The notes beneath the pieces were generated by a model. The model was not told the DNA's origin and searched no databases. It saw nothing but the letters and a program-made list of their open reading frames with translations. Position numbers and translations under genes: made by a program. A stretch of 64,000 nt of DNA from Pontixanthobacter gangjinensis (lineage in GTDB: Bacteria; Pseudomonadota; Alphaproteobacteria; Sphingomonadales; Sphingomonadaceae): the NCBI RefSeq assembly GCF_009827545.1, contig NZ_WTYS01000001.1:1141772-1205771 (forward strand). Reading direction: 5' to 3'. The stretch's first letter is position 1; each line of letters opens with the position of its first letter. This document shows positions 1-64,000 of the stretch, in pieces.

Positions 1-698
1 CCTGCCGTATCTTGGGTGCTGCTGATTGGCACCACGTGAGTTCGGCTTACAAGACCGACACTGGGCTTGAAACCAACAACTCCATTGATGCTCGCGGGGC
101 AGGTAATCGAACCGTTGGTTTCTGTTCCGATGGCGGCCCATGCGAACCCTGCTGCGACGGCCGCACCGCTGCCTGATGAAGAGCCGCAGGAATTGCGGTC
201 AATCGCGTGCGGATTTCGGGTAAGGCCGCCGATTGCGCTCCATCCGCTGGTCGAGCTGTTGTCGCGGATATTGGCCCATTCGGACAAGTTGGTTTTGCCA
301 AGAACGATGCCACCGTTAACGCGTAAATTGGCAATCAAAGGCGCATCGCGCCGCGTCATATTGTTTTGAAGTGCCAGACTGCCGGCCGTGGTAGGCCATT
401 CGGCGGTTTCGATATTGTCTTTGACTAACACCGTTTTACCTTCAAGCGGCAGTTCAACCCGGGAGACAGCCAGATCGGCAGCGCCGGGGTTGTATGCAAT
501 GACTGCATTGAGCATGGGGCCGGCATCATCCAGCGTTTCGATCCGGTGAATTTGGTCCTTTACTTCAGCTACGCGGGCGGAGGCCGGGCCGCCATTGGTA
601 AAAGCGGGCGGCTGTTCTTGCGCGAAAGCGAGACTAGCGCCGCCAAAATAGCATGCGCTGGACAGAAGCGCGGCGAGCGGGATTTTATGGATTATCAT
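1..698 (-). CDS. Secreted amidase-signature enzyme, 3' end cut by the window edge
   Basis: Reading the minus strand from an ATG at 698 gives 232 uninterrupted codons to base 1, so the C-terminal part lies outside the window. The first 26 residues (MIIHKIPLAALLSSACYFGG then ASLAFA) form a signal peptide, so the enzyme should be exported. The amidase-signature core is clear: VKDN supplies the catalytic lysine, a Ser-rich SSSGSGAAVAAG loop the middle serine, and GTETNGSI the nucleophile serine. The family hydrolyses amide bonds; the substrate cannot be told. It differs from GatA in this window, which has no signal peptide. The gene diverges from the acyltransferase at 874. Confidence 0.85.
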   Translation of the reverse strand, partial: MIIHKIPLAALLSSACYFGGASLAFAQEQPPAFTNGGPASARVAEVKDQIHRIETLDDAGPMLNAVIAYNPGAADLAVSRVELPLEGKTVLVKDNIETAEWPTTAGSLALQNNMTRRDAPLIANLRVNGGIVLGKTNLSEWANIRDNSSTSGWSAIGGLTRNPHAIDRNSCGSSSGSGAAVAAGFAWAAIGTETNGSITCPASINGVVGFKPSVGLVSRTHVVPISSTQDTA

Positions 699-873
699 GC
701 ACCGCAGACTGCCAGTTTGGTAATTTATCGCAAGGCTTGTGTTGCATGGCGGGACAGCGGTTCTGCTTTTACCCGCAATTTACCTCCGCCCTTTACAGCT
801 CCACCACCCAGGGAAAATTGAGAGGGCAGGAGCGAGTTGCGAGCGAACAAAAATCGTAAGTCGTGAGTAGAAT

Positions 874-2118
874 ATGAGCCAATCACATGCCACCATAGCG
901 GCTAGGCCGCAGCGTTATCACGACATCGACGGAGCGCGATCCGTTCTGATGTTCCTGTCGGTCGCTTTGCATGCAGGCACAGTCTATGCGCCAGCGCGGC
1001 CCTGGATAACAGCGAACACCGATAGTCACGCATTCTTTGACTGGCTGATTTTTGGGTTTCACTTGTTTGTTACACCGACATTTTTCTTTGTCGGCGGGTT
1101 CTTTACGGTGTTATTGCTGTCACGCCGCAGTGTCGGCGATTTCATCACAAACCGGCTCGTCCGCACTGGTATCCCGCTCGTAAGCGTTGCCGTGTCGCTC
1201 AATATGATTGAGCATCATTTGCGTTACATCGATGCCGGGGGCGGCGCGACATTTCTGGGCTGGATCGGAAGTGCAGAATTCATAGCAATCTGGATGGATG
1301 GCACTTGGGCTTTGCATTTATGGTTTCTGGTCAGCCTAATCCCGATGTTCCTGCTCGCCGGAGCGGTTCAGTGCGCTGTTCCGCGCAATTCATCTTTGAG
1401 GCAGAAGGTTGTCCAATTTTCAGACAAATTCGGCTTGTGGTTCGGCTCCAGCGCCGCATTTGCAATTTTCCTGTTGCTTGCGGCTTCCGCCAACACAGCG
1501 AATTATCTGGCTGCTGCGCAGATGCCGGGTGCTTATGATTTGATATTCCCGGGTTTCCAAAGCTGGTACAAATTGGTCAGCGAATTTCCCTTCTTTGTCA
1601 TCGGCGTGATGGCTGCGCTTTCGCCCGGCTTCTTGGCGGCTCTGGTGCGCTGGCGCGGGTGGATGCCAGCTGCTGCAGCACTCGCGTTGCTGGTTCAGCC
1701 CTATCCCGATGAAAGTCAGAGCCAGCTTGTTTCGCTAGCGATGCTTTTCGCCAACCAATTGGCAATCTGGACGATCGTTCTGTTCATTCTGCAATTCTTC
1801 CACCGGTATTTCTTTGCCGGTGGCCCCAAAACCGCCTGGCTGGCAGACTGCGCACTGACGATGTATTTACTGCACCACTGCCTTATCTATGCCTATGGCC
1901 AGTGGCTGGTAGCGGTGGATTGGCCCATCGCGCTGGAGTTTGCGATTTTGACCATTGTCACGGCCGCTACCGTCATTGTGATCCATGAATATGTGGTTCG
2001 GCGCTTCGCACTTGCCAGGCTGCTGTTTAATGGAAAGACCGATATCGGCGCGATCCGCAAGGAGCGTGCCGAGAAAGCCGAGGACAGCCGTGTTTCCGGA
2101 TTGCTGCCGGCCGAATAA
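874..2118 (+). CDS. Acyltransferase 3 family membrane protein
   Basis: A 414-residue polytopic protein. The N terminus has the family hallmark RYHDIDGARSVLMFLSVALH, where the Asp-Arg pair and the histidine at the end of the first membrane helix belong to the acyl-transfer site. About ten hydrophobic segments follow, with FFFVGGFFT after the second. Members move acyl groups from cytoplasmic donors onto envelope glycans or lipids; OafA and the succinyltransferase MdoC are relatives, and the overall shape is closest to MdoC/OpgC. The acceptor is unknown. The ribosome-binding site is weak. It converges with the receptor gene at 2122, only three bases away, with no visible terminator between them. 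Confidence 0.8.
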   Translation: MSQSHATIAARPQRYHDIDGARSVLMFLSVALHAGTVYAPARPWITANTDSHAFFDWLIFGFHLFVTPTFFFVGGFFTVLLLSRRSVGDFITNRLVRTGIPLVSVAVSLNMIEHHLRYIDAGGGATFLGWIGSAEFIAIWMDGTWALHLWFLVSLIPMFLLAGAVQCAVPRNSSLRQKVVQFSDKFGLWFGSSAAFAIFLLLAASANTANYLAAAQMPGAYDLIFPGFQSWYKLVSEFPFFVIGVMAALSPGFLAALVRWRGWMPAAAALALLVQPYPDESQSQLVSLAMLFANQLAIWTIVLFILQFFHRYFFAGGPKTAWLADCALTMYLLHHCLIYAYGQWLVAVDWPIALEFAILTIVTAATVIVIHEYVVRRFALARLLFNGKTDIGAIRKERAEKAEDSRVSGLLPAE

Positions 2119-2121
2119 GGG

Positions 2122-4266
2122 TCAGAAGTTGCCCGAAACGCTGAACCGGAATATCGGGCCTATATCGCGCGCTCTTTCTTCAATGAAGGCGATCTGGTTG
2201 TCGGTGCGGGGCCCATCATAGACCGTTCGTTCAAAGAATTCCTTCCCGCCTAGAAGGTTCGCCGCAGTCGCGCTTACTGTCAGCCCGAAAACGTCCTTAT
2301 GCTCGATGAAGACATCGGCGAAGGTTGGTCCTTCATAATTGCGCCCGACTTCGCTGAGCCTCAAATACCGATTGTTGCGCGAATGGAAGATGTTAGCGCC
2401 ATAGGCCCAATCGCTGGACGGTATGTCATGGCGGAATTCAGCGCGGAAACGCTTATTGCGCTGTTGCGAGAATGCCCGGCTGATGCCGGTCAAGGGATCG
2501 CGCACATTAGTGTCAATGATCTGGAATTCGAGATCGACTTGCGCGCCAGGCACGCCGAGCGGATCAAATTTCAGGGTTGTGTTCCAATTGAAATCGGTGC
2601 GCTTTGCCTTATCAATATTGCCGCGCGCTTCGCCGCCAGTCAGCAGCGGGATAACGTCAATATAGTCCTCGACCATCCGATGCGTGACCGTGAAATTGGT
2701 TGAGCCCCAAGCGCCAAGTGTCTTGTTGATTTCCAGCTCAATATCCCAGCGCTGTTCTGGCACCAATTCATTATTGCCCCCATTTTGGTTGCCGTCATCA
2801 AGGAATACCCGCGCAAGCACGTCACCGAAGGACAATTGGCCAACCACGCGGCGGGCTTCGAGCGAGATATCCAGCCCTTTTTCAGGACGCCATGATAGCG
2901 AAGCGGAGCCCTTTGGTCGTTTAAAGCTGCGCGCATTTGCAGCGCTGCCTGATTGGGTTATTTTGGAGAATTCAGCCCCGCCAGTTGCCTGAAAGCCCAA
3001 TTCCGGGGTCAATTGCTTGCTAAAGCTTAGGGCAGTTTCATATCGATCCTCGCGGACACCGCCGGTGCCTTCGGGGAAGGCAATTGGCGCGAACTCGCCG
3101 CCGTCCAGCTCGAACAGGCTTGCTACATTATCAAGCCGGTTGAAAGCCGCTTCGCCGGTTATCTGCCAATCGGCGTCAAACATCGGCCAATTGTACTCGC
3201 CCCGAACAATGCGCTCTCCTTGATCGCTTATCTGTGCAAACCGGCCCCCTTCATCGTCCGAACTGTCGCCGAAGCCTGTCGTCACAGTCTCAGTGAAGTC
3301 GCGGTTCTGGAAACTCTCCAGACCTATAAGCTTAAGTTTCCCGGAGCCGAGGGGGAATTCGATATCTGCAGAAATTTCATATTCATATTCGCGGTTACGG
3401 CGGATGTTGTCCCGATTGCGGTCAACCAACCCCGTGCCAGACAGAAACTCTTGCTCTGCTGCGTCAAATATCTCTTTCTCGTATGACAAATTCAGGTTGG
3501 CGGTAACATCCTTGCCGAAATCATATTTGAGATTGGCTGAAATTGAGGGTTCGTCAAATTTACCCTTGAAGCCGCCATCCTGAGTTTCGAGTAGCGTGCC
3601 ATTGGCATCATAAATGAAGCCCGGTCCAACAGCACCAAAGCGGTTGTTCTGCAGTCTGGCTGCGATTGTGTAGTCCAAGTTTCCCGCACTTCCTGATGCG
3701 GAGATTTCACCACCAAACAATTCCTGGCGATCTGTTTCGGGGCGAAAGCTCCCACGCCAAACAAATTGGCCCGACATGCCGCCGCCCGAAGTGATGATGT
3801 TGGCCACCTGTCCGGTCAGCCCCGGAATATCGAGCGTGGTTCCGTCAACGATTTCTATCCGGACGACCTTATCAGCAGGTATCCGTGATAGCTGGTCGCG
3901 AGCACTGTCGGACTTGCTCGACAGCCGGCCGCCATTGATCAAAATGTTCTCGTCTGCCTGACCAAGACCGCGACCGCCTCCACCGCCACCCTGAATGTTG
4001 AACCCCGGGACTTCTTGCAGCATGTCGAGTGCGTTGCGGGGCGCAATGCGGGCGAAATATTCGGGTGCGTAGACTTGTCCCCGGCCTTCAGAAACACTGG
4101 TTTCGGCGGTTGCCGCGGCGCTGGCGTCTACCGCAACGGCTTTTGAAATATCCGGTAGGGATTCTTGGGCTACCAAGGGCGCGCAGAAACATAGCGCGAC
4201 CCCGCTTGGCAGCAGAGCGAAAGCTCGTGCGGAAAAAATTCGCAACTCAGGGGGGAATGCGGCCAT
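2122..4266 (-). CDS. TonB-dependent receptor-like outer-membrane protein
   Basis: From the ATG at 4266 this is 714 residues. The reading frame is open further upstream (ATG at 4293, TTG at 4302), but the 4266 start has GAGAGG 11 bases before it and opens directly into a signal-like stretch ending LVAQE. A plug domain follows: ALDMLQEVPGFNIQ, a run of six glycines, then ILINGGRLSSKS and a segment like RIEIVDGTTLDIPG. The remainder alternates polar and hydrophobic residues as a beta barrel does and ends in RFSVSGNF with a terminal Phe. Such receptors import siderophores, carbohydrates or other ligands using TonB energy. I see no obvious TonB box and cannot name the ligand. Confidence 0.8.
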   Translation of the reverse strand: MAAFPPELRIFSARAFALLPSGVALCFCAPLVAQESLPDISKAVAVDASAAATAETSVSEGRGQVYAPEYFARIAPRNALDMLQEVPGFNIQGGGGGGRGLGQADENILINGGRLSSKSDSARDQLSRIPADKVVRIEIVDGTTLDIPGLTGQVANIITSGGGMSGQFVWRGSFRPETDRQELFGGEISASGSAGNLDYTIAARLQNNRFGAVGPGFIYDANGTLLETQDGGFKGKFDEPSISANLKYDFGKDVTANLNLSYEKEIFDAAEQEFLSGTGLVDRNRDNIRRNREYEYEISADIEFPLGSGKLKLIGLESFQNRDFTETVTTGFGDSSDDEGGRFAQISDQGERIVRGEYNWPMFDADWQITGEAAFNRLDNVASLFELDGGEFAPIAFPEGTGGVREDRYETALSFSKQLTPELGFQATGGAEFSKITQSGSAANARSFKRPKGSASLSWRPEKGLDISLEARRVVGQLSFGDVLARVFLDDGNQNGGNNELVPEQRWDIELEINKTLGAWGSTNFTVTHRMVEDYIDVIPLLTGGEARGNIDKAKRTDFNWNTTLKFDPLGVPGAQVDLEFQIIDTNVRDPLTGISRAFSQQRNKRFRAEFRHDIPSSDWAYGANIFHSRNNRYLRLSEVGRNYEGPTFADVFIEHKDVFGLTVSATAANLLGGKEFFERTVYDGPRTDNQIAFIEERARDIGPIFRFSVSGNF

Positions 4267-4472
4267 GGGGGGATTATCCTCTCTCAATTGCATCTTTCGC
4301 AATTGCTACGCGCTTAGAACAGAGCCGACTCGACAGGGGGATGGCATTGCGCGATGAACAACTTGGCGCGTTGAAAGTTCCAGATGACCCGTTTTGAAGG
4401 AGCGACGAGGCGACCGAGGAGGCCGCCAGCTACTGACTGCAATCAAGGAGTTTTCAACCGATCTGGCATCAT

Positions 4473-4492
4473 CAAGGGTTAATGCCCTTGAA
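4473..4492 (+). promoter_or_regulatory. Inverted repeat in the clpP upstream region
   Basis: TCAAGGG and CCCTTGA form a perfect 7-bp inverted repeat around a 6-base loop, about 57 bases before the clpP start codon. No T run follows, so it is not a classic terminator. Its right arm plus the next base reads CCCTTGAA, which resembles the -35 element of heat-shock promoters, but no well-placed -10 follows. It lies in the 283-base gap between the divergent receptor gene and clpP, where I see nothing else. Confidence 0.35.
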
Positions 4493-4549
4493 CATCGCCG
4501 CGCCAGTCGCGACATAGGCGGTCAGATTTGAGATGACGTAAGGATTATT

Positions 4550-5254
4550 ATGATCGACCTTTCACAGCACCTTGGCGATACATACGGCACGCAAGGCCAA
4601 TTTACCCGCGACCCGGTGACCGGCGCGCTGGTGCCTATGGTTGTCGAGCAGACCAGCCGGGGTGAGCGTAGCTTCGATATTTTCAGCCGCCTTCTACGCG
4701 AACGGATTGTGTTCGTTACTGGCCAGGTCGAAGACGGAATGGCATCGCTTATCACCGCGCAATTGCTGTTTCTTGAAAGCGAAAACCCGTCCAAGCCGAT
4801 TTCTATGTATATTAACTCGCCTGGCGGTGTTGTGACCGCTGGAATGGCGATCCATGACACTATGCAATATATCAAGCCACGTGTGTCCACCGTTTGCATG
4901 GGGCAGGCCGCATCGATGGGCAGCTTCCTGCTAGCAGCAGGGGAACCTGGCATGCGTGTTGCGCTGCCGAACAGCCGCATCATGATCCACCAGCCTTCTG
5001 GCGGTGCGCGCGGTATGGCGTCGGATATCGAAATTCAGGCCCGCGAAATATTGCGGATCAAGAAGAGCATGAACGATCTTTATGTGAAATACACCGGCAA
5101 GAAATTGTCCGAGATCGAAAAGGCGATGGACCGCGACACCTTCTTGGAGGCAGACGAAGCGATGAAATTCGGCATCGTCGACAAAGTCTTCGAAACACGC
5201 CCTGAAGGCGAAGAGCCTGCCGACGAGAAGGGTTCGGGCGGCGCTCCTGAATAA
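4550..5254 (+). CDS. clpP: ATP-dependent Clp protease proteolytic subunit
   Basis: A 234-residue serine peptidase that forms the tetradecameric proteolytic chamber of ClpXP. The catalytic triad is visible as Ser122 (GQAASMGSF), His147 (MIHQPSGG) and Asp196 (DRDTF). The INSPGG segment forming the oxyanion strand is present. The C terminus is a charged tail ([13 protein letters not shown]) longer than the E. coli enzyme's. GTAAGGA lies 7 bases before the ATG. It is followed after 219 bases by clpX, the usual arrangement. In alphaproteobacteria ClpXP degrades CtrA and other cell-cycle regulators, and chpT at 14176 belongs to that same pathway. Confidence 0.98.
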
Positions 5255-5344
5255 GGGTTTGCCGCCTCTTCTCACCGGCGCATTGCGGTGCATTGCCCCG
5301 GCGTGGGACGTTAACTGTAGCAATTCAGCAACCTTGCCGCTTCA

Positions 5345-5362
5345 GCACTCCGTAAGGGGTGC
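5345..5362 (+). promoter_or_regulatory. GNRA-capped hairpin before clpX
   Basis: GCACTCC and GGGGTGC pair (one G-T wobble) around a GTAA loop, a stable tetraloop type in RNA. No T run follows. It sits about 110 bases upstream of the clpX start in the clpP-clpX spacer, so it may be a processing or stability element of a clpP-clpX transcript; that role is inferred only from position. Confidence 0.3.
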
Positions 5363-5473
5363 CTGCTATAAGCTGTAGGTTGATTATCAAATATCCGGCC
5401 TTAAAGTCGGACGAATCGCGCCATTTGGCCCGCTTGGGGTCAAACGGACACAAGGGATTCGGGAACACGGGAT

Positions 5474-6739
<1,266 letters not shown>

Positions 6740-6740
6740 T

Positions 6741-7691
6741 TTGTTCGGTAGAGCGCGAGAAGTTTTTCGCTCAGCTCTAACGTCGGGAGGCCTGCGACTA
6801 ATCCAAACTTCCGAAGAGTTTAAGAAAGCCAAGAGGAATTTCCTTTGGGTTTCCGGGGTGCTTTGGCTATTTTCTGTGTCTAGTCCGAGCAAAGGTGACT
6901 CTTATAAAGTCACCTTACTTTCTGACTTCGAAGTCGGACAATTTACCCTTGCAACAGGATTGATAATTCTTCTTGTTTACAACTGGTTGGGCTTTTCTCG
7001 CGAAGTTCGTAGGGTTCACCACGAAGCATCTGTGGCGGCCAAGGCCCTTGAGGCAAGTGACGAACCTGAGCGGGGTACTATTGTTTTGATGCAATTTGAC
7101 AACGCCGCCGGAGAGATGGTGAAGGGGGTTCAAGAATGGAGCGTCCAGTTAAAAAAAGCATCAGCCAAGATTAATGACTTGGAAGTCCGAGAAACGGAGA
7201 TTGAACAAACCCTTCCAGAAATCAGCCGAGAATTGCGAGAGCTAGAAAATAAATCGATCAGAATTCAGCAGAATGTAATGGCCTTTTTTGAGTCCACAGA
7301 AGGTACGACCAATCTGCAAAAAATTGCGAAGCATTACGAGGATGATGCTAAAGGTCTTTCGGAGCAAATATTCAAAGTGTCAGCGGAAGCCTCTCATTTG
7401 GCTAGTCAAATCAAGTCGAATGATCGCGATCCTGACCTCGAATTGATCTATGAGACTGAAAATTCAGCGATAACGAAAATTGAACAACTGCATAGTCTTA
7501 CAAAGAAACTTTCGGACATATCAATCAGTTTCGTGAACTTTGCTGATGATTTAGATGGCCGTGATGTGAGGAGTCATATTTTCCTAGATCGCTTTGTACC
7601 TTACGGCTTTGCAACGGTTGCGTTTGGCACTTGTGTTTGGTTTAAATATGAGATCGCCCTTGTCTCCATGCGGAATTGGTTTGTAAGTTAG
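6741..7691 (+). CDS. AT-rich coiled-coil membrane protein of unknown function
   Basis: I do not recognise this 316-residue protein. The TTG at 6741 is preferred because GGAAGAGG lies 9 bases before it; a TTG at 6705, inside clpX, is also in frame. Two hydrophobic segments lie near the N terminus (NFLWVSGVLWLFSV and TLATGLIILLVYNWLGF), then a long charged helix likely to be coiled coil (KKASAKINDLEVRETEIEQ onward), and one C-terminal hydrophobic segment (YGFATVAFGTCVWF). Base composition differs from the neighbours: the 60-base stretches at 7141 and 7321 contain 26 and 23 G+C. This suggests recent acquisition. A helical membrane-tethered sensor or scaffold is possible, but nothing proves it. 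Confidence 0.7.
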   Translation: MFGRAREVFRSALTSGGLRLIQTSEEFKKAKRNFLWVSGVLWLFSVSSPSKGDSYKVTLLSDFEVGQFTLATGLIILLVYNWLGFSREVRRVHHEASVAAKALEASDEPERGTIVLMQFDNAAGEMVKGVQEWSVQLKKASAKINDLEVRETEIEQTLPEISRELRELENKSIRIQQNVMAFFESTEGTTNLQKIAKHYEDDAKGLSEQIFKVSAEASHLASQIKSNDRDPDLELIYETENSAITKIEQLHSLTKKLSDISISFVNFADDLDGRDVRSHIFLDRFVPYGFATVAFGTCVWFKYEIALVSMRNWFVS

Positions 7692-7799
7692 ACATCTGAG
7701 AAATGTCGCCCTTGTGGTTTGTCTTGCCATTTGCCCCTCCGTTAGTCCTGCGGACTGCCACCTCCCCATTGCTGTGTAACGGGGCGGATGATTGCGACC

Positions 7800-7840
7800 A
7801 AAACCCCGCCCAGCCCGAGGAGGCGCTGAGCGGGGTTCTG
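7800..7840. terminator. Hairpin terminator downstream of the fasciclin gene
   Basis: AACCCCGC (7802-7809) pairs with GCGGGGTT (7830-7837) around a 20-base loop. On the minus strand it is followed by TTTTGG, so it probably ends the fasciclin transcript. It could also act on the plus strand for the gene ending at 7691. Confidence 0.65.
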
Positions 7841-7885
7841 TTTGCGCTGCGGGAGGGGAATTTCGCAGCGCGGGTTGTTACTGGA

Positions 7886-8455
7886 TCAGGCCGGCAGGAA
7901 TACGCCATCGGTTACGTGGATCACGCCGTTAGAAACCTTCACATCGGCCTGCGTAACGGCGGTGGCGCGGCCTGCGGCGTCTGTGATGACCACTGTGTCG
8001 CCCGATAGACGTGCGGTCAGTTCGCCTCCTGATAGGGTAGAGAGGGTTGCGCTGCCGCCGCCTGCTTGAATCAGACCGATCAGGTCAGCGGCAGAGACAT
8101 TTCCGGCCACTGCGTGATAGGTCAGGATGCCGGTCAGGGTTCCCTTGTTTTCAGGCTTTACCAGCGTTGCCACGGTGCCTTCTGGCAATTTCGCAAAGGC
8201 CGTGTCGGTGGGCGCGAAGATGGTGAATGGGCCGGGGCCGGAAAGTGTGTCAGCTAGGCCGGCTGCCTTAACCGCGGCTACCAGAGTGGTATGTACGCCG
8301 GTGCCAACAGCGGCCTGCACGATATTAGGCTGCGCCATTTCACCATGTGATTTGTGGTTATGCGCAGCAACCGGTGCGGTGCCGATCAGCGCGCCACCCG
8401 AAATTGCAACTACGCCTGCGAGGGCAAGGGCTTTGAATGATTTGAAATTTGGCAT
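7886..8455 (-). CDS. Secreted fasciclin (FAS1) domain protein
   Basis: A 189-residue protein with a signal peptide (ALALAGVVAISGGALIGTAP, cleavage near VAA-HN) and a single FAS1 domain. The H1 region (GVHTTLVAAVKAAGLADTL), the hallmark FTIFAPTDTAFAKLP, the YH motif (LTYHAVAG) and the H2-like end VIHVTDGVFLPA are all present. FAS1 domains mediate adhesion at the cell surface. GGAG lies 8 bases before the ATG. The gene follows an ECF sigma/anti-sigma pair, as the mycobacterial fasciclin proteins MPT70/MPT83 are controlled by SigK/RskA, and a matching promoter-like sequence precedes it. It is therefore a likely target of that sigma factor. Confidence 0.9.
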   Translation of the reverse strand: MPNFKSFKALALAGVVAISGGALIGTAPVAAHNHKSHGEMAQPNIVQAAVGTGVHTTLVAAVKAAGLADTLSGPGPFTIFAPTDTAFAKLPEGTVATLVKPENKGTLTGILTYHAVAGNVSAADLIGLIQAGGGSATLSTLSGGELTARLSGDTVVITDAAGRATAVTQADVKVSNGVIHVTDGVFLPA

Positions 8456-8499
8456 TGAATATCTCCTGTTTCATCAAGCCCCGTCCGGCTTGTGATGGA

Positions 8500-8527
8500 G
8501 ATACGCAGCCCGCCAATTGGCGGATGC
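8500..8527 (-). promoter_or_regulatory. Candidate ECF-sigma promoter of the fasciclin gene with palindromic spacer
   Basis: On the minus strand GCATCC (8527-8522), a 16-base spacer and CGTATC (8505-8500) resemble the CCATCC / CGAATA promoter described for SigK, as I recall it. Transcription would begin about 40 bases before the fasciclin ATG. The spacer contains most of a perfect 14-bp palindrome, CCGCCAATTGGCGG (8510-8523), which could also be an operator. The assignment rests on motif likeness and genomic context. Confidence 0.45.
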
Positions 8528-8535
8528 AAAAAATA

Positions 8536-9243
8536 TCAGGTTTTTGTAAATTCGCCCGATGCGACCGTCGGGCCCGCGGCTGAATTGGGCAAATGTCCGC
8601 CCAAGGGTTCACGAGTCAAAATCAGGTCAGAGCCAGCCGCAATGCGCTGCGCCAAAGCCTCGTCAATTGGCATCCGGCGTTCCTCGCCTGGCACAACCAC
8701 GCCCAAGGATATCGGAGCGCCTTCATCCGCAACCAGCCACAATTCATGATCATGTACGCCGTCAGCGGTCAGGCCGCTGGCCGAGACAAGCATTTCGGAG
8801 CTGTCGGGCAGATACGTCACCGCGAGCCGGAGCGGCGTCTCGCCAATCGGGATATTGGCCATTAGCGGCGCGGCAGGATTGGCGGGCTGTTGCTGGATCG
8901 CGGGAATGGCGAAAAAGGCCAGCGCAATCGCCGCGGCAGCAGATACGAGGCTGGCCATTTGCCACTGCCGGATGCGGCGGCGCAATGTTACGACTTCAGC
9001 TGCCGGGCGGCTGTCCTCCGCAATCTTGCGCTCGATCCGCGCCCAAACCTGTTTGCCGGGCGCTATCTCGGCAAATTCGTCATGCAGCGGTGCGAGGCGC
9101 TCCTGCCATGCAGCGACCTCCTCCGCGAAAGATGGGTCGCTCACCATCAATCCGCGTGCTTGCAGCAATTCCTCGCCTTCGAGCAGGCTAAGCGCGTGTT
9201 CGGCGGCGAGCCGTTCGCGATCTGTCAATCCTGGAGCGCTCAT
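8536..9243 (-). CDS. Anti-sigma factor, RskA type
   Basis: A 235-residue protein starting at an ATG whose first four bases (ATGA) overlap the sigma-factor stop, implying coupled translation. The cytoplasmic N-terminal part (LAAEHALSLLEGEE, then FAEEVAAWQERLAPL) is the sigma-binding region. One membrane helix lies at about residues 97-116. The periplasmic part has the RskA-type core (GETPLRLAVTYLPDSSEMLV, ending with TREPLGGHLP). No HxxxCxxC zinc motif is present, so it is not a ZAS-type factor. It should hold the neighbouring ECF sigma at the membrane until a signal, probably proteolysis, releases it. Confidence 0.88.
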   Translation of the reverse strand: MSAPGLTDRERLAAEHALSLLEGEELLQARGLMVSDPSFAEEVAAWQERLAPLHDEFAEIAPGKQVWARIERKIAEDSRPAAEVVTLRRRIRQWQMASLVSAAAAIALAFFAIPAIQQQPANPAAPLMANIPIGETPLRLAVTYLPDSSEMLVSASGLTADGVHDHELWLVADEGAPISLGVVVPGEERRMPIDEALAQRIAAGSDLILTREPLGGHLPNSAAGPTVASGEFTKT

Positions 9244-9812
9244 ATGTCGAGACACCTCTTTAATTTTTCGAGTCCGCGCCGGACCCAGCTCTTCATCGTT
9301 CCCAACGGAACATCCTTGGCCTCAGCCAATTCTGCATAGGTTGTGCCTTCAAAGAAAGCAGTGCGGATAGCATCCTGAGTGCGGTCTTCCAATTCGCCAA
9401 GGCAATGGTGAATCTTCGCATCGCGCTGTGTGGTTTCCAGCATGGCATCGGCGAGTGGTGCCGAATCCGAAATTTCTGCCGCTTCTTCGATTGGCGCCGC
9501 TTCGCGTTGGACCCTGCCACCGCCGCCGCCCGAGCGCAGCCTGTCAATCGCCCGGTTGCGCGCGAAGGTCGCCAGCCAGCTGATCGGGCTTGCCCGCGCC
9601 GGATCGTACCGACCGGCGCTGCGCCACAAACTGATATAGACGTCTTGCAAGGCATCCTCGGCTTCATCTCTGCTGCCTAAGATACGCAGGCAAATGCCAA
9701 ATAGTTTCGCTGAGGTGGCCGAGTAAATGAATTCGAGCGCTGACCTGTCGCCATCCGCCAACCGCGCGATTGCGGCTTTCAGCTCTTCACGGGCCCGTTC
9801 CGGATCGCTCAC
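9240..9812 (-). CDS. ECF-family RNA polymerase sigma factor, SigK-like
   Basis: A 190-residue sigma factor. Region 2 is seen in FGICLRILGSRDEAEDALQD and VYISLWRSAGRYDP, with SWLATFARNRAIDRLR following. Region 4 is TTYAELAEAKDVPLGTMKSW, then VRRGLEKLKR. The linker is alanine- and glycine-rich. The start chosen is GTG at 9812, whose GTGA overlaps the stop of the metal-exporter gene; a TTG at 9842 is the longer alternative. The downstream gene is its anti-sigma factor, and the gene after that encodes a fasciclin protein. This arrangement matches the SigK-type group of ECF factors. Confidence 0.9.
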   Translation of the reverse strand: MSDPERAREELKAAIARLADGDRSALEFIYSATSAKLFGICLRILGSRDEAEDALQDVYISLWRSAGRYDPARASPISWLATFARNRAIDRLRSGGGGGRVQREAAPIEEAAEISDSAPLADAMLETTQRDAKIHHCLGELEDRTQDAIRTAFFEGTTYAELAEAKDVPLGTMKSWVRRGLEKLKRCLDI

Positions 9813-10771
9813 GGGGCGCAACCCTGGCCATGCTGTGCACAATCGCGGGTCTGCTCAATCTGGATGGTCGCGTGGTTGATCCGGTGATGATGCGCGAGTT
9901 CTTCCGAAATATCATGCAGGAACGTATCGCCTGGATGCCCGCTAGGGATAACCAGGTGGGCGGTTAGTGCAGTTTCGGTGGTGCTCATTGGCCAGATATG
10001 CAGATCATGGACCGCCTCGACCCCGGGCAAATCTGACAGAAATTCGCGTACGTCCAATTCGGAAATGCCTTCAGGCACGCCCAGCAGCCCCAACTTCACG
10101 CTGTCTTTCAGCAAGCCCCACGTGCCCCATGCGATTACCGCGACAATCACAAGCGACGTCAGTGGATCAATCCAATTCGCTCCGGTAAATATGATCGCGA
10201 GGCCAGCCACAACCACGCCCACAGAAACCAGCGCATCGGCGGCCATGTGCAAATAGGCACCGCGAATATTCAGATCGTCTTTCTGACCGCGCATGAACAG
10301 CAAAGCCGTCCCGCCATTGATCAATATCCCGATACCCGCGACGATCACGACGGTCATGCCCTCTACCTGTGCGGGGTCAGACATGCGGTGCAATGTTTCG
10401 AACAGGATTGCGCCGATTGCGACCAGCAGCAGCCCCGCATTGACTAATGCGGCGAGGATGGTTGAGCTTTTGTAGCCATAGGTGAAGCGCCCGGTCGGAG
10501 CGCGTTTCGCTGCGATACTCGCGCCCCATGCCAGCAGCAAGGCGAGGACATCGGATAGATTGTGCCCCGCATCTGCAATCAGTGCCATTGAGCCTGAGAG
10601 GAAGCCGTAGGTTGCCTCGACAATTACGAATGCAGTGTTGAGAACGACCCCGATGGCGAATGCGCGCCCGAAATCAGCAGGGGCGTGGCTGTGGCCTCCT
10701 CCGTGAGCATGTTTGTGCCCATGCGAGTGCCCATGATCCTGAGAATGTGCGTGCCCGTTACCCATCGGCAT
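9809..10771 (-). CDS. Cation diffusion facilitator (zinc/cadmium exporter)
   Basis: A 320-residue CDF family antiporter that exports divalent metals in exchange for protons. The N terminus is a histidine-rich tail (GHAHSQDHGHSHGHKHAHGG). Six membrane helices follow, with the metal-site motifs DAGHNLSD in helix 2 and HMAADAL in helix 5, and a cytoplasmic C-terminal domain (VEAVHDLHIWPMSTTETALT). It resembles ZitB/CzcD. The ATG at 10771 shares its A with the mtgA stop (TAATG); its own stop lies inside the GTGA that starts the sigma gene. Metal export, the sigma factor and cell-wall synthesis thus appear to be on one transcript. Confidence 0.92.
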   Translation of the reverse strand: MPMGNGHAHSQDHGHSHGHKHAHGGGHSHAPADFGRAFAIGVVLNTAFVIVEATYGFLSGSMALIADAGHNLSDVLALLLAWGASIAAKRAPTGRFTYGYKSSTILAALVNAGLLLVAIGAILFETLHRMSDPAQVEGMTVVIVAGIGILINGGTALLFMRGQKDDLNIRGAYLHMAADALVSVGVVVAGLAIIFTGANWIDPLTSLVIVAVIAWGTWGLLKDSVKLGLLGVPEGISELDVREFLSDLPGVEAVHDLHIWPMSTTETALTAHLVIPSGHPGDTFLHDISEELAHHHRINHATIQIEQTRDCAQHGQGCAP

Positions 10772-11439
10772 TAGTCGTAAACACAAGCTTCCAATCCGTC
10801 ACGCCTTACTACACCCATGCGCGCGGCAATCATGTTGCCATATCGGCGGGTGAAGCCGGTAGGATTGGTGACGGAGCGTTTTTGAGGCAAGGGCAGGGCG
10901 GCAGCCATGCGCGACGCTTCTGATTTACTCAGCCGCGATGCAGAGTGGCCGAAATATCGCTGTGAGCCAGCTTCGGCTCCGTATGTGCCGATGCCGGTTT
11001 CTGCGACATTGAGGTAAACCTCCATAATCCGCCGTTTGCCCCATATTTTTTCTATCAGGAAAGTGAACCACGCCTCGAACCCTTTGCGAACATATCCGCC
11101 GCCTTGCCACAGGAACACGTTCTTGGCGGTTTGTTGGCTGATTGTGGAGCCGCCGCGGATCCGGCCGCCGCGCGCGTTACGTTCAATCGCTTTCTCGATC
11201 GCTTCCACATCGAACCCGTCATGGGTGCAGAATTTGCCGTCCTCCGCAGCGACAACTGCGCTGACCAGATTGCGGTCGATATTCGAGAGCGATTCCCAGT
11301 CTTTGGTAATCCCGTCACCATTCATAACCATGGTCGCAGTAACAGGCGGCGGCACAAATTTGAAAATGAGCACGAATGCCAGACTGAGGCCCACGAACCA
11401 CAGAACGATTTTCGCAAGGATTTTGAGTAAACGAACCAT
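10771..11439 (-). CDS. mtgA: Monofunctional biosynthetic peptidoglycan transglycosylase
   Basis: A 222-residue GT51 glycosyltransferase that polymerises lipid II into glycan strands at the inner membrane. An N-terminal anchor (LLKILAKIVLWFVGLSLAFV) precedes the catalytic region: VAAEDGKFCTHDGFD contains the catalytic glutamate, then GGSTISQQTAKNVFLW and RRIMEVYLNVAETG with the second conserved glutamate. The ATG at 11439 fits the E. coli protein length; a TTG at 11475 would add 12 residues. The gene starts about 40 bases after the rpoH terminator and is the first of the mtgA-CDF-sigma-anti-sigma chain. Confidence 0.94.
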   Translation of the reverse strand: MVRLLKILAKIVLWFVGLSLAFVLIFKFVPPPVTATMVMNGDGITKDWESLSNIDRNLVSAVVAAEDGKFCTHDGFDVEAIEKAIERNARGGRIRGGSTISQQTAKNVFLWQGGGYVRKGFEAWFTFLIEKIWGKRRIMEVYLNVAETGIGTYGAEAGSQRYFGHSASRLSKSEASRMAAALPLPQKRSVTNPTGFTRRYGNMIAARMGVVRRDGLEACVYD

Positions 11440-11475
11440 CTCAGCGGGTATTAGCGCGGGAATGCGGTACCACAA

Positions 11476-11510
11476 ACAAAAACCCCGCCGACATTGCTGT
11501 TGGCGGGGTC
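11476..11510 (-). terminator. rho-independent terminator of rpoH
   Basis: On the minus strand CCCCGCC (11489-11483 as its complement arm) and GGCGGGG form a 7-bp GC stem around 12 bases, followed by TTTTTG. It lies about 25 bases after the rpoH stop codon. Confidence 0.85.
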
Positions 11511-11534
11511 ATTTGTTCGGTCGCGGGTAAGATT

Positions 11535-12437
11535 TTATGCCGCAGTCGGCATCAGCCTTTCACCAGCAATTGCCTTCATCGCTTTTTGCAGCTTTTCAAA
11601 TGCGCGCACTTCGATCTGGCGGATGCGTTCGCGGCTAACGGAATAGACCTGCGACAGCTCTTCGAGAGTTTGCGGGTTTTCGGTCAGCCGGCGTTCGGTC
11701 AAGATGTGCTTTTCACGTTCGTTGAGCGCGTCCATTGCCTCGCCCAGCATTTCGTGCCGGACTTCGGCTTCTTCAGCCTCGGCCACGGTTTCATCCTGCA
11801 GCGGGCGGTCATCGACCAACCAATCCTGCCACTGGCCGCCGCCATCTTCATCGCCGCGCATCTGGACGTTGAGCGAACCATCACCGCCCATCATCATCCG
11901 GCGGTTCATGTTGATGACTTCTTGCTCGGCAACGCCAAGCGTAGTCGCAATTTTGGTTACGTCATCAGGATGCAGGTCGCTGTCTTCATACGCTTCCAGC
12001 TCTTTCTTCATCCGGCGAAGGTTGAAGAACAACTTTTTCTGGGCAGCGGTGGTGCCCATTTTCACGAGGCTCCAACTGCGCAGGATGAATTCCTGCATGC
12101 TCGCCTTGATCCACCACATTGCATAGGTGGCAAGGCGGAAGCCGCGTTCCGGTTCGAATTTCTTGACGCCTTGCATCAGGCCAACGTTGCCTTCCGAAAT
12201 CAGATCGGAAACGGGCAAGCCATAACCGCGATAACCCATCGCAATCTTCGCGACGAGGCGAAGGTGGCTGGTTACCAGTTGCGCTGCTGCTTCGGGGTCT
12301 TCGTGTTCCGCATAGGCTTTGGCGAGCATGTATTCTTGCTCTGCGGTCAAAACGGGGAACTTCTTGATTTCCGACAGATAGCGATTGAGGCTTTGCTCGC
12401 CGCCCAGCGCCGGTACTTTTGCTGTTACGTTACTCAC
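11535..12437 (-). CDS. rpoH: Heat-shock RNA polymerase sigma factor RpoH
   Basis: From the GTG at 12437 the protein is exactly 300 residues, the usual alphaproteobacterial length; AGGG lies 6 bases before. The open frame continues 37 codons upstream without family likeness. Core-binding region 2 (DLISEGNVGLMQGVKKFEPE, then FRLATYAMWWIKASM), the RpoH box QKKLFFNLR at 133-141, and region 4 helix-turn-helix (TLEELSQVYSVSRERIRQIE) are present. It directs polymerase to heat-shock genes; clpB at 57361 and clpP at 4550 are typical targets. Control by a thermosensor structure was not evident. Confidence 0.97.
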   Translation of the reverse strand: MSNVTAKVPALGGEQSLNRYLSEIKKFPVLTAEQEYMLAKAYAEHEDPEAAAQLVTSHLRLVAKIAMGYRGYGLPVSDLISEGNVGLMQGVKKFEPERGFRLATYAMWWIKASMQEFILRSWSLVKMGTTAAQKKLFFNLRRMKKELEAYEDSDLHPDDVTKIATTLGVAEQEVINMNRRMMMGGDGSLNVQMRGDEDGGGQWQDWLVDDRPLQDETVAEAEEAEVRHEMLGEAMDALNEREKHILTERRLTENPQTLEELSQVYSVSRERIRQIEVRAFEKLQKAMKAIAGERLMPTAA

Positions 12438-12571
12438 TTTTTCCCTAACCTTTCTTGAGCCAACCTCTTTTTCACAAACCCCTAATGGGCATCCGTAATT
12501 TCGGGCCGCTTGGTTACATATAGACGCAGTTTCCGTTTTTTGCAGCACTTACTGTGTGCATTTCATCGATC

Positions 12572-13528
12572 TCAACGAGCGGTTTGGTCGATTAGTTCCC
12601 GCATATCGTCGGGCAACTCAGCGTGAAACTCCACTTTTTCGCCAGTGACCGGATGGTCAAATCCAAGCGAAGCTGCGTGGAGCGCCTGTCTGACAAACCT
12701 CAATCGCTGAAGAATCGGTCTGAGTGGTGCGGTCGTGCGTCCGTATAATGGATCCCCTAATAGCGCATGACCGATTGATGCAAAATGAACGCGCACCTGA
12801 TGGGTTCTACCAGTTTCCAGCCTGCACTCTATTACACTGGAATTGCTCAATACTCTTTTGGTCGTATAGTGCGTGATTGCGTGTTTCCCGCGTGAGGAAT
12901 CCTCCTCCAAGACCGCCATTTTCTTGCGGTTGCCCGATGATCTTCCGATCACCCCTTCGATGGTCCCGCTGGTCGGGGCGGGGTGGCCGTTGCAGACTGC
13001 GATATATCGCCGGGAAATTGTATGGTCGGCGAATTGCTTCGCCAGCCCCTCATGTGCGGCAGTAGATTTTGCTACCACCAACAAACCAGAAGTATCCTTA
13101 TCAATCCGGTGGACGATGCCGGGACGCGCAACTCCGCCGATTCCTGACAATTGCCCCCTGCAGTGATGGAGCAGCGCGTTGACCAAAGTGTTTTCATGAT
13201 TTCCCGCTGCGGGATGGACGACCATGCCCGCAGGCTTGTTGACGACAATCAGATGCTCATCCTCGAACGCGATATCGAGGGGGATGTCCTGCGGTTGCGC
13301 TTCCGCTACTGTCGCAGGCGGCACATTGATGGTGAAATGCGCGCCGGGCTGCATTTTGGCCGACGGGTTCGTTGTGACAGTTTTGCCAACCGTCACCGCC
13401 CCTTCTGCCATCAGCGCCTTTATGCGTTCCCGCGAAAGGCCTGATGCCTCTGCCAGAGATTTGTCGATACGGCCCGCCGTGGCGAGGGTTCCGGTAATAA
13501 GGTTCGGGTCTGTTTCAGGTTCGATCAC
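12572..13528 (-). CDS. rluD: RluD-type ribosomal pseudouridine synthase
   Basis: A 318-residue RluA-family enzyme. An S4-like RNA-binding domain spans about residues 15-80 (GRIDKSLAEASGLSRERIKA). The catalytic domain contains the motif HRIDKDTSGLLV with the nucleophilic aspartate, and LETGRTHQVRVHFASIGHAL. RluD converts uridines in helix 69 of 23S rRNA to pseudouridine. The start is GTG with a very strong AAGGAGG placed only 4 bases before it. It diverges from the JAMM gene with a spacer of 79 bases. A second family member with an extended tail lies at 40861; of the two, this one has the RluD domain layout and length. Confidence 0.88.
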   Translation of the reverse strand: MIEPETDPNLITGTLATAGRIDKSLAEASGLSRERIKALMAEGAVTVGKTVTTNPSAKMQPGAHFTINVPPATVAEAQPQDIPLDIAFEDEHLIVVNKPAGMVVHPAAGNHENTLVNALLHHCRGQLSGIGGVARPGIVHRIDKDTSGLLVVAKSTAAHEGLAKQFADHTISRRYIAVCNGHPAPTSGTIEGVIGRSSGNRKKMAVLEEDSSRGKHAITHYTTKRVLSNSSVIECRLETGRTHQVRVHFASIGHALLGDPLYGRTTAPLRPILQRLRFVRQALHAASLGFDHPVTGEKVEFHAELPDDMRELIDQTAR

Positions 13529-13607
13529 AGGCCTCCTTAGCCAGATGGCTTATGGTTGTCGAAGGGCGTGCGTTCTTTTAGTTGCGTTGCGAACGGAAGG
13601 GCCCCCG

Positions 13608-14036
13608 ATGATTGCGCAGCGTTTCATATTAAATTCGCAAGGTGATTTGCCAGTTCCGCAATCCGTGCATGGCGCGATGTGTGATTTGGCGGGCAAGTCT
13701 GCCCCGCAGGAATGTTGCGGCATTCTGGTGGGTGAAGGCGGGGTAATTACCCGGCTAATCGAATCAGAGAACGTCCATCCAACGCCCGAAACCCACTTCG
13801 AAATTGATCCCGAGACCCTGATAGATGCGTATCGCTCCGAACGCAGAGGCGGGCCAGAGGTTCTGGGGTTTTTCCATTCGCATCCATCTGGTGATCCGGC
13901 TCCGTCGGAAACTGACCAGGCCATGGCCGCGGGTGACGGCCGCATCTGGGCGATTGTCGGCGTTTCGGGGGTCATGTTCTGGGAGGATAAGGACAGTGGA
14001 TTCGCGGCTCTTTCCTACACGGTCCTGGACAATTAA
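13608..14036 (+). CDS. JAMM (Mov34/MPN/PAD-1) metallopeptidase
   Basis: A 142-residue single-domain protein starting 7 bases after GGAAGG. All JAMM zinc ligands are in place: Glu35 (PQECCGILVGEG), His90-Ser-His92, Ser100 and Asp103, spaced exactly HxH-x7-S-x2-D. Bacterial JAMM proteins cleave isopeptide or peptide bonds; known roles include removing C-terminal extensions from ubiquitin-like sulfur carriers (Mec+ in cysteine synthesis) and Rad-C-type functions. I find no ThiS/MoaD-like carrier beside it, so the substrate is open. It lies between the divergent RluD-like gene and chpT. Confidence 0.9.
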   Translation: MIAQRFILNSQGDLPVPQSVHGAMCDLAGKSAPQECCGILVGEGGVITRLIESENVHPTPETHFEIDPETLIDAYRSERRGGPEVLGFFHSHPSGDPAPSETDQAMAAGDGRIWAIVGVSGVMFWEDKDSGFAALSYTVLDN

Positions 14037-14175
14037 TCTGGCTGCATGGTTCGCTCCAGCCCCTCTCTTTTTCGCTCATTTTTCACGCACCCGTTAACCA
14101 CAGGTGGCAGCGGGGTCATTTTCGTTTAAGACAGTGCTCCATATGTTACTCTCATACAGGAAATGCCCCTCCAAA

Positions 14176-14835
14176 ATGAACCAATCCTCTTCCGCCGATC
14201 TCGCCGCGTTGCTGTGCTCGCGGCTTTGCCATGATCTGCTCAGCCCGGTTGGTGCAATGAGCAACGGGCTGGAATTGCTGGCTGACGAAACCGATCCGGC
14301 AATGCGGCAGCAATGTCTTGAATTGCTTGAGCAAAGCGCCAAGGCAAGCACTGACAAGCTGAAATTCTTCCGCCTCGCTTTTGGCGCGGCTGGCGGATTT
14401 GGCGAAATGGTCGAGGTTTCCGAGCCAAAGGCAGCGATCGAGGCTTTGGTTGCAGGCAATAAGCGCGTCGAGATGAGCTGGGCGATGGATGCGGTGAAGC
14501 TGCCCAAATCCGCGGTCAAAGTACTGCTCAACCTTGCTCATATCGCTTTGGATGCGCTGGTGCGCGGCGGTACGCTGGATATTGGCGCAGAATTGCGCGG
14601 AGGGAATACAGAAATTGTCGTGCGCGCCTCGGGGCCAAAAATCGCATTTGATGAAACCATTGGTCAGGCCCTCGAAGGGAGCCTGCCGGTTGGCGACCTG
14701 TCTAGCCGCACCGCACCAGCACATATGATTTCGCTGCTGGCTGACAAATCGGGCGGTGGCTTGCAATATCAACTGACCGATGATGCGCTCGTGCTGGGCG
14801 CAGTTCTGCCCCAGCCGGAGGGGTTGATCGGCTAG
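14176..14835 (+). CDS. chpT: Histidine phosphotransferase ChpT
   Basis: From the ATG at 14176 the protein is 219 residues; longer forms from 14143 or 14104 are open but add unrelated sequence. The dimerisation and phosphotransfer helix reads LAALLCSRLCHDLLSPVGAM, with the phospho-accepting His19. A degenerate ATPase-like C-terminal domain follows. ChpT relays phosphate from CckA to CtrA and CpdR, thereby controlling cell cycle, motility and, through CpdR, ClpXP proteolysis. Neither CckA nor CtrA is in this window. The cell-wall amidase gene begins 3 bases after its stop and is probably co-transcribed. Confidence 0.88.
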   Translation: MNQSSSADLAALLCSRLCHDLLSPVGAMSNGLELLADETDPAMRQQCLELLEQSAKASTDKLKFFRLAFGAAGGFGEMVEVSEPKAAIEALVAGNKRVEMSWAMDAVKLPKSAVKVLLNLAHIALDALVRGGTLDIGAELRGGNTEIVVRASGPKIAFDETIGQALEGSLPVGDLSSRTAPAHMISLLADKSGGGLQYQLTDDALVLGAVLPQPEGLIG

Positions 14836-14838
14836 GCA

Positions 14839-15543
14839 ATGAAAGACGAACTGGTCCATCACACACGGCTTTCGCCGAATTGCAATGATCGCAAATTGCC
14901 GATCACGATGGCCGTTCTTCATTATACAGAGATGAAGCCGGTAGAAACCGCGCTGGAACGCCTGTGCGATCCGGTTGCCGGTGTTAGTGCGCATTATCTG
15001 ATTAGCGAAGAAGGCGAGGTTACCTTGCTGGTGCCCGAGGAGATGCGCGCTTGGCATGCGGGGGCTTCATTCTGGCGCGGGATCAAGGACGTCAATTCGG
15101 CAAGCATCGGGATTGAGCTGGATCACCCCGGTCATGCGCTTGGTTACAGGCCATTTGCCGATGCGCAGATCGAGTCGTTGATCCCGTTGCTCCACCGGAT
15201 CGCGAAGCAGTATGACATCCCCCGCGCCAATGTGGTCGCGCATTCGGATGTGGCTCCGGCGCGCAAGACTGATCCGGGTGAGCTTTTCCCTTGGGATAGA
15301 CTGTCAGATTGTGGGCTGGCGCTGGCCGTTCCGAAAATTGCATTGGGCGATGTCTATGACAATGACGGCGCGTTCTATCTCGCGCTCGAGCGCTACGGGT
15401 ATGACATCACCGATGGCCGTGCCGCCGTTACCGCATTCCAGCGCCGTTGGCGGCCGCGCAAGATCAATGGCGAGATTGACGGAGAGATCCGCGCGATACT
15501 GTTCCAGCTTTTGCTCGACAGGGACCGGGGAACCGCTAGATAG
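14839..15543 (+). CDS. N-acetylmuramoyl-L-alanine amidase, AmiD-like
   Basis: A 234-residue zinc amidase (Amidase_2) with a C-terminal peptidoglycan-binding-like segment. Zinc ligands are seen as His28 in MAVLHYTEM and the later histidine of NVVAHSDVAPARKTDPG, where the lysine and aspartate are also family residues. SAHYLISEEGEVTLLV and AWHAGASFWRG are typical of the fold. It cuts the bond between muramic acid and the stem peptide, or anhydro-muropeptides for recycling. No signal peptide is visible, so a cytoplasmic AmpD-like recycling role is as likely as an envelope one. It ends 2-3 bases before the RNase P RNA region. Confidence 0.88.
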   Translation: MKDELVHHTRLSPNCNDRKLPITMAVLHYTEMKPVETALERLCDPVAGVSAHYLISEEGEVTLLVPEEMRAWHAGASFWRGIKDVNSASIGIELDHPGHALGYRPFADAQIESLIPLLHRIAKQYDIPRANVVAHSDVAPARKTDPGELFPWDRLSDCGLALAVPKIALGDVYDNDGAFYLALERYGYDITDGRAAVTAFQRRWRPRKINGEIDGEIRAILFQLLLDRDRGTAR

Positions 15544-15545
15544 CC

Positions 15546-15957
<412 letters not shown>

Positions 15958-16045
15958 GGTTAATTCCCGATTGTGAGAAAACCCCTTGCAGCAATAGCAG
16001 CGAGCGGTTCAAATACCCCAAAATATAAAAACGAGGGGATCGACC

Positions 16046-17992
16046 ATGAAGTCCGCCACATTACTATTTGCCTTGCCGTTCGCCACCATGATGATCGGCA
16101 ATGCCCCGCCAGAACCGGGCACCGCTACGGAACAGACTGCGGATCGGAACAAGTCGGTTGCGGGCGAGCTGCCGCTGGATGACCAGCAAGACTTTATCGA
16201 CGCACGGCGCGGACTATTGGCTCAGCTCGATGGCGACATACTCAACGAGGACGGTTCGCTTGCGTGGAAAGTTGACGAGTTTGACTTCCTTGCCGGTGAT
16301 GCTCCCGCGACCGCAAACCCGTCGCTGTGGCGGCAAAGCCAATTGGCCGCGATCCACGGCTTGTTTGAGGTTGCTCCGGGTCTTTATCAGGTGCGTGGTT
16401 ATGATTTGTCGGTGATGACGTTGATTGCAGGAGACACCGGATGGATAGTCATTGATCCGCTGCTGTCGGCTGCACCAGCAAGGGCATCGCTTGATCTGGC
16501 AAACAGGACTTTGGGCGAGCGGCCGGTTGTTGCGGTGTTGTTCACTCACAGCCACGGCGACCATTTCGGCGGAGTGTCTGGCGTTACTTCTGCTGAGGAA
16601 TTGCGCTCGGGTGAAGTCGAGATTTACGCGCCATTTGGTTTCATGAAGGAAACGGTCGGCGAAAGCGTCTTGGCTGGCAACGCCATGAGCCGGCGCGCGC
16701 AATATCAGTTCGCTGCAAGGGTTCCGTCTGGCGCGGCTGGCGGCATCGGCGTGGGGCTCGGGCCAAAATTATCGACTGGCGCAATCGGCCTGCTGCCGCC
16801 CACGCGGGAATTGTCGCAAGAAGCGCAATCAATCGATATTGACGGCATTACCTTTGATTTCATTGATGCAGGACAAACAGAGGCGCCAGCTGAATTCGTG
16901 TTTTACCTACCCAAATTCCGCGCCTTTCACGGAGCTGAAGTGGTGACACGCACGCAACATAATGTTCTGACGCCGCGTGGTGCGATTGTCCGCGACACGC
17001 TGGAATGGAGCCGGAAAATCGACGAATTTTTGACCGAGTTCGGCGATAAGAGCAACATTATGCTTGCTTCGCACCATTGGCCGACATGGGGCAAGGATGC
17101 GGTGCGCCAAAAATTGCGCAACCAGCGTGACAATTATCGGTTCATTCACGACCAAACCCTGCGGATGGCAAACCAAGGTTTGACCATGGATGAGATTGCC
17201 GAGGAGATTGGCGAGCCAGATTTTGCTGCCAGCGATTTCGGAGTGCGAGGATATTACGGGACCTACGAGCACAATGCGAAAGCCGTCTATCAGCGATATT
17301 TCGGTTGGTGGAACGCGGTTCCAGCTGATTATGACGCTTTGCCCAAAGTGGAAGAAGCCACAAAGTGGGTTGGTGCACTTGGCGGTGGTGAGGCCACTTT
17401 GGCACAGGGCCGAGATGCCTTTGACAAAGGTGAATATCGCTGGGCCGCGCGACTGCTTCAAACCTTGGTTTTCGCAGAACCTGCCAATGATCCGGCGAAG
17501 CAATGGCTCGCGGCGACCTATGAGCAGTTGGGCTTCCAATCCGAGGGCGGCACATGGCGTAATATCTACCTCGCTGCTGCGGAGGACTTGCGCAATCCGC
17601 CCGCAGAGGGAGGCGTTAATTCGGTTTCGGCCCAAGTCCTTGCCGCAATCCCGACAATCGATTTGTTTGACGCGCTGGCGGCTCGGTACAATCCGGCCAA
17701 AATGCAAGGCGCAGAAGCGATGATTGTATTCGAATTTGCCGATACGGGAGAGGCTGTAACCGTTGATATGCGGCGCAGCGTGATGTTCCCGCGGAACGGG
17801 CCAAGCGCCAATCCTGCGGTGAAGTTGACGATCAACCGGTCTGATATGAACCGCTTGCTGGCGCAAGAGGTAACTTTGCCTGGTCTGATCGGGGCCGGAA
17901 CCGCTCAGGCTGACGGAAATATTGGTGCGCTCGGCGTGATGTTCGGGGCTTTAGACACGCTCACACCATCGTTCGAAATCGTCGAGCCATAA
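16046..17992 (+). CDS. Secreted alkyl sulfatase, SdsA1-like
   Basis: A 648-residue metallo-beta-lactamase-fold enzyme with a short signal peptide (MKSATLLFALPFATMMIGNA). The zinc motif THSHGDHFGG puts ligands at His168, His170, Asp172 and His173, and further ligands lie around FRAFHGAEVV and MLASHHWPTWG. The dimerisation helix region and the C-terminal SCP2-like domain (AEAMIVFEFADTGEAVTVDM) are present, so it is full length. The family cleaves primary alkyl sulfates such as SDS to the alcohol and sulfate. GAGGGG lies 6 bases before the ATG. No regulator or transporter gene is adjacent. Confidence 0.93.
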   Translation: MKSATLLFALPFATMMIGNAPPEPGTATEQTADRNKSVAGELPLDDQQDFIDARRGLLAQLDGDILNEDGSLAWKVDEFDFLAGDAPATANPSLWRQSQLAAIHGLFEVAPGLYQVRGYDLSVMTLIAGDTGWIVIDPLLSAAPARASLDLANRTLGERPVVAVLFTHSHGDHFGGVSGVTSAEELRSGEVEIYAPFGFMKETVGESVLAGNAMSRRAQYQFAARVPSGAAGGIGVGLGPKLSTGAIGLLPPTRELSQEAQSIDIDGITFDFIDAGQTEAPAEFVFYLPKFRAFHGAEVVTRTQHNVLTPRGAIVRDTLEWSRKIDEFLTEFGDKSNIMLASHHWPTWGKDAVRQKLRNQRDNYRFIHDQTLRMANQGLTMDEIAEEIGEPDFAASDFGVRGYYGTYEHNAKAVYQRYFGWWNAVPADYDALPKVEEATKWVGALGGGEATLAQGRDAFDKGEYRWAARLLQTLVFAEPANDPAKQWLAATYEQLGFQSEGGTWRNIYLAAAEDLRNPPAEGGVNSVSAQVLAAIPTIDLFDALAARYNPAKMQGAEAMIVFEFADTGEAVTVDMRRSVMFPRNGPSANPAVKLTINRSDMNRLLAQEVTLPGLIGAGTAQADGNIGALGVMFGALDTLTPSFEIVEP

Positions 17993-18157
17993 TAGGGGTT
18001 TCCGACTGATTTACGTCTGGAACTTTACATTTTACCCCAATTTACTCCGGAGCTCGCCAAATTGTTGTACGCTGCTTTGGCACAGTTTTGACGCCAGATT
18101 TGAACTTGGGAAAATTCTGGAAAAGTGCGGTGCGGTAATTTTTAAGGGGAGGGATTG

Positions 18158-18871
18158 ATGACCCGTAAATTAGCAGCCGAAGCATTCGGCACATTCTGGT
18201 TGGTGTTTGGTGGGTGCGGCTCGGCCGTTCTTGCCGCCGGTTTTCCGGAACTTGGAATTGGTTTTGTCGGCGTTTCGATGGCATTCGGCCTGACGGTGCT
18301 GACCATGGCTTATGCTGTTGGGGGAATCTCGGGCGGCCATTTCAACCCAGCGGTTTCGCTTGGCCTAGCGGTTGCCAATCGGTTCGATTGGAAAGAATTG
18401 CTGCCCTATTGGCTTGCGCAGCTGATCGGCGCCGCGATAGCCGGGTGGGCACTTTACGCGATTGCATCTGGCCAAACCGGCTGGACTCCCGGCGGTTTCG
18501 CCTCGAACGGTTATGGCGATCTTTCGCCGGGCAAATATTCGATAATCTCGGCCTTGTTGATTGAAATTATTCTGACGGCGGGCTTCCTGATTGTGATCCT
18601 TGGATCGACTTCGAAGGCGGTTCCAGGCGGTTTTGCGCCAATTTCCATTGGGCTTTGCCTGACGTTGATTCACTTGATCTCTATTCCGGTAACCAACACG
18701 TCGGTTAATCCTGCACGCTCTAGCGGCGTGGCTTTCTTCGCAGAGACTGGCGCTGTGGGACAGCTGTGGTTGTTCTGGGTTGCGCCTTTGGTGGGCGCAG
18801 CAATTGGTGCTGCAATCTGGCGCTTTCTGCTGACACCCGGTGAATCGCTAGAAGACATTGGCGGCGAATAA
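18158..18871 (+). CDS. aqpZ: Aquaporin Z
   Basis: A 237-residue channel with six membrane helices and two half-helices carrying NPA motifs at 63-65 (GGHFNPAVS) and 184-186 (NTSVNPARS). The selectivity-filter arginine follows the second NPA. Histidine in the loop before the second motif is replaced in sequence context by [12 protein letters not shown], as in AqpZ proteins, so it should pass water rather than glycerol. GGGGAGGG lies just before the ATG at 18158; a TTG precedes it directly. The gene ends in a clear rho-independent terminator. Confidence 0.95.
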
Positions 18872-18914
18872 ATCGTCGCAACGCGAATGACGTCCGTTTC
18901 TTGATCGGACTGTG

Positions 18915-18955
18915 ATCCCCGCTATTCGCATTATGTCGGATAGCGGGGTTTATTT
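18915..18955 (+). terminator. rho-independent terminator of aqpZ
   Basis: CCCCGCTAT (18917-18925) pairs perfectly with ATAGCGGGG (18940-18948) around 14 bases, followed by TTTATTTT. It begins about 45 bases after the aqpZ stop. Confidence 0.85.
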
Positions 18956-19020
18956 TCTGACCAACAGGTTTCTCGCGGAGGCAATTGGGAACTCTAATCC
19001 TTGCGCACCATTGCTGCTGT

Positions 19021-19812
19021 ATGAGCAATATAATGACAACCGATCGAACCCTTGCCCAACGCTTAGCCATCATATTGGCTGTCGTTTTCCAGATTGGGTC
19101 GACTTTTCTGCCCAGCATGGGTTTTGGTGAGCAGATTGGGACCCGTTCTGATGCGATCAGAACTTTGGTCGTGCCATCAGGTTGGGCATTTTCGATTTGG
19201 GGCTTGTTGTTCTTGGGGTGCGCCATATTTGCCATTTGGCAAGCGTTGCCTGCCCAGCGCCGCAATGTGTTGGTTGACCGGATTGGTTGGTATGCGGCCG
19301 GTGCGACTGCAGGAAATGGTTTGTGGGCGACTTATACGCAGTTCAACAATCTGACCATCGTTTCGGCGCTCATTATCCTTTCTTCACTAGCTTGCTTGCT
19401 GGTCATTTTGCGCGAGTTGGTGGCCTATGCGGAGCCACTCGCTACAGGGGAGCGTTGGATTGCGGCGCTGACATTCAGCTCGCTTGCAGCTTGGCTCACC
19501 GCTGCGAGCATCGTAAATATTTCTGCCTCGCTCAAATATCACGGCGTTGGTGGCGCCGAGGAATATCCTTTGATCGCGGCTGCCATACTAATGGTTGGCG
19601 GCCTTATTGCATCGCTCGCGGTGGGGCGAAGCAAGGGCAATCCTTGGTACGCAATTACCTTTCTGTGGGCGCTGTTAGCGATCTATTTCAAAGGCGGACA
19701 GCTGCATTCAGAAATCGCAGTAGCGACAGGGTTCTCGGCCGTTCTGATTGTTTCGGCAGCGGCAGCTCAATTAAGGTTTGCAAGCAATCGGCAACGCTGG
19801 CTTGGCTGGTAA
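19021..19812 (+). CDS. TspO/MBR-like polytopic membrane protein
   Basis: A 263-residue protein from the ATG at 19021 (alternatives: ATG 19033, TTG 18985 with a GGAGG only 3 bases upstream). It has about seven hydrophobic segments. The stretch PSGWAFSIWGLLFLGCAIFA resembles the tryptophan-rich PxWxFSIWG motif of TspO proteins, although the protein is roughly twice the length of a typical TspO. TspO proteins bind tetrapyrroles and affect porphyrin or stress responses; whether that holds here is unknown. It converges with the UDP-glucose dehydrogenase gene, ending 21 bases from its stop. Confidence 0.65.
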   Translation: MSNIMTTDRTLAQRLAIILAVVFQIGSTFLPSMGFGEQIGTRSDAIRTLVVPSGWAFSIWGLLFLGCAIFAIWQALPAQRRNVLVDRIGWYAAGATAGNGLWATYTQFNNLTIVSALIILSSLACLLVILRELVAYAEPLATGERWIAALTFSSLAAWLTAASIVNISASLKYHGVGGAEEYPLIAAAILMVGGLIASLAVGRSKGNPWYAITFLWALLAIYFKGGQLHSEIAVATGFSAVLIVSAAAAQLRFASNRQRWLGW

Positions 19813-19833
19813 TTTGGCGGCCTAAGAGAACGG

Positions 19834-21159
19834 TCAGGCCCTGCCGATGCTCGAATATTCAAAGCCTGCTGCGCGAACATCCTCGGGGTCGTAAATATTA
19901 CGCAAATCGACCAGAATCGGGGCGTTGGCCAAGTCTTTGACGCGGGAGAAATCCAAAGCACGGAAGACGTCCCATTCGGTCACAATCGCGATTGCGTCCG
20001 CTCCTTCGATTGCTTGATAAGGGTCGTCAGTCATGGTCACTTCAGGCATCAGCGGAGCGGCTATATCCATACCCTCGGGATCATAAGCAGCAACTACCAC
20101 GCCTGCGTCATGCAGAGTTTGCGCGATCGCGATCGCGGGGCTGTCCCGCATGTCATCGGTATTTGGTTTGAAGGTCAGGCCAAGTAGCGCAACTTTCTTG
20201 CCTCGTACTGCATCTGGTCCTCCGCCATAATGTTTGGCCAGCGCGTCCACGACCTTGCGGCCCATGGCGCGTTTGCGGGTTTCGTTGGTTTTGACCACAG
20301 CTTCTACGATGCGAACAGGGCTTTCATAATCTTCAGCCGTTTTGAGCAATGCAAGCGTATCTTTCGGAAAGCATGATCCGCCATAGCCAGGCCCTGCGTG
20401 AAGAAATTTTGGTCCAATACGGTTGTCGCTGCCGATGCCGCGGCTGACATCTTGCACGTTTGCACCGACTTTTTCGCACAAATCGGCCATCTCATTAATG
20501 AAAGTAATCTTTGTCGCCAAGAAGGCGTTGGCGGCGTATTTAATCAGCTCGGCGCTGCGGCGACTGGTGAACAAAATTGGCGATTCATTAAGGAATAGCG
20601 GACGGTAAACTTCGCGCATTACCTCACGGCCAAATTCACTTTCCGACCCGATTACGATCCGGTCAGGCCGCTTGAAGTCGCCGATGGCTGCGCCTTCGCG
20701 CAAGAATTCCGGGTTGGAGACGACTGCAAACTTATGTGCTGTTCCGCTGGCTTCCAAAATGCGCTCGACCTCGTCACCTGTGCCAACCGGAACGGTTGAT
20801 TTGGTAACTATAACCGCGTCGTTGGATAGGCTCGCGCCAACTTCTTCGGCCACAGCATAAACAAAGGTCAGATCCGCATGGCCGTCACCGCGGCGGCTGG
20901 GGGTGCCCACAGCGATAAAGATTGCCTGAGCACCTTCAATGCCCTTGGCCAGATCGGTCGTAAAAGAAAGGCGGCCAGCTTTGACATTGGTACCGACCAA
21001 TTCTGCGAGGCCAGGCTCGTAGATCGGCATGATGCCCTGATGAAGTGCGTCAATCTTTGACTGGTCTTTATCAATGCAGACAACATCATGACCGAAATCG
21101 GCAAAGCATGCGCCAGATACCAACCCGACATATCCCGAGCCAACCATTGCGATTTTCAT
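19834..21159 (-). CDS. ugd: UDP-glucose 6-dehydrogenase
   Basis: A 441-residue enzyme oxidising UDP-glucose to UDP-glucuronate with two NAD+. The N-terminal Rossmann fold begins MKIAMVGSGYVGLVSGACFA; the catalytic cysteine lies in GPGYGGSCFPKDTLAL; the C-terminal UDP-binding domain has LGLTFKPNTDDMRDSP. The ATG at 21159 overlaps the stop of the upstream phosphatase gene by four bases (ATGA). UDP-glucuronate feeds exopolysaccharide and lipopolysaccharide synthesis. Bacterial Ugd enzymes can be controlled by phosphorylation, which makes coupling to a phosphatase gene notable. Confidence 0.96.
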   Translation of the reverse strand: MKIAMVGSGYVGLVSGACFADFGHDVVCIDKDQSKIDALHQGIMPIYEPGLAELVGTNVKAGRLSFTTDLAKGIEGAQAIFIAVGTPSRRGDGHADLTFVYAVAEEVGASLSNDAVIVTKSTVPVGTGDEVERILEASGTAHKFAVVSNPEFLREGAAIGDFKRPDRIVIGSESEFGREVMREVYRPLFLNESPILFTSRRSAELIKYAANAFLATKITFINEMADLCEKVGANVQDVSRGIGSDNRIGPKFLHAGPGYGGSCFPKDTLALLKTAEDYESPVRIVEAVVKTNETRKRAMGRKVVDALAKHYGGGPDAVRGKKVALLGLTFKPNTDDMRDSPAIAIAQTLHDAGVVVAAYDPEGMDIAAPLMPEVTMTDDPYQAIEGADAIAIVTEWDVFRALDFSRVKDLANAPILVDLRNIYDPEDVRAAGFEYSSIGRA

Positions 21160-21962
21160 GATGCTTCGTCCCTCTTTACGATCTTGATACCGCCTTTTTT
21201 CTTGGTGACGGCCTGAATATACCGGCGTGTATCGCCTTCCAGCACCAATGCGGTCAACACTCCGTGGCGATAAGCACCTGTGTCGATGCCAATCCGGTTC
21301 TTTTTCTCTTCGATGTCTTCGGTGATCGTGTGACCATGAACCACGATATGCGAATGGTGTTCTTTGTGGTTCAGGAATGGCTCGCGAATCCACCGCAATT
21401 CGCGGGCCTTTTGCTCTTCCATCGCCTTCTTCGGATTTATCCCAGCATGGACGAACATATAATCACCCATTTCGACCATATCTTCGAAGCCCTTGAGGAA
21501 CTTCCGGTCATTTTTGGGCACAAGGTCTTTCATCATGGCCTGAAGTTCTTTGGTAGAGGCCTTGTTAAAATCCTGATTGCTTACGCCGTAACTCAAAATG
21601 GTTTCGCGCCCGCCATGTTTGAGGAAATGTCGCAGGATGTCGGTATCTTTGAATGAATCGAGGAACATCTCCTCGTGATTGCCGAGCAGGAAACGGATGG
21701 TTCGATATTCTTGCCATAACCTAGCTAGCTTGATCACACCGGCACTTTGCGGGCCGCGATCAATCAGGTCACCCAAGAAAATAACTGTCGTGTCAGCCTT
21801 GGCCGCCGCTTTATCGTCTTCCTCAATAGCCCGAACCAATGCGTCGAGCAGATCCAAGCAGCCGTGCACGTCCCCGATTACGTAAGCGCGCTCGCCATCC
21901 GGCACGCTCGCACTTTTTCGCGCTGGTTTGCTGCTGAAGATTTTGCGGAACGGTTCGAACAT
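21156..21962 (-). CDS. PPP-type metallophosphatase (serine/threonine phosphatase-like)
   Basis: A 268-residue calcineurin-like phosphoesterase. The dimetal motifs are GDVHG at 30-34, GDLIDRG at 64-70 and GNHE at 94-97, followed by a VHAGI histidine and VVHGHTITED. The order and spacing match the PPP family, as in lambda phosphatase PrpA/PrpB and ApaH. The region between GNHE and VHAGI is short, which favours a protein phosphatase over diadenosine tetraphosphatase, but both remain possible. It precedes ugd with a 4-base overlap. A candidate attenuator hairpin lies about 100 bases upstream of its start. Confidence 0.88.
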   Translation of the reverse strand: MFEPFRKIFSSKPARKSASVPDGERAYVIGDVHGCLDLLDALVRAIEEDDKAAAKADTTVIFLGDLIDRGPQSAGVIKLARLWQEYRTIRFLLGNHEEMFLDSFKDTDILRHFLKHGGRETILSYGVSNQDFNKASTKELQAMMKDLVPKNDRKFLKGFEDMVEMGDYMFVHAGINPKKAMEEQKARELRWIREPFLNHKEHHSHIVVHGHTITEDIEEKKNRIGIDTGAYRHGVLTALVLEGDTRRYIQAVTKKKGGIKIVKRDEAS

Positions 21963-22059
21963 CGGGCTTGAGTATTTCCTATAAGATTACAGGCGACATA
22001 GTGGCCGCAACCATGGTCTGCAATCGCTGACATAGTGCTGAACCGTGGTGCAGCTGATG

Positions 22060-22153
22060 CAAAAACCCCACACTTTCGACGAAGTTGGGGGCATCGCAGT
22101 AATTCCCCTTGTGCAATGCAGCATTGAAAGGCAACATTGTTTCATATTTGCAC
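22060..22153 (-). promoter_or_regulatory. Candidate attenuator or small RNA upstream of the phosphatase-ugd operon
   Basis: On the minus strand a hairpin CCCCAACTT / AAGTGTGGGG (22090-22066, one bulged base, CGTCGA-type loop) is followed by TTTTT (22065-22061), the form of an intrinsic terminator. Just upstream, GGGG at 22108-22105 could pair with the same CCCC arm and disrupt it, and GTGCAA (22153-22148) can pair with TTGCAC (22116-22111). The terminator lies before the phosphatase start codon at 21962, so it would control readthrough or end a short RNA. The plus strand here is the porin upstream region. Confidence 0.45.
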
Positions 22154-22230
22154 GAGACCACACATCAAAACGAGGTGGCCGGCGAATATGCAGGCGGGAC
22201 GAAGCAACCCACAAACCAAGGAAGTTTGTT

Positions 22231-23190
22231 ATGCTCACGTCCAAGCGCGGCCTTACCGCCGCAACATTATTTGTTACCACTGCGCTTATTGCCACTCCGG
22301 CGATGGCATCTGATACTACAACATCAACAGAAACTGAATTTGCGACTGCGCCAGTTCTTGAGGAACTGGCCGCTACCACTCTTGCGCCTGTCGCAGGTCC
22401 TGCAATTGCCCAAACTACTCCAACCCAAGCAGAAATGTCCGATTTGGAGACTGCGAAGCTTGATGCTGAAACGCTGGCAATTGCTCGCGCGACGCCTGGC
22501 ATCGATCTCGGCAGGGAAAGCATGGCTGGTGATGAAGAACCGTCCAGCGATCTCGAAATTTCGGGCAACGTTGCGATGGTGTCCGATTACCGATTCCGCG
22601 GCGTATCATTCTCTGATGGTGATATCGCGCTGCAAGGCGGCGTTGATGTTGCCCACTCAAGCGGTTTCTATGTCGGCACATGGGGCTCATCCATCTCGGG
22701 CGGCACTGCCTTTGGTGAACTTGAGCTTGATATTTACGGCGGTTGGAGCGGTGAAGTATCTGATGGCGTTTCGTTTGACGTTGGCTTGCTTTATTACATC
22801 TATCCAACGGGTGATGTTCCGGGCATTGCGACTGATTATTTCGAGCCTTACGCGTCGATCTCATACGATTTGGGTCCAGTCAGCACGACTGTTGGCGTAG
22901 CATATGCATGGGAGCAAGATTCTCTCGGTAGTCAGGACAATCTGTATCTTTATACTGATTTCGAGATGGGTATTGCCGAGACACCGCTGACTGCTTCGGT
23001 GCATCTCGGTTATACTGACGGTGCTTTTGCAACCGATTTTGGCGGCAATTCATTCGATTGGGGTGTGGGACTATCCTATGCCGTAACGGACAGCCTAAGC
23101 CTTGGCGTAAACTACGTTGATACCGAAGGCCCGTCGATCGAAGATTTCACCGACACTGGATTCTTCTTCACACTCGGTTACAGTATGTAA
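22231..23190 (+). CDS. TorF-family putative porin
   Basis: A 319-residue outer-membrane protein with a signal peptide ending ATPAMA-SD. AAGGAAG lies 7 bases before the ATG; the longer open frame upstream lacks a signal peptide. The mature N-terminal 80 residues are acidic and low in complexity. The barrel then begins with the family opening GNVAMVSDYRFRGVSFSDGD, continues in beta-hairpin pattern and ends TGFFFTLGYSM. Proteins of this group (TIGR02001 type) are thought to be outer-membrane channels; no substrate is known. A terminator follows at 23225. Confidence 0.85.
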   Translation: MLTSKRGLTAATLFVTTALIATPAMASDTTTSTETEFATAPVLEELAATTLAPVAGPAIAQTTPTQAEMSDLETAKLDAETLAIARATPGIDLGRESMAGDEEPSSDLEISGNVAMVSDYRFRGVSFSDGDIALQGGVDVAHSSGFYVGTWGSSISGGTAFGELELDIYGGWSGEVSDGVSFDVGLLYYIYPTGDVPGIATDYFEPYASISYDLGPVSTTVGVAYAWEQDSLGSQDNLYLYTDFEMGIAETPLTASVHLGYTDGAFATDFGGNSFDWGVGLSYAVTDSLSLGVNYVDTEGPSIEDFTDTGFFFTLGYSM

Positions 23191-23224
23191 TCCACTTTGT
23201 GCGCCTTTTGGGGCTGCCGAGCAG

Positions 23225-23260
23225 AGGGCCTGTGTTTCTGGGGGGAAGCACGGGCCCTTT
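23225..23260 (+). terminator. rho-independent terminator of the porin gene
   Basis: GGGCCTGTG and CACGGGCCC (one T-G wobble) form a 9-bp stem around about 15 bases, followed by TTT. It lies about 35 bases after the porin stop. Confidence 0.7.
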
Positions 23261-23387
23261 ATGCGTCCGGAGCAGGTCGGTATGTGCCGGTTGGCCGTAT
23301 CGGTGATGGATGGTATTGAGGTGACTGAAAATTTCCGCCACAGCGAAGTCCCTGATTGGCCGTAAGACGCTTGGAGTAATCACACCG

Positions 23388-23825
23388 ATGACCAAATTTC
23401 TGCACAGTATGATCCGCGTGTCCGACCCCGATGCTACGGTCAAGTTCTTCGGCCTAATCGGGCTGCAGGAAGTCCGTAGGTTCGAGGTTGAAGCCGGCCG
23501 GTTCACTCTGATATTTCTTGCAGCGCCGGGGCAAAAGGACATTGCTGAAATTGAACTGACCTACAATTGGCCTCCCGAAGACGGCTCCGCGCCGGAAGTT
23601 TATGGCGGCGGACGCAATTTCGGCCATCTCGCTTATAGGGTCGATAATATTTACGAGACTTGTCAGCGCTTGATGGATGCGGGCGTGGTAATCAACCGCC
23701 CGCCGCGCGACGGGCATATGGCTTTTGTCAAATCACCTGACGGTATTTCCGTTGAGCTGCTTCAGGACGGAAATCTGCCGCAACAAGAACCATGGGCGAG
23801 TATGGAGAATACCGGCACTTGGTGA
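23388..23825 (+). CDS. gloA: Lactoylglutathione lyase (glyoxalase I)
   Basis: A 145-residue VOC-fold enzyme that isomerises the methylglyoxal-glutathione hemithioacetal to S-lactoylglutathione. Metal ligands correspond to His6 (FLHSMIRV), the glutamate of AEIELTYNW, the histidine of NFGHLAYRV and the glutamate of GISVELLQ. NRPPRDGHMAFVKSPDG is typical of the family. With four ligands and no long insertion it resembles the nickel-type bacterial enzymes. It converges with nhaA, 19 bases apart. Confidence 0.93.
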   Translation: MTKFLHSMIRVSDPDATVKFFGLIGLQEVRRFEVEAGRFTLIFLAAPGQKDIAEIELTYNWPPEDGSAPEVYGGGRNFGHLAYRVDNIYETCQRLMDAGVVINRPPRDGHMAFVKSPDGISVELLQDGNLPQQEPWASMENTGTW

Positions 23826-23844
23826 CGCTGAAGGGCTTCGTCTG

Positions 23845-25077
23845 TTAGGCAGGATCGGGCTCTGCGCTGCGATCATCAGGGTGCTCGGTAGTTAATCGCA
23901 ACACGATGTAACCGAGTACCGCCGATATGATTGAGCCAGCAAGAATGCCGATCTTCGCTTCGTCACGAAGCAATGTCGCAGTTGCGCCCGGGCCTTGGAA
24001 GGCTAGTTCGCCAATGAACAGCGACATTGTAAAGCCGATACCGCAGAGCACCGAGATGCCCCAGATTTCAGCCCAGCTGGCGCCTTTAGGAGGTTTGGCA
24101 AAGCCGGTCTTGGCAGCGGCGACAATGCAGGTGAAAATACCCACTTGTTTTCCGATAACCAGTCCCGCAGCAACAGCTAGTGGTAGTGGATCGATCATCT
24201 TGCTCATTCCGATACCGCTCAAATTCACGCCTGCATTGGCGAAGCCGAATATCGGCACAATCGCATAGGCGCTCCACGGTGCAAGGCTGTGTTCAATCTT
24301 TTCCAGCAGGCTGTTACCATCTTTGCGGTGCATGGGGATGGTTAGCGCGGCGACCACACCCGCTATCGTCGCGTGAACGCCTGAATTGAGCACGCAATAC
24401 CACAGCACAATCGCGACAAGAATATAGGGCAATATCCGGCTAACATGCAGCCTGTTCATCGCCATCATAATGCCGACCACCACTATTGAAGCGATTAGCC
24501 ATTGCATTTCTTGCGGGCCGATCTCCGAATAGAAGATCGCAATTACCATCACCGCACCGATATCGTCGACGATTGCCACGGTAAGCAAAAATAGTCGCAA
24601 GGAAGCTGGAACACGGCTGCCAAGCAAACCAAGGACGCCCATGGCAAAGGCAATATCGGTGGCGGCAGGGATGGCCCAGCCTCGGGTCAACGCCGGGTCT
24701 CCGCCGATGACAAGCATATAGACTGCTGCCGGAACCAGCATTCCTGCCACTGCGGCTAGGATTGGTAGGCGCCTCTGCGCGGGTGTTGCCAATTGGCCGC
24801 AGATTACCTCGCGTTTAACCTCAAGCCCGACGACGAAAAAGAATATCGCCATCAACCCATCGTTGATCAAATAGTGAAAATTGCTCAACTTAGCATGGGG
24901 ATACCAAGAGAATTTATCATAAAACAGCGCGTGATATTCGCTCGCTAATGGCGAATTTGCGGCGAGCATAGCCGCCGCTGCCACTAGAATCAGGAGGACG
25001 CCTGCAGAGGCGTCGCTGACAAATAATGCGCGCACTGGTGCAAAGACTGAACGGATAGGTAATCTGTTTTCGGCCAT
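23845..25077 (-). CDS. nhaA: Na+/H+ antiporter NhaA
   Basis: A 410-residue electrogenic antiporter exporting sodium. The start at 25077 (MAENRLPIRSV) is preceded by AAGGGAC; the frame is open 21 codons further. About twelve membrane helices are visible, including the essential aspartate pair in VAIVDDIGAVMVIAIF and the assembly segment with TDIAFAMGVLGLLGSRVP. SGVHATIAGVVAALTIPM is another conserved block. The length is close to the E. coli protein. Sodium export fits a marine or halotolerant lifestyle, which is only suggestive. It diverges from the glycosyltransferase gene with a 100-base spacer. Confidence 0.96.
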   Translation of the reverse strand: MAENRLPIRSVFAPVRALFVSDASAGVLLILVAAAAMLAANSPLASEYHALFYDKFSWYPHAKLSNFHYLINDGLMAIFFFVVGLEVKREVICGQLATPAQRRLPILAAVAGMLVPAAVYMLVIGGDPALTRGWAIPAATDIAFAMGVLGLLGSRVPASLRLFLLTVAIVDDIGAVMVIAIFYSEIGPQEMQWLIASIVVVGIMMAMNRLHVSRILPYILVAIVLWYCVLNSGVHATIAGVVAALTIPMHRKDGNSLLEKIEHSLAPWSAYAIVPIFGFANAGVNLSGIGMSKMIDPLPLAVAAGLVIGKQVGIFTCIVAAAKTGFAKPPKGASWAEIWGISVLCGIGFTMSLFIGELAFQGPGATATLLRDEAKIGILAGSIISAVLGYIVLRLTTEHPDDRSAEPDPA

Positions 25078-25177
25078 GGTGAGTGTCCCTTTTCGCAATT
25101 CTTTCTCCGTTGCAAGGGTAGCCTGCGTCAGATAGACCATTTTGTGATGGGGACCTCACTTCAGGGGTCGAGAATTC

Positions 25178-26572
25178 GTGACAGATTTTACCGCGTGGCA
25201 ATGGTTTGTGCTGGTGCAGCACGAGCTTCTGCTATTTGCAGGCGTTTTCTTTCTAATCGGTGCGTTGGATGAGTTAGGCATTGATTGTGCCTATCTGTGG
25301 TTTCGCCTTGCAGGCCGAATCCGCACCGAAACACTTGGCATTGAGGCTGATCACCACGAGCTGACAGGACTGGCTGCAGTTTTCATTCCTACATGGCAGG
25401 AATCAGCTGTAATTGGTGCAACGATCTCGCATGCGTTGAATGTCTGGCCGCATTCCGCTCTTCGCATGTATATTGGTTGTTACCGTAATGATCCGGCGAC
25501 GATGAGTGCGGTATTAGAGGCGACATCGGGTGATCCTCGGCTGCGCTTGGTGGTGCATGATTGCGATGGGCCGAGCACTAAGGCGGATTGCCTGAACCGC
25601 CTTTACCAAGCCCTGCAAACAGACGAGCGCCGATTGATGCAGTCCGCTCATATGATCGTTCTGCACGATGCGGAGGATATGGTTGATGCAGCAGCGCTCA
25701 CGCTGCTTGACCGAACTATTCGCGGAGCTGAATTGGCGCAAATTCCGGTTCTGCCAATGCCGCAGCCGCACTCGGTTTGGATTGCTGGGCATTATTGCGA
25801 AGAATTTGCAGAAGCGCATGGCAAAGCCATGATGGTGCGCGACGCAATTGGCGCCGGTATGCCCTTGGCAGGTGTCGGATGCGCAATCTCCCGACCTATA
25901 CTAACCAAGCTTGCAAGCACCACAGCTGATCGCGGTCCATTTGCGGCCGATTGTCTTACCGAGGATTATGAGTTGGGCCTTGGTGTAGCCGATATGGGCG
26001 GAAGAGCGAAATTTGTTCGACAACGTTACCAAGATGGCCGGCTGGTTGCCACTCGCGCCTGTTTTCCAGCCCGGTTGGATCAGGCAGTCAGGCAAAAGAC
26101 CCGCTGGGTGCACGGCATAGCGTTTCAAGGGTGGGACCGCCTGGGTTGGTCAGGCAGGCCTGCTGAATTCTGGATGCGATTGAGGGATCGGCGCGGGCCT
26201 TTTACTGCGATTGTGCTCGCGGCAGCTTATGTTTTGTTGATCCTGTCTGCGGCTGGGTGGGCATTGTCATCGGCGGGTTTTGGCGAGCCGCTAGACGTAT
26301 CTCCAATCCTTCAAATCGTCTTGGCACTCAATTTTGTGAGTTTTGCCTGGCGGGTGACTTGGCGATTTGCATTCACCGCTCGAGAATATGGAGTCGGTGA
26401 AGGGCTGCGTGCTATTCTAAGGGTACCAATTGCCAATATCATCGCGATTATGGCCGGGCGGCGCGCTTTGGTAGCCTATTGGCTCAGCCTTAAGGGCCAT
26501 GCACTAAAATGGGATAAGACAGACCATTTTGAACATCCGGTCATGATGCCGCTACGCGACAATACGATATGA
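25178..26572 (+). CDS. NfrB-like inner-membrane glycosyltransferase
   Basis: A 464-residue family 2 glycosyltransferase. An N-terminal membrane helix (VLVQHELLLFAGVFFLIGAL) precedes the GT-A domain, with FIPTWQES, VVHDCDGPSTKADCLN and VLHDAEDMV supplying nucleotide and metal binding, and DCLTEDYELGL and the acceptor motif RQKTRWVHGIAFQGW (a QxxRW-like element). Two or three C-terminal membrane helices follow. The layout matches the N-terminal part of NfrB, the bacteriophage N4 adsorption protein that makes a cell-surface mannosamine glycan; the c-di-GMP-binding C-terminal domain of NfrB is missing here. The start is GTG. Its end overlaps the next gene by four bases. Confidence 0.8.
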   Translation: MTDFTAWQWFVLVQHELLLFAGVFFLIGALDELGIDCAYLWFRLAGRIRTETLGIEADHHELTGLAAVFIPTWQESAVIGATISHALNVWPHSALRMYIGCYRNDPATMSAVLEATSGDPRLRLVVHDCDGPSTKADCLNRLYQALQTDERRLMQSAHMIVLHDAEDMVDAAALTLLDRTIRGAELAQIPVLPMPQPHSVWIAGHYCEEFAEAHGKAMMVRDAIGAGMPLAGVGCAISRPILTKLASTTADRGPFAADCLTEDYELGLGVADMGGRAKFVRQRYQDGRLVATRACFPARLDQAVRQKTRWVHGIAFQGWDRLGWSGRPAEFWMRLRDRRGPFTAIVLAAAYVLLILSAAGWALSSAGFGEPLDVSPILQIVLALNFVSFAWRVTWRFAFTAREYGVGEGLRAILRVPIANIIAIMAGRRALVAYWLSLKGHALKWDKTDHFEHPVMMPLRDNTI

Positions 26573-27726
26573 CAATCGCGATCAAGCGGCGTGCTGGACA
26601 GCCTGTGATCGCCTTGGCGCTTATTATTGTACTGTGGGTCGGATTGCGGTCAGTCCTGTGGCAATCTCCATTCACGGCAATTATTCCGGTGGATATGCCC
26701 GAGTATTTGCCAAGCTTTGCTGGCGTTGGTGATCAAACGATCACCCTCAAATCGCCAGATACGAAACGCCGCGCCATGGTGCTGTTGCCTCGAAAAAGTG
26801 GCATCCACCGAATTGATGCGCTTGACGCTCGATCCGAGGAGTTTGCGTTCGCGCCCGTTCGCAAGCAACAGTTTCTGCAACAGGAAGGCCTTTGGAAGAG
26901 GACTCCACTGATAAAACGATCAAGTAACGCCGCTTCACATCAGGTTCTTTGGATGGCGGCGTTGGCGCGCTTGCCAGCGCCGGAAAGATATGCGCAGATC
27001 ATCCGTCGCGGCCCAAATCCATCAGGCACCAAAGGTGAGCGCCAGCAGGAGGCCCGACAGAAAAAACAAGCGCGGTGGTCCTTCGACAGTTGGGCGTTTT
27101 ATCGATCAGGCGGAGGTACAGCTCGGGGCAATATTGGGCCGATGCCGGCAGCGTATGGTAGCAGCCAGGCAGGCGGCATTCTACGGTACCGGCTTGCATC
27201 CCGCGATCAATCTGTTTCCAAGGCATATCTGAGAATAACAAAGGCGCTGTCAGGTGACGAGGGCGGCGATATTGCCGCAGGCCTCTCGTTGCAGCCAATC
27301 AACCAATTACCGATCTCAGTACAAGGCGAAATGCGGGTTAGCCGGATTGGCGACGAGTTTGAACTGCGTCCTGCCGCGCTTGTGGTAACCGAGTTTCCGC
27401 CAATAAAATTGCCCTTGGGATTGCAAGGGGAGGTCTACGCGCAAGGCGGCTATGTCGGGGGCGATTTTGCTACGCCATTTGCGGATGGTCAGGCTAAAAT
27501 TGAACGGGAATTCGTGTCATTTGATTTGGGAAGAGTTCGTGCAGGAGCCGGCGCCTGGGGCGGGGCGCAAAAGGGCGCATCGCGGCTTGATGTCGGTCCG
27601 AGTGCAAGCTTAGTGTTGCCGATTGCAAAAGGCACGGCGCGCCTTTCGGTTGATTACCGGCACCGCATTGCCGGTAATGCCAGCCCTCCTTCAAGTGTCG
27701 CAATTACACTTTCGACGGGTTTCTAA
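26569..27726 (+). CDS. NfrA-C-like partner protein of the NfrB-type glycosyltransferase
   Basis: A 385-residue protein coupled to the glycosyltransferase by an ATGA overlap. Residues 10-33 are a single membrane segment (VIALALIIVLWVGLRSVL). The middle is basic and low in complexity. The C-terminal 200 residues (LRYRLASRDQSVSKAYLRIT, then LRPAALVVTEFPPIKLPLG) look like the C-terminal domain of the phage N4 receptor NfrA, which in E. coli is an outer-membrane protein working with NfrB. It lacks the tetratricopeptide repeats of full NfrA. The likeness is by eye and needs a profile search. A role in exporting the glycan made by the neighbour is inferred. Confidence 0.65.
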   Translation: MTIAIKRRAGQPVIALALIIVLWVGLRSVLWQSPFTAIIPVDMPEYLPSFAGVGDQTITLKSPDTKRRAMVLLPRKSGIHRIDALDARSEEFAFAPVRKQQFLQQEGLWKRTPLIKRSSNAASHQVLWMAALARLPAPERYAQIIRRGPNPSGTKGERQQEARQKKQARWSFDSWAFYRSGGGTARGNIGPMPAAYGSSQAGGILRYRLASRDQSVSKAYLRITKALSGDEGGDIAAGLSLQPINQLPISVQGEMRVSRIGDEFELRPAALVVTEFPPIKLPLGLQGEVYAQGGYVGGDFATPFADGQAKIEREFVSFDLGRVRAGAGAWGGAQKGASRLDVGPSASLVLPIAKGTARLSVDYRHRIAGNASPPSSVAITLSTGF

Positions 27727-27772
27727 CCCAATCCAGCTTTAAACCATCACGTCCGTGCGGTAGGGCGCAAGT

Positions 27773-28690
27773 ATGGACGTTTATCTCCCCATCGCAAATA
27801 TGTCAGTCAATGGGCTGGTAATTGTTGCGCTTGGCGGTCTTACCGGCATTCTCTCGGGGCTCTTCGGCGTCGGCGGCGGGTTCCTGACCACACCGTTGCT
27901 GATTTTTTACGGCGTCCCGCCAACGGTTGCTGCTGCATCAGCCTCGACCCAAGTTACCGGGGCCAGCGTCTCAGGCGTATTCGCACATTCAAAGCGAAAA
28001 GGCGTCGATTACAAACTTGGCGGTGTGACCGTGGTTGGCGGCATTTTCGGTGCCGGCCTAGGCGCTGTCCTGTTCCGTTTCTTTGAATCGATTGGCCAAA
28101 TCGATGTGGTCATTAATATCCTCTACGTCTTGATGCTTGGCACAATCGGCTCTCTGATGGCAAAGGAAGCATGGGAGACGATTAATCCGCCGGATAAGGA
28201 AGCGGCTGCCAAAAAGGCCCCCAAAAGGCGCCATCATCCACTCGTAACAGCATTACCACTGCGCTGGAGGTTCTATCGTTCAGGCCTGTATATTTCGCCG
28301 CTCGCGCCTCTTATTTTAGGTTTGATTGTGGGGATTTTGACAATGCTGATGGGTGTTGGCGGAGGATTCATCCTGATTCCCGCAATGCTGTATATTTTGG
28401 GCATGAGCGCGAGTGTGGTTGTTGGCACCTCGCTGTTCAATATTCTGTTTGTAACCATCGCGACGACCATGATCCATGCTTTGACGACCCAAGCCGTCGA
28501 TATATTGCTCGCAGCGTTCTTGCTTATCGGTTCGGTGACCGGCGCACAGGTCGGTTCGCAGATTGCGCAAAAGGTAAAGCCGGAATGGCTGCGTCTCGCA
28601 CTTGCAGTGGTTGTGTTGATGGTAGCGATCCGGATGTTGTTAGGCCTTTTGTATCAGCCAGATGAAATCTTCTCGGTGACACAATTATGA
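27773..28690 (+). CDS. Sulfite exporter TauE/SafE family membrane protein
   Basis: A 305-residue permease made of two similar halves, each beginning with a glycine-rich membrane helix (GILSGLFGVGGGFLTTPLLI and GILTMLMGVGGGFILIPAML). A basic cytoplasmic loop (KEAAAKKAPKRRHH) links them. The family moves sulfite, sulfonates or other organic anions outward. It shares a 4-base ATGA overlap with the TIGR02186-type gene, a pair often seen together in alphaproteobacteria, so the partner is probably needed for its function. Confidence 0.88.
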   Translation: MDVYLPIANMSVNGLVIVALGGLTGILSGLFGVGGGFLTTPLLIFYGVPPTVAAASASTQVTGASVSGVFAHSKRKGVDYKLGGVTVVGGIFGAGLGAVLFRFFESIGQIDVVINILYVLMLGTIGSLMAKEAWETINPPDKEAAAKKAPKRRHHPLVTALPLRWRFYRSGLYISPLAPLILGLIVGILTMLMGVGGGFILIPAMLYILGMSASVVVGTSLFNILFVTIATTMIHALTTQAVDILLAAFLLIGSVTGAQVGSQIAQKVKPEWLRLALAVVVLMVAIRMLLGLLYQPDEIFSVTQL

Positions 28691-29442
28691 CCCGGCTTGC
28701 GATCCTGATCCTGTGTTTCTTTGCACTGACCGGACAGCGCGATCCCATTTTGGTGCCCGAAGTTTCGCAACATGAAATTCAGGTCAGGCAAGGTTTCACA
28801 GGCACGGAACTTCTGCTGTTTGGTGCCATTCTTGACCCATCGGGTTTCCGCGCCGGTGAAGATTACGATATCGTGGTGGTCCTCAAAGGCCCGACCGGGG
28901 CAATTCGGCTGCGTGAAAAAGAGCGTTTGGGGCCAGTCTGGATCAACGCGCAAAGCAACGCCTTCCGTTCCGCTCCATCGTTTTTCGCGGTCGCATCATC
29001 CAGGCCCGTACTGGAAATCGTGGATGAACGAACCGCCGCAATTTACGAATTGGGGTTGAAGTTCATTCAACTCTCGCCCGGCGGGACCATAGATCCGGAA
29101 GAACAAATCCGGTTTACTGAGGGTTTAGTTGATTTGCGCGAGAGGCAGGGGCTCTACAAAGAGGATATGAGCGGTGTCCAAATCAGCGAGCAAGTGCTTT
29201 ATCAGGCCCGAATCTCACTCCCTTCGACCGTTCAGACAGGCACCTATACTGCAGAAACTTTCGCTATTACGCGAGGGCGGGTGATCGCGTCTGCAATCGC
29301 TGAGGTGGAAGTTCGCAAAGTGGGCTTTGAACGCGCTGTTGAAGTCTATTCGAAAGAGAACGCGTTCATCTATGGGCTGGCTGCGGTCTTCCTGTCCATT
29401 TTCATGGGCTGGATGGCGGGCAGGCTGTTTGCGTTGATTTAG
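28687..29442 (+). CDS. TIGR02186 family membrane-anchored protein
   Basis: A 251-residue protein with an N-terminal signal or anchor (MTRLAILILCFFALTGQ), a periplasmic beta-rich domain (HEIQVRQGFTGTELLLFGAI opening, ARISLPSTVQTGTYTAETF later) and one C-terminal membrane helix (FIYGLAAVFLSIFMGWMAGR). This is the shape of the conserved but uncharacterised TIGR02186 family. It follows the TauE/SafE exporter with overlapping stop and start. It may be an accessory subunit of that exporter. No enzymatic motif is visible. Confidence 0.8.
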   Translation: MTRLAILILCFFALTGQRDPILVPEVSQHEIQVRQGFTGTELLLFGAILDPSGFRAGEDYDIVVVLKGPTGAIRLREKERLGPVWINAQSNAFRSAPSFFAVASSRPVLEIVDERTAAIYELGLKFIQLSPGGTIDPEEQIRFTEGLVDLRERQGLYKEDMSGVQISEQVLYQARISLPSTVQTGTYTAETFAITRGRVIASAIAEVEVRKVGFERAVEVYSKENAFIYGLAAVFLSIFMGWMAGRLFALI

Positions 29443-29529
29443 TCGCGCCGCCAGCACCAAGGTTGACCTGATCTTAACCAATTCGCGTCTAAGCCCAAGT
29501 CTAGCCAAAACAAAGAATTGGGCGCGAAC

Positions 29530-31206
29530 ATGGGTGATATGGGTAACCAGAACTTCGAACAGCCGCAGGCACAGCCAGTGGCGCCGAAACCGGCGAAGAG
29601 TGACAATGCGAACCAGCCCATCGGTGTGGTTCTCGAAATTGCAGGTTCGGGTTCTCAGATTGCGCTCGATCTTGAGCGGCTTAACGAGTGCATGGCGGAT
29701 GATGATCCGTCGATCGCCCTGGCCGGCCAAGTTGGCAGCCAAATCAAAATCCGCATCGGTAATGCGTGGCTTCTTGCGAATGTTCGCAATCAGCGGCAGG
29801 ATCGCCGGGCAGGCGGCAGCATCATTGCCAATATCGATTTCCTTGGTGAAGGTCAGGAAGAAAAGCTGACCGGAAAAATTCACGGCTTCCGCCGCGGGGT
29901 GACGCGTTATCCAGTTCCCGGTGCCCTGATTTACCCGGCAACCACGTCGGACCTCAAACAAATTTACGCCAGCGATGGCCGCTCCAACATTCAAATCGGC
30001 ACCGTTTATCCGACAAAGGATATTCGTGCCGGAATCTATATTGATGCGATGCTGGGCAAGCATTTCGCGCTGCTCGGATCGACCGGTACCGGTAAATCCA
30101 CCAGTGCAGCGCTTATCTTGCACCGTATCTGCGAAGCCGCGCCAGACGGACATATCGTGATGATTGACCCGCACGGCGAATATTCTGCTGCGTTTAAGAC
30201 GAACGGTCAGATCTTTGATGTTACCAATTTGCAGATGCCATATTGGCTGCTGAATTTTGAGGAGCATTGTGAAGTTTTGCTGACCTCGCACGGGAATGAG
30301 CGGCAGATTGACGCCGACATTCTCGCCCGCTGTCTGCTGGAGGCGCGCAAGAAGAACCGGCTCGCTGATACTATGGGCAAGATTACTGTCGATTCGCCGG
30401 TGCCTTATTTGCTGTCCGATCTCGGCAACGCCATTCAGGACCAGATGGGCAAATTGGACAAAGCGACCAACACCGCGCCGTTCATGCGGATCAAGAACAA
30501 GCTGGAAGAGTTGAAGAGCGATCCGCGCTATCAATTCATGTTCTCCGGCATGTTGGTTGGCGATACGATGGCTGACTTTATTTCCAAGGTTTTCCGTATG
30601 CCGGGCAATGGCAAACCGATTTCGATTATCGACGTTTCGGGTGTTCCTTCGGATATTACGTCGACCGTGGTTGCTGTTCTCAGCCGGCTTGTGTTCGACT
30701 TTGCAATTTGGGGGCGCGACGAAAAAACCCGCCCCATCCTGCTCGTTTGCGAAGAAGCGCACCGTTATGTGCCGAACGAGGCGAATGCGGATGGGTCTTC
30801 GGTTGGCAATATCCTAGGCCGGATTGCCAAGGAGGGCCGGAAATACGGAATTTCTCTGGGCCTGATTACCCAGCGCCCTTCCGATCTTGCCGAGGGCGTC
30901 TTGTCGCAATGCGGCACGATTATCTCCATGCGTTTGAACAACGACCGCGACCAAGCCTTCGTGAAGGCTGCGATGCCCGAAGGCGCGCGTGGTTTCCTTG
31001 ATTCCATTCCGGCGCTTCGTAACCGCGAGTGTATTATTTGCGGCGAAGGTGTCGCCATTCCGATCCGTGTTGCGTTTGATAACCTTGAAGAAATCAAGCG
31101 GCCCGCTTCGGAAGATCCAAGCTTTGTCGAATTGTGGAACGGCAGTGGCGGTGAGGAAGACGCGGTCCACCGTACCGTTCAACGCTGGCGTGCGCAGGGC
31201 GTTTAA
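29530..31206 (+). CDS. HerA-type (DUF87) ATPase
   Basis: A 558-residue ATPase from the ATG at 29530; a second ATG at 29539 and a TTG at 29518 are possible. An N-terminal HAS-barrel-like domain (residues 30-135) is followed by Walker A LLGSTGTGKST at about 182-191, MIDPHGEYS, Walker B RPILLVCEEAHRYVP and the motif SLGLITQRPSDLAEGVLSQC with RLNNDRDQ. HerA proteins are hexameric translocases which, in archaea, pair with the NurA nuclease in end resection; bacterial forms also occur in defence loci with SIR2 or DUF4297 partners. No nuclease gene adjoins this one, so it appears to be an orphan. It converges with queE. Confidence 0.88.
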   Translation: MGDMGNQNFEQPQAQPVAPKPAKSDNANQPIGVVLEIAGSGSQIALDLERLNECMADDDPSIALAGQVGSQIKIRIGNAWLLANVRNQRQDRRAGGSIIANIDFLGEGQEEKLTGKIHGFRRGVTRYPVPGALIYPATTSDLKQIYASDGRSNIQIGTVYPTKDIRAGIYIDAMLGKHFALLGSTGTGKSTSAALILHRICEAAPDGHIVMIDPHGEYSAAFKTNGQIFDVTNLQMPYWLLNFEEHCEVLLTSHGNERQIDADILARCLLEARKKNRLADTMGKITVDSPVPYLLSDLGNAIQDQMGKLDKATNTAPFMRIKNKLEELKSDPRYQFMFSGMLVGDTMADFISKVFRMPGNGKPISIIDVSGVPSDITSTVVAVLSRLVFDFAIWGRDEKTRPILLVCEEAHRYVPNEANADGSSVGNILGRIAKEGRKYGISLGLITQRPSDLAEGVLSQCGTIISMRLNNDRDQAFVKAAMPEGARGFLDSIPALRNRECIICGEGVAIPIRVAFDNLEEIKRPASEDPSFVELWNGSGGEEDAVHRTVQRWRAQGV

Positions 31207-31224
31207 GGGCTTAGCACAGCGGGA

Positions 31225-31959
31225 TCACGTACCGCGCGTGTCCCCGAACAAGTGGATATGAAGCCGGTCGGTCATGCGAAAACCATGATCGAGACAGCAT
31301 TGCGTCAACCATTGCTCGCGCTCTCTTAACACCGCGCTTTGTGTCCCCTCGGGCATCAAAAACACCCGTTTTTTGGGTAGCGCGTGAGCCCGAACCAATT
31401 CAGCGACTTCCGCCACATCTTCAGGTGTCGCGACCACAAATTTAAAGAAAGCGCGGGCATCGCCTGAATAGCTTCGGAGCCGCTCCGGGATCAGCGCCAG
31501 TTCGGCAGCATTGCCGCTATGCGCCAGTTTCGGGCTGACATTATACTGATCAACCCGGATATCGAGCCGCGCAGGGGCGGTGGTCGTGCCGTTGGTTTCC
31601 ACCTCTACGGTCATATCAGGCAGCAATTCGAGCAATCCGGCGAGCGGCCCCGCTTGTAACAAGGGTTCGCCGCCCGTGATAATCAGCCGTGATTGGCCCA
31701 GCGCTTCTATCCGTGCTGCGACATCGGCAATTTCCAGTGTGATTTGATTGGCCTTACGCTCGAAAGTTTTGTCATCGCGGTGAGTCCGGTCATCGCCATC
31801 AAAGTGCCACGTATAGGCCGTATCGCACCAAACGCAGGCAAGGTTGCACCGCGACAGCCGGATGAAGGTGCAGGGCGCACCGGCGCTTGGGCCTTCGCCC
31901 TGGACCGAGGCGAAGATTTCCGGTTCGCCCGGAGTGGTGGTGGCGAGGACTAGCGGCAT
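31225..31959 (-). CDS. queE: 7-carboxy-7-deazaguanine synthase
   Basis: A 244-residue radical SAM enzyme that forms 7-carboxy-7-deazaguanine from CPH4 in queuosine synthesis. The cluster-binding cysteines are Cys38, Cys42 and Cys45 (CNLACVWC). FASVQGEGPSAGAPCTFIRL is the usual QueE opening, TGGEPLLQ the SAM-binding segment, and VEVETNGT and VSPKL are also conserved. Cofactor spacing CxxxCxxC is canonical. The gene lies 207 bases downstream of valS on the same strand. I looked for a preQ1 riboswitch before it and found none. Confidence 0.93.
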   Translation of the reverse strand: MPLVLATTTPGEPEIFASVQGEGPSAGAPCTFIRLSRCNLACVWCDTAYTWHFDGDDRTHRDDKTFERKANQITLEIADVAARIEALGQSRLIITGGEPLLQAGPLAGLLELLPDMTVEVETNGTTTAPARLDIRVDQYNVSPKLAHSGNAAELALIPERLRSYSGDARAFFKFVVATPEDVAEVAELVRAHALPKKRVFLMPEGTQSAVLREREQWLTQCCLDHGFRMTDRLHIHLFGDTRGT

Positions 31960-32166
31960 AGGTCAAAAATAGGGTTTAGGGTTACACCTGTCACCTAACA
32001 CACCTCCGGTAAAGCGCTGATCTTAATCGATTTGCGTGTTGGAAAGCGGGTTACACTTTTGCTCGGGTCCGCGATTGTGCTGTTTTGGTGGGCGCATTGG
32101 TTCATGGTGTGACGCTTGTGGCACAGAATGGCGAAGTAGGAAAATCGGCACTGTATAGCGGCAAGC

Positions 32167-34947
32167 CTACCCCAACCGTTCCAGCGCCGCTTTCAACCGT
32201 TCGACTTCCGCGCTGTGATGCGCATGATCGGCTTTTGCTTTTTCGACCGCTTCCGGCTTGGCGCGTTCGACAAAGTTCGCATTCCCAAGACGGCCTTCGA
32301 GTGCATTCGCTTCTTTTGCCGAGGTTTCGAGAGCATTATTGAACCGCTTGCGAGCGTCCTCAAGGTCCACTTCGCCGAAGAAATCCAAGCGCCCTATTAA
32401 GCCCTTAGTGACTAGTTGCACTTCACCTTCGTTCTCTACGGCTATCAGAGTTGAGGCATCTCCGCCCAACGCAGCTCCAATTTCTTCAAGTTCTTGCATT
32501 CCAGCATCGGGAGTTCGCACCAAAATTTCGGAAGCACGAGTCAGTCGCTTAATTTGCAGCAGGTTCTTCTCGAGGCGTTGAAACAGCTCATTTGTAACCG
32601 TAGAAACAAATATTCGCATTGGCTTAGCAGCCGCGCCAAGCGCAGCCTTCGTTGAACGAATCTCTTTGATAAATCCGAGCGTCCATTCGACCTCGGTCTT
32701 CGCCTCAGCATCAACGCCCGCGCTGAATTCAGGCCATTTGGCGGTGATTAGCGGGTAGTTGGCCCGGTCACCCTGCGCGTTCCACAGTTCCTCGGTGATG
32801 AACGGCATGAACGGGTGGAGCATCACCAGGATCTGGTCGAGCACCCATCCGGCAACGGCCTTGGTCTCGTCGTCAAAGTTCCCTTTGATCAGTTCGATAT
32901 ACCAATCGCAGAATGTGTCCCATGCGAAGTGATAGATGATGTTTGCGGCAGCGTCGAAGCGCAGATCGGCCATCGCCACATCCAGCTTGGCCAGCGTTTC
33001 TGCAACTTCGCCGATGATCCAGCGATTGACCGCGCTGGTGGCTGCCGGAGCCTCCAGCGTGGCCGATGCAGTAATGCCGTTGGTTTGGCAAAAACGCGTC
33101 GCATTCCACAATTTGGTCGCGAAATTGCGGTATCCTTTGACCCGCTCATCATCCATTTTGATGTCGCGGCCCTGGCTTTCCATTGACGCCATAAAGAAGC
33201 GCAGCGCATCCGCGCCATATTGGTCAATCAGGCCAAGCGGATCGACCACATTGCCCTTGGACTTGGACATTTTGGAACCATCCGCCGCGCGCACGAGACC
33301 GTGCAGATAGAGCTTTTTCCACGGCGCTTGGCCCGTCAGATGCATCCCCTGCATCGCCATCCGCGCATCCCAGAAGAACAGGATGTCGAAGCCGGAGATT
33401 AGCAAATCATTGGGGTAATGCTTCTGGTACAGCGGCGCGTTTTCATCGGGCCAGCCAAGCGTGGCGAAGGGCCACAAGCCGGAGGAGAACCATGTGTCGA
33501 GGACGTCTTCGTCGCGTTTGAGTTTCACGCCTTCCCCAGCTTGGGCCTGAGCCTCATCTTCGGTCATAGCGACATAGACCTTGCCGTTATCGTCGAACCA
33601 TGCCGGAATCCGGTGCCCCCACCACAGCTGGCGTGAGACACACCAGGGCTGGATGTTCTCCATCCAGTGGAAGAAGGTTTTTTCCCAGCTTTGCGGGATG
33701 ATCTCGATATCGCCGTTTCGAACGGCTTCCATCGGTGCGACAGCCAGTTTTTTCGCATCGACATACCATTGATCGGTCAGCCATGGTTCGATCACCACGC
33801 CGCCGCGATCGCCGAACGGGGTCGCGATGGTGCGCGGTTCGGAATCCAATTCGATTTCCTCGCCCTTTTTGGTTTTGGTGATGTGCGGGATCAGGAAGCC
33901 AAGTTCCTTCAGGCGCTGCACAACCAATTCGCGCGCGCCATCAACGCCGTCGCGCTTGAAACGGTGCAGACCAAGGAATTCGTCAGGCACCAAGCCATCG
34001 GCAGTCTGGCAAACATTCGCCTCACCATCGAGCATATTGAACATGTCTGCCGGAGCAAAGCCTGCGCGTTTGCCAACATCGAAATCGTTGAAATCGTGAC
34101 CCGGTGTGATCTTCACCGCGCCCGAACCCAATTCAGGATCGGCATGTTCGTCAGCCACGATTTTTACGCGGCGACCAGTGATCGGCAGGACGACTTCCTT
34201 GCCGACTACGCTGGCATAGCGCTCATCATCCGGGTGCACAGCAACCGCCATATCGGCGAGCATCGTTTCGGGCCGCGTTGTCGCAACCTCGATATAATCG
34301 CGGCCATCTGCCAGTTTCACACCGTCTGCGAGTGGATATTTGAAGTGCCAGAACTGGCCTTTCACATCCTGTGTCTCGACCTCCAGATCGGAAATCGCCG
34401 TTTTCAGCTTGGGGTCCCAATTGACCAGCCGCTTGTCGCGGTAAATCAGTCCGTCATTATACAGATCGACGAAGACTTTCAGCACCGCATCGCTGAAATG
34501 CGGGTCCATAGTGAACTGCTCTCGGCTCCAATCCATCGAACAGCCAAGGCGGCGCAGCTGGGTGGTGATCGTTCCGCCGCTTTCCTCTTTCCATTCCCAG
34601 ACCTTTTTGACGAAGTCCTCTCGGCTGTAATTGGTACGTTTGTCCTGACGTTCCTCCATCTGGCGTTCGACCACCATCTGGGTGGCGATGCCAGCATGGT
34701 CCATGCCGACGACCCACAGGGCATCTTTGCCGCGCAGCCGTTCATACCGGATCACAATATCCTGCAACGTGTTGTCGAGCGCGTGGCCGATGTGGAGGTT
34801 GCCGGTAACATTCGGCGGCGGGTTCACGATGGTATAGGGCTGCGCATCGGGGCGTTCTGGCCGGAACAGGCCGTTTTCCTCCCAATGGGAATACCACCGC
34901 TGTTCAATCGCGGCTGGGTCGAATGTCGTGGAGAGTTCGGTTGTCAT
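32167..34947 (-). CDS. valS: Valine--tRNA ligase
   Basis: A 926-residue class I aminoacyl-tRNA synthetase from the ATG at 34947 (the frame is open 42 codons further without family likeness). The HIGH motif is at 52-55 (NLHIGHAL) and KMSKS occurs in [15 protein letters not shown]. The editing domain lies between, and an anticodon-binding domain follows ([20 protein letters not shown]). The C terminus is a charged coiled coil ([20 protein letters not shown]), typical of ValS. It diverges from the Mla operon. Confidence 0.97.
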
Positions 34948-35050
34948 GGTGCTCAATATATCACAAAATTGTTTGTGCAGCCTTTGCCAGCGCATGTCAG
35001 GCGACGCAACGTCTTGTGATGCGCGAGTTTTCCTCGCATAGGTTACAAAT

Positions 35051-36163
35051 ATGAGCGGCAGGGCGGAATTCACTCTCGAAGAGCATGGCGAAGGCGGTAC
35101 CAGCCTGACGCTATTCGGCCCCTATCTTGTTTCAACTATTGGCGAAATTGATCGCGAGCTGCGCAAGATCGGCGGTGACATCGACCGGGTGGATTTATCC
35201 GGTGTGGATGCGATTGACACAGTTGGTGCATGGGTCGCGTGCAATTTTGCGGCCCGGCATAATGCGGAAATCACCGGCGCGAGTGAACGCGCGCAACGTT
35301 TGCTCGATGCGGTCGAATCAGCTGGCAACGATGCGAATATCGCGGCAGAGCGATTGCCATTCTGGACCCGCATTCCGGTGCATGTCGGCGGATTAACGAT
35401 CCAGTTCTTCTTCGGCGTGCTGGGGGTGATCGGCTTTTTCGGTCAAATCCTGATGGCTTCGGGCAGCCTGATCCGGCATCCAAGCCGTTTCCGCGGAAAG
35501 GCGCTGGTTCGTCAGTTGGAATTGGTCGGCGTCAGCGCCCTGCCGATTGTCGGACTGATGAGTTTTCTGATCGGGATCGTAATCGCACAGCAAGGCGCGG
35601 TGCAATTGCAGCAATTCGGCGCAGAAACTCTGACCGTCAATCTGGTCGGGCGGATTACTTTACGAGAGCTTGGCGTGTTGATGACCGCGATCATGATTGC
35701 GGGCCGGTCCGGTTCGGCCTTTGCGGCGCAAATCGGCACGATGAAGCTGACCGAAGAGGTCGATGCGATGCGCACGATCGGGATTTCCCCTATCGAAGCG
35801 CTGGTGATCCCGCGTATTCTCGCCTCGGTGCTGATGATGCCGTTGCTCGGATTTTATGCCGCAGCCGTAGCGATAGTGGGCGGCGCGGTGGTCGCGGATT
35901 TGGCGCTCGACATACCGTTTCTGACATTCCTGTCGCGGATCAAGGAAGTGGTGCCAACGTATGACCTTTGGGTCGGCCTGATTAAGGCACCGTTCTTTGG
36001 ACTGATTATTGGCATGGCGGGTTGCTATAATGGTATGCAGGTGAAGGGCAATTCCGAGCAAGTCGGGCGCCGCACAACGCAGGCGGTGGTCTCGGCCATC
36101 TTCATGGTTATCGTGCTTGATGCATTCTTCGCGGTGTTCTTTACCGAAATGGGTTGGGGCTGA
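35051..36163 (+). CDS. mlaE: Phospholipid transport permease with fused STAS domain (MlaB-MlaE)
   Basis: A 370-residue protein. Residues 1-105 look like a STAS domain ([20 protein letters not shown], then [20 protein letters not shown]), the role of the separate MlaB in E. coli. The remainder is the MlaE permease with five to six membrane helices and the conserved GMLTA-like core ([20 protein letters not shown], then [20 protein letters not shown]). It forms the inner-membrane channel of an MCE transporter that moves phospholipid between the membranes and maintains outer-membrane asymmetry. Its TGATGG end overlaps the mlaF start by one base. Confidence 0.92.
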
Positions 36164-37041
36164 TGGCTGACGACGCACTACCCGAAGAATTGAAAGGACG
36201 CTTCGTCGATGAATTTCCAATTGTGGTCGAAGGACTGGTCAATCGGTTCGGCACGCAAACGGTGCATGATAATCTTTCGCTCGAAGTCCGGCAGGGAGAA
36301 ATCCTAGGTGTGGTAGGCGGATCGGGCACCGGCAAGTCGGTGTTAATGCGCTCAATAATCGGGCTGCAGCGACCAAATGACGGTGACATACGGGTATTCG
36401 GAAAGTCGATCACCGAAGCGGAGCCGGATGAAGAGATCGGTGTGCGCAGCCGCTGGGGCGTGTTGTTCCAGGGCGGGGCGCTGTTTTCCACCCTGACAGT
36501 GGGCGAAAATGTTCAAGTTCCGCTCAAGCAATTCTATCCCGAAATCAGCAAGGAACTTCTAACCGATATTGCGCGCTACAAGGTGATGTTGTCGGGCCTG
36601 CCGGAAGACGCTGCGGACAAATACCCTTCCGAATTGTCAGGCGGGATGAAAAAGCGCGCAGGCCTTGCCCGGGCGCTGGCGCTCGATCCCGAATTGCTGT
36701 TTCTAGACGAGCCGACCGCTGGCCTCGATCCCATCGGCGCGGCACGGTTTGATCAATTGACGCGAGAGCTGAAGGAAACGCTGGGCCTGACCGTATTCCT
36801 GATCACCCATGATCTTGATACGCTGTACGAAATTTGCGACCGCGTGGCCGTACTTGCCGATAAGCAAGTGATTGCCGTGGGCACCATCCCGGAATTGCTC
36901 GAGACTGAACATCCGTGGATTCAGGAATATTTCAACGGCCCACGGGGCCGCGCCGCGCAGGCTAGCCAAAAACGGGACAAGCGTAAGGCAGCGACAAGTT
37001 CTTCGCGATCAATGGACAACCGCCCCCCGAAACGGGCATAG
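36163..37041 (+). CDS. mlaF: Phospholipid transport ATP-binding protein MlaF
   Basis: A 292-residue ABC ATPase powering the MlaE permease. Walker A is GGSGTGKSV at about 52-60, the Q-loop LFQGGALFSTLTV follows, the signature is SELSGGMKKRAGLARALALD, Walker B is LLFLDEPTAGLDP, and the switch histidine is in VFLITHDLDT. About 25 residues precede the ABC domain. The C terminus is unusually basic (SQKRDKRKAATSSSRSMDN). The gene sits between mlaE and mlaD in one operon. Confidence 0.95.
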   Translation: MADDALPEELKGRFVDEFPIVVEGLVNRFGTQTVHDNLSLEVRQGEILGVVGGSGTGKSVLMRSIIGLQRPNDGDIRVFGKSITEAEPDEEIGVRSRWGVLFQGGALFSTLTVGENVQVPLKQFYPEISKELLTDIARYKVMLSGLPEDAADKYPSELSGGMKKRAGLARALALDPELLFLDEPTAGLDPIGAARFDQLTRELKETLGLTVFLITHDLDTLYEICDRVAVLADKQVIAVGTIPELLETEHPWIQEYFNGPRGRAAQASQKRDKRKAATSSSRSMDNRPPKRA

Positions 37042-37050
37042 AGGACAGAT

Positions 37051-37998
37051 ATGGAAACGCGGGCAAATCATCTTTGGGTCGGTATCGTCACACTCGCGCT
37101 GCTCGGCGCGCTGGCGGCATTTATCATCTGGATCGCGCAACTGGGTCAGGGCGAGCAGAAGGAATATGACATCTTCTTCAAACAGTCGGTGTCTGGCCTG
37201 GCCAATGGCTCGCAGGTTTCTTTCGCAGGTGTTCCGGTGGGGCAGGTTTCGCAGATTACCTTGTCGGAGAAAGACCCGGAATTTGTCCGTGTCCGCATTC
37301 GGGTGAAGAAGGATGTGGCCATTTTGGTCGGCACCGCTGCAACTATCCAAGGCTCATTCACCGGGGTGTCGACGATTTTGCTAGATGGTGCGCGGCAAGG
37401 AGCGCCGGCGATTACTTGTGAAACCACCGCATGTCCCGAGGGGGCACCCGTAATCCCGCCCAAGCCGGGCGGTTTGGGTGAGTTGCTCAACAGTGCGCCT
37501 GTTTTGCTTGAACGGATTGCGACGTTGACCGAACGGCTGACATTGTTGCTGTCGGATAAGAACCAAGGCGAGATTGCCGGCATTTTGGCCAATACCAATC
37601 GTATGACCGATCAATTGGCGGACACTGGGCCGCAATTGAAGACGACCTTGGCCAGCTTGCAAGGCACTTTGGATGAGGCGACCAAGGCATTGGCTGCGTT
37701 CGAACAAGTTACGCAGTCAACCGACAATTTGATGAACCAAGAGGGCGCGGCGCTTGCTCAGGAACTTCGCAAGACCCTGACATCTGCGGACAGTGCGGCA
37801 AAGTCACTGAGCGCAACGCTGGAAGATACAAGGCCCGCCGCACGTCAATTGGCGACCCAAACACTGCCAGCGGCGGAGGCGACTTTACAAGATCTGCGCG
37901 CGACCAGTCAGGCGCTGCGTAGCATAACCGAACGGCTGGAAAATGAGGGCGCAGCTTCGCTGCTCGGATCGCCGCCACTGCCGGATTATGAGCCATGA
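37051..37998 (+). CDS. mlaD: MCE-domain substrate-binding protein MlaD
   Basis: A 315-residue protein anchored by one N-terminal helix (HLWVGIVTLALLGALAAFIIWI). The MCE domain follows (YDIFFKQSVSGLANGSQVSF, GVPVGQVSQI, VRVRIRVKKDVAIL). The C-terminal 150 residues are helical with many glutamines, alanines and threonines and likely form coiled coils, longer than in the short E. coli MlaD. Hexameric MCE rings carry lipid between permease and periplasmic or outer-membrane partners. AGGACAG lies before the ATG. Its stop overlaps the next gene by four bases. Confidence 0.92.
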   Translation: METRANHLWVGIVTLALLGALAAFIIWIAQLGQGEQKEYDIFFKQSVSGLANGSQVSFAGVPVGQVSQITLSEKDPEFVRVRIRVKKDVAILVGTAATIQGSFTGVSTILLDGARQGAPAITCETTACPEGAPVIPPKPGGLGELLNSAPVLLERIATLTERLTLLLSDKNQGEIAGILANTNRMTDQLADTGPQLKTTLASLQGTLDEATKALAAFEQVTQSTDNLMNQEGAALAQELRKTLTSADSAAKSLSATLEDTRPAARQLATQTLPAAEATLQDLRATSQALRSITERLENEGAASLLGSPPLPDYEP

Positions 37999-38639
37999 AT
38001 ATGAATAAGGCCCCAGACGCGAAGAGCCAAGCTGCCAAAAGGAAACAGCCGATGAAGGCATGGATGAAGACAATCGTCGCAGGCGCTGCGGTGCTCGGCC
38101 TGTCGGGCTGCATCAGTCTCGGTTCCGAACCGCCGCCGAGTTTGCTGACGCTAACATCGACCAGCAGCGTTGCGGCGGGTATGACTTCCACCGGTACTGC
38201 GGACAGCGCGATTAAGATTCTGGAACCCGAAGTTCCCCAAAGACTGAATGTCACCCGGGTTCCGGTTCAGGTTGATGCGACTGAAATCGCCTATCTGAAA
38301 GATGCGGTTTGGGTCGAAAGACCCGCGCGCTTGTTCCAGCGGCTGTTGGCCGAAACGATCCGTGCCAAATCCAATCGGCTGGTGATCGACGGCGAAGATC
38401 CCGGCCTGATTGCCAAGTCGCAATTGCGCGGCACCTTGCGCGAATTTGGCTATGATGCGGCAACCTCTTCGGTCATTGTCAGGTTTGATGCGGTGCGAGC
38501 CGGCGCAGATGGCGCGATTGAAACCCGCCGGTTTGAAAGCGTCCAATCAGGTGTTGTGGCAGAGACCGGACCCGTTGGTGATGCGCTCAATCGCGGGGCC
38601 AATGATGTCGCCAGTCAAGTTGCGGACTGGATTGGCTAG
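37995..38639 (+). CDS. ABC-type transport auxiliary lipoprotein (PqiC/LptE-like)
   Basis: A 214-residue lipoprotein whose lipobox LSGC puts the lipidated cysteine at position 39 (AGAAVLGLSGCISLG). Initiation at Met20 (MKAWMKTIVAG) would give a normal-length signal peptide, yet the ATG at 37995 overlaps the mlaD stop, which supports translational coupling. The mature part has the DUF330/PqiC-like layout, with VPVQVDATEIAYLKDAVWVE, then RPARLFQRLLAETI. It probably links the inner-membrane MCE complex to the outer membrane in place of MlaA or MlaC, neither of which is seen here. Confidence 0.87.
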   Translation: MNMNKAPDAKSQAAKRKQPMKAWMKTIVAGAAVLGLSGCISLGSEPPPSLLTLTSTSSVAAGMTSTGTADSAIKILEPEVPQRLNVTRVPVQVDATEIAYLKDAVWVERPARLFQRLLAETIRAKSNRLVIDGEDPGLIAKSQLRGTLREFGYDAATSSVIVRFDAVRAGADGAIETRRFESVQSGVVAETGPVGDALNRGANDVASQVADWIG

Positions 38640-38642
38640 GGG

Positions 38643-39335
38643 CTACCGGGTCAGTGTGTAAAATTCCCAAGCGGTCATGAAATCGGCGGTCCGGCGATTG
38701 CGGACAGCCTGCGCTTCGTAATCTGCGCCCCATTGCTCGATCTGCCAGTCTTCTTCCAGATTGGCCGCGCCCCACAACGCTTCGGCATCGGCGCCGGCTT
38801 CCAGTGCCGACATACCGATGCACAAGGATGCGGTCAGCGACGTCATGGTCAGCAGCGAAGTGAGCGCGAATTCATCGAGCGCGCTTAGGCGATTCGATAA
38901 TTGCGTAGCGATTTCGGGCGATTGGGGCCGATGAATGATGCCGCTCACGCGCTGCATCATCACACCTTCGCGGGCTTCAAATTCGTTCAGCAGCGGGTCC
39001 CAAACCTCTTGCTGCCGCGCGAAAAAGTGGCCGCCGGGATCCGCACGATAACACAGCGTGTCGGTTTCCGCATATTTCAGCAATTTGGCAATCGGGTCTG
39101 CGCGGTCCGGGCGGACCATATCGATGGTGTAATCCACATGATCGCGAAAGCGGAATAATGCCGGATCGATCTTATCGCCTTGTGCGTCCCATTCAGCCGC
39201 CAGCGTTTCAGCGAGCGAGCGGGTTGGCGCAATTTGCGCTGATCCAAGTGCGGTTTTTACCGGCCGCCCATCCAATTGGACTTGGAAGCCCCCTTCTGCC
39301 TCGGCAATCCCGGTATCTTTGTAAAAACGCTTCAT
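38643..39335 (-). CDS. ATP12 family F1-ATPase assembly chaperone
   Basis: A 230-residue protein. MKRFYKDTGIAEAEGGFQVQ, LDGRPVKTALGSAQIAPT and AAEWDAQGDKIDP match the ATP12 family, and DTLCYRADPGG and WDPLLNEFEAREGV are its conserved centre. In mitochondria ATP12 holds the F1 alpha subunit during assembly; alphaproteobacterial members are thought to do the same. It is the last gene of a chain running from crcB, starting 10 bases after the stop of the small membrane gene. The frame is open upstream to 39446, but the ATG at 39335 fits the family N terminus. Confidence 0.92.
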   Translation of the reverse strand: MKRFYKDTGIAEAEGGFQVQLDGRPVKTALGSAQIAPTRSLAETLAAEWDAQGDKIDPALFRFRDHVDYTIDMVRPDRADPIAKLLKYAETDTLCYRADPGGHFFARQQEVWDPLLNEFEAREGVMMQRVSGIIHRPQSPEIATQLSNRLSALDEFALTSLLTMTSLTASLCIGMSALEAGADAEALWGAANLEEDWQIEQWGADYEAQAVRNRRTADFMTAWEFYTLTR

Positions 39336-39345
39336 ATCGGGAGAA

Positions 39346-39582
39346 TCAATCAGGTGTCCGCCAGCGCTTGGCGAGCAGCAAAGGAAAAATGAAGAATCCG
39401 GCCATTCCGGCGGCCAGCAAAATATAGCCGATCCATACTGGCGCACCAGCGGTACCGTTGGCGATTAGCAGTCCGGTCATGACTGCAATAGCGCCGACGA
39501 GCCGGACCATGCTAAGCATGAAAAAGCGGTTTCGCGCCAAGGCTTCTTCTTCGCTGGGGCCGTTATCGGGTGCTTTTGTCAC
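39346..39582 (-). CDS. Small two-helix membrane protein
   Basis: A 78-residue protein with a hydrophilic N terminus (APDNGPSEEEALARNRFF) and two membrane helices (SMVRLVGAIAVMTGLLIANG and APVWIGYILLAAGMAGFFIF), ending in KRWRTPD. It starts with GTG, whose GTGA overlaps the HAD-phosphatase stop. Similar unnamed proteins are common beside ATP12 genes in sphingomonads, as far as I recall. No function can be assigned; position suggests a link to ATP-synthase assembly. Confidence 0.75.
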   Translation of the reverse strand: MTKAPDNGPSEEEALARNRFFMLSMVRLVGAIAVMTGLLIANGTAGAPVWIGYILLAAGMAGFFIFPLLLAKRWRTPD

Positions 39583-40247
39583 AGCAGCATCGCCCCCAAT
39601 TCACGGGGGTTTCTGGCGATGGCTTCCGCGCCTTCTGCCAGCAGTTCTTGCGGCGTATGATACCCCCAATCGACCCCGATTGATCGTACTCTGGCGCTGC
39701 GCGCCATGGTGATGTCGAATGTGGTATCGCCAATCATCACCGCGCTATCTGTATTTACCGCGTCATCGATCAAGGCGGCATCGGCAATCGCCGCTTCGAG
39801 CATCGCAGGGTGCGGTTTGGATGGGTGACGGTCAGCGGTTTGGAGCGAAACGAAATGGTCGTTCAAGCCATGTGTCATCAGACAGGAAAATAGCCCGCGA
39901 TCCGATTTTCCTGTGGCAACCGCAAGCAGCCATCCTGCATCGCGCAGCCGGTCAAGCAATTCGGGGATGCCGTCAAACAGGGGTTCCTGGAGGCGGCCTT
40001 CCAACCGGCTTGAGCGAAAGGCGCTCTTATACGCATCGACTGCGGCGGCGCGCTGGTTGCCGCTGGCGGATGGTGCCAGCTCGCTTAGCGCTTGAGGCAG
40101 GCTCAGCCCGACAATGCGGCGCACCGAATGACGATCGGGCGCGGGCAAATCAGCCGCATCAAAGGCGATTTCCATCGCCTCGCAGATGCTGGCTTGGCCA
40201 TCGACCAATGTCCCGTCGCAATCAAATATGGCGAGTTTGCCGCTCAC
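39579..40247 (-). CDS. HAD-superfamily phosphatase (phosphoglycolate phosphatase-like)
   Basis: A 222-residue HAD hydrolase. Motif I is FDCDGTLVDGQ with the nucleophile aspartate, motif II VATGKSDRG, motif III the lysine of SKPHP, and motif IV MIGDTTFDITMA. A cap domain of the C1 type follows motif I (CEAMEIAFDAADLPAPDRHS). It resembles Gph, which removes phosphate from 2-phosphoglycolate, but closely related enzymes act on nucleotides or pyrophosphate. It shares four bases with the upstream flavoprotein gene and four with the downstream small membrane gene. Confidence 0.88.
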   Translation of the reverse strand: MSGKLAIFDCDGTLVDGQASICEAMEIAFDAADLPAPDRHSVRRIVGLSLPQALSELAPSASGNQRAAAVDAYKSAFRSSRLEGRLQEPLFDGIPELLDRLRDAGWLLAVATGKSDRGLFSCLMTHGLNDHFVSLQTADRHPSKPHPAMLEAAIADAALIDDAVNTDSAVMIGDTTFDITMARSARVRSIGVDWGYHTPQELLAEGAEAIARNPRELGAMLL

Positions 40248-40861
40248 TTGGTTTCCTCATCGCTCACAAGGGTCCGCATCAATTCGGCAATTGCGTGCGA
40301 ACCGTTTGCTTGCAGGCCCTCTGCAATCCGTGCGCGGTCACCGGCGCTATCATCCTGCGACAATTTTATCGTATCGCGCCATGCGAAAACTTCCATTTCG
40401 AAACCTACAATGCCTGCAACCAGCTTGCGTTTACGCTCGTCGGTCAGCTCGGCCATCGACCATGGCTTACCGCCCTCGGCTCGTCCTTCATGCCTCCGCG
40501 ATAGGTTTTCGAGCATTGCTAGCGTGCCTTCGGCCTCCATCCCGCGAACCGGACCTTCGAGCTCGAGCGCAATGAAATTCCAGGTCGGGACTGTGTTGCG
40601 GTCTTCGTACCACCGGGCAGACACATAGGCATCGGGGCCGTTGACCACCAACAAAGCGGTCTGCCCAATCAGATGTTTGGCCAGCGCATTACCGCGAGAC
40701 AAGTGAAATTGCACGGCCCCGTCACCTGTCGAAAGCAGCGGTGTGTGCGCGACCCGCGGACCATCGCTTGTTTGGGCAAAGACCATGCCGATGCCCACTT
40801 GGTCGATCAGGGTTTCCTGCAATGCGCGGTCGCCGCTTCGATATGCGGAATTGGGGTGCAT
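40244..40861 (-). CDS. PaiB-like FMN-binding protein
   Basis: A 205-residue protein of the PaiB family. Typical blocks are MHPNSAYRSGDRALQETLID, VAHTPLLSTGDGAVQFHLSR, GNALAKHL and VSARWYEDRNTVPTWNFIAL. The fold is a split-barrel flavin-binding domain. PaiB in Bacillus was described as a transcriptional repressor of sporulation and degradative enzymes, but the biochemical role in other bacteria is unproven. Its ATG shares one base with the stop of the pseudouridine synthase gene (TGATG), and its own stop overlaps the HAD gene. Confidence 0.85.
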   Translation of the reverse strand: MHPNSAYRSGDRALQETLIDQVGIGMVFAQTSDGPRVAHTPLLSTGDGAVQFHLSRGNALAKHLIGQTALLVVNGPDAYVSARWYEDRNTVPTWNFIALELEGPVRGMEAEGTLAMLENLSRRHEGRAEGGKPWSMAELTDERKRKLVAGIVGFEMEVFAWRDTIKLSQDDSAGDRARIAEGLQANGSHAIAELMRTLVSDEETK

Positions 40862-42165
40862 CAGCTTCTGCCTCTGCCTCGACCAGCTGTTTTATTGGCA
40901 CCTGTAGGCTTGCCGCCAGCAGGTTTACCGCGTGTGGGTTTGCCGGCCGGGCCGTTGGCGAATTTCTTGGGCGATTTTTTGCCGAGCTTCTTCTTGGGGC
41001 CTTCGCCTGCGCGGCCTTTTCGCTCGCCGCGCTGGTCCTTGCGGATTTGCTTGGAATATTGCTTGGCGACACGCTTCTTGGTGACTTTGTCCATCGGCCC
41101 GCGATCCTGTTCGGGTGCGGCATCGCTGTCATTCTCGTCAAAGCCAAGCTGTTCCATACTGCTGGCGAAATGTTCGGGCAATTCAGCAGTTACGTCGAGC
41201 GGCGCGCCATCGGGGTGGTCGATAATCAGGCGGCGTGCGTGAAGATGCATTTTGCGGCTGATACTGCCGGTCAGGAAAGCATCCTGACCGCCATATTTGC
41301 CGTCGCCAACGATAGGGTGGCCAATCGCGGCCATATGGACACGAAGCTGGTGCGTGCGGCCGGTGAAGGGTTGCAGTTCCACCCACGCGGCGCGGTTGCC
41401 GGCGCGGTCGACAACCCGGTATTTCGTCTTCGCGCTTTGCCCGTCTTTCTCGTCGACGTGCATTTTCTCGCCACCAGTGCCCGGTTGCTTGGCGATGGCG
41501 GCTTCGATGATGCCGTCATGCACTTCGGGCACGCCGACAATCAGCGCCCAATAGACTTTCTTGGCCGACCGGCCCGAGAAACGCTTGGAGAAAAACGCTG
41601 CGCTGCCAGGTGTGCGGGCAGTCAGCAATACACCGCTGGTATCTTTATCAAGCCGGTGCACAAGGCGCGGGCGCGGGGATTTTTCATCGGCGAATGCATC
41701 AAGCAGGCGGTCAACATGGTCGCGCGTGCCGGTGCCGCCTTGCGTGGCTAGGCCGGGCGGCTTGTTGAGCACAATCGCAGCCTTATCCTGTGTAATCAGC
41801 ATCCGCTCGGCGCGTTCGATATCCTCGTCGGACAAATCCTCACGCTTGCGAGGACCGCGTGCGGCGGTCTCCCCACCTGGCGGAACGCGCAGAACCTGGC
41901 CCGCTTTCAGGCGGTCTTCGGGTTTGACCCGTCCGCCATCAATTCGGATCTGCCCCGTTCGCGCCCAGCGACTGACCATCGCAAAGCCGATTTGCGGCAG
42001 ATTGCGCTTGAACCAACGGTCCATGCGAATGTCATCATCATCGGGACCGATGGTGAATTGGCGGACGTTGTCCGACGGCTTGGCCTCATCCCAAGGATTG
42101 TTTGTCGAACCCTCTTTCGGTTCGCTCCCTTGCGATTTTTCGGATTTTGAACGGTCGCCGCTCAT
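40861..42165 (-). CDS. RluA-family pseudouridine synthase with long basic tail
   Basis: A 434-residue protein. An acidic N-terminal stretch is followed by an S4 domain (MDRWFKRNLPQIGFAMVSRW), then the catalytic domain with HRLDKDTSGVLL and PFTGRTHQLRVHMAAIGHPI. Such enzymes modify 23S rRNA; RluC is the nearest namesake. Unusually, about 80 residues at the C terminus are rich in Lys, Arg, Gly and Pro (for example KKRVAKQYSKQIRKDQRGER and repeated GKP units), probably binding RNA or the ribosome. Its ATGA start overlaps the crcB stop. A second paralogue is at 12572. Confidence 0.9.
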   Translation of the reverse strand: MSGDRSKSEKSQGSEPKEGSTNNPWDEAKPSDNVRQFTIGPDDDDIRMDRWFKRNLPQIGFAMVSRWARTGQIRIDGGRVKPEDRLKAGQVLRVPPGGETAARGPRKREDLSDEDIERAERMLITQDKAAIVLNKPPGLATQGGTGTRDHVDRLLDAFADEKSPRPRLVHRLDKDTSGVLLTARTPGSAAFFSKRFSGRSAKKVYWALIVGVPEVHDGIIEAAIAKQPGTGGEKMHVDEKDGQSAKTKYRVVDRAGNRAAWVELQPFTGRTHQLRVHMAAIGHPIVGDGKYGGQDAFLTGSISRKMHLHARRLIIDHPDGAPLDVTAELPEHFASSMEQLGFDENDSDAAPEQDRGPMDKVTKKRVAKQYSKQIRKDQRGERKGRAGEGPKKKLGKKSPKKFANGPAGKPTRGKPAGGKPTGANKTAGRGRGRS

Positions 42166-42572
42166 GCTGCCAGCCTCATGATAATCAATCCAAGATATAA
42201 GCCGACCAAACCGGCAAGAACCGAAACCAGCGCGTAAGTAAGAGCAAGACCCGATTGGCCGCGCTCTATCAACAGCATCATTTCGAGGCTGAAGGATGAA
42301 AAAGTAGTGAACCCGCCGAGCAAGCCGACGCCTACAAGTAATCGCCAATGATCACTACCCGCGCCGCTATGCTTCGCAAGAAACCCCGCTAGCAATCCCA
42401 TAGCCAAGCTGCCGACGACATTAACTGCCAGCGTCGCCCACGGAAAAGCAGTGACTGTTTGCGGGCCAAGCCATCCGGTCATAGCGCGGCCTGCCTGATA
42501 CCGTAAGGCAGCGCCAACAGCGCCGCCCAACGCAACGTTGATTGTGGCGGCCAGAGGAGTGAGTGAGGACAT
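42162..42572 (-). CDS. crcB: Fluoride channel CrcB (Fluc)
   Basis: A 136-residue four-helix membrane protein that works as an antiparallel dimer to leak fluoride out of the cell. The signature GGFTTFSSFSLEMMLL in helix 3 and the N-terminal VALGGAVGAALRYQAGR are present, as is AFPWATLAVNVVGSLAMGLL with the pore asparagine. It is the first gene of the chain to ATP12. I see no fluoride riboswitch in the 188 bases between it and rpsU. Confidence 0.95.
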   Translation of the reverse strand: MSSLTPLAATINVALGGAVGAALRYQAGRAMTGWLGPQTVTAFPWATLAVNVVGSLAMGLLAGFLAKHSGAGSDHWRLLVGVGLLGGFTTFSSFSLEMMLLIERGQSGLALTYALVSVLAGLVGLYLGLIIMRLAA

Positions 42573-42760
42573 ACCCGGTCCCTTAGACGCGCTGGCGGCA
42601 AGTTGAAAGCCGCTTCGCTCTTGCCAAAAGACCCGCGATTCGCTAATTGCCTCTGCGTTCGAGCCGGTCCCTTGCGGATTCGGCCCCTTTTCGTTGATTT
42701 TTACGGGGCATGACCGCGTTACTGCGGGCCAAGTCCTTTTGCACTGAGGTTTTTGAATTT

Positions 42761-42961
42761 ATGCAAATCATGGTTCGCGATAACAATGTCGACCAAGCTC
42801 TCCGCGCGCTCAAGAAGAAGCTGCAGCGTGAAGGCGTGTATCGCGAAATGAAGCTGCGTCGGCACTTTGAAAAGCCAAGCGAAAAGCGCGCCCGTGAAAA
42901 GGCTGCTGCAGTTCGCCGCGCTCGCAAGATGGATCGCAAGCGCGAAGAACGTGACGGCTAA
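42761..42961 (+). CDS. rpsU: 30S ribosomal protein S21
   Basis: A 66-residue basic protein, [20 protein letters not shown] then [12 protein letters not shown], matching the alphaproteobacterial S21 length and N terminus. ATG at 42770 is a second in-frame start, but the first fits relatives. S21 sits near the anti-Shine-Dalgarno end of 16S rRNA and helps initiation. A strong terminator follows. Confidence 0.96.
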
Positions 42962-43013
42962 TCGCCTGACACGGTAAACTCCGGCTTGAACTAGGCCTTT
43001 GTATAAGCCATCA

Positions 43014-43044
43014 GGGCGCGGAGAGATCTGCGCCCTTTTGTTTT
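43014..43044 (+). terminator. rho-independent terminator of rpsU
   Basis: GGGCGC (43014-43019) pairs with GCGCCC (43030-43035), with GGAGAGATCT in the loop region, followed by TTTTGTTTT. Confidence 0.85.
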
Positions 43045-43111
43045 GGGTGCGACCAAGCTGAAACCATGTAGAATTGGGCCAAGCATTGCGGCCCGACATC
43101 AGGACACCACA

Positions 43112-43705
43112 ATGACCGAAATCACCAAAGTGCCAATTCATCCGATTGCCAAGGGTTCGCTGACGAAACTTTGGCTTGGCATTGTTGTCGCGATACTTGC
43201 TGGTGCAGGCATTGCCTGGGCAGCAATTCCGGCGGGTGTTTCGGTCGAAACCGTGACCGAAGGTTCCGGCCCGAGTCCCGAATTGGGCGATGTGATATTC
43301 GTTAAATATGTCGGCAAACTGGCCGATGGCACCGTGTTTGACGAATCGCGCCCGTCGCAATTCCCCGAAGGTCTGTTTCCCGATGGTACGCCGATGCCGC
43401 TCGAAGAAGGCCAGCTAATCGATGGCTTCCTCGAAGGGCTGCTGAAGACCAAGAAGGGCGGCAGCTACATTCTCGAAATTCCATCGGACAAAGCCTATGG
43501 CGATGATCCGCAGCCCGGTTCGCCAATTCCGGCCGGTGCCGATCTGGTGTTTGAGGTTGAAGTTGTCGACTTCATGACCCGCGAAGATGCGGAACGCCGC
43601 TTGCAAGCTCTGCAACAAATGATGGAATCGCAAGGCGGCGCTGAAGGTGGCCCTGCGGGGGCTGGCCCTCCAGCAGGTCCTCCAACTGGACAGCCTGGCA
43701 ACTAA
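43112..43705 (+). CDS. Membrane-anchored FKBP-type peptidyl-prolyl isomerase
   Basis: A 197-residue isomerase. One N-terminal membrane helix (LWLGIVVAILAGAGIAWAAI) lacks a clear cleavage site, so it may be an anchor or an uncleaved signal. The FKBP domain runs from about residue 50: VFVKYVGKLADGTVFDES is read as VIFVKYVGKLADGTVFDES, then QLIDGFLEGLLKTKKGGSYI, PSDKAYGD and IPAGADLVFEVEVVDF. The tail is a low-complexity Gly-Pro-Ala run (GGPAGAGPPAGPPTGQPGN). It should assist proline isomerisation in periplasmic proteins. AGGA lies 8 bases before the ATG. The DUF4153 gene follows after 40 bases. Confidence 0.92.
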   Translation: MTEITKVPIHPIAKGSLTKLWLGIVVAILAGAGIAWAAIPAGVSVETVTEGSGPSPELGDVIFVKYVGKLADGTVFDESRPSQFPEGLFPDGTPMPLEEGQLIDGFLEGLLKTKKGGSYILEIPSDKAYGDDPQPGSPIPAGADLVFEVEVVDFMTREDAERRLQALQQMMESQGGAEGGPAGAGPPAGPPTGQPGN

Positions 43706-43745
43706 TATCAGCACTTCAGGCTGGTGACGCGAAAGGGAAATAGAT

Positions 43746-45479
43746 ATGAATTCCTCCGACACTTCACCAGCCAATAAACCTGCAATGCCCGATGATTGGC
43801 CGCTGCGCCCTTGGGTGCTGACGGCGCTGCTCGGTCTTGCCGGGTTGGCCGTGCATTTTGCCAGTGATGGCGGAGAAGATGTGCCGTGGCGAATGGCGCT
43901 GACCGCATTTTTCTTCTTCGGGTCGGGCATTGCGGCCTTCACTATTGATCGCGATTACCGGATTCCACCCGCCATTTACGCACTGATTTGCGGCGTGGTT
44001 ATGGCGGGGATTGCGTGGCGCGTGACCAGCGCTGGCGATCGTTATGGCGATGAAGCTTTCTGGCTTGCTGCCGGCTTGCTAGCGGTGACGTTGTCTCTGC
44101 CCCTGTTCCAGGCGGGCTTCCACCTCAAACGCTTCGCCACCCCCTATTCGGACACGCATTATTTCGTCTGGACCGATGCGATCAGTGGCGCGGGTGCGCT
44201 CGCATTTACCGGACTTAGCTGGTTGGTCCTCGCGCTGCTCGCCAGCCTGTTCGAATTGCTCAAGATTGACGTTCTTAGCGACTTGATGAGCGAAGGCTGG
44301 TTTGGCTGGATGTTTTCTGGTGCGGCCTTTGGTGCGGCGCTGGGCGTGCTCCGCAACCAGATCAAAATCCTCGCGACGATGCAATCGGTTGTTCTGTTGG
44401 TGCTGTCTCTGCTGGCCGTCCCGCTGGCCATTGCGCTGGTGCTCTTTCTTCTTTCCATGCTCGTCTCCGGCCCCAATGTCCTGTGGGAGGCAACGCGCAG
44501 CGCAACGCCGATCTTGCTCGGCTGTGCGGTCGGTGCATTTTTGCTCGCCAATGCGGTGCTGCGCGATGATGATGCCGATATGTCTCCATCGCGTATCCAG
44601 CGCTGGGCCGCGCTGGTGCTGGTGCTCGGTATCTTCCCTCTGACTGCATTTGCGGCAGTATCGATGGGCACGCGGATTGCGCAACACGGCCTGAGCCCCG
44701 AACGGATATGGGCGTTAATCGCGATTGCGGTCGCGACAGCTTTCGGGCTCGCATACCTGGTGTCGGCCATCCGCGGGCGCAAAGCCGGGTGGCGCGATTA
44801 TCTGCGTCAGTCGAATTTGCATCTCGCGGTCGGTGTCTCTGTGTTGGCGCTTCTTCTGGCGCTGCCGATTTTCAACTTCGGCGCGATTTCGGTCAGCAAC
44901 CAATTGGCTCGGCTGGAAAGCGGCGCGGTATCAGCGGAAGATTTCGATTATTCGGCGCTGCGCTGGGACTTTGGTGATGCGGGACGCGCGGCCTTGGCAA
45001 AGCTAGCCAAGTCGGACGATGCCGAACGGGCGAAGGGCGCCAAGATTGCTCTGGCGGAAGAATATCGCAGATATCGTAGAGTGGATGCGGCTGAAGCAAG
45101 CGATGAACGCAAGCGCCGCCTTGCCAATTTGCGGATTGATATTGAAGATCCTGCGTTGCGCGAACGCGTTGAACTGAGAATTGCGAGCCAGCAATGGAGC
45201 TGCGAGAAGCCGTGCATCGCAATTGAGCAAAGCGTGACGGGCAATACGCACAAGATCGCGTTGATAGAGGGCGGCCGGATAAATCATCTTTTCATCGATC
45301 CGACCGAGCCTTTGGCGGCAACCGAGATCACGGGTTCCGATATGGAGGCCATGGAAGATCCCGATTATCCAAACCTTCCCCCACCCCAAGTTACCGCCAG
45401 GTCCAAAGTCGAAATTCGCGAATGGACTGGCAAACGGATTTATGTCGATGGCAAGCCGCTCGGCGAGCCTTTCGAATAG
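43746..45479 (+). CDS. DUF4153 polytopic membrane protein
   Basis: A 577-residue protein with about ten to twelve membrane segments in residues 20-400, including the family-typical FVWTDAISGAGALAFTGLSW. Between segments, TATPILLG-like and ALVLVLGIFPLTAFAAVSMG stretches recur. A soluble C-terminal region (residues 420-577) contains DFDYSALRWDFGDAGRAALA and a charged domain ending in YVDGKPLGEPFE. DUF4153 members have no assigned function; many lie in variable envelope loci. Codon usage is like the neighbours'. No operon overlap connects it to gatC. Confidence 0.8.
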   Translation: MNSSDTSPANKPAMPDDWPLRPWVLTALLGLAGLAVHFASDGGEDVPWRMALTAFFFFGSGIAAFTIDRDYRIPPAIYALICGVVMAGIAWRVTSAGDRYGDEAFWLAAGLLAVTLSLPLFQAGFHLKRFATPYSDTHYFVWTDAISGAGALAFTGLSWLVLALLASLFELLKIDVLSDLMSEGWFGWMFSGAAFGAALGVLRNQIKILATMQSVVLLVLSLLAVPLAIALVLFLLSMLVSGPNVLWEATRSATPILLGCAVGAFLLANAVLRDDDADMSPSRIQRWAALVLVLGIFPLTAFAAVSMGTRIAQHGLSPERIWALIAIAVATAFGLAYLVSAIRGRKAGWRDYLRQSNLHLAVGVSVLALLLALPIFNFGAISVSNQLARLESGAVSAEDFDYSALRWDFGDAGRAALAKLAKSDDAERAKGAKIALAEEYRRYRRVDAAEASDERKRRLANLRIDIEDPALRERVELRIASQQWSCEKPCIAIEQSVTGNTHKIALIEGGRINHLFIDPTEPLAATEITGSDMEAMEDPDYPNLPPPQVTARSKVEIREWTGKRIYVDGKPLGEPFE

Positions 45480-45561
45480 GGGCGTCGCTAGAGTCTCGAA
45501 AAATTTGTGCAGTGCACACGATATGCTTGAAGCCATGCGCACGCACGGCTAACGCGAACTC

Positions 45562-45864
45562 ATGTCAGTGAACAAAGCAGATGTGGCCAAGATTGCTTCT
45601 TTGGCCCGTATCAAAATGGGGGATGATGCGCTCGAACGCATGGTCCCTGAACTCAACAATATCCTCGGCTGGGTCGACCAGTTGAGCGAAGTTGATACGT
45701 CGGGCGTAGAGCCGATGACTGCGGTCATTCCCAATGTTCTGCGCCTGCGCGATGATGTGGTGAATGCCGACCCCAAAACCGGCGGTGACCGGCGCGATGA
45801 TATTCTGGCCAATGCACCAGCGGCTGAACACGGCTTCTTCGGTGTGCCGAAGGTGATTGAGTGA
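45562..45864 (+). CDS. gatC: Glutamyl-tRNA(Gln) amidotransferase subunit C
   Basis: A 100-residue protein that bridges GatA and Gat[41 protein letters not shown] and the C-terminal [16 protein letters not shown] are conserved. The complex converts Glu-tRNA(Gln) to Gln-tRNA(Gln), so this organism probably lacks a glutaminyl-tRNA synthetase or also makes Asn-tRNA this way. Its stop overlaps the gatA start by one base (TGATG). Confidence 0.96.
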
Positions 45865-47348
45865 TGACCAATTTGACTGATCTTGGTGTTGCGGCGATCC
45901 GTAACGGTGTCGCAAATGGTGATTTCACCGCGCGCGAAGTGGCAGAGGCGTTCAACGCCAATGTCGCTGCCGCGAAAGAATTGAACGCATTCATTGTCAC
46001 CACTCCTGAAAAGGCTCTCGAAGCCGCTGACGCGGTCGACGCCGACCGCGCAGCTGGCAAAGAGCTGGGCAGCATGGCTGGCGTCCCGATCGGGATGAAG
46101 GATTTGTTCTGTACCAAGGGCGTGCAAACCACCGCCGCGAGCCACATTCTGGAAGGGTTTACGCCGCAATATGAAAGCACCGTGTCGTCCAATCTGTGGG
46201 CTGCTGGCGCTGGGATGCTGGGCAAGCTGAACCTTGATCAATTCGCGATGGGTTCCTCCAACGAGACATCCTATTTTGGCAATGTCACATCGCCGTGGCG
46301 GCGCGCGGGTGGTTCCAACACTCCGATGAGCCCCGGTGGTTCGTCTGGCGGCAGTTCAACAGCCGTATCCGCTCGGCTCGCACCTGCGGCTACGGGGACC
46401 GATACAGGCGGCTCAATCCGTCAGCCTGCTGCATTTGCGGGCATAACCGGCGTTAAGCCGACCTACGGACGGTGCAGCCGGTGGGGCGTGGTGGCGTTCG
46501 CCTCCAGCCTAGATCAGGCTGGCCCGATGGCGCATGACGTGCGCGATTGCGCGATCATGCTTGGCGCGATGGCGGGTTTCGATCCGAAGGATTCGACCAG
46601 CCTCGACATGCCCGTGCCCGATTGGGAATCGGCGCTAAATTCGGACATGAAGGGCAAGAAAGTCGGCATTCCCAAAGAATACCGGATGGAAGGCACCGAT
46701 CCTGAAATCCTGAAAAGCTGGGATGACGGGATTGCGTGGCTGAAAGATGCAGGCGCCGAGATCGTCGATGTCAGCCTGCCGCACACCAAATATGCGTTGC
46801 CCGCCTATTACATCATCGCCCCGGCAGAGGCATCGAGCAACCTCGCGCGCTATGACGGTGTGCGGTATGGTTTGCGCGATCTGCCGGAAGGTGCCGGCTT
46901 GCAGGATATGTACGCTGCGACCCGCGCCGAAGGGTTCGGGGATGAGGTTAAGCGCCGCGTGCTAATTGGCACTTATGTGCTCAGCGCGGGCTTCTACGAT
47001 GCCTATTACACGCAGGCTCAGAAGGTACGTGCGTTGGTCGCGCGCGATTTCGACAACGCTTGGAAAGAATGCGACGTGATCCTCGCGCCCACGACCCCGA
47101 CCGCCAGCTTCGGCCTCGGTGAAAAATCCGCCGATCCGCTGGCGATGTATCTCAACGATGTGTTCGCCGTGCCCGCTAGCCTCGCTGGATTGCCCGCAAT
47201 GAGCGTGCCGTGCGGCGTGAACTCGGAAGGGTTGCCGCTTGGCTTGCAGATCGTCGGCAAGGCGTTTGACGAGCAGGGCGTGATGAACGCTGGCTTGGCG
47301 ATTGAAGAGCGCGCCGGGTTTACGGCCAAGCCGGAGAAGTGGTGGTAA
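45864..47348 (+). CDS. gatA: Glutamyl-tRNA(Gln) amidotransferase subunit A
   Basis: A 494-residue amidase-signature glutaminase that frees ammonia for transamidation. The catalytic set is the lysine of [10 protein letters not shown], the serine of [15 protein letters not shown] and the nucleophile serine of [17 protein letters not shown]. Counting from ATG at 45864 gives the usual length; a GTG one codon earlier is open. Unlike the amidase at the left edge, no signal peptide is present. A small membrane gene, not gatB, follows two bases after the stop. Confidence 0.97.
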
Positions 47349-47349
47349 G

Positions 47350-47604
47350 ATGCGTAAAACCGCCAAAGCTTGCGTAATTGCTCTTGGAATTATCTCAATT
47401 GCTTACAATACGTACAAGATGGCTCCTTGGGAAAATGGATGGGCTGACTTCATTGGAGTCGTAATTGTCGGCACAATTCTATATTTTGCGTTCGTTGCAG
47501 CGGTGTTCGGCATTCTGTCATGGGCAGAGACTTTTGCGCGGCGCAATAGAATGGGTGAAGCGCGCTTTGATAGTAAAACTGGAAAGCTGATTAAAGATGA
47601 GTAA
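47350..47604 (+). CDS. Small membrane protein inserted between gatA and gatB
   Basis: I do not recognise this 84-residue protein. It has two hydrophobic segments ([16 protein letters not shown] and [20 protein letters not shown]) and a hydrophilic C terminus ([20 protein letters not shown]). It starts directly behind the gatA stop and overlaps the gatB start by 8 bases. The 60-base stretches at 47401 and 47461 have 28 and 27 G+C, lower than the gat genes. It looks like a late insertion kept in the operon; a link to tRNA amidation is doubtful. Confidence 0.7.
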
Positions 47605-49096
47605 CTACCGCATCCAAGGCGCAACGGGCGAATGGGAGGTCGTGATCGGCCTTGAGGTTCATGCGCAGGTCACTTCCAACTCCAAGCTGTTCAGCGGCGC
47701 GGATACGACTTTTGGCGCGGAGCCGAATACGCAGGTGTCGCTGGTCGATGCGGCGATGCCCGGCATGTTGCCAGTGCTGAATGGCGAATGCGTCCGTCAG
47801 GCCGTGCGGACCGGCATGGCGATCGAGGCGCAGATCAACAAATATTCGCGCTTCGACCGGAAGAACTACTTCTACGCCGATTTGCCGCAGGGCTATCAGA
47901 TTTCTCAGCTCTATCACCCCATCGTGGGCGAGGGGCAGTTGCTGATCGAGAAGGACGAAAAGGCCGGTATTCCCGAAGACAAGATCATCGGGATCGAACG
48001 CATTCATATCGAGCAGGATGCGGGCAAGCTGATGCATGACCAGCACCCGACCATGTCCTATGTTGATCTGAACCGTTGCGGTGTCGCGCTGATGGAGATT
48101 GTCTCCAAGCCCGATATGACTTCGCCTGCAGAGGCCGGTGCTTATGTGCGCAAGCTGCGCTCGATCCTGCGCTATGTCGGGTCGTGCGACGGCAATATGG
48201 AGCAAGGCTCCATGCGCGCCGATGTCAACGTATCGGTGCGCAAGGTCGGTGATACCGAACTGGGCACACGGACTGAAACGAAGAACGTCAATTCGGTCCG
48301 CTTCGTCATGGCGGTGATCGAAAGCGAAGTGCGCCGTCAGGTCGATCTGATCGAAGATGGCGGCACGGTGGTGCAGGAAACGCGCCTCTACGATCCGGAC
48401 AAGAATGAAACGCGGTCCATGCGCAGCAAAGAAGACGCGCATGATTACCGCTACTTCCCCGATCCCGATTTGCTGCCGCTTAATCTTGAGGAAGATTTCC
48501 TTGAAGAATGCCGCGCCAGCCTGCCCGAACTGCCCGATGCCAAGCGGACCCGCTATGTCGAGGAACTGGGCCTGAGCGATTACAACGCGGCTGTCTTAAC
48601 CGTGGAAGTCGAAACCTTCGCGCGTTTCGAAACTTTGCTGGCGATTACAGCGAAGCATCTCGGCAAGCCCGAAGCCGAAATCGCCACTACGGTCGCCAAT
48701 TGGTCGATGTCGACCGCGCCCGGCGTGGTCAAAAGCCTCGGCGATGAAGCCAACCTTGAATATGCGACAGCCGAAGCGCAGGCTGCCATCCTGGGCATGC
48801 AAGGCGCAGGCGAGATTTCTGGAAGTCAGGCCAAGGAAATCTACGAAATTGTCCTCAAAACCGGCCGCGAGCCGGCCGAGATCGCCGACACCGAAGGGCT
48901 GAAGCAACAGTCCGATAGCGGCGCTATCGAGGCGGAAATCGACAAAATCCTCGTCGCCAATCAGGACAAGGTCGAACAATATAGAGGCGGCAAAGACAAG
49001 CTGTTCGGCTTCTTCGTGGGTCAAACCATGAAAGCGATGCAAGGCAAAGCCAATCCGGCGGTGGTGAATGAGCTGCTGAAGGCGAAGCTAGGCTAG
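47597..49096 (+). CDS. gatB: Glutamyl-tRNA(Gln) amidotransferase subunit B
   Basis: A 499-residue kinase-like subunit that phosphorylates Glu-tRNA(Gln) and receives ammonia from GatA. The N-terminal core [20 protein letters not shown], the metal-binding segment [20 protein letters not shown], and [11 protein letters not shown] are present. The tail domain (residues 390-499, [20 protein letters not shown] onward) is the YqeY-like tRNA-binding part. Length is standard. A strong terminator lies 20 bases after the stop. Confidence 0.97.
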
Positions 49097-49116
49097 CCAA
49101 TACACCGTGGCTTCAA

Positions 49117-49151
49117 AAAAAGGCCGCTGGAGCGATCCAGCGGCCTTTTGT
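49117..49151. terminator. Bidirectional terminator between gatB and the paralogue cluster
   Basis: AAGGCCGCTGGA and TCCAGCGGCCTT form a perfect 12-bp stem with a GCGA loop, flanked by A runs on the left and TTTTGTGTTTTT on the right. It ends gatB on the plus strand and, with AAAAAAA on the left arm, also the minus-strand cluster starting at 51777. Confidence 0.92.
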
Positions 49152-49172
49152 GTTTTTGGTATATACTGCCGA

Positions 49173-49952
49173 TTAACTGCTCAGGCGCTTTTTCGCGTTG
49201 TTGGCGTATTCCTCGAAATTGAGTTGGAAAACGGAATTTAGCTCATCAAGACCCTCAAGCGCATCTTCGCCTTCCTTAGGAGGAAATTTCTTGAGACCGT
49301 TACCGCCCCAGGCTTTGTATTGCTTGTCGATCTTGCCATCGTCTCCAAAGTTACGGACCATGAACAATGTCTTTAAAGACCGGCCGTAGATCATAGCTTT
49401 GGTGTACAGCACGTCAGCCACAATCAGTTCGCTGTAGCAGCTGGAATCGCTGTCGGCGCGCCGATCCTTGATCCGGTTCATAGTCTTGCGCTCCAAGGGT
49501 TCTTCGTGCCGGACTATAGTCGTTCCCGGTGTCAGCCCAAGCAAAGTGCGCAGGTCAAGTTCTTGCAGGGCATCAAGTTGGCTCGGGCTATCGAGTGCGC
49601 TTGCCATCAGAGTCTTGTTGTTTGCATCGGTGCCGGAGTTCAGGGCAGCATCAAGCAGGCCCCCGCCAAGCAAGCCTGTCGTGACCGAATTCATCCGTTC
49701 GGCAGGCCACATGTGCAATTCACAGCCATCCGCTGCAACTTTCGGCAAAAGGCCTTCAGTGTTCGCTTCATACTCGACCACTTCAGCAGCCTCGGTCGCC
49801 GCTTGAGCATCGGTTGCTTTCACAACTTCCTCAACAGTGCTTGCTTCCTGTATTTCTGCAGTCGCTTCGATCGCATCGGGATCTTGTGCCTGAGATGGCG
49901 CGCACAAAATCGCTGCCGCGACAGCTGTTCCTAGATAAAATTCCTTACGCAT
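49173..49952 (-). CDS. Secreted paralogue 1 of an unrecognised two-cysteine family
   Basis: A 259-residue protein with a signal peptide ending APSQA-QD, preceded by AAGGGGAG close to the ATG. An Ala/Glu/Thr-rich linker of about 50 residues leads to Cys77 in the motif CELHMW. A middle block reads LDLRTLLGLTPGTTIVRHEE, and the second cysteine lies in SCYSELIVADVLYTKAM. The C terminus carries KKFPPKEGEDALEG. Both motifs recur in the next two genes upstream, giving three tandem paralogues. I do not know the family. The two cysteines are the only ones in the mature chain and may form a disulfide in the periplasm. It is the last gene before the terminator at 49117. Confidence 0.85.
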   Translation of the reverse strand: MRKEFYLGTAVAAAILCAPSQAQDPDAIEATAEIQEASTVEEVVKATDAQAATEAAEVVEYEANTEGLLPKVAADGCELHMWPAERMNSVTTGLLGGGLLDAALNSGTDANNKTLMASALDSPSQLDALQELDLRTLLGLTPGTTIVRHEEPLERKTMNRIKDRRADSDSSCYSELIVADVLYTKAMIYGRSLKTLFMVRNFGDDGKIDKQYKAWGGNGLKKFPPKEGEDALEGLDELNSVFQLNFEEYANNAKKRLSS

Positions 49953-49987
49953 ATTGCTCCCCTTAATGTTCGTGTTGTAGTTTGTTT

Positions 49988-50692
49988 TTAATCGGTTTTT
50001 CGATTGCTTAATGCTCTGCCAAACTCAGCGATTGCTCCGCTAAATTCTGTCGTGAATTCGTCAAAGGCGGCTTTGACCTGCCCAGGTTCTTTGGGAGGAA
50101 AAAGCTTCACTCGTCTTTGGATATAACTGCCGAATTTATCTATCGGCTCGGCACCAGCATCAAACCGTCTGAAACGAAGTATGGCTTTCAGGAAGCGTCC
50201 ATCGATCAGATCTTCCTGAAAAAATACGTCGTCTACGACCAGCTCGGCATAGCAGGGAGTTGCCCTGCGCAGGATGCGACCTTTGGTGGAGCGCGCAACC
50301 CGGCTAGGCAACGGGTTCGCATGGACGGTCACAGAATAGCCGGGCAGGTTCAGGATTCCTGCAAGATCCATCTTCCGCATTTCTGATACTTGGACCTCAG
50401 GAGGCAGGACACGTTCGGGAAGCTCCTTGTATCCGTCTCGGCCCTTTACTGCTCCATCGACAATGCCGCCATGGAACCAGCCGGAATAGATCGACCGGAT
50501 GCCTTGTGTGGGCCACGCGTGCAGTTCGCATATTGGTTCAGCTGTTGCGGCGGCCGGGGCAGGATCAGCTTCCGGAGCGGACATTTCTATGTTTGTCGGT
50601 TTAGTTTCAGTTATTTCAGCCGAATTCTGTGCCGAGACTCCGCCGGATAAAACCAAGGAGATAACCAAGACAGAGGATGTTAGTGCTCTCAA
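49988..50692 (-). CDS. Secreted paralogue 2 of an unrecognised two-cysteine family
   Basis: A 234-residue protein starting at TTG, needed to obtain its clear signal peptide (MRALTSSVLVISLVLSGGVS, cleaved near AQ-NS). An acidic, Ala/Pro-rich linker precedes Cys55 in CELHAW. The shared middle block is LAGILNLPGYSVTVHANPLP, and the second cysteine is in PCYAELVVDDVFFQED. The end carries RRVKLFPPKEPGQVK, matching KKFPPKE in paralogue 1. Divergence between copies is substantial, so the duplication is not recent. It lies 88 bases after paralogue 3 and 35 before paralogue 1. Confidence 0.83.
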   Translation of the reverse strand: MRALTSSVLVISLVLSGGVSAQNSAEITETKPTNIEMSAPEADPAPAAATAEPICELHAWPTQGIRSIYSGWFHGGIVDGAVKGRDGYKELPERVLPPEVQVSEMRKMDLAGILNLPGYSVTVHANPLPSRVARSTKGRILRRATPCYAELVVDDVFFQEDLIDGRFLKAILRFRRFDAGAEPIDKFGSYIQRRVKLFPPKEPGQVKAAFDEFTTEFSGAIAEFGRALSNRKTD

Positions 50693-50780
50693 AATTAGTC
50701 GTCCGTTGTAGTCGCAGAAAACAGTCCTGCTCGCGATTTATCTCTGCTGCGAGCCGATCATTAATCCGAATATATGTATA

Positions 50781-51461
50781 TTATCGGTTATTTGATGGGA
50801 TGTCTTGTATCAGAGCGGCAAAATCGCTCAAATTTTGTTTGAAAGCGGCTTCCATGTCTAATTCGTAAGTGACCTGCTCTACATCTGTCTTTTCCTGGTC
50901 ATGTTTCAGGTTGGTTTGGGTCCATGTCCCCAATACGCGAACAGGGCGCTCGCCACCTTTGTCAAAAACACGAAGTCGGAAAAAGCTCTTGAGGTTTTGA
51001 CCGCGAGCATATTCGCGTGAATACACCACATCAGTCACCACCAGCTCGGCATAACATTCGGGGGCGCCGCGGGTATAGCGGGTCTTTACGCTACGAATGA
51101 GCCCGCTCGGAAGAGGCTTCTCGTGAGTGACCACCTTATACGCATCAAACCCGAACAAAGCTGGCAGATCGGCTTCTGACAGAATTTCCAACTGCCGCAA
51201 TGTGGGAAGTGGACCCCCGGGTTTTGCATTTTGGGTATTTACTTCGGCAGTGTTGCGCTCAATCCGGCCAACAGGAGAGCTCCCTAGGGCACCCATATAG
51301 CCAGTAGAAAGGTTATCACTGGCTCGCTGCCGGGTCTTGCTTAAACCGTCAGAGGCCCAAACATGCAGTTCGCACGTTTGGGCCTCTGTTGGCTGTACGT
51401 CTTGTGCCGTCGCTCCGGTCGAAACGACCAGTAACAGGCCGGTAAGAACGGCTAGGCGCAA
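50781..51461 (-). CDS. Secreted paralogue 3 of an unrecognised two-cysteine family
   Basis: A 226-residue protein, also from a TTG start, 10 bases after the stop of the 101-residue gene. The signal peptide is MRLAVLTGLLLVVSTGATAQ with mature start DVQP. Cys30 lies in CELHVW almost at the mature N terminus, without the long linker of paralogue 1. The block LPALFGFDAYKVVTHEKPLP and second cysteine ECYAELVVTDVVYSRE correspond to those of the others. It has no FPPKE motif but ends in a similar acidic-basic helix (AAFKQNLSDFAALIQDIPSN). Function unknown. Confidence 0.83.
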   Translation of the reverse strand: MRLAVLTGLLLVVSTGATAQDVQPTEAQTCELHVWASDGLSKTRQRASDNLSTGYMGALGSSPVGRIERNTAEVNTQNAKPGGPLPTLRQLEILSEADLPALFGFDAYKVVTHEKPLPSGLIRSVKTRYTRGAPECYAELVVTDVVYSREYARGQNLKSFFRLRVFDKGGERPVRVLGTWTQTNLKHDQEKTDVEQVTYELDMEAAFKQNLSDFAALIQDIPSNNR

Positions 51462-51471
51462 TTCGCTAACT

Positions 51472-51777
51472 TTACGCTTGGCGCTGGCCGGTCATTGCCA
51501 TTTTGCCGAATGCGCCTGCGTTGACTTCACCGACCAGCTGGTCGCCGTCGACAGTCGCTTCGCCTTCAAGCTTCATTGGCATGGGAACGGTCATATTCAT
51601 TGTCCATGTCAGCTTGTTGCCGTCAATCACGCCGTTTTCTAGTTCCATGCCGCCCATTGCGCCTTGATTGGTGCCAGTGAAGGTGGTGCCGTCATCACTT
51701 GGAACGATGGTCACAACGCTCTTCTGGTCGCCCATCGGGCTTTTGGTTACGCAATCATATGTTCCGGCTACTGACAT
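51472..51777 (-). CDS. Small beta-rich protein of unknown function
   Basis: A 101-residue protein without signal peptide. It opens MSVAGTYDCVTKSPMGDQKS and continues in short strands: VVTIVPSDDGTTFTGTNQGA, MELENGVIDGNKLTWTMNMT, then MKLEGEATVDGDQLVGEVN. The pattern of paired strands with DG/GN turns suggests a small lipocalin-like or calycin barrel. Similar unnamed proteins appear in sphingomonads as I recall them. GGAG lies 7 bases before the ATG. It may head the transcript that includes the three secreted paralogues. Confidence 0.75.
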   Translation of the reverse strand: MSVAGTYDCVTKSPMGDQKSVVTIVPSDDGTTFTGTNQGAMGGMELENGVIDGNKLTWTMNMTVPMPMKLEGEATVDGDQLVGEVNAGAFGKMAMTGQRQA

Positions 51778-51800
51778 TTAAATTCTCCATTTTTAAACAC

Positions 51801-51819
51801 GCAGCTTTCTTTCAGCTGC
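51801..51819 (-). terminator. Weak hairpin after the M16 peptidase gene
   Basis: On the minus strand GCAGCT and AGCTGC pair around GAAAGAA, then GTGTTTAAAA. The stem is short and the T run poor, so termination here is uncertain. Confidence 0.3.
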
Positions 51820-51862
51820 TTACAACGATGTAAATAGTTAAGTTGGGTAGTTTGTTCCGAGA

Positions 51863-54820
51863 TTATTCGGTTTCAAGCTCGCGCACCTCGATCGGCAGGC
51901 CAAGCTGGTCAAGCTGCGGCCGGACCACTTCGGCATCACCAACAATCACGAACACCAGATCTTCCCCGCGCAGGGACATTTTGGCCGCTGCATCAAGCTC
52001 ATCTGCGGTAAGCGCCGAATATTTCGCCGCCAGCGTTTCGTAATAATTGTCGGGGCGATCCAGCGTGATGATATTGACGATGCCGCCAAGCACATCGCGG
52101 CTGGTTTCAAACTGGCCCGGAAGTTCGCGGACATTGCCGTTGATCAACCGTGTGAGCTCTTCTGAAGTGACGCCGTTGCCGCTGGTGTAGGACGCCAGAT
52201 CCTTGCGCAATTCGACGATGGAATCACCCGTTCGATCAGCCTGAACCGGCGCGTATAGGACGAAGCTGATGCGGTCGATCGGTGACTGCAGGATACTACG
52301 AACCCCGTATGACCAGCCCTTCGTCTCGCGCAGATTCATGTTGATCCGGCTTAGGAAACTGCCGCCAAACACTTCATTGGCGGACCGCAATATGGTCAGA
52401 TCGTCAGTGCCTTTCTGATCGAGCACGCGGCCAGCGAGGATCACCGATTGTGGTGAGTTGGGCCGGTTTATCAGCACAACGCGGGGAGTCTGGCTTGGTA
52501 TTGCCGCGTCATAGGTCTTTATTGGCGCTTGCACATTGGGGGCGGTCCAATCGCCGAAGCTGGCATTGAGCAGCCGCACGGTTTCGACTAGCGAAGTGTC
52601 CCCCACCACGAACACCCGCGCCTTATCAGGGCGCAGCCACATCCGGTGAAAATCGGTCATTTCATCGCGGGTAACGGTGGCTACGACAGCTGGATCGCCA
52701 GTGCCGGTAGGCGGAATGCCGTAGGGGTGATCGCCGAACAAAATGGGGGCGAGGGCGCGTTGCCCGATTGCTGCCGGATTATTCAGCTCGTTAGTAATCC
52801 GGGTCAATTGCTGTGCGCGGACACGCTCCAGATCAGTCGGGCTGAACGCCGGATTGCGGATGTAATCAGCCAGCAAATTGAGCGACCCGAGGAAGTTGGG
52901 CGTTACTGCGTCGAGGCCGAAGGATGTTGTATCGGCATCAGCGCTGGAGAAAATTGACGCACCAAGTTTCTCGCGCTCGATTGCGAAGGCGGCGCTATCG
53001 AAATTGGCGGTGCCTTCATCCATCGCTTGCAGCATCAACGACTGCAGGCCGAGGCGGTCCTTAGGATCGGCGGAATAACCGGCATCGAACGTCACACGGA
53101 CGCTAACAACCGGCACGGCGTCACGCTTGGCAAAATAGACTTCCATTCCGTTATCGAGCGTTGCCCGTTCGATTTCGGGGAAGTCTAGCGGCTTCAATTC
53201 GCCAACATCGGGCAGCTTCGACCGGTCGGCCTCGCCAGCTGCGGGGAGGGGCGCCGACGCAGAACCCTGCATACTTACCGGGTTGATGTAGAACGCTGGC
53301 TGCATGCCTGCACCTTCGGGAGCCACCACGTAACCGCCACGATCTTCGCCGCCTTCGGTTCGGTCGCCGGGTTCGACGATCAATTCGAATACCGGACGCG
53401 ACAGCCATTTGGCGGTTACGGTGCGGACTTCGTCAGGCGTAAGGCTGGCTGCACGGCGCAAGGTTGTTTTGTAAGCGTCAGGGCTGCCTTCATACAGCAG
53501 GCCCTCGGCCAAGGTCGGGGCTTTGCCGCTGAATCCGCCAATTTGTTCAAGACCGCGGATTTGACCGGCGGCGTAGACCGTGGTGGCACGCTGGATTTCA
53601 GCGTCGGTCGGGCCTTCGGCGACGAACTTTGCGATCTCTTCATCAAGCGCAGCAGCGAGAACGTCTTGGTCAACACCAGGACGCGCGTTGGCATAGACAA
53701 CAAATTGGCCAGCTTGCGCGAAAATTTCAGCGCGGGCGACTACGCTCACCGCCAACTGTTTTTCACGGACCAGAACATTGTCGAGCCGCGAGCTGGCGAG
53801 GCCACCCAACACGGTCGCACCCATTGAGAGGGGCAGGTAGTCAGGGTTGTCGAGCCCGGGAACGGCCCACATACGGTAAAGCCGGGTTGTCGCGACGCGG
53901 TCCTGAATGGTTTTGGAAAGCGGCGCGTCCAAAGTCGGCACCGGAGCATCAACTTTGGGAGTTTCTGGACCGCGTTTGATCGCGCCGAACCACTTGTTGA
54001 CCTTGGCTTTCGCAGTCGCAATGTCGACATCGCCGGCCAATACGAGCACCGCGTTATTCGGGCCGTAATTGTCGCGGAACCACTGCTTCACATCCTCCAA
54101 CGTGGCGGAGGATAGGTCGTCCATCGAACCAATGGTGGAGTGGTGATAAGGGTGGCCCGAGGGGTAAAGGTTCTCAAGCTGTTCATATTCAGTCAGGCCG
54201 AATGGCTGATTGTCGCCTTGCCGTTTTTCGTTCTGGACAACGCCGATCTGGTTATCGAGCTTCTCCTGCGTCACTGCGCCGAGGAGATAGCCCATCCGGT
54301 CGCTTTCCAGCATCAGCGCGCGGTCGAGCGCAGCGGTAGGGACGCTTTCGAAATAATTGGTCCGGTCAAACCATGTGGTGCCGTTGAGATCGGTCGCACC
54401 GATTTGCTGCAGTGGCTCGAAGAAATCACCGGGAGCGTTTTCCGAACCGTTGAACATCAGATGTTCAAACAAATGGGCAAAGCCTGTCTTGCCTTCCGGC
54501 TCATGCTTCGATCCAACATTGTACCAAACTGACAGCGCGACCAGCGGGGCCTTCCGGTCGGTATGCACAAGCACAGTCAGACCATTGTCGAGTGTGAACT
54601 GGTCATAGGGTATCGAAACCGCATCTATCAGTTCGGAAACAGGGGCGGGACTGTGGTTGTTGGCGTCGGCAGCGGCAATGGCGGGATCAGCTGCGTCGGC
54701 CATTGCATCGGCTGCATCCATTGATGCGGTGGTCAGTTCTTTGCCGGTCGCCGAACACGCAGCAAGTGCGACAGCGAGCAGGCTTGCCGAAGCAAAGCGG
54801 CTGATGGAATTAAGACGCAT
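51863..54820 (-). CDS. M16 family zinc metallopeptidase lipoprotein
   Basis: A 985-residue protein with a lipoprotein signal (SASLLAVALAACSATG, lipidated Cys22). The inverted zinc motif HLFEH is at 117-121 within TGFAHLFEHLMFNGSEN. The first half is an active M16 domain. The second half repeats the fold (DNGMEVYFAKRDAVPVVSVR and the following LQSLMLQAMDEGTANFDSAA) without HxxEH, as in insulysin-like enzymes with an inactive second domain. It degrades peptides in the periplasm or at the outer-membrane inner face. AGGGGACT lies before the ATG. Full length for the two-domain form. Confidence 0.93.
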   Translation of the reverse strand: MRLNSISRFASASLLAVALAACSATGKELTTASMDAADAMADAADPAIAAADANNHSPAPVSELIDAVSIPYDQFTLDNGLTVLVHTDRKAPLVALSVWYNVGSKHEPEGKTGFAHLFEHLMFNGSENAPGDFFEPLQQIGATDLNGTTWFDRTNYFESVPTAALDRALMLESDRMGYLLGAVTQEKLDNQIGVVQNEKRQGDNQPFGLTEYEQLENLYPSGHPYHHSTIGSMDDLSSATLEDVKQWFRDNYGPNNAVLVLAGDVDIATAKAKVNKWFGAIKRGPETPKVDAPVPTLDAPLSKTIQDRVATTRLYRMWAVPGLDNPDYLPLSMGATVLGGLASSRLDNVLVREKQLAVSVVARAEIFAQAGQFVVYANARPGVDQDVLAAALDEEIAKFVAEGPTDAEIQRATTVYAAGQIRGLEQIGGFSGKAPTLAEGLLYEGSPDAYKTTLRRAASLTPDEVRTVTAKWLSRPVFELIVEPGDRTEGGEDRGGYVVAPEGAGMQPAFYINPVSMQGSASAPLPAAGEADRSKLPDVGELKPLDFPEIERATLDNGMEVYFAKRDAVPVVSVRVTFDAGYSADPKDRLGLQSLMLQAMDEGTANFDSAAFAIEREKLGASIFSSADADTTSFGLDAVTPNFLGSLNLLADYIRNPAFSPTDLERVRAQQLTRITNELNNPAAIGQRALAPILFGDHPYGIPPTGTGDPAVVATVTRDEMTDFHRMWLRPDKARVFVVGDTSLVETVRLLNASFGDWTAPNVQAPIKTYDAAIPSQTPRVVLINRPNSPQSVILAGRVLDQKGTDDLTILRSANEVFGGSFLSRINMNLRETKGWSYGVRSILQSPIDRISFVLYAPVQADRTGDSIVELRKDLASYTSGNGVTSEELTRLINGNVRELPGQFETSRDVLGGIVNIITLDRPDNYYETLAAKYSALTADELDAAAKMSLRGEDLVFVIVGDAEVVRPQLDQLGLPIEVRELETE

Positions 54821-54883
54821 TTTTCAGTCCCCTGAATTTTTGTGATCTAAACAGTAATTTCTTGCCAGCTACTGATGCTGAGA

Positions 54884-57100
54884 TCAGCGGCTCGAAACAG
54901 TTTTTCGACGAGTGGCATTTTCAAGCGCATCAACGCGCCAGAAATGAACGGGCTTCAATTTATGGTCGGCAAACAGCTGGGCCTGATCGGTGTAGTGCCT
55001 ACTGCCAGGCCGGGTGGTGGCCGCGCCAAATGGTTGGATTGATTGCGAGCGCACACGCTTGCCCGGCTCCCATTCAACAAACATCAGGAAGCTGTCCCCG
55101 TGACGAACCGACAGGCGTCCATCATCGTCGACGTCCCATAACGTCGAAGCGCGGAGCGTGTCGCTGCCACCATCGAGTGGGAGGTCAACAGCATAGTCGC
55201 CGGGGCCCTGACGCAAGCGAAGTAAATCTGACATGGGCGGAGTAATCTGACCGAAATGCTCTTTCAAATGATTGACTGCGCTTTCCAGCTCTTCCTTTGC
55301 ACCGGGTGCGGGGTTGTTCTGATATTCCGCGCTCATCCAAGGGCGGATCAGCAATAGGGCGAGCGAGTCCGCCTCGCCGATTGAATCGGAAGTCAAATCC
55401 CAAGAGGCAAGCAATTTCTGAGCGCGCTGCAATTCGGGTTCGCCTGTCAAATCAAGCGCGCCAATGCTGTCCAACATATCGGCAACATAGCCTTCGCGGA
55501 CGTATCCGGTGTCATATTTAATCCGCTCCAGCGTTTCGCGGTCGATAATCGGATATTTCGCCATTAATTGCTCGGTGCGGCGTGACCGATTGGTCTCTTT
55601 CAGTTCCACTCCCATTTCCGGCGGGATGCTCGCAGGATCAATATCATCCGCTGGGCCTGCGGCAGAATAAGGCATGTTGTTGGCATTATAGACCCAGCCG
55701 CTCGACGGGTTGATGACTTTGGGAATGGCGTCGTAATCAACGGTCCCCTGCCAGATCAATTTGCTGTCGTTGCCGGGCAGAATGCTGCGCCAATCGGGGC
55801 CAGCCTGCCGGTTTGGGATCGCTGCGTTATAGACATAGGCGATATTGCCTTCCTTATCGCCGTAGATGAAGTTGGTGGAGGGGATATCCATCCGCGCAAT
55901 GATGCTTTCCCACTCGGCGAAAGTAGTCGCTTTGTTCAGTCGGTAATAGGCATCGAGCTGCCCGATATTGCCCATGCCGCCATAGCGCAGGGCAAAGAAC
56001 CCCTTGTCATTCTTGATAACGGGGCCGTGTTCGCTGCGATAAAATGTTTGCGGTACTGGCAAGACCAGCGGCCCGACCTTCACTGGCAGGATCTCGTCTT
56101 TTGTTTCGAGCTCTTTCCATTCGCCGTCCAGTTTATAGCGAGTTTCGGTTTCATCCATTTCCAGCTTGTAGACATCAGTCATATCTGGGCGGTTGACCGT
56201 GTTGGTCCAGCCAAGATGCTCATTATGGCCGAGGAACGGGAACGGGCTGCCGGGGAAATTTGCTCCGGCAAAATGCCAGCCTTCGTTGCTTTCCACCACC
56301 ATTTCGTACCAGGCCACCCCTCCACGCCATGGCTGGTGGCTGTTGGAAACAAGCCGTGTCACGCCATCACCCGATTTGGCGGGTGCGATGGCCCATGCGT
56401 TAGAACCTGACATCGCGCCTTCCTCACCGATTGCAATGGGCATAGACAGCGCGGTTTGTTCCGGCTCGGATGGAGCCATGATGGGTTCGCCTGATGGTTC
56501 ATAACCTGGGATGGATGGGCCGAATTCAGGGCGCAATTCCTCGCCAGCGACCAATGGGCCGATGATATTGCCGAGTCCGAAGAAAAACGGCTGGCGCAGG
56601 GTGAAGCCGGTCGCAATGTCTTCACCATTGACGGGAAACAGGCTGGCTAGCTTCAATTCGCCAGGGTGCTGCTCGGCATAATCGTTAAGGCCAGACGCAT
56701 AGGCATCGAACAAAGCGCGCGTATCGGCTGGTAGGCCAGCATATTGGCGTTCGGCAACGCCGCGTGCATCAACCAGGTGATAGGCGAAATCGATCTGGGC
56801 ACCTTCTTCTCCAGCGATTGCGCCATATCGCCCTCGCGCCATTGCAACCACGTCTTGCAGAGTGAAGAAGTCATCTTCGGCATGGGCAATCGCTATGCCG
56901 TAAGCAACATCGGCATCGGTCTCCCCGTAGATATGCGGCACGCCGAATTCGCTGCGGACAATCTCTGCAGTATAGACATTATCACTATCGGGCCCGGCGC
57001 CTGCTTTTGCGCTGAACGGCTCCCACACCATCAGCCCGATCAGAACGACCAATGTTACGCCAAGCAACAACCAACCGGCGCGCGCCAACCATTTCATCAT
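54884..57100 (-). CDS. Membrane-anchored penicillin/AHL-acylase family Ntn hydrolase
   Basis: A 738-residue enzyme of the penicillin amidase family. An N-terminal hydrophobic helix (GWLLLGVTLVVLIGLMVW) anchors or exports it. The precursor would autocleave before Ser233 in GSNAW (MSGSNAWAIAPAKSGDG), releasing an alpha chain and a beta chain. Other family blocks are IVRSEFGVPHIYGETDADVA, AHAEDDFF, NSHQPWRGG and FPFLGHNEHLGWTNTVNRPD. Relatives cleave beta-lactam side chains or N-acyl-homoserine lactones (PvdQ, QuiP). The substrate cannot be inferred. The first ATG (57100) is preceded by GAGAGG. It lies between the M16 gene and divergent clpB. Confidence 0.92.
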   Translation of the reverse strand: MMKWLARAGWLLLGVTLVVLIGLMVWEPFSAKAGAGPDSDNVYTAEIVRSEFGVPHIYGETDADVAYGIAIAHAEDDFFTLQDVVAMARGRYGAIAGEEGAQIDFAYHLVDARGVAERQYAGLPADTRALFDAYASGLNDYAEQHPGELKLASLFPVNGEDIATGFTLRQPFFFGLGNIIGPLVAGEELRPEFGPSIPGYEPSGEPIMAPSEPEQTALSMPIAIGEEGAMSGSNAWAIAPAKSGDGVTRLVSNSHQPWRGGVAWYEMVVESNEGWHFAGANFPGSPFPFLGHNEHLGWTNTVNRPDMTDVYKLEMDETETRYKLDGEWKELETKDEILPVKVGPLVLPVPQTFYRSEHGPVIKNDKGFFALRYGGMGNIGQLDAYYRLNKATTFAEWESIIARMDIPSTNFIYGDKEGNIAYVYNAAIPNRQAGPDWRSILPGNDSKLIWQGTVDYDAIPKVINPSSGWVYNANNMPYSAAGPADDIDPASIPPEMGVELKETNRSRRTEQLMAKYPIIDRETLERIKYDTGYVREGYVADMLDSIGALDLTGEPELQRAQKLLASWDLTSDSIGEADSLALLLIRPWMSAEYQNNPAPGAKEELESAVNHLKEHFGQITPPMSDLLRLRQGPGDYAVDLPLDGGSDTLRASTLWDVDDDGRLSVRHGDSFLMFVEWEPGKRVRSQSIQPFGAATTRPGSRHYTDQAQLFADHKLKPVHFWRVDALENATRRKTVSSR

Positions 57101-57360
57101 GCAAAAGCCTCTCTCTTGAATAGGGCGTAGCGTCTATTTGCACTGTGGTGAAGCGCATAGTTGCGCGGCTTGCGCTAGATCAATGTCAGCACCATAAAAC
57201 TGGTTTAAACTCCAGAACGCCGAGAAAATTCAGGAAGGTCTTGACCCGATGGCTTTGCCAACCCACCTGCTATAGGATGCTAATACACCTCAATCGACCG
57301 ATGCCTTGTGTGGCTGAATTACAACACTATGTTATGCGGAACGACAGATAGGATTATGCG

Positions 57361-59940
57361 ATGAACCTGGAAAAATTCACTGACCGCGCAAAGGGCTTTC
57401 TCCAATCAGCCCAGACGGTTGCCATCCGTAACAGTCACCAGCGCATTTCGCCCACTCATCTGCTGAAGGCATTGCTCGAGGATGACGAGGGGATGGCAGC
57501 AGGCCTGATCGGACGGTCTGGCGGAAATGTGCAAGTCGCGCAGGATTTCGTTGATGATGCACTGGCAAAAATTCCAGCCGTATCGGGCGGCGGCGCGCAG
57601 CAAACGCCGGGGCTTGATAATGATGCGGTCCGCATCCTCGATCAGGCCGAACAAGTGGCTGAGAAAGCCGGCGACAGCTATGTCACGGTCGAGCGCCTGC
57701 TCGTCGCCTTGTCACTCGCCAATACCACGACGGCTGGCCAAGCGCTGAAAGAAGCAAATGTCGATCCGAAGGCGCTCAACACCGCAATCAACGATTTGCG
57801 CGGCGGACGTGCGGCCAACACCGCCAGCGCCGAAGATGCATATGATGCGATGAAGAAATATGCCCGCGATCTGACGCAGGCGGCGCGCGACGGTAAGCTC
57901 GACCCGGTTATTGGCCGTGATGAAGAAATCCGCCGCACGATCCAGATTCTCGCCCGGCGCACAAAAAATAACCCCGCGCTTATTGGTGAACCCGGCACAG
58001 GCAAAACCGCAATTGCCGAAGGGTTGGCGCTGCGTATCGCCAATGGCGATGTGCCCGACAGCCTGAAGGGGCGCACGCTGATGTCGCTCGACATGGGTTC
58101 GCTGATTGCTGGCGCAAAATATCGCGGCGAGTTCGAGGAACGACTAAAGGCTGTGCTCGACGAAGTGAAAGGCGCTGACGGGCAAATCATCTTGTTTATC
58201 GACGAGATGCACACGCTAATCGGGGCTGGCGCTTCGGAAGGGAGCATGGATGCGTCCAATCTGCTTAAGCCAGCTTTGTCGCGGGGCGAATTGCATTGTA
58301 TCGGCGCAACCACGCTCGATGAATATCAGAAATATGTCGAGAAAGACCCCGCGCTGCAACGGCGGTTCCAATCGGTCTATATCGATGAGCCGAGTGTCGA
58401 GGACACGGTCTCGATCTTGAGGGGATTGAAGGAAAAATACGAATTGCACCACGGAGTGCGGATAACCGATGGCGCGATTGTGGCGGCGGCGACGCTTTCC
58501 AACCGCTATATCCAAAACCGGTTTCTGCCTGACAAAGCGATCGATCTTATGGACGAGGCCGCGAGCCGGATCCGGATGGAAGTTGAGAGCAAGCCGGAAG
58601 AAATCGAAAGTCTCGACCGGCGGATTATCCAGCTGAAAATCGAGGAATCAGCGCTGTCGAAAGAAACCGATCAAGCGTCAAAAGACCGTCTCCATACCTT
58701 GCGCGAGGAATTGGCCAATCTGGAGGAGCAATCCTCCTCGTTGACCACGCGTTGGCAGGGAGAGCGCGACAAGATTCACGCCGAAAGCAAGCTTAAGGAG
58801 CAGTTGGATCAGGCGCGGCTCGAATTGGAGCAAGCGGAGCGGGTGGGCGACCTCGCCAAGGCGGGTGAGCTTTCTTACGGCAAGATTCCTGAGCTCGAAA
58901 AAGCCATTGAGGCAGCTGGCACACACACCGAAAACGCAATGCTGCGCGAGGAAGTGACCGAAGAAGATATCGCCGCGGTCGTCGCGCGCGCCACCGGCAT
59001 TCCGATGGACCGGATGATGGAGGGCGAGCGCGAGAAATTGCTCCAGATGGAGGAAGTGCTCGGCAAGCGGGTTATCGGGCAGGAACAGGCAATTGTCGCT
59101 GTGTCCAAAGCCGTCCGCCGCGCGCGGGCTGGCTTGCAGGATCCGGGGCGTCCACTTGGCTCGTTCCTGTTTCTCGGCCCAACCGGAGTGGGTAAAACGG
59201 AATTGACCAAAGCGCTTGCCGAGTTCCTGTTTGACGATGACAGCGCAATGGTGCGGATCGACATGAGTGAATTCATGGAGAAGCACGCTGTATCGCGCTT
59301 GATCGGCGCGCCTCCAGGCTATGTCGGTTATGATGAAGGCGGGGTGTTGACCGAAGCGGTACGACGCCGTCCATATCAGGTTGTTTTGTTCGACGAAGTC
59401 GAGAAGGCACATAGCGACGTCTTCAACGTGCTGCTGCAAGTGCTAGATGATGGACGGTTGACCGACGGGCAGGGCCGTGTGGTTGATTTCGCCAACACGC
59501 TGATTATCCTGACGTCTAACCTCGGCAGCCAGTATCTGGCCAATATGACCGATGACCAGAAGGTCGAGGATGTCGAACCGCAAGTGATGGATACAGTGCG
59601 CGGGCATTTCCGGCCCGAATTCCTCAACCGGCTGGACGAGATCATCCTGTTCCACCGTCTGGCGATGGAGCACATGGCACCGATTGTCGAAATTCAGGTC
59701 GGCCGCGTGCAGAAATTGCTCAAGGACCGCAAGATCACGCTCGATCTGACCGAGGCGGCTCTGCGCTGGCTGGGCCGCGTGGGCTACGACCCTGTCTATG
59801 GCGCGAGGCCGCTTAAACGCGCTGTGCAACGGTATATGCAGGATCCGCTCGCCGATATGATCCTGCAAGGCGATGTGCCCGATGGCAGCAAAGTGCACAT
59901 TGACGAGGGCGATGGCGAGTTGAAGATGGAAATCGGCTGA
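57361..59940 (+). CDS. clpB: Disaggregase ClpB
   Basis: An 859-residue AAA+ hexamer that, with DnaK, pulls proteins out of aggregates. It has the N domain (residues 1-145), a first AAA module with Walker A GEPGTGKT and Walker [14 protein letters not shown], a middle coiled-coil domain ([20 protein letters not shown] onward) specific to ClpB, and a second module with GPTGVGKT and [20 protein letters not shown]. It ends in a full C-terminal domain. Expected to be a target of the RpoH at 11535. TTGACC at 57241 and TATAGG at 57271 lie upstream but are spaced too far apart to call a promoter. Confidence 0.98.
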
Positions 59941-60038
59941 TTACGCGTCGCTTGTGTGACGCCCATTTAACATGGGAATAACCGCCGTGGTGCTGTGCTC
60001 AGCGGTATTAACAACAGCCAAAATTAAACAGCCAAAAT

Positions 60039-60073
60039 AAAAGGGCCCCGGTTTCCCGGGGCCCTTTCTTTTT
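60039..60073. terminator. Bidirectional terminator between clpB and the receptor gene
   Basis: AAAGGGCCCCGG and CCGGGGCCCTTT form a perfect stem with a TTTC-like loop, followed on the plus strand by CTTTTT and on the minus strand by TATTTTGG. The two genes converge on it. Confidence 0.93.
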
Positions 60074-60095
60074 GGCTTATGCCAACTGCTTGGTC

Positions 60096-63000
60096 CTAGA
60101 ACTCGGCAGTGAAACCGGCGTAGAAGTAACGGCCGATATTGTCATAGATGCCTGAACCACCACCGGAACCGGTGAGTTGCAGTGGAGGCTGTGCGTTTGT
60201 GAGGTTATCGACACCTGCATAGAACAGGAATTCGTTGTTCACATTCCAGTCCATCCGCAACGCGTGATAGAAACGCTCGCCATAGAAGATTTCGGCAGTC
60301 GCATCAGGGTTGGTTGCCGGAACAGTGATCAGATCACCCGGAGTACATGTTGGCAAACCTTCGGTCCGCGGAATGATGCCATTGGTTGGGCACGCTGCCG
60401 TGAACGGATTGTTAGCCTCGTAACCGCTGATGTACTGCTTATCCAAGAAACGCATGCTGTATGCGAGAGTGACATCACCCCGGCGATAGGATGCATTGAA
60501 GTTGGCTGCCCACTCAGGGTCACCCAATTCGCCGCGAACAACGTTTGGAACATCAGGATTATCAACGTCCAGGAAGTTGGTCCGCTTCAGAACGTGTGTG
60601 GCAATCAAACGCAGCGACAGACGGTCATCATTGTCGAATGTCTTCGAGTAACGAAGATCGAAATCGATGCCTTCAGCTTCCAGACGGGCAAAGTTCACCG
60701 GACCGGTGATCAGCGCAGCTGAGGTGTTGAAGGTACCATCTGGGTTACGCGGATTGATCTGACGGCAGAAGCTGTTGTTCAAATCGGTGGCATCATAACA
60801 GTTCGCCAGGATCGAGTTGGCACCAACGGTGGCAATCACGCTCTCAACAGTGATGTCATAATAGTCGACCGAAAGTGTCAGTCCTGGAACGAAGCTTGGT
60901 TCAACCACAACACCAATGGTGTAGCTGTCCGATGTTTCCGCTTCCAGACGCTCGTTACCACCTTGAAGGATGGCGCTGCTGCTTGTGATCGCATCAGCGT
61001 CATAACCAACAGGAACACCGTCAGCACGGCAGTTGGTCAGGCGGCTGGATGGACCTTGGTTGATGGTGTCATCATCGCAAGGGTCAGTCAGGAACACGAA
61101 GTTCTGGGTTTGCGCAGCGAACAAATCGCTGAGCGTTGGTGCCCGAACCGCACGCGAGTAGTTTGCCCGGAAACGGATATCAGGCACGGGTGAGTAGATC
61201 AGATTGCCGTTATAGGCATAGACCGTACCGGTTTGACCAGCACCCGAATTGTAATCCGAAACACGGCCAGCACCCGAAATTGTCAGCTCTTCTGCGAACG
61301 GCAAGTTTGCCAACAGCGGGAATTCAAGTTCGCCAAACGCTTCGATGACTTCAAGCGCTGGCGGGAAGAACCCGTCAAATGCGTTGAAGAATGTTACGCC
61401 TGATGCCGACAGTTCGTCAGGAACTTGCGAAGCAGTTTCCTTGCGATATTCGAAACCGGCAACGGCACGAATTGGTCCGCCTGGAAGTTCGAACAGGCCA
61501 GAGCTGTCAGTGTTGATATAGCCAAGAACGTTATATTGCTCGGCCTTGTCGTTCAATTCGGCGATGCTGTTAATATAGGCAACAGCTGCCGGATCGGGAG
61601 CGCCTTCACCAAACAGATTGATAGGCACACAAGCCGCATCATCGTTGGTTGTGTCGGCATCAATGTTGATACCGCAAACGATGTTGCCGGCACCGTCGAG
61701 GCGGGCGTCCACTGCATTGCGCAAACGGCTGAAGACCAGATTGTTCGTTGCACGCAGATCGCTGGTGAAGCGGCCATAGTTGAACGAGAGATCATAGCGG
61801 GTGTTCGAGCTGATGTCGCCTTCAACGCCGATTACGGCGCGGTAAGTCTGACGCTTCAGCTCATCATTACGCGGACCGAAGTCATTGTTGTTGCGGTTGA
61901 CGGTAAATCCGGTTGCCGCACCTGAATTGGCGGGGAAACCGAAGCCGACAAGTAGCTCGTCCTGAATTGCTTCGGCAAGCTCGCGTGCCTGCTGAGACAG
62001 GAACGGGTTGTCGAAGCTGAGGAATACAGGTGTGTTGTCAGCATCATAGCATGGGTTGCGACCGCCGAGGCCAACAGCGCCGCCAAGTCCGCCACAAATG
62101 CCGTTGATGAACGAAGGTGTGCCGGAGCCTTTCGCTTCAATGCGGGCATACTTCAATTCAACGTAGGGCCGGAAAGCCTCGCTAACATCGAAGTGCGCAA
62201 GAACATTGAAGTTGTAACGTTCGATATTCGGGATCAGCGTACCAACCGTACCGAAGTCAGAACCGGTTCCGCCAACAACATTGCTGGTGCCCGGGAAGTT
62301 TTGGTTGTCTTCACCAAACAACCTGCCGTCTGGACCGAAGCGATATTGGATTCCGTTACCGTCAGCATCGCAGGAAAGTGGCTGAACCGCCGCCCCGAAG
62401 ATACAGAACGGGCTGAGGGTCGCGCCGTCGGAGATGAAGTCAAGCTTCAGACCCTTTTGCAGAGACAAATCGGGAATACCGTCGGAGTTTGTGATGCCTT
62501 CGTCAGTAAGATCATCTGTTCGCACAAAGCCTTCGAAGCCAATGAATGCACCAGAAATTTCAGGGCGCTGTGTGTTCAACACGCGGGCAATTTGGCTGTA
62601 TTCACCAACAACCGCGATGTTACCGCGGCCATCGGCAAAGTTCTTACCCAAGGCGGCGCTAATTGAATAACGACCGTTGTCGCCGCGTTCGGACGTACCG
62701 GCTTGGCCGGAAACTTCGAAACCGTCGAAATCGCGCTTTAGAATGAAGTTCACAACGCCGGCGATGGCGTCAGAGCCGTAAACAGCCGAGGAACCGCCGG
62801 TCACAACGTCCACACGCTCGAGCAGCTCGAACGGGATCGTGTTAACATCGACCTGGAAATCACCTGCGCTTGCGGTGATGTGACGACGGCTGTTGACCAG
62901 CGTCAGAGTGCGGCTTGTACCCAGGCCACGAAGATCGAGGATGTTCAGACCGGTTGTGCCGATGAAACGCTGCGAGTTCGAGGTAGAAAAGGTCGAGCGA

Positions 63001-63323
63001 AGCGAAGGCAGATCGTTCAGCGCGTCACCAAGCGACAAAGCGCCATCGTTGAGCAGTTCGCCAGCGTCAACGCTGGTGACCGGGACGGGCGAATCGAGAT
63101 TTGGACGAGCAATACGCGAACCGGAAACAACGATCATTCCGCCAGCAGGCGCGGCTTCAGTCGTTTCGTCAGCGTCGCAAACGCCGTTATCGTCTGCGTC
63201 GATACATTCAGCATCAGCATCCTGCGCGAGAGCAGGTGAAGCAAAAGCGGCCATTGACAGTGCAGCGAAACCGGCACCTGCCAGCAAGCGACCCTTGCCG
63301 TTAGTTGCAAAAGTAGTTCTCAT
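60096..63323 (-). CDS. TonB-dependent receptor with N-terminal calcium-loop-like motif
   Basis: A 1075-residue outer-membrane receptor. A signal peptide (GAGFAALSMAAFASPALA-QD) is followed by a short acidic segment with CIDADDNGVCDADE at 40-53, shaped like a thrombospondin type 3 or dockerin calcium loop. The plug domain begins MIVVSGSRIARPNLDSPVPV and includes NILDLRGLGTSRTLTLVNSR and VVTGGSSAVYGSDAIAGVVN. The barrel ends YFYAGFTAEF with terminal Phe. It looks like the large, oar-like or carbohydrate-type receptors of sphingomonads; the ligand is unknown. GGGGGAC lies 8 bases before the ATG. Confidence 0.9.
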   Translation of the reverse strand: MRTTFATNGKGRLLAGAGFAALSMAAFASPALAQDADAECIDADDNGVCDADETTEAAPAGGMIVVSGSRIARPNLDSPVPVTSVDAGELLNDGALSLGDALNDLPSLRSTFSTSNSQRFIGTTGLNILDLRGLGTSRTLTLVNSRRHITASAGDFQVDVNTIPFELLERVDVVTGGSSAVYGSDAIAGVVNFILKRDFDGFEVSGQAGTSERGDNGRYSISAALGKNFADGRGNIAVVGEYSQIARVLNTQRPEISGAFIGFEGFVRTDDLTDEGITNSDGIPDLSLQKGLKLDFISDGATLSPFCIFGAAVQPLSCDADGNGIQYRFGPDGRLFGEDNQNFPGTSNVVGGTGSDFGTVGTLIPNIERYNFNVLAHFDVSEAFRPYVELKYARIEAKGSGTPSFINGICGGLGGAVGLGGRNPCYDADNTPVFLSFDNPFLSQQARELAEAIQDELLVGFGFPANSGAATGFTVNRNNNDFGPRNDELKRQTYRAVIGVEGDISSNTRYDLSFNYGRFTSDLRATNNLVFSRLRNAVDARLDGAGNIVCGINIDADTTNDDAACVPINLFGEGAPDPAAVAYINSIAELNDKAEQYNVLGYINTDSSGLFELPGGPIRAVAGFEYRKETASQVPDELSASGVTFFNAFDGFFPPALEVIEAFGELEFPLLANLPFAEELTISGAGRVSDYNSGAGQTGTVYAYNGNLIYSPVPDIRFRANYSRAVRAPTLSDLFAAQTQNFVFLTDPCDDDTINQGPSSRLTNCRADGVPVGYDADAITSSSAILQGGNERLEAETSDSYTIGVVVEPSFVPGLTLSVDYYDITVESVIATVGANSILANCYDATDLNNSFCRQINPRNPDGTFNTSAALITGPVNFARLEAEGIDFDLRYSKTFDNDDRLSLRLIATHVLKRTNFLDVDNPDVPNVVRGELGDPEWAANFNASYRRGDVTLAYSMRFLDKQYISGYEANNPFTAACPTNGIIPRTEGLPTCTPGDLITVPATNPDATAEIFYGERFYHALRMDWNVNNEFLFYAGVDNLTNAQPPLQLTGSGGGSGIYDNIGRYFYAGFTAEF

Positions 63324-63639
63324 GAGATTTTAGTCCCCCTTGGACGACCGGAAGAAACCGGGGTTTGGACAAATTTTTTATTTCAAACAAAAAGCCGCAT
63401 ACCCCAGCATGCAGCGCTTGCTCTAAATTCGGCTTGCGCACTTAGGGTGCTGGCTGCAACGGGATTCAGGCGTTCATTCCCCGTTTAGAAATGCCGTGTG
63501 GCGCAGTTGCAACACAATTCTCTCCGGCGCCTCAGGGCAAAAATTTCCTCGAAGAAGTGTCTTTGCATTGTTATTCTAAGATGCTGTCTAAAATTGTAAC
63601 AATCGGTTGCTCGGCGCGTGAAATAGCACAACTATCGTT
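63324..63639. other. 316-base intergenic stretch before the receptor gene
   Basis: No gene, RNA or convincing terminator is seen. The part next to 63323 is AT-rich (AAATTTTTTATTTC region) and probably holds the receptor promoter on the minus strand. The right part follows the stop of the gene cut by the window edge. Confidence 0.5.
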
Positions 63640-64000
63640 CTACTCGACGCGGCGCCCTTTTACGCCGGTGCGGCCATTGATGCGGATAAAGTAGCTTCCC
63701 ATGGCCGCTTCCTTAAATACGACGGGATCCCCAACCTTCGTGCGCATTGTGAGTGCGGACGCGCCAGTAATGCGCCAAACAGCGTCACCTTCGGCGATAG
63801 TGATAAATAGTGTGTTCCGGCCGGAAGCCCTCACTCCAGTAATCACCGATTCGAGCAGCTGATCTGTCTCCTCGGCGCCAGCGCCGCCAAACAAGCCGAT
63901 TTTGGGAAGGCTGAAGCCGAATAGCCTGCGCCGGTTTTGCTCAATGGCTTCTGCATCAACGATCTGGACTTCGCCCTGATCGCTTGCTGTAACGACTCGG
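63640..64000 (-). CDS. C-terminal part of an unknown protein, cut by the window edge
   Basis: The frame runs without stop from 64000 to a TAG-type stop region ending at 63640 and gives 119 residues plus the edge. It starts within VVTASDQGEVQIVDAEAIEQ, continues RRRLFGFSLPKIGLFGG and ends in a beta-rich block: GRNTLFITIAEGDAVWRITG, then GDPVVFKEAAMGSYFIRING and RTGVKGRRVE. The last 60 residues could be a small barrel. I do not recognise it. The true start is outside the window, so an apparent TTG start at 63894 should not be used. Confidence 0.65.
   Translation of the reverse strand, partial: RVVTASDQGEVQIVDAEAIEQNRRRLFGFSLPKIGLFGGAGAEETDQLLESVITGVRASGRNTLFITIAEGDAVWRITGASALTMRTKVGDPVVFKEAAMGSYFIRINGRTGVKGRRVE

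Follow-up and report, generated by a model that had tools for sequence, protein, structure and literature searches.

We find that three tandem genes on the minus strand of the window (the whole analysed stretch of 64,000 nucleotides from Pontixanthobacter gangjinensis) encode members of a protein family that, judged by sequence comparison, is genuine and is unnamed in the copies of Pfam and NCBIfam searched. The proteins are likely exported and likely carry a conserved disulfide, and their common domain probably has the fold of the PqiC/XCC0632, CsgG, PelC, FlgT and LptE group. The reading we favour, with a probability of about 0.42, is that the three are non-lipidated, disulfide-pinned periplasmic proteins of PqiC-like fold, which would probably act as scaffold or adaptor subunits at the outer membrane.

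Paralogue 1 (226 aa, 50781-51461) and paralogue 2 (234 aa, 49988-50692) begin with TTG, and paralogue 3 (259 aa, 49173-49952) begins with an ATG that is preceded by AAGGGGAG, a purine-rich leader. Their signal peptides, judged by eye, end in ...GATA, ...GGVSA and ...APSQA respectively, each directly before a Q (ATA, VSA and SQA as the last three residues). Two cysteine codons fall in one alignment column each: the first, within the CELH motif, at 51372-51374 (Cys30, paralogue 1), 50528-50530 (Cys55, paralogue 2) and 49722-49724 (Cys77, paralogue 3), and the second, within the CYxEL motif, at 51054-51056 (Cys136), 50252-50254 (Cys147) and 49437-49439 (Cys172), all on the minus strand. From the first of these to the C-terminal end each protein has exactly two cysteines, as had been claimed for the mature proteins; the one extra cysteine, in paralogue 3, lies within its signal peptide. 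The sequence-only reading had described three minus-strand genes separated by 35 and 88 bases, and these gaps, the coordinates and the stops are all as it gave them. Its signal peptides, CELHxW and CYxELxVxDV motifs are likewise present in every one of the three, while its GFxxYxVxxHExPL block is strict in paralogue 1 only (GFDAYKVVTHEKPL) and the other two deviate from it (LPGYSVTVHANPL, LTPGTTIVRHEEPL). In single-comparison BLASTP paralogue 2 is 29% identical to paralogue 1 (E 1e-23) and 30% identical to paralogue 3 (E 3e-24), with 26% identity between paralogues 1 and 3 across the domain, so that the paralogy of the three genes, as read from their sequences, exceeds chance. The G+C content of the cluster is 52.0% as compared to 55.6% for the window, which places it at the 4th percentile among stretches of the same length.

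A protein scan of named genomes yielded six loci, five in Novosphingobium and one in another Sphingomonadales MAG. With a nine-row profile the family was found in at least 38 of 396 genomes of the order, the window's own included, all of them within its own taxonomic family; with a 57-row profile at E 0.01 it was found in at least 6 of 385 genomes across the class, both counts being lower bounds because no more than 7 candidates were scored in each genome. These class-wide matches comprise the window's genome, one other of its taxonomic family, three marginal partial ones and the genome G656, the one clear match outside the order (E 1.5e-38), in which CEIHVW and CYYEL motifs can be recognised by eye. 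The window's genome holds three copies only by profile, and a single-protein search added one match at chance level (E 0.18). Among plasmids, tblastn with paralogue 2, and also with a relative from locus L049, returned one distant member in Sphingomonas hankookensis, and no member was returned with paralogue 3. That member (plasmid NZ_CP117027.1; 10001-10633 of locus L163) is annotated as hypothetical, and its annotated start seems too late, since the similarity begins 39 bases earlier and the annotated protein is missing the CELH motif.

The 57 members compared below are 59 family ORFs minus the two of locus L043, which were omitted since their contig seems to duplicate the L001 record; L082 contributed no member, and the G656 and plasmid proteins stand outside this set. 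Start codons of the relatives were picked by a simple script, and that of the L006 protein is probably too early. All 57 share Cys55, Arg139 and Cys147 (numbered as in paralogue 2); His58 and Gln101 are nearly invariant, and few polar residues are conserved beyond the motifs. CELHxW-like and CYxEL-like motifs occur in most members, with variant motifs in a few. Counted from the first conserved cysteine, every member has exactly two, spaced 87-117 residues apart, and 52 of the 57 have an [AVSGTIL]-X-[AGS] site followed by Q within the first 45 residues, a simple pattern rather than the output of a signal-peptide predictor.

These counts support the earlier description of the trio as probable periplasmic or secreted proteins with one conserved disulfide. 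Since two lone invariant cysteines would enter an oxidising compartment upon export, a structural disulfide between them is likely, and strongly inferred. A top-down study of the sphingomonad N. aromaticivorans (PMC3608174) reports 17 two-cysteine proteins in the periplasmic fraction, only two of them without a disulfide, and neither of these two had its signal peptide removed. In Table 1 of the study 12 proteins are listed as having a disulfide, and 7 of the 12 had lost their signal peptide; AXA cleavage and N-terminal pyroglutamate were both common in the exported proteins. Alternatively, the cysteine pair might be a reversible thiol switch or a metal site, given that just these two cysteines are absolutely conserved, with the nearly invariant His58 and the invariant Arg139 near them in sequence. 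We regard this as improbable: the spacing of the pair means that there is no CxxC, and disulfides are what that study of a related bacterium reports for most two-cysteine proteins of the periplasmic fraction.

Sequence comparison ties the family to nothing named. The three proteins and the other 54 members gave scattered weak matches only against Pfam and NCBIfam, each in one to three members; PF03886, the PqiC family, had no match to the three up to E 10 and is not one of the 15 families that any of the 57 matched at up to E 1. CsgG (PF03783), LptE (PF04390) and DUF4136 (PF13590) showed neither a sequence nor a profile match to the family. In profile comparisons the family reached under 1% against each of PF03886, CsgG, LptE and DUF4136, peaked at 2.1% when PF03886, CsgG and LptE were taken with 14 neighbour families, and peaked at 0.2% against DUF4136 and TrbI, while the positive control, in which three distant clades of the family were set against its remaining members, gave 99-100%. 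The missing sequence link to the fold group is nevertheless weak evidence, because PqiC/CsgG/LptE/DUF4136-type families hardly link to each other (best 12% in the five pairs compared). Sequence searches with paralogue 3 alone or with the family found no credible match among solved structures, and the string CELHVW was not found in the open-licence papers searched, so that the family may be described elsewhere. The sequence-only reading knew of no described family with these motifs, and in line with this no sequence family in the Pfam and NCBIfam libraries convincingly matches the trio or its relatives.

The predicted structures give a different picture. An AlphaFold2 model of paralogue 2 (9-row alignment) has a mean pLDDT of 77 and a pTM of 0.70, with 115 of 234 residues at 90 or above and the first 50 at low confidence; the model of the paralogue 3 domain (14-row alignment) has a pLDDT of 84 and a pTM of 0.83, and both were thus built on shallow alignments. 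The latter runs through a strand at 5-10, short strands, helices between 31 and 65 and a strand at 73-76, followed by long strands at 100-114, 118-130 and 135-148 and a helix at 158-186, the first cysteine beginning strand 5-10 and the second strand 100-114. In the paralogue 2 model, Cys55 is the first residue of predicted strand 1 and Cys147 lies where a long predicted strand begins. Foldseek against the PDB returned for paralogue 2 FlgT, XCC0632, CsgG, PqiC, LptE, PelC or like lipoproteins as 39 of the first 42 matches, the exceptions being an uncharacterised Chlamydia protein (ranks 3 and 5) and an unrelated enzyme (rank 37), and for paralogue 3 all of the first 43 were PqiC, CsgG, XCC0632, PelC, FlgT, LptE, TolB or a Caulobacter lipoprotein. 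In these tallies 3bf2 (twice), 4kwy (twice; presumably DUF4136) and TolB are assumed to belong to the fold group, and 8z5n (twice; the LPHT ring chain) is taken to be FlgT from its length. The top three for paralogue 3 were 6osx (E 1.1e-5) and two rows of 8q2d, and 8q2c and 2iqi ranked shortly after them. Matches at E 0.001 numbered 8 for paralogue 2, two of them the Chlamydia protein, and 10 for paralogue 3, and viral models gave no match at E 0.001 or better. The best E was 1e-5, and we grade the fold as probable because the TM-scores of these matches are at most 0.5 and their rmsd is about 6-19 A; the PqiC/XCC0632-type matches of paralogue 3 have a probability of about 1.00 yet TM-scores of 0.3-0.4. 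The earlier view of the family as unrecognised therefore stands at the level of sequence, where no link to a characterised family was found, but has to be qualified at the level of predicted fold, where two models match a known group.

Alternatively, the fold match might be topological and the trio might be soluble periplasmic carriers or chaperones for a small ligand or client, the disulfide serving stability alone. The low TM-scores, the lack of any visible lipid anchor and the scarcity of conserved polar residues beyond the motifs (Arg139 invariant, Gln101 nearly) would all fit such proteins. Against this, two separately modelled paralogues draw most of their matches from one structural group, whose members are for the most part envelope assembly proteins, and we consider the carrier or chaperone role somewhat unlikely. 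A component resembling FlgT of the flagellar T-ring is suggested by the two best matches of paralogue 2, 8z5n and 3w1e, the latter being FlgT. FlgT occurs together with flagella, and a flagellar role is disfavoured because FlgH, found in 24 of the 38 family-bearing genomes, was not found in the other 14, the window's own among them; we therefore hold this possibility to be scarcely credible.

Under the favoured reading of the trio as disulfide-pinned scaffold or adaptor subunits, three non-lipidated periplasmic proteins of one undescribed family would be exported by Sec, each mature protein consisting of an N-terminal linker of varying length and then one alpha/beta domain of PqiC/XCC0632-CsgG-PelC type. 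Strand 1 and the long later strand would be tied together at their starts, in the CELH and CYxEL motifs respectively, by the invariant disulfide. By analogy with the fold group the domain would most likely oligomerise, perhaps as a ring, against the inner side of the outer membrane, where it would act as scaffold or adaptor for another envelope protein. Having diverged, the paralogues would not be redundant; they would form different subunits or layers. We infer this oligomerisation, location and role by analogy with solved relatives that form rings: PqiC and XCC0632 are described as octamers (PMC10897342), and PelC as a lipoprotein forming a dodecamer beneath the PelB barrel, one that also formed in crystals without lipid anchors (PMC12141448). 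PqiC, PelC and CsgG are, however, all lipoproteins, and no lipobox is visible by eye in the present proteins; the proposal that PqiC without its lipid is monomeric (PMC10897342) counts against rings in a lipid-free family. Bolder still, and in our estimate distinctly doubtful, is the idea of a new Sphingomonadales lineage of lipid-free, disulfide-pinned outer-membrane rings, in which tandem paralogues would build one ring, mixed or stacked, that needs periplasmic oxidation for its stability and would dock on an undescribed envelope machine.

In a tree of the 57 members the two genes of Novosphingobium-type pairs separate: their first genes group with paralogue 2 (10 rows, support 96/93) and their second genes with paralogue 3 (16 rows including five single-copy ones, support 89/85, which falls below the star threshold of the tool), paralogue 1 being without firm placement. 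Outside the window, nine loci (L001-L005, L044-L047) have a pair in this first/second order, which suggests, from sequence relationships, that the duplication predates the split of these genera. The old tandem duplication that had been proposed is supported. In L048 the upstream copy is very divergent. Within the window's genus, G252 has a single copy of another clade and G182, G285 and G308 have no copy among the matches listed, so copies appear to have been lost or exchanged. We also note that two genomes, G297 (L073, L077) and G240 (L047, L076), carry the family at two separate loci, with different clades. Among orthologue pairs dN is 0.10-0.52 and dS at least 0.6, dS being not computable in 5 of 21 pairs; for the eight pairs that include a window gene dN/dS means little, because dS is 3.2-5.8 in three and not computable in five.

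The cluster is closed by a terminator-like hairpin at 49118-49149, to which no strand is assigned, and which lies between convergent genes; its minus-strand fold has -25.6 kcal/mol and a z of -4.95, with 0 of 200 shuffles equally good, in agreement with the strong terminator that had been noted at this end. The hairpin may serve the convergent plus-strand gene that ends at 49096 (47597-49096; gatB-like) as well as the trio. At the other end a 101-residue gene (51472-51777, minus strand; no signal peptide by eye) stops 10 bases before paralogue 1, and beyond it follows, as upstream neighbour, an M16 peptidase of 985 aa (51863-54820, minus strand; assigned by Pfam). The 101-residue protein has no Pfam or NCBIfam match and is 61-63% identical to four relatives, and a sequence search of solved structures with its family gave nothing credible. 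It had been suggested as the head of the trio's operon, an idea that is unproven and now looks weak, because the gene keeps company with the M16 gene: its homologues adjoin an M16 gene in all six loci that have a recognised homologue (L043 duplicating L001), and in L063 the homologue sits beside the M16 gene with the family gene several genes off. Co-transcription with the M16 peptidase gene is possible.

Across the 47 loci compared (L001-L006, L043-L082 and the window; one a duplicate and one empty) a gatB-like cluster was recognised in 22 and a gatA-like one in 18, names that we presume for these neighbours; the M16 peptidase cluster, whose Pfam assignment covers the window gene, was recognised in 17, and the 101-residue family in six. 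Single-copy relatives have other company. One family, c5 ('GDxFxVTVLxDV ... IPKGxxGxGEV'), lies directly upstream of the family gene in eight loci and downstream in one, so close in places that the gap vanishes or the genes overlap slightly, an operon-like spacing, and another, c7 ('GGGLLGALII...SPDFTQIRV'), lies directly downstream in seven, so that c5, c7 and the family gene form a probable operon in many of them (L059-L070, L075). One representative of c5 and two of c7 had no Pfam match at E 0.1, neither family matched a solved structure credibly by sequence, and neither was found in the window's genome, an empty result obtained without a control. A TrbI/VirB10-like identity for c5 was considered and rejected (profile comparison 1.3% over 54 columns).

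The window also contains an MCE-type lipid transport operon at 35051-38639, about 10.5 kb from the trio and on the opposite strand. Its last gene (37995-38639) is, by Pfam, a PF03886 auxiliary lipoprotein, and its other genes we name presumptively, from the starts of their sequences. The trio might accordingly be thought an auxiliary subunit of this transporter, which already has a PqiC-type lipoprotein of its own, as that lipoprotein belongs to a family whose solved fold the trio resembles and as PF03886 and family genes lie about 11-15 kb apart in all four genomes matched in both searches (G000, G252, G019, G177). However, the two lie on opposite strands and are not one operon in the window. 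Roughly half of the 47 loci have no recognised gatB or M16 neighbour, so the linkage may reflect nothing more than synteny. Moreover, 37 of 40 relatives had a PF03886 match, as compared to the at least 38 of 396 genomes of the order (another sample) for the family, and the transporter therefore seems not to need the family. We judge such a subunit decidedly improbable.

The analysis thus provides a coherent family missing from the Pfam and NCBIfam copies searched with a structural hypothesis. If rings were indeed formed, the PqiC/PelC/CsgG group would gain members with a disulfide instead of a lipid anchor, and would do so in bacteria whose outer membrane, rich in sphingolipids, differs from that of E. 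coli. If not, the trio would represent a lineage-specific family of an ordinary kind.

With regard to named systems, LptE and DUF4136 are the weaker fold matches to the trio models, and genes for both are present elsewhere in the window's genome. FlgT is the second match of the paralogue 2 model and, via the chain that we take for it, probably also the first. CsgG, the membrane pore of the curli system, matches both models (best E 5.9e-4 for paralogue 2 and 5.3e-5 for paralogue 3), with no match to PF03783 in the window's genome, and PelC likewise matches both in fold. PqiC/XCC0632 (ABC_trans_aux, formerly DUF330) may share the predicted alpha/beta fold of the trio, but the trio has no detectable sequence similarity to them, has its own motifs with an invariant cysteine pair, and in the window stands outside the MCE operon that holds the PF03886 gene. 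PqiC has a lipid-anchoring cysteine at the end of its signal peptide that is missing, by eye, from the trio, whereas the two invariant cysteines of the trio sit within the mature domain, at predicted strands.
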